Source of the DNA: Clostridia bacterium
Lineage (GTDB): Bacteria; Bacillota; Clostridia; Christensenellales; Borkfalkiaceae
Assembly: GCA_017463205.1 (NCBI GenBank)
Contig: JAFTPQ010000013.1
Coordinates: 1-47,721 of the forward strand
Length of the DNA stretch: 47,721 nt
Direction: 5' to 3'
The notes under the pieces: model-generated
What the model saw: only the letters and a program-made list of their open reading frames with translations
The model's database searches: none
What the model was told of the DNA's origin: nothing
Position numbers and translations under genes: made by a program
Part shown: piece by piece, positions 1 through 47,721 of the stretch
How positions within the stretch are numbered: the stretch's first letter is position 1
Layout of the letters: the number at the start of each line of letters is the position of its first letter

Positions 1-1451
1 ACTCCGGCGCCCGTGGTTCGATCGACCAGATCAAACAGCTCGCAGGTATGCGTGGTCTAATGGTAAACCCGCAAGGTAAAAAGATCGAAGTTCCCGTTAA
101 ATCGTGCTTCAGAAACGGTTTGTCCGTTTTGGAATACTTCATTTCCTCGCACGGTGGCCGTAAGGGTTTGACGGATACGGCGTTGAAGACGGCAGACTCC
201 GGTTATCTTACCCGTCGTCTTGTAGACGTATCGCACGAAATTATTGTTCGTGAAGAAGATTGTTGCGCAGGCAGAAAGCCGCAAGGTATGGTCGTGAAAG
301 CGATTTACGACACTGTCGGCAAAGAGATCGAAGGCTTGAAATCGAGAATTTTGGGTAGATTTGCGGCAGAAGACGTATACGACGCAAACGGCAACCTCCT
401 CGTTGGTATGAACCAATTCATCGACGAAAAGGAAGCGGCGGCGATCTGTGACGCAGGTTTGACGGAAGTTCCGATCAGAAGTATTTTCGGTTGTTCGTCG
501 AGATTCGGCGTTTGCGCGAAGTGTTACGGTAAAAACATGGCGACGACGTTGCCTGTTCAAGTGGGCGAAGCGGTTGGTACGATCGCGGCGCAATCTATCG
601 GTGAACCCGGTACACAGCTTACGATGCGTACGTTCCATACGGGCGGTATCGCAGCGACGGGGGACATCACGCAAGGTTTGCCCCGTGTCGAAGAATTGTT
701 TGAAGTTCGTAAACCCAAGGGCTGCGCAACCATTTGCGAAGTGGAAGGGGTTATTTCCATCGACGATTCCGACGGTTCGAAGCATATCAAAGTTATGGAT
801 GAAGCGACGGGCGAAGTGAAGAAAGAATACACGCTTCCTTTCAACGCAGAAATCAAAGTGAAGAACGGCGAAAAAGTTGCGCCCGGCGATTTGTTGAATG
901 CCGGCAGTGTATATCCTCAAGATATCTTGCACGTGCAAGGTGTGAAAGGCGTACAAGATTATATTTTGGAACAAGTACAACCGGTATACCGTTCGCAAGG
1001 GGTTGAAATCAACGATAAACACGTTGAAATCATCGTACGTCAAATGTTGAAGAAAGTCCGCGTAGAAAGCGCAGGCGACACAGGTTTGTTGCCGGGTGAA
1101 CTCGTGGATATGATCACGTTCCAAGACGAAAGTGCGAAAGCGATGGCAAACGGCGGCAAGCCCGCTCTTGCAAAACGTGTGCTTTTGGGTATCACGAAAG
1201 CTGCGCTGGCAACCGATTCCTTCTTGTCGGCGGCTTCTTTCCAAGAAACGTCGCGTGTGCTTACCGAAGCGGCGATCCGCACCAAGCGCGATTACCTTGT
1301 CGGTTTGAAAGAAAACGTTATCATCGGTAAGTTGATCCCCGCAGGTACGGGTACAAAAGCTTATAAGACGATCACGCCGCAGTATATCGGTAGTTTCAAC
1401 GCATCGAAAGCGGAAGAAAATGCGGAAAATGCGGAAGAAAGCGCTGAATAA
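1..1451 (+). CDS. rpoC: DNA-directed RNA polymerase subunit beta', C-terminal part
   Basis: The gene starts upstream of the window; the reading frame is open from position 3, giving about 482 visible residues. It makes the beta' subunit that forms the polymerase active centre with RpoB. What is seen, in order: the conserved QLAGMRGLM segment, the bridge helix ([19 protein letters not shown], then TRRLVDV), one zinc-ligand Cys in REEDCC, the other three in [13 protein letters not shown], and the trigger-loop region [19 protein letters not shown]. That region runs straight into [10 protein letters not shown], so the large SI3 insertion of proteobacterial beta' is absent, as in Gram-positive bacteria. 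The protein ends in an acidic Glu/Ala-rich tail (residues from about 1410 in base coordinates). The NADFDGD magnesium motif lies outside the window. An intrinsic terminator follows 34 bases after the stop. Confidence 0.98.
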
Positions 1452-1484
1452 GCATTTGTTTAGCGTCTGAAACGACATAAAATA

Positions 1485-1520
1485 AGCTGTCTTTTACAAA
1501 AACGTAAAAGGCGGCTTTTT
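1485..1520 (+). terminator. Intrinsic terminator of rpoC
   Basis: A 13-bp stem (1485-1497 with 1504-1516, two or three G-T pairs), 6-base loop and a T-run at 1516-1520. It ends the rpoC operon. Confidence 0.85.
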
Positions 1521-1554
1521 ATGTAAAAATTTACAAAAAACAAAAAAAGGCATA

Positions 1555-1570
1555 CCATGTACGCGTTGAA
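1555..1570 (+). repeat. Short downstream motif CCATGTACGCGTTGAA, copy 1
   Basis: First of four near-identical 16-18 base motifs in this window (others at 10757, 10788 and 32065). Each lies on the same strand as, and downstream of, a gene's stop codon. It reads as a start codon followed by Tyr-Ala-Leu-Lys; here the frame stays open for 18 codons. Apart from this motif and the terminator and promoter listed separately, I see nothing recognisable in the gene-free stretch 1452-1767. Confidence 0.5.
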
Positions 1571-1698
1571 GTGTACTCTTGTGTTATTTTTTTATAAAAA
1601 AAGAAAAAATAAGTGAGTAATTTGCCTTTTTGCTTCGTTATATAAATGGGGGATAAAAGGCAAACAGTGTATAGGGCGCGGAAAATCAGCGTATTGTA

Positions 1699-1727
1699 TT
1701 GACATTTTTTACCATAGGGTGTATAAT
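1699..1727 (+). promoter_or_regulatory. Consensus sigma-A promoter for the FAD oxidoreductase/glycosyltransferase/gtrA operon
   Basis: Perfect -35 TTGACA at 1699-1704, 17-base spacer and perfect -10 TATAAT at 1722-1727. The first start codon is at 1768, giving a leader of roughly 35 bases. Confidence 0.88.
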
Positions 1728-1767
1728 AGAAGAAAATGGGAAAGAAGGTCGTTTCGGAGGAGAAATT

Positions 1768-3351
1768 ATGGAAAAGACAGCCATCATCATCGGCGCAGGG
1801 CCTGCGGGTTTAACAGCTGCGTACGAATTGTTGACGAAATCGAAAGATATCAAACCGATTATTTTAGAGGCGGAACAATTTGTCGGCGGTATTTCACGGA
1901 CGGCGACGTATAACGGAAATCGTATGGACATCGGCGGTCACCGTTTTTTCTCGAAAGACGACCGTGTTACCGCGCTTTGGACGAAAATGTTGCCCGTGCA
2001 AGGCGAAGCGGCGAAAGACGATAAAATTTTAGGCAGAGAAAAACCGTTGCAGAAAGGTGGCCCCGATCCTGAACAGACAGACGAAGTGATGCTGGTGCGC
2101 GATCGCGTTTCCCGTATCATTTACAAACGGAAATTTTTCGATTATCCCATATCGTTGAAGGCGCGCACATTTATGAATATGGGCTTTTTTTCCACGATGA
2201 AGGCGGGGTTCGGATATATCGGAAGCTGTTTGCACAAACGGGAAGAAAGCAATTTGGAAAATTTTTATATCAACCGTTTCGGGAAACCGTTGTACGCTAT
2301 GTTTTTTGAGGATTACACGGAAAAGTTGTGGGGAGTGCATCCCCGTGATATTTCGGCGGATTGGGGCGCGCAACGGGTGAAGGGACTGTCCGTTTCCAAA
2401 GCCATTAAAAACGCTTTTTCCAAAATGTTCAAAAAGAAAAACCGCGAAGTGGAAACCAGCTTGATCGAACAATTCATCTATCCGAAAAAAGGTCCGGGGC
2501 AGTTGTACGAAAAAATGGCGGAAGAAATTTGCCGTTTGGGAGGCGAAATTTTATACGGCAGAACGGTGAATAAAATCACCTTAAAAGACGGAAAGGTGGC
2601 AAGCGTGTCCGCGATGAACGCCGATGGCGAGTCGGAAACGTATGCGGCGGACTATTTCATTTCGTCCATGCCGATCAAAGATCTTGCAGAAGCGATCGGG
2701 CAAGCGGAAATGCCCGACGACGTTTACGAAACTGCGACGGCGTTGCCTTATCGCGATTTTATGACGGTGGGACTGTTGTTAGACGGCTTGAAAGTGAAAA
2801 ATAAGACAAAAATGAAAACGTTGGGAAATATCGTGCCCGATTGTTGGATCTACGTGCAAGACCGTGACGTGCGGTTGGGACGTATTCAAATTTTCAACAA
2901 TTGGTCACCATATATGGTGGACGATCCTCAACGTAAAATTTGGGTGGGATTGGAATATTTTTGCAACGAAGGGGACGGAATGTGGACAAGCTCCGATCAG
3001 GCGTTCATCGACAAGGCGATCGACGAATTGGTGAAGATCGGCGTTATTCAATCGAAAGACAACGTTCTCGATTCCACGGTGTTGCGCGTAAAAAAAGCGT
3101 ATCCCGCCTATTTCGGCAGCTATGCGCAGTTCGATAAAGTGAAAAATTATCTCAACGGCATCGAAAATTTGTATTGCGTGGGCAGAAACGGTCAACACCG
3201 TTATAACAATATGGATCATTCGATGGTGACGTCAATGGTGGCTTGCGAAAATATCATAAGCGGTGAAAAAGACAAAACGGCGCTTTGGGAAGTAAATACG
3301 GAAAAAGAATATCACGAAACCAAATTGCAAGAGAGCGAAAAAAAGGCTTAA
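1768..3351 (+). CDS. NAD(P)/FAD-dependent oxidoreductase of the HemY/UDP-galactopyranose-mutase-like class
   Basis: A 527-residue flavoprotein with an N-terminal dinucleotide-binding motif [10 protein letters not shown] (residues about 6-15), followed by ILEAE at the end of the Rossmann beta2 strand and VGGISRT. The C-terminal FAD-binding segment contains [18 protein letters not shown]. The fold and motifs place it in the broad amine-oxidase/protoporphyrinogen-oxidase-like group (COG1232) that includes UDP-galactopyranose mutase relatives. The substrate cannot be read from sequence. The start at 1768 was chosen over an upstream ATG at 1699 because it has GGAGGAG seven bases upstream, while 1699 falls inside the promoter. 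It heads an operon with a membrane glycosyltransferase and a GtrA-like protein, so a role in making or modifying a sugar for an envelope polymer is inferred. Confidence 0.82.
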
Positions 3352-3393
3352 AACGACGGAAATAAGACAATGAAAAGATAAAAAGGAGGAACT

Positions 3394-5088
3394 ATGGAAA
3401 GCGCGGACGTAAAATCGGATATCGAAAATACCGCGGCGGATAGGACGGACGAACGGAAAAACCTGTCTTATAAGCACGCCTTTTTATGGGAACTATTGCT
3501 GTATATCGGCGTGTTTGTCGTTACGACGGCGCTGTTTTTCATTCTCCGACCGAGAATGCAACAACTCCGAAACGGCGTCACGGCGCAGATGCTGATGGTG
3601 ATATCTTTGGGGTTGATCGCGTCGTTCATCTCGTACATGGGTGTCACAAAACGCTTGACAGCGAAGAAACTGATCTTGCTTTTATTGCTGGCAGGGTTTG
3701 TTTTACGGGTGGGGTATATGCTGTACACGCCCGCCTCGGCAAGACAGCAAGACACGTACACGAAAAATTTCGACGGACACGAAGCGTATGCGTGGACGTT
3801 GTTTACGACAGGACGACTTCCGACGACCAACGATTATCAATTTTATCATCCGCCCCTCAACGCCTTGTTGCAAGCGGGTTTCATGCATTTTATGAAAGGT
3901 TTGACGGACGGGATCGGTTCGCTGTTTGGGTTGGAAGACTATTTTGCGACGGGCTTCTTGTTTGCGAAACCCGATTACATCACGGAAAATGAACGTTGGT
4001 TTTTATATTCCACCTGTCAAATTTTGGCGGTGTTCTATTCGTTTGTCACGGCGGCGGTATCGGTGAAAATCGTCAAAATGTTCCGTTTTTCGGATAAAAT
4101 GACGGTGTTTTTATCCGCATTCGTCATTTTTTATCCGAGGAATATCCAATTTTCGGGAATGTTGAACAACGACGGCGTATCCTATATGTTTTCCATACTT
4201 TCCCTCTTTTTCGCTTTAAAGTGGTGGAAGGGAAACCGTTCGATCCTGTCCATTTTGTTTTGCGCGCTGTGCGTGGGGTTGGGCATGATGGCAAAATTTT
4301 CGTCCGCCACCGTTTGTTTGCCCATCGCAGGCGTCTTTATTTACGAATTTATCCGCACGTTACAGAAAAAAACGGACGCGATGCCGATCGGAAAAATGGT
4401 GTTGCAATACGGAGCGTTTTTATGCGTTTGCGCCCCGATCGGGCTTTGGTTTCAAGTGTATGCCAATCAACGGTTTGGGCAAGAATTGGGATACGTGTTT
4501 TCCAACCTCAATCAAAAATTGTATACGGGCGATCATTCCTTTTTCGAGCGTTTTTTCATCGCGTTCGATCTTTCCGAATATCTCGGAACGCTGTATTGCC
4601 GTCCGTTTGAAGGCAATTACAATTTGTTTAACTATGCGCTCCGTTCTTCCATTTTCGGAGAATTTTCCTATTGGCAAGGAGAGGGGTTGGCTGCGGCGGC
4701 AATTTTATTTGCTTACGCGGGCGCGCTGTTGCTTTTTATCGGGCTGGTATGGTGCGCAGTTCTTTATTTTAAAGGCAAAAAGGACGAGCGGGCATTGTGG
4801 AAACGCGAGCCGCCGATTACGGGGAAAGATTTCTTATTCGTGTTTTTATTGATGCAATCGCAAGCGCTCTCGGAAATTTATTTTTATATCAAAATGCCGT
4901 ATGGCTGTACGATGGATTTTCGCTATATTATGCCGATGATCTTGGCGATCGCATTGACGGTTGGCTATGTGGAAAAGACGCTGAAAAACACCGAAAACAA
5001 ATGGGCGTTGGCATTGAACCGCGCGTTGACGATTGCGGCAGTGGGACTGTTGGCGTCATCCGCCTTGTTCTATTGCGTTTGTATTTGA
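3394..5088 (+). CDS. GT-C/PMT-type (GT39-like) membrane glycosyltransferase
   Basis: A 564-residue polytopic membrane protein with about ten to twelve hydrophobic segments from residue 27 to the C-terminus. The first extracytoplasmic loop holds an acidic cluster (KNFDGHEAYAW) followed by YQFYHPPLNALL; the acidic loop and the HPPL element are typical of PMT/ArnT-like transferases that use polyprenyl-phosphate sugars. The expected reaction is transfer of a lipid-linked sugar to an acceptor on the outer face of the membrane; donor and acceptor are unknown. It is preceded by AAAAGGAGG with good spacing, 42 bases after the FAD oxidoreductase gene and 11 bases before the gtrA-like gene. The GtrA neighbour, which would flip a polyprenyl-phosphate sugar, supports the assignment. 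Confidence 0.8.
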   Translation: MESADVKSDIENTAADRTDERKNLSYKHAFLWELLLYIGVFVVTTALFFILRPRMQQLRNGVTAQMLMVISLGLIASFISYMGVTKRLTAKKLILLLLLAGFVLRVGYMLYTPASARQQDTYTKNFDGHEAYAWTLFTTGRLPTTNDYQFYHPPLNALLQAGFMHFMKGLTDGIGSLFGLEDYFATGFLFAKPDYITENERWFLYSTCQILAVFYSFVTAAVSVKIVKMFRFSDKMTVFLSAFVIFYPRNIQFSGMLNNDGVSYMFSILSLFFALKWWKGNRSILSILFCALCVGLGMMAKFSSATVCLPIAGVFIYEFIRTLQKKTDAMPIGKMVLQYGAFLCVCAPIGLWFQVYANQRFGQELGYVFSNLNQKLYTGDHSFFERFFIAFDLSEYLGTLYCRPFEGNYNLFNYALRSSIFGEFSYWQGEGLAAAAILFAYAGALLLFIGLVWCAVLYFKGKKDERALWKREPPITGKDFLFVFLLMQSQALSEIYFYIKMPYGCTMDFRYIMPMILAIALTVGYVEKTLKNTENKWALALNRALTIAAVGLLASSALFYCVCI

Positions 5089-5099
5089 AGGAGAATAAA

Positions 5100-5597
5100 A
5101 TGGAAGAAGAAACAAAAGAAGGATCTGTAAAACAAACGAAAAAACAACTATTTTGGGAAATTTTTCGTTTTTTATTGGTCGGCGGGACGGCGACGGTGAT
5201 CGATTATCTCACTTCTTATCTATTTTATACGTGGCTTTTGCCGCCGGAACTCATCGGCAGCGTCCTGTCGCTGATCCTTTCCACGGCGCTTGGTTTTTGC
5301 GTGGGATTGACGGTGAATTGGTTTTTGTCCGTCTACTTTGTTTTCAGAGCGGTGAAAAATAGGGAAGAAGCCAATTCCAAAAAGGGGTTTGTCACGTTCA
5401 CGTTGGTGGGGTTGGTCGGGTTGGCAGTATCCGTGTTGGGGATGCAGCTCGTCAACGTGTTGCCCTCCATTACGCTGTTTTCGTCCACCACTTTTTTGAT
5501 GGAAGAATGGAAATGGTGGCTGATGAAATGCGTGATGACGTGTATCGTATTGGTCTGGAACTACGTGGGCAGAAAATTATTGGTGTTCAAATCGTAA
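5100..5597 (+). CDS. GtrA-family membrane protein (putative polyprenyl-phosphate-sugar flippase)
   Basis: A 165-residue protein with four hydrophobic segments and the GtrA-family signature near residue 20-32 (FRFLLVGGTATVIDYL). GtrA proteins are thought to move lipid-linked monosaccharides across the membrane for use by GT-C enzymes such as the upstream gene. The ATG at 5100 was chosen because AAGGAG lies seven bases upstream and the protein then begins with a short charged tail before the first membrane segment. It is the last gene of the operon; a strong terminator begins 17 bases after its stop. Confidence 0.85.
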   Translation: MEEETKEGSVKQTKKQLFWEIFRFLLVGGTATVIDYLTSYLFYTWLLPPELIGSVLSLILSTALGFCVGLTVNWFLSVYFVFRAVKNREEANSKKGFVTFTLVGLVGLAVSVLGMQLVNVLPSITLFSSTTFLMEEWKWWLMKCVMTCIVLVWNYVGRKLLVFKS

Positions 5598-5614
5598 AAA
5601 TCGATCGTTAATAC

Positions 5615-5653
5615 GCTGATTGCCGCTTTATAAAAGCGGCAATAGCTTTTTTT
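5615..5653 (+). terminator. Intrinsic terminator after gtrA-like gene
   Basis: Perfect 11-bp stem (5619-5629 with 5633-5643), extended by GCT/AGC outside one bulged base, followed by seven Ts. Confidence 0.93.
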
Positions 5654-5683
5654 GCGAAAGATAAAAAAAATGCGCCCAAAGAC

Positions 5684-5712
5684 TTGACAAAATACGGCGG
5701 CTTTGTTATAAT
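5684..5712 (+). promoter_or_regulatory. Consensus sigma-A promoter for pflA operon
   Basis: Perfect TTGACA (5684-5689), 17-base spacer and perfect TATAAT (5707-5712). The transcript would have an approximately 115-base leader before pflA at 5833. Confidence 0.88.
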
Positions 5713-5832
5713 AATAAACGTGAGGTGGTAGGAGGCGTCGCGCGGGTTGCGTTACGCCTTTTTTCAAGGAGAAACCCTTGTCCCCTGCAAAAGGACGGAA
5801 AAGAGCGGCTGCGCTACATAGGAGGAAACACA

Positions 5833-6564
5833 ATGACGGGACGTATTCATTCATTCGAGTCCTTCGGTACTGTGGACGGGCCGGGGATCCGCTTCGTAGT
5901 GTTTTTACAAGGCTGTCCGCTTCGCTGTCAATATTGTCACAATCCCGACACGTGGGGCGCAGGCGGAGAGGAATACACGGTGGACGCTGTGGTAGAGCGC
6001 GCGCTTCGTTATAAAAATTATTTCGGGGACAAAGGCGGCGTTACGGTGACAGGGGGCGAACCTTTGTTGCAGATCGATTTTGTGACGCAGTTGTTTACGG
6101 CGTTAAAGGCGAAAGGCATACACACCTGCGTGGATACGTCGGGGATCGCCTTTCAACCGGACAACGCAAACAGCGTGGAAAAGCACGAAAAATTGTTGCA
6201 GGTTGCCGACTTGTTTTTGTTGGATATCAAACACATCGACGACGAGGCTTGTAAAAAACTGACGGGGCAAAGCAACGCGCATACGTTGGCGTTTGCAAAA
6301 TTTTTAAGCGATCACGGCAAAACGATGTGGATCAGACAGGTACTTGTGCCGGGGATCACCGACGGCGAGGAGAGTTTGCAAAAAACGCGCGCGTTTATCG
6401 ATTCGCTGAATACGGTCGATCGGGTGGAAGTGCTTCCCTATCACACGATGGGGGAAGTGAAATACGAAAAGTTGGGTATGGAATATCCCCTAAAAGGTGT
6501 GCCGACGCCCACGAAAGAGCGAGTGCAGTTCGCAAAAAAGATTTTGACGGAAGGACGACCGTAA
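5833..6564 (+). CDS. pflA: Pyruvate formate-lyase activating enzyme (radical SAM)
   Basis: A 243-residue radical SAM enzyme that generates the glycyl radical on pyruvate formate-lyase by reductive cleavage of S-adenosylmethionine. The CX3CX2C cluster motif is seen at Cys28, Cys32 and Cys35 (GCPLRCQYCHN), preceded by the typical GTVDGPGIRFVVF and followed by VTGGEPLLQ. Length matches the family. An upstream in-frame ATG at 5725 exists, but ATG 5833 has GGAGGAAAC directly before it and aligns with known N-termini. It is followed 24 bases later by a thioredoxin-like gene and then by the two PFL genes. Its partner Gly is on the small subunit at 9157-9390, so here the activase must act on a two-chain enzyme. 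Confidence 0.96.
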   Translation: MTGRIHSFESFGTVDGPGIRFVVFLQGCPLRCQYCHNPDTWGAGGEEYTVDAVVERALRYKNYFGDKGGVTVTGGEPLLQIDFVTQLFTALKAKGIHTCVDTSGIAFQPDNANSVEKHEKLLQVADLFLLDIKHIDDEACKKLTGQSNAHTLAFAKFLSDHGKTMWIRQVLVPGITDGEESLQKTRAFIDSLNTVDRVEVLPYHTMGEVKYEKLGMEYPLKGVPTPTKERVQFAKKILTEGRP

Positions 6565-6588
6565 ACGGCGGCTTTCAAAGGACGAGCT

Positions 6589-6909
6589 ATGACGGAAAAA
6601 GATTATAAACAACAGTTGCAAGGGCTGTGCTGCGTAGAGATCAGCGGAGAATCTTGCGCAAACTGTTTAACGCTGATGCCGATTTTAAAAGATCTGTGCG
6701 AGGCGCGCGGCGACGTGCGGTTGGTGCATATCGAGGCGGATTATTCGACGCTGCAATTGATGGAAGCGTTGGAGGTGGAAAAAGTTCCTACGATCCTCTT
6801 GGTGGAAGACGGCGAAATATTTGCCCGTTGTTCGGGATTTCAGCCGGAAGAAATTTTAGAACTTTGGTTGGACGCTAAAATCGAAGAACGTAAAGCGGCA
6901 AAAAAATAA
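6589..6909 (+). CDS. Thioredoxin-fold protein
   Basis: A 106-residue thioredoxin-like protein with an active-site CxxC (Cys23 and Cys26, in SCANC) and the cis-proline loop KVPTILL (Pro67). The motif CANC differs from the classical CGPC, so the redox potential and partner are likely different from housekeeping thioredoxin. It lacks a signal peptide and should be cytoplasmic. It sits between pflA and the PFL core gene in a compact operon. A role in reducing or protecting PFL or its activase is inferred from position only. Confidence 0.82.
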   Translation: MTEKDYKQQLQGLCCVEISGESCANCLTLMPILKDLCEARGDVRLVHIEADYSTLQLMEALEVEKVPTILLVEDGEIFARCSGFQPEEILELWLDAKIEERKAAKK

Positions 6910-6949
6910 CCACCGTGAAAAGAAATACGAAAAATATCAATTTTCTTAA

Positions 6950-6967
6950 CATTTTATGATTAAAATG
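6950..6967. promoter_or_regulatory. 18-bp palindrome upstream of PFL core gene (possible operator)
   Basis: CATTTTA-TGAT-TAAAATG, a perfect 7+4+7 inverted repeat 54 bases before the PFL start. Its size fits a dimeric regulator site, but it does not match the Fnr or Rex consensus as I know them. No convincing -35/-10 pair was found next to it. Confidence 0.3.
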
Positions 6968-7020
6968 CGCGGAAATTGTTGATATATAAAAAGAATAAAT
7001 TATTAAACAGGAGTGCTGAT

Positions 7021-9057
7021 ATGATGCAATACAAAGGTTGGGAAGGTTTTATTCCCGGTAAATGGTGTGACGACGAAGTAAACGTACGCGACTTTATTCA
7101 GCGTAACTACACGCCGTACGATGGCGATTCCACGTTCCTTGCTCCCGCAACGGAAGCGACGAAAAAATTGTGGGATATCGTTTGCGATTTAACGAAAAAA
7201 GAAATCGCGGCAGGCGGCGTTCTCAACGCGGATACGAAAATCGTTTCTACGCTCACTTCTCACGGCGCAGGATATCTTGACAAAGATCTTGAAAAGATTG
7301 TCGGTCTTCAAACAGACGAGCCGTTTAAGCGTTCTTTGCAACCCTTCGGCGGTATTCGTATGTCGGAAGGCGCATTGAATATGTACGGATATGAACTTGA
7401 TCCTCAAGTGAAAGAAATTTTCACGAAATATCGTAAAACGCATAACGAAGGCGTGTTCGATGCATATACGCCCGAAATGAGAGCGGCTCGTTCCGCGCAT
7501 ATCTTGACGGGGCTTCCCGACGCTTACGGTCGTGGCCGTATCATTGGTGACTACCGTCGTGTGGCTTTGTACGGTGTGGATTATTTGATCCAAAAGAAGG
7601 AAGAAGACAAGTTGGCGATCAACGGCGATATGACGCCTGAAAAGGTTAGAAACCGCGAAGAACTTGCCGATCAAGTGAAAGCGTTGAAAGCGTTGAAAGA
7701 AATGGCGGCAATTTACGGTTGCGACATTTCCAAACCCGCTGAAACGGCGCAACAAGCGATCCAAGCATTGTACTTTGGTTATCTTGCTGCGGTTAAAGAT
7801 CAAAACGGCGCGGCGATGTCGATCGGTAGAAACACCACCTTCCTCGATATCTATATTCAACGTGACCTCAATAAAGGCTTGATCACCGAAGAACAAGCGC
7901 AAGAATTTATCGATCATTTCATCATGAAACTTCGTATCGTGAAGTTTATGAGAACGAAAGAATACAACGAATTGTTCTCGGGCGACCCCACGTGGGTTAC
8001 CGAATCCATCGGCGGTATGGGCGTAGACGGCAGATCGCTTGTCACCAAGACGGCGTTCCGTGTATTGCACACGCTTGACAACCTTGGCCCTGCACCCGAA
8101 CCTAACCTCACCGTTCTTTGGTCGAAGAGATTGCCCGCAAACTTCAAAAAATATTGTGCGGAAATTTCCATTCGTACTTCGTCCATTCAATACGAAAGCG
8201 ACGAATTGATGAGTGCGGAAATGGGCGACGATTATGCGATCGCTTGTTGCGTAAGCTGTATGAAAGTCGGTAAAGATATGCAATTCTTCGGCGCGCGTGC
8301 AAACCTTGCAAAATGTTTGTTGTACGCAATCAACGGCGGTAAAGACGAAATTATGAAGGACAAAGTGACGGGCAAACCTATGCAGGTATCCCCCGAATTT
8401 GTGCCTATCTACGGCGACGACGCGTTGAACTATGACGAAGTTTGTCAGAAGTTTGAAAATATGATGACGTGGCTTGCGGATTTGTATGTAAATACGCTTA
8501 ACCTTATCCACTATATGCACGATAAGTATAGTTATGAAGCATTGGAAATGGCATTGCACGATACGGAAGTTCGTCGTTTCTTCGCAACGGGTATCGCAGG
8601 TCTTTCCTGCGCGGCAGACTCCTTGTCCGCAATCAAGTATGCGAAAGTGTACCCCGTTCGTAACGAAGACGGCATCGTTGTCGATTATAAGATCGAAGGC
8701 GAATATCCTAAGTATGGTAATAACGACGACAGAGCGGACGAAATCGCTGTTTGGATCGTGAAGACCTTTATGAAGAAGGTAAAGAGCCATTACACCTATC
8801 GTGACAGCGTTCCCACCACGTCGATCCTTACGATTACGTCGAACGTTGTATACGGTAAGAAGACGGGTAACACGCCTGACGGACGTCGTGGCGGTACGCC
8901 TCTTGCTCCCGGCGCAAACCCGATGCACGGCAGAGATTGCAACGGCGCATTGGCATCGCTTGAATCGGTTGCGAAGATTCCTTACGAATATTCGAGAGAC
9001 GGTATTTCCAACACCTTCTCGATCACGCCCGGTTCGCTTGGCAGAGAAGACGACTAA
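7021..9057 (+). CDS. pflB: Pyruvate formate-lyase, catalytic core lacking the glycyl-radical domain
   Basis: A 678-residue formate C-acetyltransferase core: pyruvate plus CoA gives acetyl-CoA plus formate. The catalytic Cys pair is Cys409-Cys410 (AIACCVS), followed by the typical [12 protein letters not shown]. The protein stops after [13 protein letters not shown], exactly where full-length PFL (about 760 residues in E. coli) continues into the C-terminal glycyl-radical domain. That domain is supplied by the separate gene at 9157. Core plus small subunit total 755 residues. ATG 7021 was chosen because AGGAG lies seven bases upstream; the in-frame ATG at 6976 would add residues not found in the family. 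This is not a simple nonsense mutation: the intervening 99 bases contain a second in-frame stop, and the next gene has its own ribosome binding site. Confidence 0.95.
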
Positions 9058-9089
9058 TCGTTGCTTACTCATCACAAATCCACGGTGAC

Positions 9090-9116
9090 GCTTTTGCGGA
9101 GAGTATTCGCAAAAGC
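9090..9116 (+). promoter_or_regulatory. Intergenic stem-loop between the two PFL genes
   Basis: Perfect 9-bp stem GCTTTTGCG (9090-9098) with CGCAAAAGC (9108-9116), 9-base loop, no T-run after it. It is therefore not an obvious terminator. It may stabilise or process the mRNA and set the ratio of core to small subunit; that role is inference. Confidence 0.6.
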
Positions 9117-9156
9117 TTGCCGTTGAAAATACAATAATAATAAAGGAGATAATATT

Positions 9157-9390
9157 ATGTCGAACAGAGTAGATAATTTGGTTCAAATGTTGGATACCTA
9201 CGTTAGCGACGGTGGTTTCCATCTTAACGTAAACGTGTTCAATCGTGAAACTCTTCTGGACGCGCAAGCGCATCCCGAAAAGTATCCTCAGCTCACCATC
9301 CGCGTTTCCGGGTATGCAGTAAACTTTATCAAGCTTACCAAAGAACAGCAGGATGACGTTATTTCCAGAACCATTCACGAATCCATGTAA
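9157..9390 (+). CDS. Stand-alone glycyl-radical subunit of pyruvate formate-lyase (GrcA/YfiD-like)
   Basis: A 77-residue protein corresponding to the missing C-terminal domain of PFL. It contains [10 protein letters not shown], then [16 protein letters not shown] with the radical-bearing glycine at Gly52, and ends HESM much as full-length enzymes do. In E. coli the comparable 127-residue YfiD/GrcA is a spare part that rescues damaged PFL; here the core lacks its own domain, so this protein should be obligatory. It has an excellent ribosome binding site (AAAGGAG, seven bases before ATG), suited to high expression. It lies 99 bases after the core gene behind a hairpin, and a terminator follows 41 bases after its stop. 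Confidence 0.94.
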
Positions 9391-9431
9391 TTTGGCGTGG
9401 TCGGTTTTTGAAATAGGTATTTGAAAGTAAC

Positions 9432-9464
9432 ACTGCCGCCGCTTGCAACAACGACGGCAGTTTT
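9432..9464 (+). terminator. Intrinsic terminator of the PFL operon
   Basis: ACTGCCG (9432-9438) pairs with CGGCAGT (9455-9461), with a further CG/CG pair past a mismatch, ending in TTTT. Confidence 0.78.
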
Positions 9465-9508
9465 GCTTTATCGGTATATTTTTTACGGTAAAGGGGCGTA
9501 GGAAGGCT

Positions 9509-10747
9509 TTGAAGAAAAAATCATTGAAAGTTTTGTCGGTATTAGGCGCTGTTGCCGTTTGTTTGACGGCGACAGGGTGCGAAGAGGTGATCTCGGCGGT
9601 AAATTCGGCGATCGACAATGTCATCAGCGGCGCGATCGAGGGGCTTACGTCAGAATTGCAAGGCGCGTTGGAAAGCAATTTGGGTGGTACGATCAATAGT
9701 TCGACGGAAGAAGGATCGTCTGTTGAAGACAGTTCGACAACGGAAAATTCATCCGATGAAACCGATTCGTCGGGTAATGCGGGCGGCGATGAAAACGTCG
9801 GCGATGGAGTGGACGATTTAAGCGTGCATTTTCTCAGTTTGGGCAATAAGGTTTCGGGAGATTGTACGTTGATCAAAACGGGCGACGTGGAAGTGTTGAT
9901 CGACGCAGGTTCGACAACAGGCTCTATCGGGACGATCGTTCCGTATATTAAGCAATACTGCACGGACGGGATTTTAGAATACGTGATCGCAACGCATGGG
10001 CATCAAGATCATATTGCGGGTTTTACCAATTCGTCTTCGCAGGGAAAAGGGATATTTGAGAGTTTCGAATGTAAAACCATCATTGATTTCCCCAAAACGA
10101 CGGTGACTTCGAATTTGTATAAAGAATACGTATCTTTGCGGGATGCCGAAGTGGAAACGGGCGCAAAACATTATACGGCGCTGGAATGTTGGAACAATGC
10201 CAACGGCGCGCAAAGAAGTTATACGCTTGGCGAAGGCATCACGTTGCATATTTTATATCAAAAATATTATGAAAGTAGCACGTCTAACGAAAATTACAAT
10301 TCCGTATGTACGTTGATCACGCAAGGGGAGAACAATTATTTGTTTACGGGCGATTTGGAAAAGAGCGGAGAAGAATCGTTGGTGCAAAGCAATCATTTGC
10401 CGAAATGCAAGCTGTTTAAATCGGGACACCACGGCAGTAATACGTCCAATTCAAGCGCGTTGCTTTCGGTGATTCAACCCGAAGTGTTTGTAATTACTTG
10501 CTGTTGCGGCGATCAGTATAACTTTCCTCACCAAGAAACGATCGATACCGTTTCCGTTTATACGCAGCAGGTGTACGTTCCCGGGATGATCGGGACAAGC
10601 GGCGATTACGAGTTGTTAAACGGGAACATCGTCGTCAGCAGTACGGACGGAAAAACGGTGCGGATAGATTGTTCAAACAACAACACGTTGTTTAAAGATA
10701 CGGAATGGTTTAAAAAGAATAGGACAACGCCGAAGAATTGGTTGTAA
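9509..10747 (+). CDS. Lipoprotein with ComEC-like metallo-beta-lactamase domain
   Basis: A 412-residue predicted lipoprotein. The start is TTG 9509 with AGGAAGG just upstream; an ATG at 9443 lies inside the preceding terminator and is rejected. A lysine-rich signal peptide ends at a lipobox with Cys24 (TATGC). Residues about 60-100 are a Ser/Asp/Glu-rich linker. The metallo-beta-lactamase domain follows, with HGHQDH at residues 163-168, a later TGDLE and SGHHGSN; this arrangement matches the ComEC/Rec2-associated subgroup rather than true beta-lactamases. It would act outside the cell, tethered to the membrane. In ComEC this domain is linked to DNA degradation during uptake; whether this protein is a nuclease or phosphodiesterase is not known. 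Confidence 0.85.
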   Translation: MKKKSLKVLSVLGAVAVCLTATGCEEVISAVNSAIDNVISGAIEGLTSELQGALESNLGGTINSSTEEGSSVEDSSTTENSSDETDSSGNAGGDENVGDGVDDLSVHFLSLGNKVSGDCTLIKTGDVEVLIDAGSTTGSIGTIVPYIKQYCTDGILEYVIATHGHQDHIAGFTNSSSQGKGIFESFECKTIIDFPKTTVTSNLYKEYVSLRDAEVETGAKHYTALECWNNANGAQRSYTLGEGITLHILYQKYYESSTSNENYNSVCTLITQGENNYLFTGDLEKSGEESLVQSNHLPKCKLFKSGHHGSNTSNSSALLSVIQPEVFVITCCCGDQYNFPHQETIDTVSVYTQQVYVPGMIGTSGDYELLNGNIVVSSTDGKTVRIDCSNNNTLFKDTEWFKKNRTTPKNWL

Positions 10748-10756
10748 ACGACGCAC

Positions 10757-10806
10757 CCATGTACGCGTTGAAAATAGAATGAGGCAACCATGTATGCGTT
10801 GAAAAA
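10757..10806 (+). repeat. Short downstream motif, tandem copies 2 and 3
   Basis: CCATGTACGCGTTGAAAA at 10757-10774 and CCATGTATGCGTTGAAAA from 10788, 31 bases apart, starting ten bases after the stop of the lipoprotein gene and before tcdA. The flank AAACGACGYACCCATGTACG is shared with the copy at 32065. Both copies would encode peptides beginning Met-Tyr-Ala-Leu-Lys (7 and 23 codons), without a good ribosome binding site. Confidence 0.55.
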
Positions 10807-10833
10807 GATAGGCGGTAAAAAGAGAGGGGATTT

Positions 10834-11532
10834 ATGCAGTTTTCAAGGACGTCGCTTTTGATCGGACAAAAAGGCGTTGAAAAATTGAAAAACGCGCGCG
10901 TGGCGGTGTTTGGGATTGGCGGCGTTGGCGGATTTGTAGTGGAAGCGTTGGCGAGAAGCGGCGTCGGAGCGATCGATCTGATCGACAAAGACGTGGTAAG
11001 CGAAAGCAATCTCAACCGCCAGATTATTGCGCTTCATTCTACCATCGGGCGGCTGAAAACGGACGTAATGGCAGAGCGGGTGAAGGATATTTCACCGAAT
11101 ACCGCCGTCAAAACGCATAACGTGTTTTATTTGCCCGAAACGGCAACGCAATTCGATTTTTCGGAGTATGATTACGTAGTGGACGCGATCGACACAGTGA
11201 GCGGAAAGATCGCGCTGATCGAAAACGCCAAACGGTGCAACACGCCGATCATATCGTCGATGGGGACGGGAAATAAGCTGGACGCAACGGCGTTTGAGGT
11301 GGCGGATATATCCAAAACCAGTGTTTGTCCGTTGGCGCGGGTGATGCGCAGGGAATTGAAAAAACGTGGGATCGAACACGTAAAAGTGTTATATTCGAAA
11401 GAAGAACCGCTTCCCTCGCAATTGAAAGATGAAGAAAGCGGAAAACCGATTCCCGGCAGTATCGCCTTTGTTCCGTCCGTGGCGGGACTGATGATTGCAG
11501 GCGAAGTGATAAAAGATTTGATGAAAAAGTAA
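10834..11532 (+). CDS. tcdA: tRNA threonylcarbamoyladenosine dehydratase (ThiF/E1-like)
   Basis: A 232-residue ATP-dependent enzyme of the E1/ThiF superfamily. TcdA/YgdL proteins cyclise t6A37 in tRNA to ct6A. Visible features are the nucleotide-binding GIGGVGGFVVEAL (residues about 28-40), DxD-like LIDKDVVSESNLNRQ, the VVDAIDTVSGK segment and a C-terminal SIAFVPSVAGLMIAG, all typical of TcdA. No C-terminal rhodanese or ubiquitin-like partner is nearby, which separates it from MoeB/ThiF. The start has GAGAGGGG upstream with good spacing. Confidence 0.9.
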   Translation: MQFSRTSLLIGQKGVEKLKNARVAVFGIGGVGGFVVEALARSGVGAIDLIDKDVVSESNLNRQIIALHSTIGRLKTDVMAERVKDISPNTAVKTHNVFYLPETATQFDFSEYDYVVDAIDTVSGKIALIENAKRCNTPIISSMGTGNKLDATAFEVADISKTSVCPLARVMRRELKKRGIEHVKVLYSKEEPLPSQLKDEESGKPIPGSIAFVPSVAGLMIAGEVIKDLMKK

Positions 11533-11548
11533 AAAAAGCTGATAAAAA

Positions 11549-11613
11549 ACGCCTTATTGATCGCATTTCAAACGTTTTGACGTTCGCGATGCGTTCGACG
11601 AGGCGTGTTTATT
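11549..11613 (+). terminator. Branched hairpin, probable terminator of tcdA
   Basis: Nested inverted repeats: ACGCCT (11549-11554) with AGGCGT (11601-11606) as an outer stem, ATCGC with GCGAT inside, and AACGT-TTTG-ACGTT at the tip. The outer stem can extend with the flanking A/T runs and is followed by GTTTATTT. Confidence 0.5.
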
Positions 11614-11685
11614 TAGTCGTTTTTTGCGGTTACGTATGCTTAATCCTAAAAGCTAGCTGCGGTTGGGCAAGACAGTATAGAAAAA

Positions 11686-11721
11686 CACCGTTACGGCTAT
11701 ACCGTAACGGTGAAATTTTTT
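11686..11721. terminator. Bidirectional terminator between tcdA and the serpin gene
   Basis: Perfect 11-bp stem (11686-11696 with 11702-11712), 5-base loop, six Ts on the plus side and five As before it that become Ts on the minus strand. It lies between two convergent genes and is only 17 bases past the end of the serpin gene. Confidence 0.9.
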
Positions 11722-11738
11722 ATGGAGAAAGTTGCCGT

Positions 11739-12986
11739 TTACAAATTGCCGACGACGCCGATAAACAAAGGCAAACCGTTGGCGTTGTCTACGATGGCGT
11801 ATAAAAAGGGACGATCCAAAATAATACGCACCTCTTGTTCGGGCGCTATCGCCGTGTCTTTCATACCGCCCATCGTGATCGCCGCCGCCTTTGTGCCGTT
11901 GCGGCTGACGTCGATAAACGTTTTTTGCTTGACGAAATCGCAGTACAGCCCCACGTCGCTCATATTACTGAAATCCGCTAAGCCGCGGTCAAACATATCC
12001 GTCACACCCAGCGCCTGCAACGCTTCGTTCAATAACATATCCGTTTTATACGTAAATTCGGGTAGACCCGCTTTTACGGTGCGGCGGGAACGCCCTTCCC
12101 ACATCGCGTTCCAACGCTCGCCGCTGAAATTTTCCACATAATCGTAAATATCGACTCCCTCATTGGGTAAAATACCGACAAAACTGTATCGATCTCCTTT
12201 ATAGGGGCGAGTGAACCCAACGGCTTTTTCGCCGTCCTCCAAATAAATGTGTTCGTCCGAATACATCATTTTCACCGTGGAAGAACTGCCGCCGTCATTA
12301 TAAAACGCGCGGTCTTGTACGTCGCTCTTTTCATATTTCACGTTCCATTTTGCGTCAAAATCCAACGCATTGATCAAATACATCACGGCGTCGCTCGGCA
12401 CGTTGTCCAAAATTTTATCGATTTTCCCTTTGGTTTTGTTATAACACCAGTTGTTGATATCCGTCAGCGTGGTGCTGTCAAACGGAGCTAAATACGCTTG
12501 CGCGCCGTACCAATCGGCGTTCGTTTGTAAAAATTCGGGAAGCACGTTTACGCTGTTTTCCTTGATCCATATGGAGTTTGCAAGATTCACTTCGCAATCG
12601 TCGCCGCTGTACAAAGAAGAAACGTATGCGTACGACGCGCGATTGAATTCGTCGATCGGCAAACCGAATAGATTCTCTAATTGCGCCAACGTTTCGCCGT
12701 TTGCGCCGTTTGCGATCAAGGCGAGGCATTGCGCCGCCGAAAGAGGGGAAGTCAAATCGTTGTTTCCGTCTTTCGTAATCGTTTTCTGCAACAGAGAAAC
12801 GGAAAAGTTTGCCATCGCGCTTTTAAAAGCGTCGTTCACTTCGCCGCCGTCCGTCGCTTGTCGGGCGTATTTTGCGGAAAGTTCTTCCGCAGACACCTTT
12901 TTTTCTTGGAAACCGCAAGCGGAAAAGGAAAATGCGCACGATAATGCGCCGATCAAAGCGGTCATTTTTAAAATGCGTTTTTTCAT
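11739..12986 (-). CDS. Serpin (serine protease inhibitor) lipoprotein
   Basis: A 415-residue serpin with a lipoprotein signal peptide (Lys/Arg-rich start, hydrophobic stretch, lipobox FSAC with Cys24). The serpin core shows LTSPLSAAQCLALIANGA near residues 78-95, LINALDFDAKW, and the C-terminal RPFLYAI and PLFIGVV. The reactive-loop hinge reads GTKAAAIT, with small residues at P12-P9 as in inhibitory serpins, so suicide-type inhibition is likely. P1 is uncertain (around KDTAIA), because the loop is a few residues longer than in alpha-1-antitrypsin. It would be displayed on the outer surface, perhaps against host or neighbour proteases. The start has AAGGAGG seven bases upstream. Confidence 0.93.
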   Translation of the reverse strand: MKKRILKMTALIGALSCAFSFSACGFQEKKVSAEELSAKYARQATDGGEVNDAFKSAMANFSVSLLQKTITKDGNNDLTSPLSAAQCLALIANGANGETLAQLENLFGLPIDEFNRASYAYVSSLYSGDDCEVNLANSIWIKENSVNVLPEFLQTNADWYGAQAYLAPFDSTTLTDINNWCYNKTKGKIDKILDNVPSDAVMYLINALDFDAKWNVKYEKSDVQDRAFYNDGGSSSTVKMMYSDEHIYLEDGEKAVGFTRPYKGDRYSFVGILPNEGVDIYDYVENFSGERWNAMWEGRSRRTVKAGLPEFTYKTDMLLNEALQALGVTDMFDRGLADFSNMSDVGLYCDFVKQKTFIDVSRNGTKAAAITMGGMKDTAIAPEQEVRIILDRPFLYAIVDNANGLPLFIGVVGNL

Positions 12987-13112
12987 ATTGTATCCTCCTT
13001 ATCAGGGCGTTTTTCAAATCGTTTTTACGCCTTTGCATATATATAACGTTGCGGAACGGCAAATTACTCACTATTTTTCCGTTTTTTTTGAAAATTTATC
13101 CAAAAAATTAAG

Positions 13113-13158
13113 AAAAGCAAGCCGATTGTCGAAAAAACGTCGAGAAAGGCTTGCTTTT
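13113..13158 (-). terminator. Intrinsic terminator downstream of metA
   Basis: Perfect 11-bp stem AAAAGCAAGCC (13113-13123) with GGCTTGCTTTT (13148-13158). On the minus strand it lies ten bases past the metA stop and ends in TTTT. It also has six Ts on the plus strand. Confidence 0.82.
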
Positions 13159-13167
13159 TTACACCGA

Positions 13168-14082
13168 TTACACTTGTTTAATGTCGTAAGGCGTACTTTG
13201 ATATACGAAATAATTCAACCAGTTGGAAAACAGCAAATGCGCGTGTCCGCGCCACGAAACCAACGGCGGTTGCGTCGGATCGTCGTTCGGGAAATAATGG
13301 ACGGGGATCTTGATGGGTTTTCCTTGCGACAGATCGCGCAAATATTCGTTTTTCAACGTGTCCGCGTCGTATTCCGAATGTCCCGTAATGAAAAATTGCC
13401 GTCCGTTTTTTGCCGATACGGCATAAACGCCTGTTTCTGTAGACGACGCCAAAATTTTTAAATCGCTCACTTGTTCGATATCTTCGCGAAGGACGGTCGT
13501 GTGACGGGATTGCGGTACGTAAAACACGTCGTCAAAGCCACGGAACAACATCGATTTTTTATGCTCCGCCCGATGCGGAAACACGCCGAACATCTTTTCG
13601 GGGACTTCATATTTTTTAATGCCGTAATGATAATACAGCCCCGCTTGCGCGCCCCAACAAACGTGCAGAGTGCTGTGTACGTGCGTTTTGCTCCATTCCA
13701 TGATCGAGCACAATTCTTGCCAATATTCCACTTCCTCAAAAGGCATATGTTCGACGGGCGCGCCCGTGATGATCATACCGTCGAAATTTTCCTCTTTTAC
13801 GTCGTCGAAGGTTTTATAAAAAGCCAAAAGATGTTCTTCCGCAACGTTTTTCGATTGATGGGATTTGGTGTGGATCAACTCCATTTCCACTTGCAAAGGG
13901 GAATTTCCCAAAAGCCGTGCAAATTGCGTTTCCGTTTCTATTTTTTTCGGCATCAAATTCAACACCAAAATCCGCAGAGGACGAATGTCTTGCGTGATCG
14001 CACGGTGTTCGGTCATAACGAAAATATTTTCGCTTTCCAGCGTTTTAACGGCGGGGAGGTTGTTGGGGATCTTAATAGGCAT
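13168..14082 (-). CDS. metA: Homoserine O-acetyltransferase of the MetA family
   Basis: A 304-residue MetA-family enzyme that acylates the homoserine hydroxyl in methionine synthesis. The catalytic Cys142 (HVCWGAQ), His235 and Glu237 (GHSEYD) are at the canonical positions. Residue 111 is Glu (GAPVEHMPF). In published work on this family Glu111 goes with acetyl-CoA use and Gly111 with succinyl-CoA, so the product is predicted to be O-acetylhomoserine even though the family is often named succinyltransferase. The downstream-acting MetY is encoded just upstream, 71 bases away on the same strand, which agrees. AAGGTGA lies seven bases before the start. Confidence 0.94.
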
Positions 14083-14153
14083 AATGCGTCACCTTATTTT
14101 TTTTGTTTTTTTCGGGAAGGGCAAACGGATAACGTTTGAAAAATGTACAACGC

Positions 14154-15440
14154 TTAAAGGATTGCCAACGCCTGTTCGATATCGGCGATCAAATCTTGAT
14201 AATTTTCAATGCCGCAGGAAAGACGAACCAAATCGCCGGGAACGCCCGCCGCGATCAATTCTTCTTCATTCATTTGACGATGCGTTGCGCTGGCAGGATG
14301 CAAACAGCAACTGCGCGCGTCGGCAACGTGCGTTTCGATCGCAATGATCCGCAACGCTTTCATAAACTTTTCCGCCGCCGCTCTGCCGCCTTTTACGCCG
14401 AAACTCACCACGCCGCAAGTGCCGTTCGGCATATATTTTTGCGCCGTTTGATAATAACGGTTAGAGGGCAAGCCGGGATAATTTACCCAACCGATTTTTT
14501 CGTTACTTTCCAAATATTCCGCCACTTTTTGAGCGTTGAAACAATGCCGTTCCATGCGCACGTGCAAACTTTCCAAGCCGAGGTTTAAATAAAACGCGCT
14601 TTGCGGCGATTGCGTGCAACCGAAATCACGCATCAGTTGCGCCGTCGCTTTGGTGATAAACGCGCCGCCTTGTCCAAATTTTTCCGCATACGTAATGCCG
14701 TGATAGCTGGCGTCGGGCGTGCAAAGTCCGGGGAATTTTTCCGCATGCGCCATCCAATCGAATTTACCCGAATCCACGATACAACCGCCGACAGCAACAC
14801 CATGACCGTCCATGTATTTGGTGGTGGAATGGGTTACGATGTCTGCGCCGAACTCAAACGGACGGCAGTTGATAGGGGTGGCGAAAGTGTTGTCGAGGAT
14901 AAGGGGAACGCCGTGCGCGTGCGCCGCCGTTGCGAATTTTTCAATATCCAACACCGTCAAAGCAGGGTTTGCGATCGTTTCGCCAAACACAGCCTTGGTG
15001 TTGGGGCGGAACGCCGCGTTCAGTTCTTCCGCGCTGCAATCGGGGGACACAAACGTAAAATCAATGCCCATTTTTTTCATCGTAACGGCAAACAGATTGT
15101 ACGTGCCGCCGTAAATAGAGGAGGAGGAAATTACGTGATCGCCGCAACTTGCGATGTTGAAGACGGAGAAAAAATTTGCCGCTTGTCCCGATGATAATAA
15201 CATTGCCGCGCTACCGCCTTCCAAAGCACAAATTTTTGCCGCTACCGTGTCGCAGGTGGGATTTTGCAAACGGGAATAAAAATATCCGCTCGCTTCCAAA
15301 TCGAACAATTTTCCCATATCTTCGCTGGTGGCGTATTTAAAAGTCGTGCTTTGCACGATAGGCACTTGTCTGGGTTCGCCGTTGCCGGGTGCATACCCGC
15401 CCTGTACGCAAGTCGTTTCTATTTTGCATTGTTTTTTCAT
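14154..15440 (-). CDS. metY: O-acetylhomoserine sulfhydrylase / aminocarboxypropyltransferase
   Basis: A 428-residue PLP enzyme of the Cys/Met metabolism family that converts O-acetylhomoserine plus sulfide to homocysteine. The PLP lysine is in HSTTKYMDGHG; SSGQAAN near the N-terminal third and YSRLQNPT bind cofactor and substrate. Length and the FVSPD/ETIANPAL region fit MetY rather than the shorter cystathionine gamma-synthases (about 380-400 residues). It is first in the metY-metA operon. AGGAGAG precedes the ATG. The promoter ends about 85 bases upstream of the start, leaving little room for a SAM riboswitch, and none is seen. Confidence 0.94.
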   Translation of the reverse strand: MKKQCKIETTCVQGGYAPGNGEPRQVPIVQSTTFKYATSEDMGKLFDLEASGYFYSRLQNPTCDTVAAKICALEGGSAAMLLSSGQAANFFSVFNIASCGDHVISSSSIYGGTYNLFAVTMKKMGIDFTFVSPDCSAEELNAAFRPNTKAVFGETIANPALTVLDIEKFATAAHAHGVPLILDNTFATPINCRPFEFGADIVTHSTTKYMDGHGVAVGGCIVDSGKFDWMAHAEKFPGLCTPDASYHGITYAEKFGQGGAFITKATAQLMRDFGCTQSPQSAFYLNLGLESLHVRMERHCFNAQKVAEYLESNEKIGWVNYPGLPSNRYYQTAQKYMPNGTCGVVSFGVKGGRAAAEKFMKALRIIAIETHVADARSCCLHPASATHRQMNEEELIAAGVPGDLVRLSCGIENYQDLIADIEQALAIL

Positions 15441-15525
15441 GATCGCTCTCCTGCGCGTGCGCGTGCCGCTTGAAATATTTTTTCGCCGTTACGTGTGCGC
15501 GACTTTATTGATTTTGTTTAGAGCT

Positions 15526-15554
15526 ATTATAGCATAAGCGGCTTAATTCGTCAA
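15526..15554 (-). promoter_or_regulatory. Sigma-A promoter of metY-metA
   Basis: On the minus strand TTGACG (15554-15549), 17-base spacer and perfect TATAAT (15531-15526). On the plus side two copies of GTATTTTCA lie just beyond, at about 15555-15575. Confidence 0.82.
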
Positions 15555-15635
15555 GTATTTTCAGGTATTTTCAAGTATGCGGATAAAAACCTTTTCGTGG
15601 GGCAAACTATAAAGGAAAATAAGGCGAGGTGGACA

Positions 15636-17786
15636 ATGAAAAAGAGAACGGTTTTGTGTTTTTGCGCGGCGGTTTGCGCTTGCGGTGCGTTTACAGGTTG
15701 TAAAAAGGAAACGGAGGACGATTTTTTAAACGACGTCGTCGTTCGAGAACATTACGATTCCGTTTACGGCGCGATCGGGGAAAACGTGACGATCGATATG
15801 GTGACGGAGAAAGAGGACGGCAAAGCGTATGCGACGGTGGATGGCACGGAATACGAATTGGGTATGGACTTTTTATCCATGGCGATGGTGTATAACGTTA
15901 CGCCCGTAGGCAGGTATCAAACGCCGACGGAGGTGTACAACGAATGGTGGCGGCTGTTTATGCAACGCTGGAATCTGCTCCTTCCCGAAGTGCCTTTGTA
16001 TTCCAATCAATATTACGATATTTATAACGCCAAGATCGACCGCTTGCAAACCAATCCCTATTGGAATGCCACCAACGCGATCGTGGGGGCGAAAGTGACG
16101 TCGGGGGACAACGCCGTCATTTTGGGCAGCAACACCGAATTGACGGGCGCATTTCGCAACGCCGCGTTTGGGAAGTCTGCGCCGGGCGCTGCCGATCTGG
16201 CGATCGAAACGCTGACAAGCGGATATTCCACCGTCGTTACGGACATGGGTGGCACGTATGTGTGGGCGGATACGAAAATATTGCCCTCGCACTCCGAAAG
16301 AAAAAACGAGGACGGAACAAAAACGTTTACGATGAAAATTGCCGCCGACCTGACGTTTTCGGACGGTTCGCCCATTTATGCCGAGCATTATCTCGTAGGG
16401 CTTTTGGCAGGAAGCAGTAAGGTGATGAAAGAGGCGGGCGGCGGCGAGGCGGCAGGATTGCAATTGTACGGTTATGAAGACTTTAACGCTTACGGCGGGC
16501 AAGGATCGCCCGTTCCCTTTCAAGGGGTGCGGTTGTTGGATAAATACACGTTTTCGGTGACGGTGAAGAAAGAATACGCCGATTATTATTACGCATTGCG
16601 TTACGCGGCGTTTACGCCTGTCCCGACGTCGTTGTATATCGGAAACTATGCGATCAAAGACGACGGAAACGGGGCGTATATCGAGCAGGGATTTTATGAA
16701 AATGAAGAAAAAAACGGAGTGACGGGTTATAAAATGTCGAACGTCATCGTGAAAAACGTAAATGAAACTTCGGCGGCGGCATTTCCCTATTCCGGTCCGT
16801 ATTCGGTGGAAAGTTACGATCAAAGCGCGAAAGTGGCGACGTTAAAGCGGAACGCTCGGTATAAAGGGGATCATCGCGGCGTGCCGTCGATCGATAAAAT
16901 TTCCTATGTAAAAATCGTTCCCGAAACGCAGTTGGATCAGTTGCGGCAGGGTAGAGTGGACGTATTGGCGTCGGTGACGGGCGGAGAAGAAACGAAAGCG
17001 GCGCTCAGCGTGGTGGACGGCGTTAAATTTAAAGAAACGCATTACGATCGGGCAGGGTATGGCAAATTGGCGTTCCGTTGCGATTTCGGACCTACGCAGT
17101 TTGAGGAAGTGCGCCGCGCCGTTGCGTACACCATAGACAGAAACGAGTTTGCGCAAACCTTTACGGGCGGTTACGGAAGCGTGGTAGACGCGCCTTATTA
17201 TACGGGCTCGGCAACCTATCAGGCTGTGAAAGACAAGTTGAAATTAAACCGATACGAATACAGCGTGGAGAAGGCGAAAGAGGAATTGCGAAACGGCGGC
17301 TGGATATACAATGCGGACGGCGGCGCGTACGACGAGGCGAAAGGTGGCGTGCGATATAAAAAATTGAGCGGTTATCAATTGTCGTATAACAATTTGGCGT
17401 TTGCGGCGGTGGACGGAAAATACCGCACGTTGAAAAGGGACGGCGAGTATTATATGCCGTTGGTCATCAATTGGATGGGAACGCAACCAAACCCCGTCAC
17501 CGATCAATTGATCACGGCGTGGCAAAACAATCCCAACGCAGGGGCGAAGATCGGGGCGTATCTCACGTATACGTCGGGGGATATGACGTCGGCGTTGTAC
17601 GGAGAATATTACCAAATGCCTGCGTATGGATTTACGCGCGCTCGGTTCGGGGCGGTGAATTTCGCTACGGGATTTACCAGCGCGGCGTACGATCAGGCGT
17701 TTTCTTGGACGCTCGATCCGGCGATGTACGACAATTACAGTGCCAATTATTTGCGCGACGAGGCGGACTATTTGAAAAAAGACTGA
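15636..17786 (+). CDS. oppA: Peptide ABC transporter substrate-binding lipoprotein (SBP family 5)
   Basis: A 716-residue extracellular binding protein of an oligopeptide/dipeptide-type importer. A Lys/Arg start, hydrophobic core and lipobox FTGC (Cys at about residue 24) mark a lipoprotein. The family-5 signature region is seen around KIAADLTFSDGSPIYAEHYL, and later VATLKRNARYKG and AVAYTIDRNEFAQTF, as in OppA. It is longer than typical OppA (about 540 residues), with an extra N-terminal region of about 150 residues before the core. ATG 15636 has GAGGTGG upstream; an ATG at 15597 has no ribosome binding site. It heads the five-gene transporter operon. Confidence 0.9.
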   Translation: MKKRTVLCFCAAVCACGAFTGCKKETEDDFLNDVVVREHYDSVYGAIGENVTIDMVTEKEDGKAYATVDGTEYELGMDFLSMAMVYNVTPVGRYQTPTEVYNEWWRLFMQRWNLLLPEVPLYSNQYYDIYNAKIDRLQTNPYWNATNAIVGAKVTSGDNAVILGSNTELTGAFRNAAFGKSAPGAADLAIETLTSGYSTVVTDMGGTYVWADTKILPSHSERKNEDGTKTFTMKIAADLTFSDGSPIYAEHYLVGLLAGSSKVMKEAGGGEAAGLQLYGYEDFNAYGGQGSPVPFQGVRLLDKYTFSVTVKKEYADYYYALRYAAFTPVPTSLYIGNYAIKDDGNGAYIEQGFYENEEKNGVTGYKMSNVIVKNVNETSAAAFPYSGPYSVESYDQSAKVATLKRNARYKGDHRGVPSIDKISYVKIVPETQLDQLRQGRVDVLASVTGGEETKAALSVVDGVKFKETHYDRAGYGKLAFRCDFGPTQFEEVRRAVAYTIDRNEFAQTFTGGYGSVVDAPYYTGSATYQAVKDKLKLNRYEYSVEKAKEELRNGGWIYNADGGAYDEAKGGVRYKKLSGYQLSYNNLAFAAVDGKYRTLKRDGEYYMPLVINWMGTQPNPVTDQLITAWQNNPNAGAKIGAYLTYTSGDMTSALYGEYYQMPAYGFTRARFGAVNFATGFTSAAYDQAFSWTLDPAMYDNYSANYLRDEADYLKKD

Positions 17787-17860
17787 AACCGAAATAGCGG
17801 CTGTGTGGGCAAAATCGTTCTTGTGGACAAGAAAAACGCGAAACGAAAGGGGAGAGAGAT

Positions 17861-18877
17861 ATGGCAAATTATATTTTAAAACGCTTGTTTTATATGCTGT
17901 TGGTACTGTTGGCGCTGTCTTTTTTGGTGTTTTGCGTGTATAATTTATTGCCCGTGGATAAAGCGGCGGACATGGCGATGCAGGAGATCGCCGCCAATAA
18001 AAATTTGATTTATGCCGAACGGTATTTATATTGGCAACGCCGTTTCGGGTTGGACGGCGGCTTGTTGACGAGGTATTTCCGTTGGGTGGGGCTTGCGCCC
18101 TTTTACGACGGCGGTTTTCGCGGTTTGTTGCAAGGGGAACTCGGTACGTCGGTGGCGTATGGAAAGCCCGTGATCGAGGTGATCAAACAGCCTCTTTTCA
18201 ACACCGTGCTGCTGAATACGTTCGGCGCGGTGGCGGCGCTTGGTATCACCATTCCGTTGGGAATTTTTTGCGCGGCGAAAAAGGGGAGTAAGCGCGATCT
18301 TGCCGTACAGGTGGGGACGATCGTCGGATACAGTATGCCCGTGTTTATCATCGCCATTTTATTCATTTGGCTGTTTGCCGTTAAATTGAATATCTTTCCC
18401 GTATCGGGTATGTCTTCCGTCGGCAAAGAATATACGGGCTTTCGCGCATTTTTGGATAAATTATACCATTTTTGTCTGCCGTTGATCGTGATGACGTTTT
18501 GCTCGCTTGGGGGAATGACGAGATACGTTCGGGCGTCTATGATCGACGCGCTCGGTTTGGACTGTATCCGCACGGCGCGGGCGAAAGGTTTGCGTGAAAA
18601 TGCCGTTGTTAAAAGCCATGCTTGGCGAAACGCCTTGATCCCGATCGTCGCTCTTGTTATCGGTTGGCTGTTGGGGATATTTTCGGGCTCGATTATGGTG
18701 GAAAATATTTTCGGGTTGAACGGGATCGGAAAAGTGTATTTCGACGCGTTGACGGCAAACGACAACGAAATCGTGTTGGCGATGCAGATGTTTTATATAA
18801 TATTGGCGTTGGTGGGAAATTTGTTGGTCGATCTTGCCTACGGATTGGTCGATCCGCGTATCCGCGTTCATAAATAA
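17861..18877 (+). CDS. oppB: Peptide ABC transporter permease OppB/DppB
   Basis: A 338-residue inner-membrane permease with six hydrophobic segments. The N-terminus (YILKRLFYMLLVLLALS) and the EAA coupling loop (YVRASMIDAL...DCIRTARAKGL) are typical of the OppB/DppB half, as is the final DLAYGLVDPRIR. The loop between TM1 and TM2 is normal in length, unlike its partner OppC. AAAGGGGAG precedes the start. It is 74 bases after the binding-protein gene and 11 bases before oppC. Confidence 0.94.
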   Translation: MANYILKRLFYMLLVLLALSFLVFCVYNLLPVDKAADMAMQEIAANKNLIYAERYLYWQRRFGLDGGLLTRYFRWVGLAPFYDGGFRGLLQGELGTSVAYGKPVIEVIKQPLFNTVLLNTFGAVAALGITIPLGIFCAAKKGSKRDLAVQVGTIVGYSMPVFIIAILFIWLFAVKLNIFPVSGMSSVGKEYTGFRAFLDKLYHFCLPLIVMTFCSLGGMTRYVRASMIDALGLDCIRTARAKGLRENAVVKSHAWRNALIPIVALVIGWLLGIFSGSIMVENIFGLNGIGKVYFDALTANDNEIVLAMQMFYIILALVGNLLVDLAYGLVDPRIRVHK

Positions 18878-18888
18878 GAGGGAAAAAG

Positions 18889-20871
18889 ATGAAAAAAGAT
18901 CGCAAGGAAAAAAGTTGGATAAAACGCGCTTACGGGCGTACCGTGTACGTGTTGAAATGTTTTTTCAGGCGTGCAAAGCGTTGGGGTAAACGCTTATTTT
19001 TCGGCGCGAAGACCGAGTGGAACAGCGAGGATATAGAAAACGAAATCGAAAGCCCGTCCCATCTTTTAAAAGAAGCCTTTTTCGGGAAAAAGACGTCGGT
19101 TTTTGCGCTTATTTTGCTTGCGACAATATTTTTATTTGTCTTTATCGCGCCCATTTTTGCGCCGATGGACGTCAATTACACCGACCCGTTACAACAAAAC
19201 GTACCACCGTCTTTTTCGTTGCGTTCTCCGCCCCGAAAATTGCGAAAATCGGTGGAAATGATCGACGGCTTTTCCGATTTTTCCGTGGGACTGTCGAAAG
19301 ACGGCGACGTGTTTGTTTGGGGAAATACCGACGGCGGACTGCTGGATATCGATTTTAAAAAGATACCCGAAGACGTAACAAAAGAAGGCGCGGTTTTCGT
19401 ATCGGCGGGGAAAGATCACGTCATCGCCGTCACAAAAACGGGTAAAATCGTCGGTTGGGGGGATAAAAGTTGCGGTCAGTACGGCGGAGAACCCATTTTA
19501 AACGTTCTTCCAATGCCGTCCGAGTTGCTTTCGCCCATTTCCCCCGATACCGTGGCGCACCTTTCTTGCGGTTATCAAGCGACGGCGTTGACGTTGACGG
19601 ACGGCAGAGCGTATTTATGGGGCAACCAAAACGCCGTTCGCAATCTTGCCGATTTGCAGAATTTGCAAACGTCTTCCGAGGTGAAAAAAGTCGAATTTAC
19701 CAATTCGGTTGCGATCGCATTGTTGAAAAGCGGACGGATCACGACAGGCGCGCAGACGTTTTTCACCTCTGCCGTCAGTTTGAAAAACGGCGAACAAAAA
19801 AGATTGGATACACCGCTCGACGCATACCTGGTAGGCAGAAACGTAATTGAAATTGCTGCCGGCAATAAATGCATCGCCCTGTTGACGGAAGAGGGGGAAC
19901 TCATCGTATCGGGCGTTTTTGAAAACGGCGAAGACGTGTTGCCGCATTTAAAAAAAGACGAAAAATTTCTTTTTTTGGACGGCGGGACTCGGCATTTTCT
20001 CGGCGTCACCGATCAAGGCAACGTGTACGCTTGGGGGCATAACGCATATGGACAATGCGATATCCGCTCGTCGAAAATTGCAGGCAAAGCGCAGCGCGCG
20101 TATGCGGGTTCGTTGCAATCGTACGTTGTGGACGGAGATGGAAAATTGATCGAAAGCGCGGGGCTTAGAGGATATTTGATGGGAACGGACGGCAGGGGAC
20201 GCGACGTGTTTACGCGTATCATTCACGGCGGAAAAATGACACTTACCATTGGGGCGGTAGCGGTGTTGGTGTCGTCGGTCATCGCCATTGTCGTGGGGTG
20301 CTTATCCGGCTATTTCGGCGGCTGGATCGATACACTGCTTATGCGGATCACCGAAATTTTCGCGTCGATGCCCTTTTTGCCGTTTGCAATGTTGCTTTCC
20401 CAAATCATCAAAAATTACAGCGTTTCCGAAACGATGCGCATTTTTATCATTATGCTGATTTTGGGCGCGCTTTCGTGGACGGGTTTGGCGCGTATGATCC
20501 GCGGTCAGGTGTTGGCGGAACGGGAAAAAGAATTTGTAACGGCGGCGCGCGCTATGGGGGTGAAAGAGAGCAAAATTGCCTTTCGGCACGTATTGCCAAA
20601 CGTCGTATCGGTGATCCTCGTCAGTATGACGTTGAGTTTCGCAAGCTGTCTGTTGACGGAATCTTCCTTGTCATATTTGGGCTTTGGGGTGCAGCAACCG
20701 CAACCGACGTGGGGGAATATGTTGACGGGCAGCAACAACAGCACCGTCATTCAAAATTATTGGTGGCAGTGGCTGTTCCCTGCGATATTTTTGTCGATCG
20801 CCGTCATTTGTATCAACGTGATCGGGGACGCATTACGGGACGCGCTCGATCCAAAATCAAGAGAGAAATAA
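18889..20871 (+). CDS. oppC: Peptide ABC transporter permease OppC/DppC with inserted RCC1-like beta-propeller
   Basis: A 660-residue permease, about twice the usual 300. Residues 1-68 are a basic cytoplasmic tail and 69-92 are TM1. The usual extracellular linker DVNYTDPLQQNVPPS (94-108) is then interrupted by about 300 residues of RCC1-like repeats (roughly 120-420). After that the protein resumes exactly where OppC should, with LMGTDGRGRDVFTRIIHGG (430-448) and the remaining five membrane segments, including the EAA loop (EFVTAARAMGVKES). The permease half looks intact and functional. The insert is in frame, in the same base composition, and sits between normal oppB and oppD genes, so it is a true domain insertion rather than a chimeric assembly. 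Orientation puts the propeller outside the cell next to the binding-protein docking face. Confidence 0.93.
   Translation: MKKDRKEKSWIKRAYGRTVYVLKCFFRRAKRWGKRLFFGAKTEWNSEDIENEIESPSHLLKEAFFGKKTSVFALILLATIFLFVFIAPIFAPMDVNYTDPLQQNVPPSFSLRSPPRKLRKSVEMIDGFSDFSVGLSKDGDVFVWGNTDGGLLDIDFKKIPEDVTKEGAVFVSAGKDHVIAVTKTGKIVGWGDKSCGQYGGEPILNVLPMPSELLSPISPDTVAHLSCGYQATALTLTDGRAYLWGNQNAVRNLADLQNLQTSSEVKKVEFTNSVAIALLKSGRITTGAQTFFTSAVSLKNGEQKRLDTPLDAYLVGRNVIEIAAGNKCIALLTEEGELIVSGVFENGEDVLPHLKKDEKFLFLDGGTRHFLGVTDQGNVYAWGHNAYGQCDIRSSKIAGKAQRAYAGSLQSYVVDGDGKLIESAGLRGYLMGTDGRGRDVFTRIIHGGKMTLTIGAVAVLVSSVIAIVVGCLSGYFGGWIDTLLMRITEIFASMPFLPFAMLLSQIIKNYSVSETMRIFIIMLILGALSWTGLARMIRGQVLAEREKEFVTAARAMGVKESKIAFRHVLPNVVSVILVSMTLSFASCLLTESSLSYLGFGVQQPQPTWGNMLTGSNNSTVIQNYWWQWLFPAIFLSIAVICINVIGDALRDALDPKSREK
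19246..20148 (+). other. RCC1-like repeat domain inserted in OppC
   Basis: Six to seven degenerate repeats with the RCC1 pattern (V-x-x-G-x-x-H-x-x-A-L-x-x-x-G-x-V-x-x-W-G): DFSVGLSKDGDVFVWGN, VSAGKDHVIAVTKTGKIVGWG then CGQYG, LSCGYQATALTLTDGRAYLWGN, an eroded repeat near NSVAIALLKSGRITTGA, IAAGNKCIALLTEEGELIVSG, and LDGGTRHFLGVTDQGNVYAWGHNAYGQ, ending in a partial SYVVDGDGKL. The spacing of 45-55 residues fits propeller blades. RCC1-fold propellers act as protein-binding platforms; the secreted Streptomyces inhibitor BLIP-II is an extracellular example. Confidence 0.85.
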
Positions 20872-20921
20872 AAGGAAGCACGTAAACGCGTTGCTTAAAA
20901 GCAGGATAAGGAGAAAGAAAA

Positions 20922-21950
20922 ATGGCGTTGTTGGAAGTGGAAGATCTGCGCGTATGTTTTAAAACGAGAAAAGGGATCGTGCGCGCGGTGAACGGCGTTT
21001 CCTTTTCGGTGGAAGAAGGGAAAACGTTGGCGATCGTGGGGGAATCGGGTTCGGGGAAAAGCGTTTCCGCAATGAGTATTTTGCGCCTTTTGGACGAAAA
21101 CGGATATATCGAAAGCGGCAAAATTCTATTTTCAGCCGAACAAGGGAAGGTAGATCTGGCGGCGTTGCCACTTGAAAAGATGTATGCGATCCGCGGCAAT
21201 CAAATTTCCGTCATTTTTCAAGAGCCGATGACGGCGCTCAATCCCGTTTTCACTGTCGGCAGGCAGTTATCCGAGCCTTTCCTCATTCACCGAAATATGA
21301 CGAAAAAGCAGGCGTTTGACGCCGCGCTGGATATGCTGGCTTCCGTTCAGATCCCTTCGCCGCAACGGGTGATCAAGCAATACGCGCACCAACTATCGGG
21401 GGGGATGCGGCAACGGGTGATGATCGCAATGGCGCTTGCCTGTCAACCGAAAATTTTGATCGCCGACGAGCCGACAACGGCGTTGGACGTTACGATACAA
21501 GCGCAAATTTTGCGGCTGATGAAACAGTTGCAGGAAAAAAACGGAACGGCAATTTTATTTATCACGCACGATCTGGGCGTCGTCAACGAAATGGCGGACG
21601 ACGTGGCGGTGATGTACTGCGGACAGGTGGTTGAGCGGACGTCTGTCAAAACGGTGTTTTCCGACGGCGGATATTCCCATCCGTACACCGAGGGACTGTT
21701 GCTTTCCGCGCCGAGTAAACAAGCGGGCAAACGGTTGGAAACGATCCCCGGGAACGTACCGCATCCGTTGCGCTTGCCCAAGGGTTGTAAATTTGCCCCG
21801 CGATGCAGATATTGCACGCAAAAATGCATAGAGGAAGAACCGCAATTGAAGGAAGTGGCATCAGGGCAGTGGGCGCGCTGTTTTTATCCGAAAAAAGCCG
21901 AGCGAAGGAGCGAAGAACATGGAAAAATTATTATCAATCGTCGATCTTAA
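20922..21950 (+). CDS. oppD: Peptide ABC transporter ATPase OppD/DppD
   Basis: A 342-residue cytoplasmic ATPase. Walker A is GESGSGKS, the signature is LSGGMRQR, Walker B is ILIADEPTTALD, and the switch His is in ITHDLGVV. The C-terminal OppD/DppD extension contains CKFAPRCRYCTQKC, the cysteine-rich motif that often carries an Fe-S cluster in this subfamily. AAGGAG lies upstream. It overlaps the start of oppF by 32 bases, suggesting translational coupling. Confidence 0.95.
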   Translation: MALLEVEDLRVCFKTRKGIVRAVNGVSFSVEEGKTLAIVGESGSGKSVSAMSILRLLDENGYIESGKILFSAEQGKVDLAALPLEKMYAIRGNQISVIFQEPMTALNPVFTVGRQLSEPFLIHRNMTKKQAFDAALDMLASVQIPSPQRVIKQYAHQLSGGMRQRVMIAMALACQPKILIADEPTTALDVTIQAQILRLMKQLQEKNGTAILFITHDLGVVNEMADDVAVMYCGQVVERTSVKTVFSDGGYSHPYTEGLLLSAPSKQAGKRLETIPGNVPHPLRLPKGCKFAPRCRYCTQKCIEEEPQLKEVASGQWARCFYPKKAERRSEEHGKIIINRRS

Positions 21951-23022
21951 AAAATATTTTCCGTTGCCGAAAAGTTCGTTGTTTCAAAAGCAACGCCCGT
22001 ATTTGCGCGCCAACGAGGGGATCACACTGGACATTGAAAAGGGGGAAACGTTCGGCTTGGTGGGGGAAAGCGGTTGCGGAAAATCCACGTTTGGCAGAAC
22101 GCTGTTACATTTGTATAAGCCGACGTCGGGGCAGGTGTTGTATTACGGAAAAACGGCGGCGGGATTTGCTCCGAAATATTTACAAAAAGAAAAGCAAAAT
22201 TCAACCCAAAAAGACGAAACGGAGGGGGCAGGTATCGATCTAACGCGTTTGACGTCAAAAGAAATGCGCTTCTTGCGGCGAGATCTGCAAATCATTTTTC
22301 AAGATCCGTATTCCTCGCTCGATCCGCGTATGACGTTGGGACAGATCATCGAGGAAGGGGTGGCAACGCATAAAATTTATAAGCGCGGTTCTGCCGAAAT
22401 GCGCCGTTACGTAGCGGAAACCGTAGAAAAATGCGGCTTGCAATCGTATATGCTGCATCGTTATCCCCATCAATTTTCAGGCGGTCAGCGTCAACGCATT
22501 TGTATTGCCCGCGCGCTGGCTGTCAAACCGAAATTCGTCGTTTGCGACGAATGTGTTTCCGCATTGGATGTGTCCATTCAATCGCAGATCCTCAATCTGC
22601 TGTCCGATCTAAAGGAAAAAGAGGGGCTAACCTATCTGTTTATTTCACACGATCTGTCGGTCGTGCGGTACGTTTCCGATCGTATCGGCGTAATGTATTT
22701 GGGCCAGATCGTAGAACTCGGCAGTGCGCGCGACGTGTTTGAAACGCCGCTCCATCCGTATACGATCGCTTTGATCAGCGCGATCCCGACGACGGAACAA
22801 AACAAAGACGCAACGAAAATAATATTAAAAGAGGGGATCCCCAATCCCGTATCGCCACCCAAAGGTTGTCCGTTCCACACCCGTTGCTTCATGGCACAAG
22901 AATGCTGTCAACGCATACCTGCCCCCTATGTAGAGGTAAAAAAAGGGCATTTTGTCGCTTGTCATTTTGCAAAAATGCCTACGGAAGAAAAACGGAAAAA
23001 CGCAACGCATTCCGCTTTGTAA
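21919..23022 (+). CDS. oppF: Peptide ABC transporter ATPase OppF/DppF
   Basis: A 367-residue second ATPase of the importer. Walker A is GESGCGKS, the signature is FSGGQRQR, and the switch is ISHDLSVV. Walker B reads FVVCDECVSALD: the catalytic Glu is kept, but the usual Pro after it is Cys. About 30 extra residues, rich in Lys/Gln/Glu, lie between Walker A and the Q-loop (about 76-106). The C-terminal CPFHTRC motif is present. AAGGAG precedes the ATG inside oppD. This is the last gene of the operon. Confidence 0.95.
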   Translation: MEKLLSIVDLKKYFPLPKSSLFQKQRPYLRANEGITLDIEKGETFGLVGESGCGKSTFGRTLLHLYKPTSGQVLYYGKTAAGFAPKYLQKEKQNSTQKDETEGAGIDLTRLTSKEMRFLRRDLQIIFQDPYSSLDPRMTLGQIIEEGVATHKIYKRGSAEMRRYVAETVEKCGLQSYMLHRYPHQFSGGQRQRICIARALAVKPKFVVCDECVSALDVSIQSQILNLLSDLKEKEGLTYLFISHDLSVVRYVSDRIGVMYLGQIVELGSARDVFETPLHPYTIALISAIPTTEQNKDATKIILKEGIPNPVSPPKGCPFHTRCFMAQECCQRIPAPYVEVKKGHFVACHFAKMPTEEKRKNATHSAL

Positions 23023-23064
23023 ATTTTATAAAAACGGGTGGAGCAGGAAAGGATCGCCCAAAAG

Positions 23065-23088
23065 ACGCCGAGCTATTCGGTGTTTTTT
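23065..23088 (+). terminator. Intrinsic terminator of the opp operon
   Basis: ACGCCGA (23065-23071) pairs with TCGGTGT (23077-23083, one G-T pair), 5-base loop, six Ts. The rest of the 342-base gap 23023-23364 is AT-rich and holds only the next promoter. Confidence 0.82.
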
Positions 23089-23199
23089 GCCGTAAGGGAA
23101 AAGAAGGCGGTTAGAAAAGAAAAAAATGCTGAAAAATCAAAAAAATGTAAAAATTCTTAAGAAAACAGGTGAAAAAATGCAAATAACCCGTCGGTTGTC

Positions 23200-23229
23200 T
23201 TGACAAATGATAAAAAAATATATTATAAT
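23200..23229 (+). promoter_or_regulatory. Sigma-A promoter for the CBS-domain gene
   Basis: TTGACA (23200-23205), 18-base spacer, TATAAT (23224-23229). The leader to the start codon is about 130 bases. Confidence 0.8.
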
Positions 23230-23364
23230 GTATAGAGTATAAGGGAAAGTTTGGCTTTATCCCTCAAAAATGCGTAAAAATACGTAAAAAATGAAATAAA
23301 AAAATGTCGAAAAATCGGGAAGCCAAAAAATTCACCCCCTTATTCGGAGGATATTTAATCTATT

Positions 23365-24666
23365 ATGGATCCCCTTCCCCTATCTATTATCATTTGTGTA
23401 CTGCTCTTGCTTTCCGCGTTCTTTTCGGGCACGGAAACGGCATACTCCTGCGCCAATGCGATCAAGCTGAAAAGCATGATGTCGCTGGGCAAGAAAAATG
23501 CAAAAGCAGTGCATGCATTTGCAACCGAAAAGTATGACAAGCTCGTTACGGCGATTTTGGTGGGTAATAACATCGTCAATTTATCGGCGTCGGCATTGGG
23601 TACAACGTTGTTTGCCATTCTGTTAAACAATGCGTCGTATTCGGACGTAGTTTCCACGGCGGTATTGACAGTGGCAGTGTTGATCGTCGGCGAGATCACG
23701 CCGAAATATTTGGCAAGCGTTTATCCTGAAAAATTCTGTTTCATCTCATATCCGTTGATGCAGGTTTTCTATTGGATATTGATACCGCTTTGCAAAATTT
23801 TCGACGGTTTCAAATGGTTGCTTACCAAAATTTTCAAATTAAAGAAAGACGAAACGGTGACGGATGAAGAATTGATGTCCCTCGTAGACGAAGCGGAAGA
23901 AAGCGGTACGCTGAAAGAAGACGAATCCGAATTGCTTCGCAGCGCGCTCGAATTTGACGATTTAAAAGTGGAAGACATTCTCGTTCCCCGCGTCAGTGTT
24001 TCGGCAGTGGAAGAAAATTGCACGATGGACGAAGTGTGCGATATGTTTGAAAAAACGGGTTTTTCCCGTTTGCCCGTCTATCGCGATACGATCGATAACG
24101 TCATCGGTTTGATCCACCAACGCGACTTTTTCGTCGGTTACGTAATCGGCGAAAAGAAATTTTCGCATTTGGTGCAAGACATCGTATTCACCGCCGAACA
24201 TATGCGAATTTCCGCGTTGTTAAAACAGTTGCAAAAGCAAAAAGTGCATATGGCGGCTGTGTTGGACGAATACGGGGGCTTGCTTGGCATCGTTACGTTA
24301 GAAGATATTTTGGAAGAACTCGTCGGGGAAATCTGGGATGAACACGACGAAGAAGAAGTCTTGTTCGGTAAGATCGACGAAGGCGAATATTGGGTGGATG
24401 CGAAATGTTCGTTGTACGATTTCTTGAAATTGTACGATCTGGAAAGCGAGGACGAAGAATACGAATCCAACACCGTCGGCGGTTGGGTAACGGAAAAAAC
24501 AGACTCCATTCCCGAAATCGGTACGACGTTCGTTTTTGAAAACGTGGAAGTAAAAGTCGTAAAAGCGACCAAACAAAAAGTGTTGAAAATTCGCTCGAAA
24601 TACTTAGGCGAAACGGTTTCGGACGAAGAAGAAAACGAAAAGAACGATAAAAACGACAAAAAATAA
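23365..24666 (+). CDS. DUF21/CBS-domain membrane protein (CNNM/CorC-HlyC family)
   Basis: A 433-residue protein with an N-terminal DUF21 membrane domain (hydrophobic segments at about 5-25, 60-85, 95-115 and 125-150, starting SAFFSGTETAYSCAN). It is followed by a CBS pair (about 195-315, with VPRVSVSAVEE and LDEYGGLLGIVTLEDILEELVGEI) and a C-terminal transporter-associated domain (about 335-415). Members of this family are linked to magnesium or other divalent ion efflux; the older name hemolysin is misleading. The GGAGG is 14 bases from the ATG, longer than usual, so the start is slightly uncertain. The protein ends in an Asp/Glu/Asn/Lys tail. Confidence 0.92.
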   Translation: MDPLPLSIIICVLLLLSAFFSGTETAYSCANAIKLKSMMSLGKKNAKAVHAFATEKYDKLVTAILVGNNIVNLSASALGTTLFAILLNNASYSDVVSTAVLTVAVLIVGEITPKYLASVYPEKFCFISYPLMQVFYWILIPLCKIFDGFKWLLTKIFKLKKDETVTDEELMSLVDEAEESGTLKEDESELLRSALEFDDLKVEDILVPRVSVSAVEENCTMDEVCDMFEKTGFSRLPVYRDTIDNVIGLIHQRDFFVGYVIGEKKFSHLVQDIVFTAEHMRISALLKQLQKQKVHMAAVLDEYGGLLGIVTLEDILEELVGEIWDEHDEEEVLFGKIDEGEYWVDAKCSLYDFLKLYDLESEDEEYESNTVGGWVTEKTDSIPEIGTTFVFENVEVKVVKATKQKVLKIRSKYLGETVSDEEENEKNDKNDKK

Positions 24667-24718
24667 TAAAAAACCGTAAAAAAAAGATAGAAATAAAAAT
24701 CGTAGAGAGGTGTAAGTT

Positions 24719-25732
24719 ATGGCAACGATTTTGGTGACGGGTGGTTGCGGGTATATCGGTTCGCACACCGTATTGGAAATGTTAAACAAAAATTACGACG
24801 TAGTCGTAGTAGACAATTTCAGCAATTCCAGTTTTGAAAGTCTTCGTCGGGTACAGAAGATCACGGGAAAAGAAGTGGCGTTTTACGAGGCAGACATTCG
24901 CGACAGCGAAGCGATGGAAAAAGTGTTTGCCTCGCATAATATCGACGCTGTGATCCATTTTGCGGCGTTTAAAGCGGTGGGCGAAAGTTGCAAAATGCCG
25001 TTGAAATATTACGAAAACAACATCAGCGGTACGGTTTCGTTGTTGAAAGTGATGGAAAAACACAACGTAAAGAAAATTATTTTCTCCTCCTCGGCGACGG
25101 TGTACGGCGATCCCGAACGTTTGCCTTTGGACGAAAATTGCCGTCTTTCCACCACCAATCCTTACGGCAGCACTAAATTGATGATGGAAATGATCATGCA
25201 AGATCTGTACAAAGCAGACAATGCGTGGAATATCATCTTGTTGCGTTATTTCAATCCGGTCGGTGCGCACGAAAGCGGTTTGATCGGGGAAGACCCCAAG
25301 GGTATCCCCAACAATTTGATGCCGTTTGTGGCGCAGGTTGCAAGCGGAAAATTGGCTTGTATCAACGTATTCGGAAACGATTACGACACGCCCGACGGAA
25401 CGGGGGTACGCGATTATATCCACGTAGTTGATCTTGCGCTTGGGCATATTGCGGCGATCGAACAATGTCAAACGAGCGGCGTGCATATTTATAATTTGGG
25501 TACGGGACACGGTTACAGCGTGTTGGATATGATCCACGCGTTTGAAAAAGCTTGCGGCAAAACGTTGCCCTATAAAATTTGCGATCGTCGCCCCGGCGAT
25601 ATCGCAACCTGTTACGCTGCGCCCGATAAAGCGAAAAAAGAATTGAAATGGGAAGCCAAATTCGGTATCGAAGAAATGTGCGCTTCTCAATGGAAATGGC
25701 AGAGCGGCAACCCCAAGGGTTATGAAAATTAA
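24719..25732 (+). CDS. galE: UDP-glucose 4-epimerase
   Basis: A 337-residue extended short-chain dehydrogenase that interconverts UDP-glucose and UDP-galactose with bound NAD. Seen are the nucleotide motif [10 protein letters not shown] (residues 7-16), the catalytic Ser region [10 protein letters not shown], the YxxxK pair in NPYGSTK, and RYFNPVGAH, all diagnostic of GalE. AGAGAGGTG lies before the start. It supplies UDP-galactose for envelope glycans and may be co-transcribed with the next gene, 11 bases downstream. Confidence 0.95.
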
Positions 25733-25743
25733 GGCGTTTTTGC

Positions 25744-26406
25744 ATGGTTAAACCCGATGAAATTATCCGTTCCCGTCGCAAGACGCTGTCAATGACCATC
25801 GACCCGTTCGGTCGATTGGTGATCCGCGCGCCTTATTCCTGCGGCGAGGAGCGGATTTTTGATTTTATCCGACAAAAAGAGAATTGGATATTAAAAAAAC
25901 AAGCGGAAAGGAAGGGGGCAGGTGTGCGTTTACCGCCCGAAAACCTCGACGGCTACCGTTTTTTGTTATTGGGAAAAGACTGCGTGATCCGTTTGACGGA
26001 CGACGCGCATATCCGTTTCGACGACAAGCAAGGCGTTCTTTTTTTGCCAAGTAAAAATGCGCGGACAAAATTGGTGAAATGGCTGAAAGAAAACGCCAAA
26101 CGTATTTTTACGATCGTGACGGAACGCAAAGCGGCGGAAATGCAAACGACGTTTCGTTCCGTGTCCGTATCTTCAGCCAAAAGCAAATGGGGATCGTGTT
26201 CGTACGACAACGCGATCCGCTACACCTTTCGTTTGTTATACGCCCCGCGCGAGATCATCGAATACGTCGTCACGCACGAATTGGCGCATACCAAACACAA
26301 AAACCATTCCGCGGCGTTTTGGGCGGAAGTGGAAAAATACGTTCCCGATTGGAAAACCAAGCGAAAGTGGCTGAAAACACACGGTATTTTCATGGAAATT
26401 TTTTAA
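25744..26406 (+). CDS. YgjP/DUF45-like zinc metallopeptidase
   Basis: A 220-residue protein of the YgjP-like (M48-type, DUF45) group. The zinc motif HELAH is followed by H at KNHS (THELAHTKHKNHSAAFW), with a Glu further on in WAEVEKYVPDW as the likely third ligand region. The upstream KSKWGSCS element is also diagnostic. It is cytoplasmic with no signal peptide. The function of the family is poorly known. Its ribosome binding site is weak, so expression probably depends on coupling to galE. Confidence 0.87.
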   Translation: MVKPDEIIRSRRKTLSMTIDPFGRLVIRAPYSCGEERIFDFIRQKENWILKKQAERKGAGVRLPPENLDGYRFLLLGKDCVIRLTDDAHIRFDDKQGVLFLPSKNARTKLVKWLKENAKRIFTIVTERKAAEMQTTFRSVSVSSAKSKWGSCSYDNAIRYTFRLLYAPREIIEYVVTHELAHTKHKNHSAAFWAEVEKYVPDWKTKRKWLKTHGIFMEIF

Positions 26407-26481
26407 AAAGATTAAGAGTTTTGGAAAAAGGGAATAAGTAATCAATCGCAAAAAATCAAAGCGGAAAGGAGGCGGAAAAAC

Positions 26482-28785
26482 GTGAAAAGAAGAATAAAAA
26501 GGATAAGTTTGGCGTGTTGCGTTGCTGTGTTGGCGCTTGCGTTTTCCGCCTGCGATATCGACGTGGGCGGCACGTTGAAAAACTTTGCCGGCGGTATCCT
26601 TACCGATCTTCAAAATACGGCGCAAAGCGTATCGAGATCCGAAACAAGCGAAAGTATAGTGCAATCGGGTTTGCCCGAAAGTGATACGGCAACGGAAAAC
26701 GTTCAACCAAACGGCTCATCTGAAAGCGTATCTGCCGAAAACAGTTCGTCGGAAACGGTATCAGCCGAAAACAGTTCTTCCGAAAGCGTTTCCTCGGAAA
26801 CGACTTCCACCGAAAGTAATTCTTCCGAAGCGTCTGCCGACAGCAGTTCAGACGCATCTTCCGATATATCTTCGGACGCATCCTCTAACGGTTCGTCGAG
26901 TGATTCTTCGGGCGATTCATCAAGCAGTTCCACGGATGATTCTTCCGATTCTTCCTCCGAAGAAACCGCGGAAAAGGTACTCGTGAAAGAGGAAACGGAT
27001 ACGATCGGGCATAAAGTGGCGTATTACAGCGACGGTACGTGGGAAGATATGGGCAGAGTGACGCCTCTCGAGTTTTTCTCGAAAGACTATACGCAAAAAT
27101 ACGGATACAGCGCGTTGTCGAAAGAGGCGTACGGCGAAGCGTATTGTTCGTTCTACGACGATCTGTACGAAGCGGCGATCAAGTTTTCCTCGTCCACGCA
27201 GGACGTACCCGTTACGGAAGACGGTTGCACGATCGCGTTGCTTTTTTACGGAGTCAGCGGCATTTCCGCAGACGAGGCGTTGGGCGTTTGGAAAATTTTC
27301 CGTCAGGACAATCCGCAATTTTATTGGCTGGCAAATTATGCCTATACGGCTACGCCCTTCCTCTTTTATTTAAACATAGCGGAAGAATACGCAACGGCGT
27401 CGTCGCGCACGGAAGCGCAAACGGCGATCGAAGCGATGGTAAACGATTGCGACCGCTACCTCAGCGGCAAAACCACTCAAGTGGAACGCGCTTTAACGAT
27501 TTACGATTACGTGCTTGGCCGTATCGAATACGCTTACGAATCGGACGGCGTCACCCCCTCGGGACAGCCTTGGGCGCACAATATCGACGGCGCGGCAAGA
27601 TATCAAGCGGGCGTTTGCGAATCGTACGCGGAAACGTTTGATTATTTGTGCGAACTGTTCGGTCTGAACGCCGTAACGGTGGTGGGTATGGCGGACAACG
27701 GCAACACCGTCGGCGGACACGCATGGAATATTTTGCAGTTGGACGGCGAATGGTATACGGTGGACGCAACGTGGGGAGACGGCGTGTATACGCAATCCGG
27801 CAGCGCCCCGAAATTTTCCGAACAGTTCAACCGAGCATATTTCGGTATGCCGGCATCTCAACTTGCGCAAACGCACACGCCCGATCAACCGACAAACGGT
27901 TTGAGGATCGAGCATCAATTTGCGTTGCCAACGTTGTCGGAAACGGGCTTGTTTCCCGTATTGTTCACCGATACAAACGGCGCAAAAACGATGGAAAAAT
28001 CGATCGACGACGTATTCAAAAAAATGACAAACGCGGGGGGCAGGTATGCGATCGAGCTTCATCCGCACTCCAAATACACCCAATTGCAAAATGGAGAAAT
28101 CTATCTTTCGACGCTGCAATGCAACACCGCATTTCCCAAGGTTTCCCATTTGACGGTTGTCGGCAGATTGCAAACGGCGCAAAACGAAGGTTATTATTAT
28201 ATCAGTACGCTGAAAAGCGACAACGTAACGTTGGGTGGTAACGTGACGTTGCAAAACGTTGTTTTACAGGTCACGTCGCTGTCGCTGTCCGATTACGCAT
28301 TGACGTGCGGCGGCGATTTTGTGCGGATCCAATCGCAAAACCCGTTGACGGGCAACGCAAGTTCGGCATTGTACGTCGAAACGGACGTCAGCGTGAACGC
28401 CATCGCTTTGCCGTACGTAGAAGTACGCAGTACAAAAGGGTATTTGACGATTCGGGGAAAAGCGGAACTCGGCACGTTGCGTTTAACGGCGGGCAATGCG
28501 CAAACGCTTTCGGAAAACGACGTAACGATCCAACATTTGCATTTCAGTAAAGAGATCGCGGTGTTATACTTAAATCAACTGACGGAAAAAACGACGGTGA
28601 CGATCGAAAATATTTACGGAAACGGCGTGAAAGGCGGTTACGTATTGCTTGATATCGAAACGGCGGGGGCGGGTTTGCCGACACTGAAATTGACGGGTCA
28701 GCGAGAAGTTAGCGTATATTTTGTCGTCAATAACGCCGTCAAGCCTTACAGTGTAGACGCAAGCGGAACGGTTGCGTGGATCTAA
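26482..28785 (+). CDS. Ser-rich lipoprotein with transglutaminase-like domain
   Basis: A 767-residue secreted lipoprotein starting at GTG 26482, which has AAAGGAGG nine bases upstream. Lipobox FSAC gives a lipidated Cys at about residue 24. Residues about 50-165 form a Ser/Glu/Asp low-complexity stalk, apparently grown from short SS-E/D units. A transglutaminase-like domain follows with a full triad: Cys379 (AGVCESYAE), His413 (GGHAW) and Asp428 (TVDATWGD). These domains in bacteria are usually cysteine peptidases rather than cross-linkers. The C-terminal 270 residues are rich in beta-strand-like repeats (VTLGGNVTLQNVVLQV and similar), suggesting a beta-helix or adhesin-like region. It is probably a surface enzyme acting on proteins or cell wall; the substrate is unknown. 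Confidence 0.85.
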   Translation: MKRRIKRISLACCVAVLALAFSACDIDVGGTLKNFAGGILTDLQNTAQSVSRSETSESIVQSGLPESDTATENVQPNGSSESVSAENSSSETVSAENSSSESVSSETTSTESNSSEASADSSSDASSDISSDASSNGSSSDSSGDSSSSSTDDSSDSSSEETAEKVLVKEETDTIGHKVAYYSDGTWEDMGRVTPLEFFSKDYTQKYGYSALSKEAYGEAYCSFYDDLYEAAIKFSSSTQDVPVTEDGCTIALLFYGVSGISADEALGVWKIFRQDNPQFYWLANYAYTATPFLFYLNIAEEYATASSRTEAQTAIEAMVNDCDRYLSGKTTQVERALTIYDYVLGRIEYAYESDGVTPSGQPWAHNIDGAARYQAGVCESYAETFDYLCELFGLNAVTVVGMADNGNTVGGHAWNILQLDGEWYTVDATWGDGVYTQSGSAPKFSEQFNRAYFGMPASQLAQTHTPDQPTNGLRIEHQFALPTLSETGLFPVLFTDTNGAKTMEKSIDDVFKKMTNAGGRYAIELHPHSKYTQLQNGEIYLSTLQCNTAFPKVSHLTVVGRLQTAQNEGYYYISTLKSDNVTLGGNVTLQNVVLQVTSLSLSDYALTCGGDFVRIQSQNPLTGNASSALYVETDVSVNAIALPYVEVRSTKGYLTIRGKAELGTLRLTAGNAQTLSENDVTIQHLHFSKEIAVLYLNQLTEKTTVTIENIYGNGVKGGYVLLDIETAGAGLPTLKLTGQREVSVYFVVNNAVKPYSVDASGTVAWI

Positions 28786-28923
28786 GCGGGAAGCTTTGTA
28801 TGAATGGGACGGAAACGCCGATTTTATGCGTTGATATGCGTTTAAAAACAGACGGATCGTGTTATAAATAAGAGAACAGGGAAGTTTACAAAAGTTTGCC
28901 GATTACGGCAGAAAGAGGATCGT

Positions 28924-29643
28924 ATGTTAGAACTGAAAAACGTCAGCTATAAGGTAAATGACGAGCTGGGCGAAAAGGAAATTTTAAAAAACGTAAATTT
29001 GGCATTGGACGATCGTTTTGTGGCGTTCACCGGTCCGAACGGCGGCGGAAAATCGACGCTTGCAAAGGTGATTGCGGGGATCATTACGCCGACGGAAGGA
29101 AAAATTTATTTGGACGGCGAAGACATCACCGATCTGTCCATTACCGAACGCGCGCAAAAGGGTATCTCGTACGCGTTTCAACAACCCGTACGCTTTAAGG
29201 GGTTGACCGTACGCGATCTGATCAATATCGCGGCGGGAAAAACGTTGAAAGTGGCGGACGCCTGTGCGTATTTGTCCGAAGTGGGAATGTGCGCGCGCGA
29301 TTATATCGACCGTGAAGTGAACGCGTCCTTATCGGGGGGCGAATTAAAGCGTATCGAAATCGCTACGATTTTGGCGCGCAGTACCAAATTGTCGATATTC
29401 GACGAACCGGAAGCGGGGATCGATTTATGGAGCTTTGGCAATTTGATCAAAGTGTTTGAAAAGATGCACGAAAAAACGCAGGGGAATATATTGATCATTT
29501 CCCACCAAGAACGCATTTTGAACATCGCGGACAAGATCGTGGTGATCGCGGACGGGCAGATACAAAACGTGGGCAAGAAAGAAGACGTATTGCCGAAATT
29601 ATTGGCGGCAGATTCTTGCAAGCGGCTGACGGAAAAATTGTAA
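28924..29643 (+). CDS. sufC: Fe-S cluster assembly ATPase, SufC/SmsC type
   Basis: A 239-residue ATPase of the SufC family that powers Fe-S scaffold assembly. Walker A is GPNGGGKST, the signature is LSGGELKR and Walker B is LSIFDEPEAGIDL; the ELKR and EAGID variants are typical of SufC. Its only partner here is a single short SufB/D-like gene 14 bases downstream, with no sufS, sufU or second sufB/D nearby. This matches the two-gene SUF-like minimal system (SMS) described by comparative genomics in anaerobes, so smsC may be the better name. No clear promoter was found in the 138-base gap upstream, which holds only a small ATGCGTT direct repeat. Confidence 0.87.
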   Translation: MLELKNVSYKVNDELGEKEILKNVNLALDDRFVAFTGPNGGGKSTLAKVIAGIITPTEGKIYLDGEDITDLSITERAQKGISYAFQQPVRFKGLTVRDLINIAAGKTLKVADACAYLSEVGMCARDYIDREVNASLSGGELKRIEIATILARSTKLSIFDEPEAGIDLWSFGNLIKVFEKMHEKTQGNILIISHQERILNIADKIVVIADGQIQNVGKKEDVLPKLLAADSCKRLTEKL

Positions 29644-29657
29644 AGGGAGGCGGAAAA

Positions 29658-30584
29658 ATGGATCAAATTCAAAAAGATTTATTATTACAGATCGCCGATC
29701 TGCATGGTACTCCCGAGGGAGCGTACAACATTCGCGGCAACGGCGAAGCGTTGGGGCGCAACACGACGGCAAATATCGATATCGTCAGTAAAACGGACGG
29801 AAAATCGGGCATTGATATTTTTATCAAACCGGGAACGAAAAATGAAAGCGTGCATATTCCCGTCATCATCAGCAAAGCGGGTTTGCAGGAGGTGGTGTAC
29901 AACGATTTTTATATCGGGGAAAACGCCGACGTCGTGATCGTTGCGGGTTGCGGTATTCATAACTGCGGCGGCGTGGATATGACGTCGCGGCACGACGGCG
30001 TGCACACCTTTTACGTGGGCAAAAACGCCAAGATCAAGTACGTAGAAAAACATTACGGCGAAGGGGACGGAAACGGTAAAAATGTGATGAATCCCGAAAC
30101 GGTAGTGCATTTGGACGAAGGTGCGTATATGGAAATGGAAACGACGCAGATCAAGGGAATCGATTCCACCAAACGCATTACGCGTGCGGATATGAAAGCG
30201 GGCGCAAATTTCATCGTGAAAGAAAAATTATACACGCACGGTCAGCAAAGTGCCGACACCGATTTTGTGGTGGATATGAACGGCGACGGCTGTCGCGCGG
30301 ATATCGTATCCCGTTCGGTTGCGGCAGACCGTTCCGTGCAATGTTTCGTATCGACGATGAACGGCCACGCGCCTTGTTACGGACATACGGAATGCGACGC
30401 TATTATTATGGATAAAGCGGCAGTGACGGCTGCGCCTTGTCTTTCGGCAAACAACGTAGACGCCGAACTGATCCACGAAGCGGCGATCGGGAAGATCGCA
30501 GGCGAACAGTTGATCAAACTGATGACGCTGGGTATGACGGAAAAGGAAGCGGAAGAACAAATTATTCGTGGATTCTTACACTGA
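29658..30584 (+). CDS. SufB/SufD-family Fe-S scaffold, SmsB type
   Basis: A 308-residue SufB/D-core protein, shorter than SufB (about 470) or SufD (about 420). It consists mainly of the beta-helix core (HNCGGVDMTSRHDGVHTFYV, VVHLDEGAYMEMETTQIKG) and the C-terminal helical SufC-binding region (AELIHEAAIGKIAGEQL, then the MTEKEAEEQIIRGFL end). Cys residues that could bind a cluster are present in HNCGG, APCYGHTEC and APCLS. The start has AAAGGGAGG seven bases upstream. With the adjacent SufC-like ATPase it probably forms a minimal B2C2 scaffold. Confidence 0.84.
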   Translation: MDQIQKDLLLQIADLHGTPEGAYNIRGNGEALGRNTTANIDIVSKTDGKSGIDIFIKPGTKNESVHIPVIISKAGLQEVVYNDFYIGENADVVIVAGCGIHNCGGVDMTSRHDGVHTFYVGKNAKIKYVEKHYGEGDGNGKNVMNPETVVHLDEGAYMEMETTQIKGIDSTKRITRADMKAGANFIVKEKLYTHGQQSADTDFVVDMNGDGCRADIVSRSVAADRSVQCFVSTMNGHAPCYGHTECDAIIMDKAAVTAAPCLSANNVDAELIHEAAIGKIAGEQLIKLMTLGMTEKEAEEQIIRGFLH

Positions 30585-30654
30585 TCTTTCATAGAAATAA
30601 ACGTCGTCGGCATACAATAAAACAAAAAATAAAATGACAGGAGATAAATAAAAA

Positions 30655-32031
30655 ATGAGTGAACTTTCTTACAAAAGAACGAACGTTTACGAGGTGGCAG
30701 ACGAAAAACTCTTAAAAGAGATTTTCGATTACGCGGAAGGTTATAAAACTTTCCTCGACGAAGGGAAAACCGAACGCGAAGTGTGCGCGTACGTAGAAGA
30801 AGCGGCGAAAGCGCGCGGCTATAAACCCTTTACTTTCGGCACGAAACTGAAAGCGGGAGACAAAGTGTATTATAATAACCGCGGTAAAAATATGTATTTG
30901 ATCCGCGTAGGGAAAGGGGACGTAGCAAAAGACGGTATTCGTATCCTCGCGTCGCATATCGACAGCCCTCGCATCGATTTAAAACAAGTTCCTTTATACG
31001 AAACGGACGGCATTGCGTTTGCAAAAACCCATTATTACGGCGGTATCCGCAAATATCAGTGGGCGACCATTCCCCTTGCCTTGCACGGCACGGTGATCAG
31101 AAAGGACGGCACGAAACTCAACGTTAAGATCGGGGAAGACGAAAGCGACCCCGTGTTCTATATCAGCGATCTGCTGCCCCACCTTGCCGCAAAGCAAAAC
31201 GCAAAACCTTTGGGCGAAGCGATCGGCGGCGAAGACCTCAATATTTGGTTCGGCAACGTGCCTTATACGGCGGCGGAAAACGAAAAAGATAAAACGGTAA
31301 AAGAAAATCTTTTGCGGATCTTAAACGAAAAATACGGTATGTGCGAAGCGGATTTCCTTTCCGCAGAACTCTCGCTTGTTCCTGCTTATAAAGCGAAAGA
31401 CGTTGGGTTCGATCGCGCGTTGATCGGTTCGTACGGTCATGACGATCGCGTTTGCTCCTATCCCGCTTATACGGCGTTGTTCGACGAAACTTCGGACGAA
31501 CGCACCGTGATGGTCGTACTTGCAGACAAAGAAGAAATCGGCAGTGAAGGTACAACAGGTATGCAATGTGCCGTATTCACCGACCTCATCGACGAGATCG
31601 CGGCTTCGTTCGGTACGACGTCGGCGGCAGTGCGCGCAAACTCCAAATGTTTATCCGCGGACGTAAATGCAGCGTACGATCCCAACTATCCCGACGTGCT
31701 GGAAAAGCTCAACGCAACCTATCTTTCCCACGGCGCAGGTATCACCAAATTTACAGGCGCGCGTGGCAAGAGCGGTTCTTCGGACGCCGATGCCGAATAC
31801 GTTGGCTATTTGCGTAAATTGTTTGATGAAAACGGCGTGATTTGGCAGACGGGCGAATTGGGCAGAGTGGACGTCGGCGGCGGCGGTACGGTAGCGAAAT
31901 ACGTGGCGAAAATGAACATCGACACCATCGATATAGGGGTTGCGGTTGCATCCATGCACGCTCCCTACGAAGTAGTTTCCAAAGCAGACGTGTACGAAAC
32001 GTATCTGGCATTCCGCGCGTTTATTAAATAA
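30655..32031 (+). CDS. M18 family aminopeptidase (intact)
   Basis: A 458-residue cytoplasmic metallo-aminopeptidase. The binuclear zinc site is visible: His in SHIDSPR, bridging Asp in YGHDDR, the Glu pair in DKEEIGSEG, Asp in LSADVNAA and His in SMHAPYE. M18 enzymes remove N-terminal residues, often acidic ones, from peptides. AGGAGA precedes the start. Peptide degradation fits the peptide importer upstream. A second, interrupted M18 gene lies 0.7 kb downstream on the other strand. Confidence 0.92.
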   Translation: MSELSYKRTNVYEVADEKLLKEIFDYAEGYKTFLDEGKTEREVCAYVEEAAKARGYKPFTFGTKLKAGDKVYYNNRGKNMYLIRVGKGDVAKDGIRILASHIDSPRIDLKQVPLYETDGIAFAKTHYYGGIRKYQWATIPLALHGTVIRKDGTKLNVKIGEDESDPVFYISDLLPHLAAKQNAKPLGEAIGGEDLNIWFGNVPYTAAENEKDKTVKENLLRILNEKYGMCEADFLSAELSLVPAYKAKDVGFDRALIGSYGHDDRVCSYPAYTALFDETSDERTVMVVLADKEEIGSEGTTGMQCAVFTDLIDEIAASFGTTSAAVRANSKCLSADVNAAYDPNYPDVLEKLNATYLSHGAGITKFTGARGKSGSSDADAEYVGYLRKLFDENGVIWQTGELGRVDVGGGGTVAKYVAKMNIDTIDIGVAVASMHAPYEVVSKADVYETYLAFRAFIK

Positions 32032-32064
32032 GAAAAAAAGGATAAAATTAAGAAAACGACGTAC

Positions 32065-32080
32065 CCATGTACGAGATGAA
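32065..32080 (+). repeat. Short downstream motif, copy 4 (variant)
   Basis: CCATGTACGAGATGAA, 34 bases after the aminopeptidase stop. It shares the flank AAACGACGYACC with the copy at 10757. Confidence 0.5.
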
Positions 32081-32082
32081 AT

Positions 32083-32114
32083 AAAAAAACTGTTGCGTTT
32101 GCAACAGTTTTTTT
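32083..32114. terminator. Bidirectional terminator between the M18 aminopeptidase and the DUF6809-like gene
   Basis: Perfect 14-bp stem (32083-32096 with 32101-32114), GTTT loop, flanked by A-run and T-run. It overlaps the last two bases of the minus-strand gene. Confidence 0.93.
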
Positions 32115-32403
32115 ACTGATCGAAACGGGCGGTAAACACCTCCGTCATTAATTTTGCGCCGTCTTGAAATCCTTGATAATAAGCAACTTCACCTTTTTTC
32201 TCATACCGTTCGCACAGCAAAACGTTCCATTCTTCCAACAAGCGTTGTTTGTCTTTCGGTAAAAGCTCGTAAAGGGAACGACGTAATTCTTCCTCGCGCC
32301 CGTTTACAAAGCAATTGGCTTCGCGGCTTGCCTGTTCGCTTAAATGTAATAAATAAAGTTTTTCCAACGTTTCCATAACGGTAAATTCCTTTGTGTCCTG
32401 CAT
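32113..32403 (-). CDS. Small DUF6809-like protein
   Basis: A 96-residue, mostly helical, charged protein with no membrane segment. The pattern of an N-terminal METLEKLYLLHL helix and a C-terminal YYQGFQDGAKLMTEV helix resembles the DUF6809 family of small Clostridia proteins; that match is from memory and moderate. The ATG at 32376 (nine codons in) has a better ribosome binding site (AAAGGA, nine bases away) and may be the true start. It is divergent from an XRE regulator, with two palindromes between them, so it is probably that regulator's target. Confidence 0.65.
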   Translation of the reverse strand: MQDTKEFTVMETLEKLYLLHLSEQASREANCFVNGREEELRRSLYELLPKDKQRLLEEWNVLLCERYEKKGEVAYYQGFQDGAKLMTEVFTARFDQ

Positions 32404-32432
32404 TTTAATGCTTTGTATCCTCTTATTATAAT

Positions 32433-32461
32433 ATTATAATCCACAAATATGTGGAAGTCAA
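32433..32461 (-). promoter_or_regulatory. Promoter of the DUF6809-like gene with embedded operator
   Basis: On the minus strand TTGACT (32461-32456), 17-base spacer and TATAAT (32438-32433). The palindrome at 32441-32454 fills the spacer, so a bound repressor would block RNA polymerase. Confidence 0.75.
32441..32454. promoter_or_regulatory. Operator 1 (CCACAAATATGTGG)
   Basis: Near-perfect palindrome sharing CACAAATNTGTG with operator 2; the two centres are 28 bp apart. Probable binding site of the XRE regulator encoded at 32506. Confidence 0.6.
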
Positions 32462-32469
32462 GTATTTTC

Positions 32470-32481
32470 CACAAATTTGTG
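32470..32481. promoter_or_regulatory. Operator 2 (CACAAATTTGTG)
   Basis: Perfect 12-bp palindrome directly before TAAAAT (32482-32487), a possible -10 of the XRE gene. It is suited to autorepression. Confidence 0.6.
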
Positions 32482-32505
32482 TAAAATATAAGAGAGGAGA
32501 GCGTT

Positions 32506-32706
32506 ATGAAATACGGCGAAGTGATGAGGCAGCAAAGGCTGATACAAGGAAAAACGATGTTAGACGTGCAGAGGGATACGGGGATATCCAATCAAAATCT
32601 GTCCCGCTGGGAGCGCAACGAGGTCGTTCCCAACATCGAGGCGTGCGTCACATTGGCGAGGTATTACGGCATAACGTTGGAAGATTTGTTAGGTATCGAT
32701 TTATAA
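32506..32706 (+). CDS. XRE-family (Cro/CI-type) transcriptional regulator
   Basis: A 66-residue single-domain helix-turn-helix protein. The HTH shows MLDVQRDTGISNQNLSRWERN with the conserved SRWERNEVVPN, followed by the domain-ending ARYYGITLEDLLGI. It has no sensor domain, so it is a simple DNA-binding dimer. GAGAGGAGA lies upstream. It likely controls itself and the divergent DUF6809-like gene through the paired palindromes. Confidence 0.92.
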   Translation: MKYGEVMRQQRLIQGKTMLDVQRDTGISNQNLSRWERNEVVPNIEACVTLARYYGITLEDLLGIDL

Positions 32707-32738
32707 AGGCTACCCAAGCGCAGCAAGGGTAGCCTTTT
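32706..32738. terminator. Bidirectional terminator between the XRE gene and the interrupted M18 gene
   Basis: Perfect 10-bp stem (32706-32715 with 32727-32736), 11-base loop, TTTT on the plus side. Confidence 0.88.
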
Positions 32739-32766
32739 CATATACGTATAAAATTTACGGTCGTTC

Positions 32767-34062
32767 TTATTTTACCGAAATACCGTTTTGGGTGTTTTCG
32801 ATCGTACTGTTGAAAAATGCAGTGATCCCGTTCACCATTTCCGTATAATCGGCGGAGGCGAAACATTCGCAAGCGGAATGCATAGCCAACTGGGCAATTC
32901 CTATGTCCGCGCCCCGTATGCCTATGTGCCGTTGACTTGCCGCGCCCAACGTACTGCCGCTTCTTGCGTCCGAGCGGTTGAAAAACGCCTGATATTTTAC
33001 GTTTGCGTTGTCGAAAACAGTTTTTAATATCGCCGCCGATAAACCGTCGGTGACGTAAGCTTTGTTTGCGTGCGTTTTGATCACGACGCCGCCGCCCATC
33101 AACGTTTTGTTGGTGGGATCGGATTTTTCGGGGTGATTAGGGTGTAAGGCGTGGGCATTATCAGCCGAAAGCAGGAAAGAGGACGCCAAAGCCTTATAAT
33201 ATTCGTTGTCGTCAAATCGCAAAGCATATGCGATCCGCCGTAATACGTTTTCCAAAAAATCCCCGTCTGCGCCTTGCGCCGTCAAACTGCCCACTTCTTC
33301 GTTGTCCAACATCGCCGCAACGCAGATCCCACTGTTGTTTTCTGCTTGAAGCAATCCCTCCAACGACGAATAAACACTGCTTAAATTGTCGATACGGGGG
33401 GACGCTAAAAATTCATTTTTCAACCCAAAGGCATAGGGCATGTCTGCGTTCACCAAGAAAAGGTCGTACGAAATAACCGTTTAGTTGCCGTCTTTTTCAT
33501 CGCCGTTTTCGTTTGTGAAAATATCTTCGAATTTCATATCCTCGGTAGAGAGCGCGAACAAAGGCGAAAGATCCACTTGCGCGTTGGGCGCAAATTTTTC
33601 GTTGGCGTCGCGGTTGATATGAATGGCTTGCGAGGGGATCGTCACCAACTGTTCGGCGGTGAACGTTTCCGCGCGCAAAACGCCGTCTTCCCGTTTCACG
33701 ATCCGTCCTGCAATTTTCAAAGGCCGATCGAAAAAGCTGTACCAAAGTCCGCCGCCGTATTTTTCCGTGTTCAAGGTGACGTACGCCCCTTTCATGCAAG
33801 GATTTTCTTTCAATTTCAGCGCAGGCGAATCGGTGTGCGACGCCACGATCATATAAGAAAAATCGTTTAACGAGCCCACGGTAAAAGCGATCAAACTGCT
33901 GCCGTTACGTTCGACAAAATATTTTCCGTTTTCGCAAATTTCCCAATCTTCCGTTTCCGCCAACGGCGTAAAACCGTGTTTCAACAACAAAGCTTTCGCG
34001 TTTTCGCAAGCGTGGTAGGCGGTAAGCGATTCGTTTAAAAATTCTTTCAATCCGTTTATCAT
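32767..34062 (-). pseudogene. Second M18 aminopeptidase, interrupted by in-frame TAA
   Basis: The minus-strand frame from ATG 34062 to 32767 would encode a 431-residue M18 aminopeptidase, the normal length, but codon 194 is TAA (33483-33481). No frame change is needed: the frame reads GDEKDGN, stop, TVISYDLFL and then continues as a normal M18 protein. The first half holds only the first metal His (SHTDSPALK). The second half holds Asp in SPRIDN, the Glu pair in NEEVGS, Asp in SADNAH and His in AMHSACE, so neither half can be active alone. The second part has a GTG at 33456 but no ribosome binding site. A single CAA-to-TAA change would explain it. The start has CGGAG eight bases upstream and a good promoter. 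Alternatives are a base error or stop-codon readthrough. Confidence 0.8.
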
Positions 34063-34125
34063 AAATACAACTCCGAAAAGGTGATCGTTCGAATGCGACG
34101 ACGCGCAAACGACGTTTATGAACAT

Positions 34126-34154
34126 ATTGTATCACTTTTGGCGGCGTTTGACAA
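34126..34154 (-). promoter_or_regulatory. Promoter of the interrupted M18 gene
   Basis: On the minus strand TTGTCA (34154-34149), 17-base spacer and TACAAT (34131-34126). Confidence 0.7.
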
Positions 34155-34260
34155 GTCTTTCAAGCCGAAAACACGATCAAAAACGCGCGAAATAAAATAT
34201 TTTTTAAAATTTTGAAAAAGAAAGAAATCTTTTTCCGTTTTGTCACAAAATAGAAGTATG

Positions 34261-34290
34261 GCTATCACAAAAGTGTGGTATGATGATAGC
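34261..34290. promoter_or_regulatory. Inverted repeat GCTATCA-N16-TGATAGC
   Basis: Perfect 7-bp arms around a 16-base centre that itself contains CACAAAAGTGTG. It lies in the 393-base gap between the M18 gene and the MarR gene, about 80 bases before the MarR -35. It could be an operator or a small hairpin. I see nothing else in the gap beyond the two promoters. Confidence 0.35.
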
Positions 34291-34367
34291 AATAAGGAAA
34301 ATCTTACCTGTTTTTTGGAAAAAATTTTTCTTTTATCCAAAATAAAGAAAAATTTTTATGCTTTCCC

Positions 34368-34396
34368 TTGACAAAATCGTCCCGTTGGTTTATAAT
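34368..34396 (+). promoter_or_regulatory. Consensus sigma-A promoter of the MarR gene
   Basis: Perfect TTGACA (34368-34373), 17-base spacer, perfect TATAAT (34391-34396). Confidence 0.88.
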
Positions 34397-34455
34397 ATAA
34401 GATGCGTGAATTTGCGAAGCATTTTCGTAAAATTTTTTTAGAGGTAAGAATAATT

Positions 34456-34959
34456 ATGGTATGTAAACAAAAGAACAAAGTGACAACGCGGAAAATGAGC
34501 AAAAACGAAAAGTATCTCAACATGGTATTTACGATGATGAGAAAGAGCGAAAACCTTACGGTTTCGGACAAAGCAACGCGCTTTAACAACACGGAAATCC
34601 GTTTGATCGGGGAAGTTTTGGCTGCAAAATGCGAAGGCGAACGCCTCATTTCCACCCAACTTGCAACTCGTCTTGGCGTAACCCGTTCGGCAATTTCGCA
34701 AATCGTCAACCGCTTGGAAGAACAAGGTGTAGTTGTTCGCGTGGCAGACGAAGTTGACAGAAAGATTGCGTACATCGAAGTGACGGAAGAAACATTATCT
34801 ACGTACAGCGCAGATTTGAAATGTTGTGCAGATTTCATCGGTAGAATGGTGAAAACGTTTGGGGAAGATAAATTTAATGAAATGTATCAACTCGTAGACG
34901 GCTTTATGACATTGGTGGAAGAAGAAAAAACGGTTGTGTGCAAAAAGTCGAAAAAATAA
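34456..34959 (+). CDS. MarR-family transcriptional regulator
   Basis: A 167-residue winged-helix regulator. The recognition region reads STQLATRLGVTRSAISQIVNRLEEQGVV, with the wing containing DRKIAYIEVTEE, as in MarR proteins. The N- and C-terminal helices would form the dimer. ATG 34456 with GAGGT upstream was chosen over an ATG at 34402, which is too close to the -10. The ligand is unknown. It precedes a large ABC ATPase/permease gene on the same strand; MarR proteins often control such exporters, but a terminator separates them. Confidence 0.88.
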   Translation: MVCKQKNKVTTRKMSKNEKYLNMVFTMMRKSENLTVSDKATRFNNTEIRLIGEVLAAKCEGERLISTQLATRLGVTRSAISQIVNRLEEQGVVVRVADEVDRKIAYIEVTEETLSTYSADLKCCADFIGRMVKTFGEDKFNEMYQLVDGFMTLVEEEKTVVCKKSKK

Positions 34960-35037
34960 TTTTCGACACATGCAGCACGGCATACGCACAGCGCACGATT
35001 GCGTATCATATTGCTTAAACACGACGGGAAAAAGGGG

Positions 35038-35064
35038 AGCGAGAGGTTTTCTCGCTTTCTTTTC
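35038..35064 (+). terminator. Intrinsic terminator of the MarR gene
   Basis: AGCGAGA (35038-35044) pairs with TCTCGCT (35050-35056), followed by TTCTTTTC. Confidence 0.8.
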
Positions 35065-35170
35065 GTAAAGAGAGAAACTTTACCGGCTTAACAAAAAAAC
35101 GAGAATATTTTAAACGGTTTGCCATATATACGCTTTGAAAAGGGCGGGAAACGGCAAAGGAAAGGAGCAT

Positions 35171-37879
35171 ATGTTACAATTAAAAGGTATCAAAAAAGAT
35201 TACGTAACGGCGGGGCAAACCGTCCACGCGTTGAAAGGCGTCGATCTTCGTTTTCGGGAAAACGAATTTGTGTCCATTCTCGGTGCGTCGGGCTGTGGAA
35301 AAACCACTCTTTTAAACATCATCGGCGGACTCGATCATTACACGGAAGGGGATTTGGTGATTTGCGGCGTATCCACAAAGGATTATAAGGATCACGATTG
35401 GGACGTCTACCGCAACCACCGCATCGGTTTTGTGTTTCAATCGTACAACCTGATTCCGCACCAAACGGTGTTGGGCAACGTAGAGCTGGCTTTGACGATT
35501 GCAGGCGTATCCAAAACCGAACGCAAAAACCGCGCGATCGAGGCGTTGAAAAAAGTGGGGTTGGGGGAAGAATTGTATAAACGTCCCAATCAACTTTCCG
35601 GCGGGCAAATGCAACGTGTGGCGATCGCCCGCGCGCTTGTCAACAATCCCGAAATCTTACTTGCGGACGAACCGACGGGCGCGTTAGACACCGTAACCAG
35701 CGTACAGATCATGGATCTTATCCGCGAGATCGCGGGCGAACGGTTGGTGATCATGGTGACGCACAATCCCGAATTGGCGGAAGAATATTCTTCCCGTATC
35801 GTACGCTTGCAAGACGGGTTGGTGGTGTCGGACAGCAATCCCTATTACGGGGAAGAAACAGAACAAACGCCGCCGCAAACGGAAAACGAATCGGAAGCCA
35901 AAACGGAAGATGAAGCGGAAACGACTACAAAAACGCAGAAAGAAAAACCGAGCGTTATCGAAAAATGGAAACGTCAGCGGGAACAGCGGAAACAGCAAGA
36001 AAAATCGGCGATGTCTTATAAAACGTCGTTGGGGTTAAGCGCGCGAAACTTATTGACGAAAAAGGGACGGACGATCGTCACGTCGGTGGCGGGCAGTATC
36101 GGTATTATCAGCGTTTGTCTGGTGTTGGCGCTTTCCAGCGGTTTCAACGCCTACATTTTAAAAACGGAAGAAGATATGCTGTCGTATTATCCGATCGAGA
36201 TCACGGAAATGACGTTGGATATGAATTCGATCATGACGGGTATGACAAAGGCGGACGATATGCCCGACCTTTCCGAACTGCACGATAAAGTGTACGTCAA
36301 TTCGTTTTTGACGAACATTGCACAAGGAATGACGGTGACAAACGATCTTTCCGCCGATTACGTTGCGTATTTGGAGAGTATGCCGCAGGAATATTATACG
36401 GCGATCCAATACGATTACGGCTTTAATATGACAAACAATCTTTATACGTCCGTCGTGACGGGCGTCGAGGCGGAAAATAATCTGCAAACGCGGTATTTGT
36501 CCTTGTCGCAGTTGAAAGAATTTTACAAAGCGGAAATCAGCGAGCAAGATCCAAAATACGCCTCGCTTGCCTATTTGGTCGATTATTTAGGAGCGATCTA
36601 CGGAAAAATGCCGGGAACTTCGGGCGATTTTGCAGACGGCGATTTCGGTAAGTACGTCAAATCGCAATACGACGTTATCGCAAAGAGCGCAGACAGCAAA
36701 ACGGGTTTCCCTGCGGCGGCAAATGAAGCGGTGCTTGTCATCGGCGGCAACAACGATATGACGGATTTAACGTTGGCGCAGCTTGGTTTTATCGACGAGG
36801 AAGACTTCCTCGATTTGTTCGAGCAAACGGATGAAGTGGAAGACAAAGGCTATTTGTCCCTTTCGTTCGATTCCATTTTTAATAAAAAATTCGTTTTGTA
36901 CGACAACGACGCCATTTACACGGAAACGGCAGATGACAGCGCGTATCAATTCAATTATAAAGGCGAACGCACGGCAAAAGAAGGTTTAAACGTAAACGGC
37001 GACGGTATCGAAATCAAGATTACGGGTATTTTGCGCTTGAAAGAGGGACTGACGTACGGCTGTTTGGCGAACGGTTTAAATTTCACCGAACGGCTGATCA
37101 TCGATTATATCGCGCGGAATACGGACAGCCAAATTTCGCAATATTTGCGTGAAGGTCACGTACGTCATCCGATGTTCGGGGATACGAAAGTGTTTGAAAA
37201 ACGCGCGGCGTCTACGATAAACAGCTATTTTATGAAGATGCCGTCGATGGAAAACGCTTACGTGCTGTATGATGAAGTGGGTGCGGTGCGTTCGATCGGC
37301 GCAAGCGATTCGATCAGCGCAATTTCGCTGTACACCGAATCGTTCGAATCGAAAGAAGGGTTGCTTTCTTGGCTGGACGCGTGGAACGACCGTTATGAAA
37401 CGGAAGAAAATAAACAAGTGCGTTACACCGATACGGTGGGTATGATGATGAGTATGGTACAAACGATGCTCAACGCCATTACGTACGTGTTGGTGGCGTT
37501 TACGGCGATCTCGCTTGTGGTGTCGTCGGTGATGATCGGTATTATCACGTACGTATCCGTGGTGGAACGAACGAAAGAAATCGGCGTATTGCGGTCGTTG
37601 GGCGCGCGGAAGAAGGACATCAAAAATCTGTTCAACGCCGAAACGTTTATCATCGGTTTAACGTCGGGGGTGATCGGCGTTGGCGTCACGTATCTCATCT
37701 CGCTTGCGGTCAACGCCATTTTGGGCGCGTTGACAGGTTTAAACACCTTGGCGGATCTGCCGTTTGCGTCGGCATTGATCATGGTGGCGGTCAGCATCAT
37801 CTTGACGCTGATCAGCGGTTTGATCCCCGCTTCCGCCGCGGCGAAAAAAGATCCCGTTATTGCGTTGCGTACCGAATAA
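35171..37879 (+). CDS. Fused ABC ATPase / FtsX-like permease (MacB-type)
   Basis: A 902-residue fusion. Residues 1-225 form a LolD/MacB-type ATPase: Walker A GASGCGKTT, signature LSGGQMQR, Walker B ILLADEPTGALD, switch VTHNPEL. Residues about 226-290 are a Glu/Thr/Gln-rich charged linker. TM1 (about 302-325) is followed by an extracellular domain of about 430 residues, then three membrane segments (about 760-890) with the FtsX signature ERTKEIGVLRSLGARKKDI. Such type VII ABC proteins move lipopeptides or peptides, or transmit mechanical signals, rather than pumping through the bilayer. ATG 35171 matches family N-termini; AGGAG is only three bases away, an unusually short spacing. The sequence just upstream resembles the short downstream motif loosely. 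Confidence 0.88.
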   Translation: MLQLKGIKKDYVTAGQTVHALKGVDLRFRENEFVSILGASGCGKTTLLNIIGGLDHYTEGDLVICGVSTKDYKDHDWDVYRNHRIGFVFQSYNLIPHQTVLGNVELALTIAGVSKTERKNRAIEALKKVGLGEELYKRPNQLSGGQMQRVAIARALVNNPEILLADEPTGALDTVTSVQIMDLIREIAGERLVIMVTHNPELAEEYSSRIVRLQDGLVVSDSNPYYGEETEQTPPQTENESEAKTEDEAETTTKTQKEKPSVIEKWKRQREQRKQQEKSAMSYKTSLGLSARNLLTKKGRTIVTSVAGSIGIISVCLVLALSSGFNAYILKTEEDMLSYYPIEITEMTLDMNSIMTGMTKADDMPDLSELHDKVYVNSFLTNIAQGMTVTNDLSADYVAYLESMPQEYYTAIQYDYGFNMTNNLYTSVVTGVEAENNLQTRYLSLSQLKEFYKAEISEQDPKYASLAYLVDYLGAIYGKMPGTSGDFADGDFGKYVKSQYDVIAKSADSKTGFPAAANEAVLVIGGNNDMTDLTLAQLGFIDEEDFLDLFEQTDEVEDKGYLSLSFDSIFNKKFVLYDNDAIYTETADDSAYQFNYKGERTAKEGLNVNGDGIEIKITGILRLKEGLTYGCLANGLNFTERLIIDYIARNTDSQISQYLREGHVRHPMFGDTKVFEKRAASTINSYFMKMPSMENAYVLYDEVGAVRSIGASDSISAISLYTESFESKEGLLSWLDAWNDRYETEENKQVRYTDTVGMMMSMVQTMLNAITYVLVAFTAISLVVSSVMIGIITYVSVVERTKEIGVLRSLGARKKDIKNLFNAETFIIGLTSGVIGVGVTYLISLAVNAILGALTGLNTLADLPFASALIMVAVSIILTLISGLIPASAAAKKDPVIALRTE

Positions 37880-37909
37880 AACGCAAGCCGTTCAAAAGAA
37901 ATTGTGTTG

Positions 37910-37945
37910 CAAGCCTCCTTTTCGGAAAGGGGGCTTGACTTTTTA
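37910..37945 (+). terminator. Intrinsic terminator of the ABC fusion gene, overlapping the next promoter
   Basis: 12-bp stem (37910-37921 with 37926-37937, one T-G pair), loop TCGG, followed by ACTTTTT. The last three bases of the stem are part of the next gene's -35. Confidence 0.9.
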
Positions 37946-37962
37946 TGAAAATATGTTATAAT
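37935..37962 (+). promoter_or_regulatory. Promoter of the alpha/beta hydrolase gene
   Basis: TTGACT (37935-37940), 16-base spacer, TATAAT (37957-37962). Confidence 0.75.
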
Positions 37963-38005
37963 AGAATGGTAAATATCCACATAGGATAAGGGCAGGAGGG
38001 AAAGT

Positions 38006-38929
38006 ATGATCCAAAAGAATTTTACGGTTACGTCCGCGTTCGACGGTTTGAAATTGCAGGGTTGCATTTACGACCCCGAAAACAAACGAAAGGGCGTGGT
38101 GTTGATCGTGCACGGAATGTGCGAATATAAAGAACGGTATGCCGATTTTATGAAATTTTTATCGACGTACGGCTACGTAGCGGTTTGTTACGATCAGCGC
38201 GGTCACGGCGATACGGCGTTGTCGCCCGACGATTACGGCTGGTTTGGCGATTTTGAAGCGAAAGCGGTGGTGGAGGACGTAGCGGACGTCGTTGCGTACG
38301 TAAAAACGCAATATCCCGATCTGCCGTTTACGCTGTTCGGGCACAGTATGGGCTCGATGGTAGTTCGCTGTTTTATGCGCCGACACGATCGAACGATCGA
38401 TCGACTGATCGTTTGCGGTTTGCCTGCAAAAAATCCGCTTGCGGGCATAGCGGTCATTTTGGAAAAATGCATTCGTTTGTTTAAGGGGGAACGGCACAGA
38501 AGCAAATTGCTTGCCTATCTTTCCACGGGCAAAGGCGATAAAAAATTTCCGGGCGAAGGGGAAAAAGCGTGGCTTAGTAAAAATCGGAAAAACATCGACG
38601 AATATCTCGCCAACCCCAAAAGCAATTTCACGTTCACCTGCAATGGGTTTGAAAATTTATTCAAATTGATGAAACTGACGTATAAGAAAAAAGGGTACGA
38701 AGTTCGATCGCCCGATATCCCCGTATTGTTTTTGGCAGGTGAAAAAGACCCTGTTATCGGTTCGCCGTTCGATTGGGAAGAAGCCAAAGAATTTTTCTCA
38801 AAGCTCGGATATCGCAACGTCGGCGGGAAATTATACGCAGGCTTGCGGCATGAAATTTTAAACGAATTGGCGCGTCAAACGGTGTACGAAGACGTCAAGG
38901 CGTTTTTAGAAGACAAACAATTAAACTGA
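38006..38929 (+). CDS. Alpha/beta hydrolase, monoacylglycerol lipase / lysophospholipase type
   Basis: A 307-residue serine hydrolase. The nucleophile elbow is FGHSMGS, the oxyanion-region motif is IVHGMCEYKERY, QRGHGDT matches the lysophospholipase group, the catalytic Asp is in AGEKDPV and the His is in LRHEIL. No signal peptide is seen, so it should be cytoplasmic. The natural ester is unknown, but lysolipids or monoacylglycerols are the family's usual substrates. CAGGAGGG is well placed before the start. It has its own promoter. Confidence 0.9.
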   Translation: MIQKNFTVTSAFDGLKLQGCIYDPENKRKGVVLIVHGMCEYKERYADFMKFLSTYGYVAVCYDQRGHGDTALSPDDYGWFGDFEAKAVVEDVADVVAYVKTQYPDLPFTLFGHSMGSMVVRCFMRRHDRTIDRLIVCGLPAKNPLAGIAVILEKCIRLFKGERHRSKLLAYLSTGKGDKKFPGEGEKAWLSKNRKNIDEYLANPKSNFTFTCNGFENLFKLMKLTYKKKGYEVRSPDIPVLFLAGEKDPVIGSPFDWEEAKEFFSKLGYRNVGGKLYAGLRHEILNELARQTVYEDVKAFLEDKQLN

Positions 38930-38981
38930 ACGCGCATAAATTTTTCCGATGCGACTCATACTGCAATCAGGAGGGAAAATT

Positions 38982-39209
38982 ATGCGTATTGTAAATATCA
39001 TTACCTATATTTTGGTAATCGTAGGCGCACTTAACTGGGGCTTGTTTGGATTTTTCAATTTCAACCTTGTATCCTCGATCTTCAGCGGCGCACGTACGGT
39101 AGGTTCGGTCATCGTGTATACGCTTATCGCGTTGTCGGCATTGTGGTTGATCCTTTCGCCGTTCATCACCAACGGCGTGTTGTGGCTGAAAAACAGACGC
39201 GCTGAATAA
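38982..39209 (+). CDS. DUF378 family small membrane protein
   Basis: A 75-residue protein with two hydrophobic segments (about 5-30 and 40-62). The signature IVGALNWGLFGFFNFNLV at residues 13-30 is diagnostic of DUF378 (YuzA-like). Function is unknown. ATG 38982 has CAGGAGGG upstream; an ATG at 38949 lacks a binding site and would add a non-conserved tail. Confidence 0.9.
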   Translation: MRIVNIITYILVIVGALNWGLFGFFNFNLVSSIFSGARTVGSVIVYTLIALSALWLILSPFITNGVLWLKNRRAE

Positions 39210-39231
39210 ACCTCGCGCGACAGCAACAAAG

Positions 39232-39262
39232 AAAACGGACTTTTCGATAAAGCCCGTTTTTT
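39232..39262 (+). terminator. Intrinsic terminator of the DUF378 gene
   Basis: AAAACGG-A-CTTT pairs with AAAG-C-CCGTTTT across one A-C mismatch (39232-39243 with 39249-39260), ending in a T-rich run. Confidence 0.82.
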
Positions 39263-39295
39263 CTTTTGTCCGATATAAAAATTTTTTACAAAATA

Positions 39296-39324
39296 TTGAC
39301 ATTTTAATGCGCATATAGTATAAT
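39296..39324 (+). promoter_or_regulatory. Consensus sigma-A promoter of lemA
   Basis: Perfect TTGACA (39296-39301), 17-base spacer, perfect TATAAT (39319-39324). Confidence 0.88.
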
Positions 39325-39370
39325 ATATCCGAAGAAAAGGGCGCAACGCCCGAAAAAGGAGAGAAAAATT

Positions 39371-39973
39371 ATGGTAAATGCTTTGTTGATCAGTGGCGGA
39401 GCATGGGCGGCGATCGTGATCGTTGCTCTTTTGATCGTTGCGATCGCGATCGTGGGTTGGATCATCAGCACCCGAAACGGATTTGTCCGCTTGAAAAACA
39501 AGCTGGAAGAAGCTTGGGCGAACGTAGACGTATACCTGAAAAAACGTTACGATCTGGTTCCCAATTTGGTGGCGACGGTGAAAGGTTACGCCGCGCACGA
39601 AAGCGAAACGTTAAAAGCGGTGGTAGAGGCGCGCAACGCCTCGGCAAGCGCAACGACGCCGCAAGATAAAATGGCGGCGGCAAACGGAATGTCTTCCTCT
39701 TTGCGTACGTTGTTTACGGCTGTTTCCGAAAGCTATCCGCAGTTAAAAGCCGATCAAAACTTTTTAGATCTGCAAAAACAACTCAAAAGCTTGGAAGAGG
39801 AAATCGAAAGCGCGCGCCGCTATTACAACGGCACGGTGAAAGCGTTTAACACAAAATTGGAAGTGTTCCCCGCAAACCTTGTCGGCAACCGCATGGGTGC
39901 GGATTATAAAAAACGCGACTATTTCGAATTGGACGACGTTTCGGAAAGAAAGAACGTAGAAGTGAAATTTTAA
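39371..39973 (+). CDS. lemA: LemA family protein
   Basis: A 200-residue protein with one N-terminal membrane segment (about 10-30) and a long helical-bundle domain. LemA signatures are seen: VRLKNKLEEAWANVDVYLKKR followed by YDLVPNLV, and later RRYYNGTVKAFNTKLEVFPANLV. LemA proteins are membrane-anchored helical proteins of uncertain role. The gene is directly followed, eight bases later, by a DUF2207 gene, a recurrent pairing in Gram-positive bacteria that suggests a joint membrane function. AAAGGAG precedes the start. Confidence 0.94.
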   Translation: MVNALLISGGAWAAIVIVALLIVAIAIVGWIISTRNGFVRLKNKLEEAWANVDVYLKKRYDLVPNLVATVKGYAAHESETLKAVVEARNASASATTPQDKMAAANGMSSSLRTLFTAVSESYPQLKADQNFLDLQKQLKSLEEEIESARRYYNGTVKAFNTKLEVFPANLVGNRMGADYKKRDYFELDDVSERKNVEVKF

Positions 39974-39981
39974 TCGAAGCT

Positions 39982-41955
39982 ATGAAAAAAACAAACGTAA
40001 AAATGAGTCGTTTCGGCTCGTTGGCGGCGGTGATCCTTGCGCTGTGCGCTCTGTTTTTCGGGGCGTTCGGTTCATTTTTTCCGCTTGGCGGTGAAAACGG
40101 GCGGATAGAGGCGGTTGCGGACGATTATTCTTATTCTTCCGCAGGCGATTGGATCAAGATCCATCAGTACGATACGACGCTCACCGTGCAAACGGACAGA
40201 AAAATTTTGGTATACGAGGAGATCACCGTCGAATTTCTCACAAGTCAAGCGACGATGTTTTATAAAAGTCTGCCGTTGGAAGGGGACGCGTATTACGATA
40301 TCCACGCCACGTGCGTAGGGGTGAACGGCGAAAAAAACGAAGCGTTCTATTTTGAAGTAGCGAAAAACCCCGATATGGACGATTTTCTCGATATCAACTG
40401 CATCGGCGGCGTTCAACGGGGCGCAAAGTGGAAATATTGCATTTCGTATACGATGGAGATCGGCGTGGACGACGTGAAAAACGGAATGCGTCTTGACGTG
40501 GTGGGGTTCGGTACGGCTGTTCCCATTTACAACGTAACGGCAACCGTTCATTTGCCTGCAACGCCTGTGGATCACAGTTACATTTGCAGCAGTTACGGTT
40601 CGACGTTGCCGGGCGATTCGAAAGTGGAAACAGAAGAAAGTTTCGATAAAAAAACGTTGACGTTCCGATCGGACGTGTTGCGCGTGGCGTACAACGATTA
40701 TTACGGCGAATATATGGCGGAGGGGATCACCCTTACGTTCGCGTTTAAATCGGGCGTTTTACAAAATTGGACGGCGACCCGTTTGCAAACGGAAAACTTT
40801 TGGAAGATCGTATTCGGCGGCGTAGCTTGCCTTGCGGTTGCCGTTATCCTTTTGATCTTGACGCGCAAACGCCATGAAATTATCACTACGGTCAATATAA
40901 AAGCGCCCGACGATATGGATCCGATGCAACTCGGCAAGCTGTTAGACGGCACGGTTGATTCGGAAGACGTCACGTCGATGATCTATTATTTTGCGCATAA
41001 AGGCTATCTTAAAATCGATTTGGCGGACGAAAAAGAGCCCGTATTGATCAAACAAGTCGATCAGTTGCCCGATGACGCGCCCATTCACCAAAAAACGCTG
41101 TTTAAAGGGCTGTTTGCTTCGGGAAGCCGCGTTACGGCGGAAGATTTGATGTATGTATTTTATCAAAGAGCCGAAACGGCAAAACTGCAACTGCCCAAAA
41201 GCAAAATGTATCAAGGAAAATCCGTTTTGGGCTTTTTTGCAGGCGGACTTTTGGGGGCATTGTATGCCTTTTTCGTTCCGCTTTTATTATCGGGGAAAGT
41301 AGGCGGCGGATATCGGTATTTGATGGGCGTTATTTTTATTCTCCCCATTTTCGCGATATGGTTGTGTTCGTTTTTGAAAGAAAATTATCGATATAAATGG
41401 AAAAACGGCAAAAAAACGGCGGTGTGGATTGCTGAATTGGCGGTGGCGACGTTCTTTTGTGTGTTGTGGACGTTTACGCTTGCGCAACATTTTATGACGG
41501 AATTTGAAGTGCTTGCAATGGGGATATCGGCGATCGGTTGCGCATTTATCACGTCGGGGGCGTTATCCCGTAGCGAGGAATATTGCGAAAAGTTGGGGCA
41601 GATTTTAGGCTTTAAAGATTTTATTCTCTACACGGAAGAAGATAAAATAAAAGAAATGCTGGAAATCGAGCCCGAATTGTATTATAAAATTTTGCCGTAT
41701 GCGCAAGTGCTTGGCGTGACGGACGAATGGGAAAATAAATTCTCGTCGATCGTTCTTCAACCGCCGTCTTGGTGTGTGGGGCATCACATGACGGTGTTCG
41801 ATTACGTGATCCTTCACCGTTGTATTCACCGTTCGATGACGCGGGCGATGATGCCGCCTCAGCGTCGTGGCGGAGTTGGCAGAAGCGGCGGCGGTGGCGG
41901 TTTCGGCGGCTTTGGTGGCGGCGGTCACAGTGGCGGCGGTTTCGGCGCAAGATAG
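39982..41955 (+). CDS. DUF2207 family membrane protein
   Basis: A 657-residue protein: hydrophobic N-terminal segment (about 12-35, signal or anchor), a beta-rich extracytoplasmic DUF2207 domain to about 270 (with the characteristic ITVEFLTSQATMFYKSLPL region), a membrane segment at about 275-293, a cytoplasmic part, and four more membrane segments between about 410 and 530. The last 30 residues are almost entirely Gly/Ser/Phe (GGGGFGGFGGGGHSGGG), a common tail in this family. Function is unknown. The ribosome binding site is weak, so translation is probably coupled to lemA. Confidence 0.9.
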   Translation: MKKTNVKMSRFGSLAAVILALCALFFGAFGSFFPLGGENGRIEAVADDYSYSSAGDWIKIHQYDTTLTVQTDRKILVYEEITVEFLTSQATMFYKSLPLEGDAYYDIHATCVGVNGEKNEAFYFEVAKNPDMDDFLDINCIGGVQRGAKWKYCISYTMEIGVDDVKNGMRLDVVGFGTAVPIYNVTATVHLPATPVDHSYICSSYGSTLPGDSKVETEESFDKKTLTFRSDVLRVAYNDYYGEYMAEGITLTFAFKSGVLQNWTATRLQTENFWKIVFGGVACLAVAVILLILTRKRHEIITTVNIKAPDDMDPMQLGKLLDGTVDSEDVTSMIYYFAHKGYLKIDLADEKEPVLIKQVDQLPDDAPIHQKTLFKGLFASGSRVTAEDLMYVFYQRAETAKLQLPKSKMYQGKSVLGFFAGGLLGALYAFFVPLLLSGKVGGGYRYLMGVIFILPIFAIWLCSFLKENYRYKWKNGKKTAVWIAELAVATFFCVLWTFTLAQHFMTEFEVLAMGISAIGCAFITSGALSRSEEYCEKLGQILGFKDFILYTEEDKIKEMLEIEPELYYKILPYAQVLGVTDEWENKFSSIVLQPPSWCVGHHMTVFDYVILHRCIHRSMTRAMMPPQRRGGVGRSGGGGGFGGFGGGGHSGGGFGAR

Positions 41956-42480
41956 TTCCTCCCCCAACGCAAGCGTTCCGCCAACGTTCCGTTGGATTAT
42001 ACTTTCTATCTTTCTTTATTGATATTAATAAACTTATCGTTCCCCAACAGGAAGTCAAGAAACTCAGTTTCTTGCGGGTGTGGGCAGAGCCCACGAAAGT
42101 AAAGCCCAAGTTAAGCAAGCTTTGCTTGCGCCTTTACTGCGAAGCAGTTATGGCAACGTTCCGTTGGATCTTGTCTTTCTATCTTTTGTTTTCGATATTA
42201 ATAACGGTATCGCTACCCAACGGGAAGTCAAGAAACTCAGTTTCTTGTCAGGGTGCAGGGGCGGAAGCCCTTGCAAAGTCAAGCCCCAAATTAAGCAACC
42301 GATAGGTTGCGCCTTCTACTGCGAAGCAGTCAGCCAACGTTCCGTTGGATCTTGTCTTTCTATCCCTCGTTATCGATATTAATAACCATATCGACATCTT
42401 AATTTTGCCACAACTTTGCCGCAAGGCAAAACTTCACTTGACGCAAGACAAACTTCACTCGCGAAGCGAACTTCACGGAC
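41956..42480. repeat. Multi-hairpin repeat cluster A (two full units plus partial, then second module)
   Basis: A non-coding 0.6-kb stretch built of short perfect hairpins. Units begin with CAACG-TTC-CGTTG at 41982, 42154 and 42335 (units of 172 and 181 bases and a truncated third). Inside each unit, in order: an AT-rich GATATTAATAA segment, AAGAAACT-C-AGTTTCTT (42057-42073 and 42230-42246), a GC-rich hairpin that differs between units (GTGGGC-AGA-GCCCAC at 42080, GGGC-GGAA-GCCC in unit 2), a variable-stem hairpin after TTAA, and ACTGC-GAA-GCAGT. From about 42390 a different module follows, with TTTGCC-GCAA-GGCAAA, CTTG-ACG-CAAG and TCGC-GAA-GCGA joined by AACTTCAC. An inverted relative is at 47390-47721. 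Confidence 0.88.
42115..42129. repeat. Covarying hairpin, unit 1 version
   Basis: GCAAGC-TTT-GCTTGC. The same slot in unit 2 (42295-42310) is GCAACC-GATA-GGTTGC, so a G-C pair has become C-G while pairing is kept. Confidence 0.7.
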
Positions 42481-42517
42481 AAAAAAGCAAACTTCGCCCT
42501 TATAAAGATAACGAAAA

Positions 42518-42545
42518 AACCGAGCTGATTTTCATCAGCTCGGTT
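42518..42545 (-). terminator. Intrinsic terminator of the DUF1508 gene
   Basis: Perfect 12-bp stem (42518-42529 with 42534-42545), loop TTTC; on the minus strand it is followed by six Ts. It lies 45 bases past the end of the minus-strand gene. Confidence 0.9.
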
Positions 42546-42589
42546 GCCTTATAAAAGGCTATAATAGGAGGTTTTTATAAACAAACGTA

Positions 42590-44005
42590 TCAGAGATCTT
42601 CGGGGGCTTTTTCCGATTCCGGCGCAATCAATTTCGGGTCGGTTAAAACAGGGGAATTTTTCGCAAACCGTTTCACCGATTCCACTGCATTCAAACAACG
42701 GCGTTTGGTTTTATAATGTTCGCCAAGGCACAACAGTTGCCCGTTGCGGTTTAACAATTTATAAATATAATCGCCGCGTTTTGTCAAACTGACGCGGAAA
42801 TTTCCCGCCGCGATATTCGATTTATGCGTTTGGATCCCGTTTACAGCCCCAATATAGGTGGTGTATTCTTCGCTGGACAACAATTTTTCCCCGTTGTTGG
42901 CAAACAGCTCGAAGAAGTATACAGGCTCGCCGTCCACGCCTTCCGCGCTGTCAATGATCCATTTTCCGTTGTATCCGTCGGGCAAAGGCAGGGGAGCGGA
43001 ATCGTCTTCGATCGGCACTTTCACGATCACGTCTTGAATATTTTCATCGACGATCGCCGTTTTTGCAAAACGCTTTGCCGATTCGATCGCGCTTTCGCAT
43101 GCCGCTCGCGTGGGATAATTTTCGCCCATACAAAGCAATAAATTTTTACCGCTCAACAGTTTGAATATGTAATCGCCTTTTTTCGACAACGTAATTTTCA
43201 AATTACCGCGTAAAATGTTGGCTTTGTGCGTTTCAATGCCGCGCAACGCGCCGTTATAAGTAGTGTATTCTTCGCTGGACAGCAATTTTTCTCCGTTGGA
43301 AGCGTGCAATTCAAAAAAGAAAGTTTCTTCTTCATCCGTCGTCTTGTCGTTGGTGATGATGCGGCAAATTACCCATTTCCCGCTGTATCGCGCCACTCTG
43401 TCCGTTTCGTCTTCTTCGTAAAAATCCAAATCGGTGTCAACGTCTTTCAATTCGTCTAATAACATAGTTTTCTCCCTTTTTTTTCTTTTCTTTATATCCG
43501 AGGCGGAGCGTTCTGTTTTTCCACCTGTTTTTTCTTTTTCTGTTTTTTCGGTCTTTTTTTCAGCCTTTGTCGGTTGAATCGGTTTCGTTTTTTCCGTCTG
43601 CGCAGCTTTTTCTTTTGTCGCCTTGGTTGCAACGCCTTTTTCGGGAACTTCGGTTTTAACCGTTTGCGGCGTTTGCGTTTTCGTCGTCTGTTTCGCTTGC
43701 TTGAGCGCTTTCGGCGCTTTCGGTTCATCCGCCTGTTTTCGTTCTTTTTCGGGAACGTTTTCTTTTAAACCTACGATGGGTTTGATGGGAGGGGAGGGCA
43801 ATCGCTCTTCTTCCGCGGCGTCCGTTTTGCTTGTTGATCGCTCGTCTCCCGCGTTATTTGCGTTTTTCAATGCTTGCTCGGCATTTTTTGCTTTCTTTTT
43901 CAAGGCGAGAAAAACACAAAGAAGAATTATAAGAAAAATCAACAGCCCACCCAACACCGTTGCCATAACAGGATTGTTTTTCAAATAAGTAAGTACAGCG
44001 TCCAT
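42590..44005 (-). CDS. Membrane-anchored protein with duplicated DUF1508 (YegP-like) domains
   Basis: A 471-residue protein. One membrane segment at about residues 14-40 (MATVLGGLLIFLIILLCVFLA) is followed by a Lys/Glu/Thr/Pro-rich low-complexity linker (about 45-190). Two closely similar units of about 110 residues follow (about 203-315 and 345-452). Each has ELxAxNGEKLLSSEEYTTY, GxxTHKxNI, KKGDYIxKLL and a second half-repeat ending SxKRFAK, giving four DUF1508 half-repeats. DUF1508 function is unknown. ATG 44005 was chosen because AAGGAGGTGG lies upstream; an ATG at 44092 gives only an Arg/Cys-rich stretch. Topology places the DUF1508 part in the cytoplasm if the short N-terminus is outside. 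Confidence 0.82.
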   Translation of the reverse strand: MDAVLTYLKNNPVMATVLGGLLIFLIILLCVFLALKKKAKNAEQALKNANNAGDERSTSKTDAAEEERLPSPPIKPIVGLKENVPEKERKQADEPKAPKALKQAKQTTKTQTPQTVKTEVPEKGVATKATKEKAAQTEKTKPIQPTKAEKKTEKTEKEKTGGKTERSASDIKKRKKREKTMLLDELKDVDTDLDFYEEDETDRVARYSGKWVICRIITNDKTTDEEETFFFELHASNGEKLLSSEEYTTYNGALRGIETHKANILRGNLKITLSKKGDYIFKLLSGKNLLLCMGENYPTRAACESAIESAKRFAKTAIVDENIQDVIVKVPIEDDSAPLPLPDGYNGKWIIDSAEGVDGEPVYFFELFANNGEKLLSSEEYTTYIGAVNGIQTHKSNIAAGNFRVSLTKRGDYIYKLLNRNGQLLCLGEHYKTKRRCLNAVESVKRFAKNSPVLTDPKLIAPESEKAPEDL

Positions 44006-44177
44006 AGGAAAAAGTCCACCTCCTTCACTCCTTTCGCGCGTTTGCCGACGACGCACACACCAACGCACACACCAACGCGCACGCCGTCGCATATGCCGTC
44101 ACGATAAAGTAAACGTCTAAACCATTTTTTGCAGAATACGCAACCCTGGTGTCTTCTTTTTGAATACTTCTATATCT

Positions 44178-44206
44178 ATTTTAATATAAATTTTGTAAAA
44201 AGTCAA
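44178..44206 (-). promoter_or_regulatory. Promoter of the DUF1508 gene
   Basis: On the minus strand TTGACT (44206-44201), 17-base spacer, TAAAAT (44183-44178). Confidence 0.65.
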
Positions 44207-44245
44207 TACTTAGAGAAAAAATTTTTCCTCGTTTTTTCAAAAAAT

Positions 44246-44274
44246 TTGACAATTTAAGGAAAAAAGAGTACAAT
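44246..44274 (+). promoter_or_regulatory. Promoter placed for a leaderless transcript
   Basis: TTGACA (44246-44251), 17-base spacer, TACAAT (44269-44274). The -10 ends six bases before the ATG at 44281, so transcription should start at or within one or two bases of the start codon. Confidence 0.75.
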
Positions 44275-44280
44275 GATATT

Positions 44281-45522
44281 ATGGAACGATTTACTACGGC
44301 GATTATTGGCGGCGGCGCGTCGGGTTTGATATTGGCTTCGTCGCTGGAAAACAACGAAAAAACAGTGTTGCTTGAACGGGGCGAACGGGTAGGGAAAAAA
44401 CTTTCTTCCACGGGCAACGGACAGGGCAATATCACAAACCTCTCCGTTTTGGAAGCGGAGTATTTTTCGCAAACGCAAAACAGCGAGGAAAAGATCAAAA
44501 AAATATTGTCCGCATACGATAACAAGTCGCTGATCGAAACGTTAAAAGGGTTGGGCGTTTTAACGATCGCAGACGAACGCGGCAGAGTCTATCCCGCAAG
44601 CCGTCAAGCTTCGGCGTTGACGGATGCATTACGTTTTTACGTGGCGCAAAAAGGCGTAGACGTGCGGTTGTGCTCGAAAGTGACGTCGATCGAAAAAACG
44701 GCGCAGGGTTTTGTCATCACGGTGGAAACGCCCGAGGGCAGCCAACGTCTGTCGGCGGAAAACGTAGCGCTGTGCGCTGGCGGAAAAGCGGCGAAAAATT
44801 TCGGAACGGACGGCAACGGGTATGCGTTGGCGCAATTGCTTGGGCATACGGTGACTCCGCTCTATCCCTCGTTGGTGCAATTAAAAACGGATACGGCGCA
44901 TATCAAAACGTTGAAAGGGATACGGGTGAACAACGGCGGTTTGACGGCGACGTGGCGCACAAAAACAGGCGAAAAACGGATATCTTTGCAAGGGGACGTC
45001 ATTTTTACCGAATACGGAATCTCCGGCGACGCCGTGTTTCGTATCTCGGCGTTTATCACAGGCGAAATTGCGAAAACGGACGTGACGGTTACGCTCGATT
45101 TTTTGCCCGATCATACGGAAGAAGAAATTTACCAAACGCTGTTGCAAAAACGGCAGACCTTTCCCGATCAATCGATCGGCGAACTGCTTTGCGGGATTGT
45201 CAACAATCAAATCGGCAGGGCGATTTTCAAACGAGCGGAAAACGATTTGCGCAAAGGTGCGGCGTTGACAAAACGCTTTTCGTTAAACGTAACGGGCAGT
45301 TTGGGGTTTGATTACGCCCAAGTTACCAAAGGCGGCGTTCCGTTAAACGAGACGGACGGCGATCTGCAAAGCGTATCGCAAACGGGCTTGTATTTTGCAG
45401 GGGAATTGTTAGACGTGGACGGTCAGTGCGGCGGATTTAATTTGCAGTGGGCATATTCGTCGGCGCGGACGGTGGCGGCGGCGATCGACGAACGCACACG
45501 GGCGCAGTCGAAAAAACGTTGA
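44281..45522 (+). CDS. HI0933/YhiN-like flavoprotein (BaiN family oxidoreductase)
   Basis: A 413-residue FAD protein. The N-terminal motif is AIIGGGASGL (residues 7-16) followed by LLERGERVGKKLSSTGNGQGNITN, the signature of the HI0933-like family; the C-terminal FAD segment is GLYFAGELLDVDGQCGGFNLQWAYSSA. Members reduce or oxidise small molecules; BaiN is a bile-acid-related example, but the substrate here cannot be told. No ribosome binding site lies at the usual distance; the promoter position suggests a leaderless mRNA. A second flavoprotein gene follows 14 bases later, so the two probably form an operon. Confidence 0.88.
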   Translation: MERFTTAIIGGGASGLILASSLENNEKTVLLERGERVGKKLSSTGNGQGNITNLSVLEAEYFSQTQNSEEKIKKILSAYDNKSLIETLKGLGVLTIADERGRVYPASRQASALTDALRFYVAQKGVDVRLCSKVTSIEKTAQGFVITVETPEGSQRLSAENVALCAGGKAAKNFGTDGNGYALAQLLGHTVTPLYPSLVQLKTDTAHIKTLKGIRVNNGGLTATWRTKTGEKRISLQGDVIFTEYGISGDAVFRISAFITGEIAKTDVTVTLDFLPDHTEEEIYQTLLQKRQTFPDQSIGELLCGIVNNQIGRAIFKRAENDLRKGAALTKRFSLNVTGSLGFDYAQVTKGGVPLNETDGDLQSVSQTGLYFAGELLDVDGQCGGFNLQWAYSSARTVAAAIDERTRAQSKKR

Positions 45523-45536
45523 AAGGAGAAAGGGAT

Positions 45537-47120
45537 ATGGCAAATACGGAAATACAAACGCTTTCCGATATCAAACTCTCCGTCGGGCAGGACGAAAAAC
45601 AACTGTTTTCGATCGTAACGAAGAAGTTGGGAAAACCGCCCAAATATTTTGCGATCAAGAAAAAATCGTTGGACGCAAGGGATAAAAATAATATCCGCTT
45701 CATTTACACCGTCGAATTTTCCGCGAATGAAAAACCGAACGACGAACAACCGCTCGAACGGCTTTCGCCCAATAATCAGCCGCAAGCCCCCGTTTTAGTT
45801 GTCGGCAGCGGCCCGGCGGGGCTGTTTTGCGCGTTGCGGTTGTTGCAACGCGGTATTACGCCCATCGTCATCGAACGGGGCGCGCCCGTGGAAGAACGGG
45901 AAAAAAGCATACAAACGTTTTTCGATACCAAGCGCTTGGATGAAAACAGCAACGTGCAGTTTGGCGAAGGCGGCGCGGGAACATTTTCGGACGGCAAACT
46001 CAATACGCAAACGCACAGCGGATTAAACAAGGAAGTGTTAAAAACGTTTGTCCGCTATGGAGCGCCCGAAGAAATTTTATGGCTGAATAAACCGCATATC
46101 GGCAGCGATCATTTAAAAAGAGTCGTAAAAAATATGCGTGAGGACATTTTGCGGCAAGGCGGAACGGTGTTGTTTTACACCCGTTTGGAAGACGTATTTT
46201 TCACGGACGGGCGTATAACGGGCGTTGCGGTAAAACGCTTGTCGCCAAACGGCGTATATACGGGTGAAAACGCAACGGAAAAGTTGGCGGTTTCCGCAGT
46301 GGTGTTGGCGGTGGGACACAGCGCGCGGGATACGTTTGAAATGTTGCTTGCTCGCGGCGTTCCCATGCGACAAAAAGATTTTGCCGTCGGGGTGCGTATC
46401 GAGCATTTACAAGAAAAAATCGGGTTTGCGCAATACGGCAACGCCTATAAAAAACTCCCTGCGGCGGATTATAAATTGGTGTCCCACGTGCAAGATCGGG
46501 CAGTGTTCACCTTTTGTATGTGTCCGGGGGGCTATGTAATGCCTGCCGCCAGCGAACAGGGCGGCGTCGTCACCAACGGTATGAGCAATTTTGCCCGTGA
46601 CGGAAAAAACGCAAACAGCGCGCTGATCGCGCAAGTTTCGCGTGCTGATTTTGCCGACGATTCTCCGTTGGCGGGGGTGCGTTTTCAACGGCAGATCGAA
46701 CAAGCTGCGTACACCGTTGGCGGTTCGTCCTATGCCGCGCCCACGCAGTTGGTGGGAGATTTTTTACAAGACAGGATCAGCGATCGTTTCCGTGAAGTGT
46801 CGCCGACGTATGCGGCGGGTACAGCATTTGCCGACTTGCGCGCCGTATTGCCTGCGCCCGTAATCGGAGCGTTGAAAACGGCGATAGGGGATATGGATCG
46901 AAAATTGAAAGGGTTTGCCGATCCGTCGGCAATTTTGACGGCGGCGGAAACGAGGACAAGTTCGCCTGTGCGTATCGAGCGCGACGAAACGTTGCAATCG
47001 GTAGGGGCAAAAGGTTTATTCCCTTGCGGTGAAGGCGCAGGATATGCCGGCGGTATCACGTCGTCTGCGGCGGACGGAATTCGTGTTGCTGATGCAATTT
47101 ACAGCCAATTTTGCAAATAA
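45537..47120 (+). CDS. Uncharacterised FAD-dependent dehydrogenase (COG2509-like)
   Basis: A 527-residue flavoprotein. A small N-terminal alpha/beta domain (about 1-80, FSIVTKKLGKPPKYFAIKKKS) precedes the FAD motif VVGSGPAGLFCALRL (residues about 84-98), then VIERGAPVEER, NVQFGEGGAGTFSDGKL and C-terminal FPCGEGAGYAGGITSSAADG. This layout matches the COG2509 family, annotated only as FAD-dependent dehydrogenase. ATG 45537 has AAAGGAG upstream; an ATG at 45447 lies within the preceding gene. It is the second gene of the two-flavoprotein operon. Confidence 0.9.
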   Translation: MANTEIQTLSDIKLSVGQDEKQLFSIVTKKLGKPPKYFAIKKKSLDARDKNNIRFIYTVEFSANEKPNDEQPLERLSPNNQPQAPVLVVGSGPAGLFCALRLLQRGITPIVIERGAPVEEREKSIQTFFDTKRLDENSNVQFGEGGAGTFSDGKLNTQTHSGLNKEVLKTFVRYGAPEEILWLNKPHIGSDHLKRVVKNMREDILRQGGTVLFYTRLEDVFFTDGRITGVAVKRLSPNGVYTGENATEKLAVSAVVLAVGHSARDTFEMLLARGVPMRQKDFAVGVRIEHLQEKIGFAQYGNAYKKLPAADYKLVSHVQDRAVFTFCMCPGGYVMPAASEQGGVVTNGMSNFARDGKNANSALIAQVSRADFADDSPLAGVRFQRQIEQAAYTVGGSSYAAPTQLVGDFLQDRISDRFREVSPTYAAGTAFADLRAVLPAPVIGALKTAIGDMDRKLKGFADPSAILTAAETRTSSPVRIERDETLQSVGAKGLFPCGEGAGYAGGITSSAADGIRVADAIYSQFCK

Positions 47121-47249
47121 ATCTTCAAAAACCTGTCATTTTCATCATTTTATCACATGATTTTCATCTGCTTTTCACAAAACAGTTTTAGAATAAAGAT
47201 AGGTCGTAATAATTAGCGGCTGATTTTAACGTATAGAAAAGAATTTATA

Positions 47250-47365
47250 AAAATTTACAGAGAGAATACCATAGGGTGCGGTAAAACAAACGGACTATAC
47301 TTAAACTTTTTTCATATTCTCTCACTAAAGGTATACGGCTTGCGTTATGCAAGCCGTATATCTTT
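47250..47365 (+). ncRNA. Possible structured RNA ending in a strong hairpin
   Basis: In the 601-base gene-free tail, GAGAGAATA (47260-47268) pairs perfectly with TATTCTCTC (47315-47323), closing a 46-base loop. It is followed nine bases later by a perfect 12-bp hairpin (47332-47343 with 47349-47360, loop GTTAT). The trailing T-run is poor (TCTTTG). No clear promoter is seen. It may instead be the 3' untranslated region and terminator of the preceding flavoprotein gene. Confidence 0.35.
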
Positions 47366-47389
47366 GCCATTTGGGGACAATGAAAGGTG

Positions 47390-47721
47390 AAGGGTGTTTT
47401 GGGTGAAGCTTTGTAGAACGGTGAAGTTTTGCCTGACGGCAAAGTTGTGGGAATATTAAGACGGCTATAGAATGTTATACCAACCGAGCGAAGCGAGTGG
47501 AGTGTATCTAAAAAAGTAACAACTTTCAGTGTGGCAATGGGCAACGACATGCGTTGCTCTAACTGCTTCGCAGTAGTGGCGCAACCTGACGGTTGCTTAA
47601 TGGGGGCTACTCTTTTCGTGGGCTCTGCCCACACCCGCAAGAAACTGAGTTTCTTGACTTCCGTTGGGTAACAATATGGTTACAAGTTCCGATAACGAAA
47701 GATAGAAAGTCAAGGTCAAGC
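47390..47721. repeat. Multi-hairpin repeat cluster B, inverted relative to cluster A
   Basis: Reads as the reverse complement of cluster A. TTTGCC-TGAC-GGCAAA (47428-47443) matches the second module. Then GCAACG-ACATG-CGTTGC (47541-47557), ACTGC-TTC-GCAGT (47562-47574), GCAACC-TGAC-GGTTGC (47581-47596), GTGGGC-TCT-GCCCAC (47618-47632) and AAGAAACT-G-AGTTTCTT (47639-47655) follow in exactly reversed order. Extra material here includes a CGAGCGAAGCGAG element near 47485. It continues past the window edge. Open frames through it are by-products of the hairpins. Confidence 0.88.

Follow-up and report, generated by a model that had tools for sequence, protein, structure and literature searches.

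The OppC-type permease subunit encoded at positions 18889..20871 (+) of the DNA analysed here (the window, 47,721 nucleotides of contig JAFTPQ010000013.1 from a Clostridia bacterium) carries, downstream of TM1 and upstream of the GTDGRGRD motif, an extra stretch of about 320 residues that consists mainly of seven RCC1/BLIP-II-type repeats, and the binding protein encoded in the same operon is circularly permuted. The protein, a 660 aa ORF assigned by Pfam, NCBIfam and an alignment with 8z21_B, is by its sequence an OppC-type ABC permease of a predicted peptide importer. The architecture, its conservation and the permutation of OppA can all be read from the sequences. Each of the parts belongs to a kind already known; to our knowledge, they have not previously been reported together in one importer.

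In Pfam, OppC_N was matched at OppC residues 63-107 (E 5e-7, 29.9 bits, above the cut-off of 23.9) and BPD_transp_1 at residues 466-658 (E 1e-34, 120.1 bits, above the cut-off of 26.4). The best NCBIfam match, Opp4C, covered residues 428-656 with 310.3 bits, below its cut-off of 350. Residues 427-658 were aligned with residues 80-302 of the solved OppC 8z21_B (185 bits) and residues 46-103 with 15-72; this latter piece is weak (7.8 bits), although OppC_N exceeds its cut-off. About 323 residues in the window OppC replace about 7 in 8z21_B. The membrane part 3' of the insert comprises residues 428-660 (20170..20868, +), as delimited by BPD_transp_1 and the 8z21_B alignment. TM1 (residues 71-89; 19099..19155, +) was located by hydropathy and falls inside the OppC_N match. 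The hydropathy scan, which recovered five of the six expected transmembrane segments of OppC, found no segment above the threshold in residues 109-427, where the highest 19-residue mean was 1.13 vs 2.94 for TM1. Because the insert has no hydrophobic stretch, is positioned after TM1 and follows a basic N-terminus (19 K/R and 9 D/E in the first 68 residues), it should lie outside the cell, and we infer that it forms the TM1-TM2 loop on the extracellular side. Pfam, the 8z21_B alignment and hydropathy thus agree with the preliminary description of this DNA, in which an OppC-type permease with an RCC1-like insert in its first extracellular loop had been proposed.

The inserted domain (residues 109-427; 19213..20169, +) was defined by Pfam, a PDB profile search and a comparison of its repeats. 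The RCC1-type Pfam matches are confined to OppC residues 120-390; RCC1_2 (E 3e-24, 84.6 bits, cut-off 22) and RCC1 (E 1e-7, 32.8 bits, cut-off 21.7) exceed their thresholds and WD40_RLD (E 8e-34, 118 bits) falls short of its cut-off of 150. By eye, the insert divides into seven repeats, each about 41 residues long (in L184, from 44 to 24), and these were compared as profiles. Within the window protein, they occupy residues 118-164 (19240..19380), 165-219 (19381..19545), 220-263 (19546..19677), 264-317 (19678..19839), 318-357 (19840..19959), 358-401 (19960..20091) and 402-426 (20092..20166), all on the + strand. Repeat 4 is without the WG pair, and repeat 7 is short, continues into GLRGYLMGTD and was seen only with distant members. 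HHalign comparisons among the seven repeat profiles (112 sequences) gave probabilities of 29-99%, whereas pairs with five control segments chosen elsewhere in OppC reached at most 10.8%, self-matches excepted, which indicates seven homologous repeats where six to seven had been claimed. With the 80 nearer sequences alone, repeat 7 was unrecognised (0.7-10.2%) and repeats 4 and 6 gave only 2.7%; the repeat pattern became clear once distant members joined the profiles. A profile of 38 aligned inserts, whose identity to the window's domain goes down to 23%, matched the solved structures of HERC2 (4e-50), UVR8 (6e-48), BLIP-II (1jtd, 2e-36) and human-type RCC1 (1a12, 6e-36), these E-values being summed over several overlapping stretches. 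Because of this RCC1/BLIP-II family membership, the seven-repeat domain is most likely a closed seven-bladed beta-propeller.

The window's MAG is fragmented (73 contigs, 73% complete), and it could be argued that the propeller in OppC is an artefact of assembly or annotation. This is hardly conceivable in view of its distribution. A pattern scan of an 84,980-species collection gave 270 relatives, and the insert profile matched 80 of the 80 best that were retained, a proportion that is not an unbiased rate since these were chosen by a query with the insert. The propeller OppC is also present in the cultured named strain Acetatifactor muris DSM 23669 (itself one of the best 80 relatives), whose species is a harmless commensal of the gut, as well as in G613 and G631, two genomes that each consist of a single contig, and 136 loci encoding it were collected in total (111 distinct by the last 300 residues). 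The assembly chimera, absent from related genomes, that the preliminary description had considered is ruled out by these findings. According to NCBI ranks, 77 of the best 80 of the 270 relatives belong to Clostridia, and many of their record titles name animal gut sites, ruminant and other. A match through insert and membrane part was obtained in 34 of the 57 genomes of the genus, and the propeller protein was found in 7 of its 12 genomes that are >=90% complete with <=5% contamination; since its presence in the genus is patchy, the propeller importer is an accessory transporter. In the wider samples, which overlap one another and the genus sample, matches spanning insert and membrane part were found in 18 of 201 genomes of the family, 34 of 396 of the order, 13 of 291 of the class and 9 of 299 of the phylum. 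Within the class sample, the match was in two pieces in G804 and partial in G768, and the insert profile confirmed both (401 and 146 bits).

The propeller was probably acquired once. In a tree of the OppC membrane part built from 115 rows (66 of them carrying the propeller, 31 another long loop and 18 a short loop), the propeller OppCs are all on one side of one branch, with a support of 94 that is below the starred level of 95 of the quick method used, and with long branches flagged. The membrane-part scores were 309.6-461.0 bits in 136 of 136 loci with the domain vs 116.1-264.1 bits in the 58 loci without it, and the insert profile matched none of these 58. No member of the group that had lost the propeller turned up, either on the tree or among the loci scored; members were recruited by insert-containing queries and non-members were hand-picked from hit lists, so that a loss variant could escape this search. 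As a single change on the tree, gain and loss are indistinguishable, and one gain with no loss in this sample is the simplest reading.

The window and its relatives share the composition of an OppC-type operon, that is a binding protein, a second permease and two oligo_HPY ATPases. In the window, oppC is preceded by oppA (15636..17786, +) and by oppB (17861..18877, +), which encodes the first permease subunit of 338 aa (BPD_transp_1, E 1.3e-34; NCBIfam Opp4B, 242 bits, short of the cut-off of 450). It is followed by the genes of the ATPases OppD (20922..21950, +; 342 aa; ABC_tran, E 7.5e-29; oligo_HPY, E 1e-16) and OppF (21919..23022, +; 367 aa; ABC_tran, E 6.8e-29, and an alignment of 10 OppF). 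The gene order A-B-C-D-F was found in 11 of the 11 propeller operons tabulated, one of which (L201) has two OppA. Rows dropped from the analysis include those of L053 and L054, with no OppC assigned. Judged by eye, OppB seems to retain a long TM1-TM2 region, which we take to be similar to the scoop of DppB discussed below. No RNA regulator was found in the window at the Rfam gathering thresholds.

The preliminary description regarded the flanking oppA as normal, which proved to be incorrect. OppA is a family-5 (cluster C) binding protein of 716 aa (SBP_bac_5, E 1.4e-33, 116.9 bits, cut-off 32.4; NCBIfam Opp4A, 56 bits, short of the cut-off of 650) and presumably a lipoprotein, as judged by eye from the lipobox-like FTGC at residue 22. 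The canonical order of the segments of cluster C binding proteins was not found in it: its sequence shows the window OppA to be a circular permutant in which some 90 residues have moved from the C-terminus, their place in canonical relatives, to the N-terminus. The moved segment lies at residues 64-155 (15825..16100, +; 131.5 bits with the tail HMM) and the core, N-terminal in canonical relatives, at residues 161-711 (16116..17768, +; core HMM, 778.2 bits). In blastp comparisons, for which 15 loci were named (L095 and L202 were absent from the set), the window OppA matched the OppA of L025, L026, L109, L184, L199 and L206 in two segments of swapped order and that of L028, L029, L031, L032, L092, L097 and L134 in a single collinear match. 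The solved OppA 9p48 (562 aa) also matches both segments, but in the opposite order: residues 357-525 of the window protein correspond to 147-308 and residues 98-150 to 504-556 (88.7 bits; E 2.5e-5 for the latter piece of 9p48_A by itself).

Two-segment profiles assigned 86 of the 130 propeller loci with an OppA call to the permuted type and 40 to the canonical type (65 and 37 without duplicates), and four (L074, L076, L095 and L143, with OppA ORFs of 235-549 aa) were without the tail. Among the 24 other loci with an OppA call, none was permuted, 18 were canonical, with weak tail scores of 13-65 bits, and 6 had no recognisable tail. The segment was not found in double copy in any of the OppA sequences examined. 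One change on the OppC tree accounts for the split between permuted and canonical forms (79 labelled rows, branch support 14), which is compatible with a single permutation event. A profile across the permuted junction matched in full length in 3 of the 291 class genomes (G000, G603 and G804), all with propeller OppC. Of the 12 class genomes in which OppA was matched at E<=1e-20, 11 have a propeller OppC and one, G688, has a contig that stops inside oppA; two of the 13 propeller genomes of the class (G703 and G863) were without an OppA match at this threshold.

It had also been suggested that the enlarged OppA (716 residues) could be a product of co-evolution with the propeller. The OppA length was 650 aa in the median (598-784) in 23 propeller operons outside the nearer relatives, 569 aa (546-604) in 12 operons with a short-loop OppC and 772.5 aa in the median (584-906) in 12 operons whose OppC has an insert of another kind; among the 58 non-propeller loci, no more than 24 had an assigned OppA. 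Enlargement of OppA as the partner of the propeller is therefore rejected as stated, since the operons with other inserts have the longer OppA and the lengths do not track the propeller in particular. It fits better that OppA length follows the size of the OppC loop in general. L059 and L060, in which OppCs of 357 and 367 aa stand beside first ORFs of 877 and 844 aa that were not assigned to OppA by profile, speak against this.

As to the function of the propeller, the reading that we prefer, and which we place just short of an even call, is that it serves as a second docking arm for OppA. The operon encodes a predicted type I importer of the OppABCDF type whose OppC most likely bears the propeller outside the cell in its TM1-TM2 loop, and the propeller would bind OppA and hold or orient it above the translocator. 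A study of E. coli DppABCDF (PMC12136057) reports that the scoop motif after TM1 of DppB occupies the DppA cleft, that the two permeases DppB and DppC are strikingly unlike in TM1 and in their periplasmic TM1-TM2 and TM3-TM4 regions, that DppB contacts DppD and DppC contacts DppF, and that DppA caps both permeases. The insert falls between TM1 and TM2 of the subunit that corresponds to DppC, on the side expected to receive OppA, and at this place a propeller could complement the TM1-TM2 scoop that DppB inserts between the lobes of the binding protein. The permutation would put the lipid anchor on the OppA segment that is C-terminal elsewhere, and we speculate that it was tolerated since the propeller already held OppA.

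The docking reading was examined by fitting six proteins or protein parts to a common topology and comparing their branch lengths. From 100 complete operons, 85 were used (12 of the 27 from the window's genus, the other 73 from elsewhere), and a filter on length retained 121 of the 167 branches. A first test based on residuals against the six-part mean pushed values below zero artificially (-0.67 for OppA-OppD), and partial correlations with all other parts held constant were used instead. These gave +0.52 for OppA and the propeller (bootstrap 0.36 to 0.68, 121 branches) and -0.03 for OppB and the propeller. In five subsets of branches (middle-length, terminal, internal, permuted-side and other-side), the OppA-propeller value was +0.42 to +0.57, as calculated with four parts only and controlled for OppB and the OppC membrane part. 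The method earns some credit because the pairs OppA-OppB (+0.57), OppB-OppC membrane part (+0.41) and OppD-OppF (+0.76) are contacts of solved importers; the value for the OppC membrane part and the propeller was +0.32. However, it fails for OppB-OppD (+0.09) and for the OppC membrane part and OppF (-0.22), where DppB-DppD and DppC-DppF contacts are described, and it gave -0.02 for OppA and the OppC membrane part despite the DppA cap over both permeases (PMC12136057). Docking does not explain the correlation of the propeller with OppF (+0.28 on logarithms or +0.42 on ranks). Docking of OppA by the propeller, already put forward in the preliminary description, gains from the rate covariation and from the position corresponding to the DppB scoop, and also from the constant gene order, the linkage with one OppA subfamily and the retention of the domain, but the rate evidence comes from a method that misses known contacts. 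Shared extracellular exposure of the fast-evolving OppA and propeller could be the source of the covariation without any contact, which is why docking was graded a little under one half. Importers with a plain OppC manage without a propeller, and the long TM1-TM2 region that OppB itself seems to retain is a further point against docking. The insert is the least conserved of the three parts of OppC (2.12 bits, compared with 2.51 for the N-terminal part and 3.32 for the membrane part), and no docking patch stands out in it, the most conserved positions being chiefly those of the repeat motif. That the propeller touches OppA, and that docking is its purpose, is what we infer.

RCC1/BLIP-II propellers include known protein binders (PMC9218822), and the window's domain might accordingly be an independent receptor whose target is not OppA (but instead a substrate peptide or protein, the cell wall, or a surface protein of a host or neighbour) and which draws the importer to food. 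The fast evolution of the domain (summed tree length 40.1 per site, compared with 13.0 for the OppC membrane part, OppF being equally fast at 40.0) and the animal gut sites in many record titles of the best 80 of the 270 relatives would suit such a role. We nevertheless regard it as rather unlikely, since the domain is tightly linked with one OppA subfamily, its rates covary with those of OppA and not with those of OppB, and substrate recognition would already be provided by OppA. That the same loop holds other large inserts in 40 of the 58 non-propeller loci may mean that bulk outweighs fold and that the propeller acts sterically or structurally, as a spacer, lid or shield of the extracellular vestibule that binds nothing specifically. 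One repeat family in 136 of 136 loci, despite identity down to 23%, points beyond bulk and makes this quite improbable. Finally, the propeller might report the occupancy of OppA or of a ligand to another membrane or surface protein, by analogy with the Bce-type transporters, which form a complex with a histidine kinase and whose variable extracellular domain was proposed to recognise antimicrobial peptides (PMC11466899). A signalling role, suggested by this analogy, seems very improbable.

Apart from the insert and the permutation, the window's importer resembles the OppABCDF and DppABCDF systems (solved permeases 8z21, 8z1v, 8j5q and 8wd9) in OppC_N and BPD_transp_1, the two oligo_HPY ATPases, the family-5 binding protein and the A-B-C-D-F order; what it adds to them is the RCC1-type domain of about 320 residues in OppC TM1-TM2 and the permuted OppA. 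NCBIfam Opp4C, Opp4B and Opp4A are the best matches for OppC, OppB and OppA, all under the curated cut-offs, and the Opp4C match omits OppC residues 1-427. The repeat signature is common to the window's domain and the propellers of BLIP-II (1jtd, 3qhy), RCC1, UVR8 and HERC2. These are soluble proteins or soluble domains, whereas the window's domain interrupts a permease. The DppB scoop (PMC12136057) is likewise a TM1-TM2 periplasmic element of a permease subunit and touches the binding protein, but it consists of about 30 residues forming two short helices and a loop, compared with about 320 residues of the RCC1 type in OppC. In searches of open-licence PMC papers, screened by their titles and the opening lines of their abstracts, neither a description of an OppC or other permease with an RCC1 domain nor a case of a naturally permuted binding protein was found, and within that literature the earlier statement that no peptide importer of this architecture had been described was not contradicted.

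The common picture of type I importers is that of a conserved core with a binding protein docking on short permease loops. In the propeller OppC, the permease has gained a large and recognisable protein-binding domain, once on present evidence, and has retained it across many families of Clostridia, which makes it a testable case of a translocator acquiring its own receptor. A wider, and in our view rather doubtful, reading is that of a separate importer lineage, mainly in Clostridia, in which the permease's own propeller receptor would hold OppA semi-permanently and OppA, thus freed, would then have been permuted. If this is true, the lipid anchor now joins the OppA segment that is C-terminal elsewhere, after release from the usual docking geometry. 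The occurrence of canonical and permuted OppA within one group provides a natural experiment on anchor point and docking.

Two further observations concern the variability of these importers. The OppF of 8 of the 9 aligned relatives has an insert of 150-200 residues between the Walker A region and the Q-loop, and almost none of it is present in the OppF of the window and of L031, which belongs to the same genus; OppF ORFs are mostly of 341-484 residues in the genus vs mostly 488-590 elsewhere. Since the propeller is kept where the OppF insert was lost, the two are not obligate partners. Related transporters also have other large inserts in the same OppC loop, which the preliminary description had missed. 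The loops of the 40 non-propeller loci concerned are about 150-560 residues long (rough sizes), and such domains suggest greater variety on the outside of peptide importers than the model systems display.

The loop between TM1 and the GTD-type motif of OppC, which holds the RCC1-type domain in the window, seems to accept extracellular domains in general. Large inserts that are not of the RCC1 type were found at the same position in related OppC paralogues (loci L045, L046, L049-L051, L056-L058, L062, L155-L157, L159, L161, L164, L166, L167 and L170-L173 of the relatives compared). Judged by eye, these inserts fall into at least two further sequence classes, and none of the 10 scanned matched a Pfam family above the family's own cut-off. 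In the operons of L046, L047, L049, L051 and L062, where the OppC insert is of another, non-propeller class, one ATPase ORF per operon (721-748 aa) has a part of about 500 residues preceding its OppD match.

In an alignment of OppF, the proteins of L025, L092, L134, L184, L194, L200, L201 and L206 carry a charged, possibly coiled-coil insert of 150-200 residues, located after the Walker A region and before the Q-loop. The same alignment showed that this insert is almost missing from OppF of the window (21919-23022, plus strand) and of L031. The propeller OppC proteins themselves vary in the N-terminus preceding TM1, which is approximately 105-170 residues longer in L027/L103, L177 and L182 than in the window; A, E, K and Q abound in that of L027.

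Free-standing RCC1-repeat proteins are encoded in two genomes of the window's genus, at L053 (3701-5311, minus strand) and L054 (4030-5550, minus strand). On visual inspection, the N-terminus of both resembles a signal sequence and the C-terminus contains a hydrophobic segment, and they may be cousins of the OppC propeller.

The propeller operon of L201, a single-contig genome, contains a tandem pair of OppA-type genes upstream of oppB. Upstream of the window operon and divergent from it lie two genes (13168-14082 and 14154-15440, both minus strand) which, judged from their sequence, may encode methionine biosynthesis enzymes; many of the genus's loci have ORFs of similar size in this place. 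NCBI assigns L108, Candidatus Fimimonas merdipullorum, to Myxococcota, although its OppC shares 51% identity with that of the window, a level as in Clostridia. This placement is perhaps a problem of the taxonomy label.
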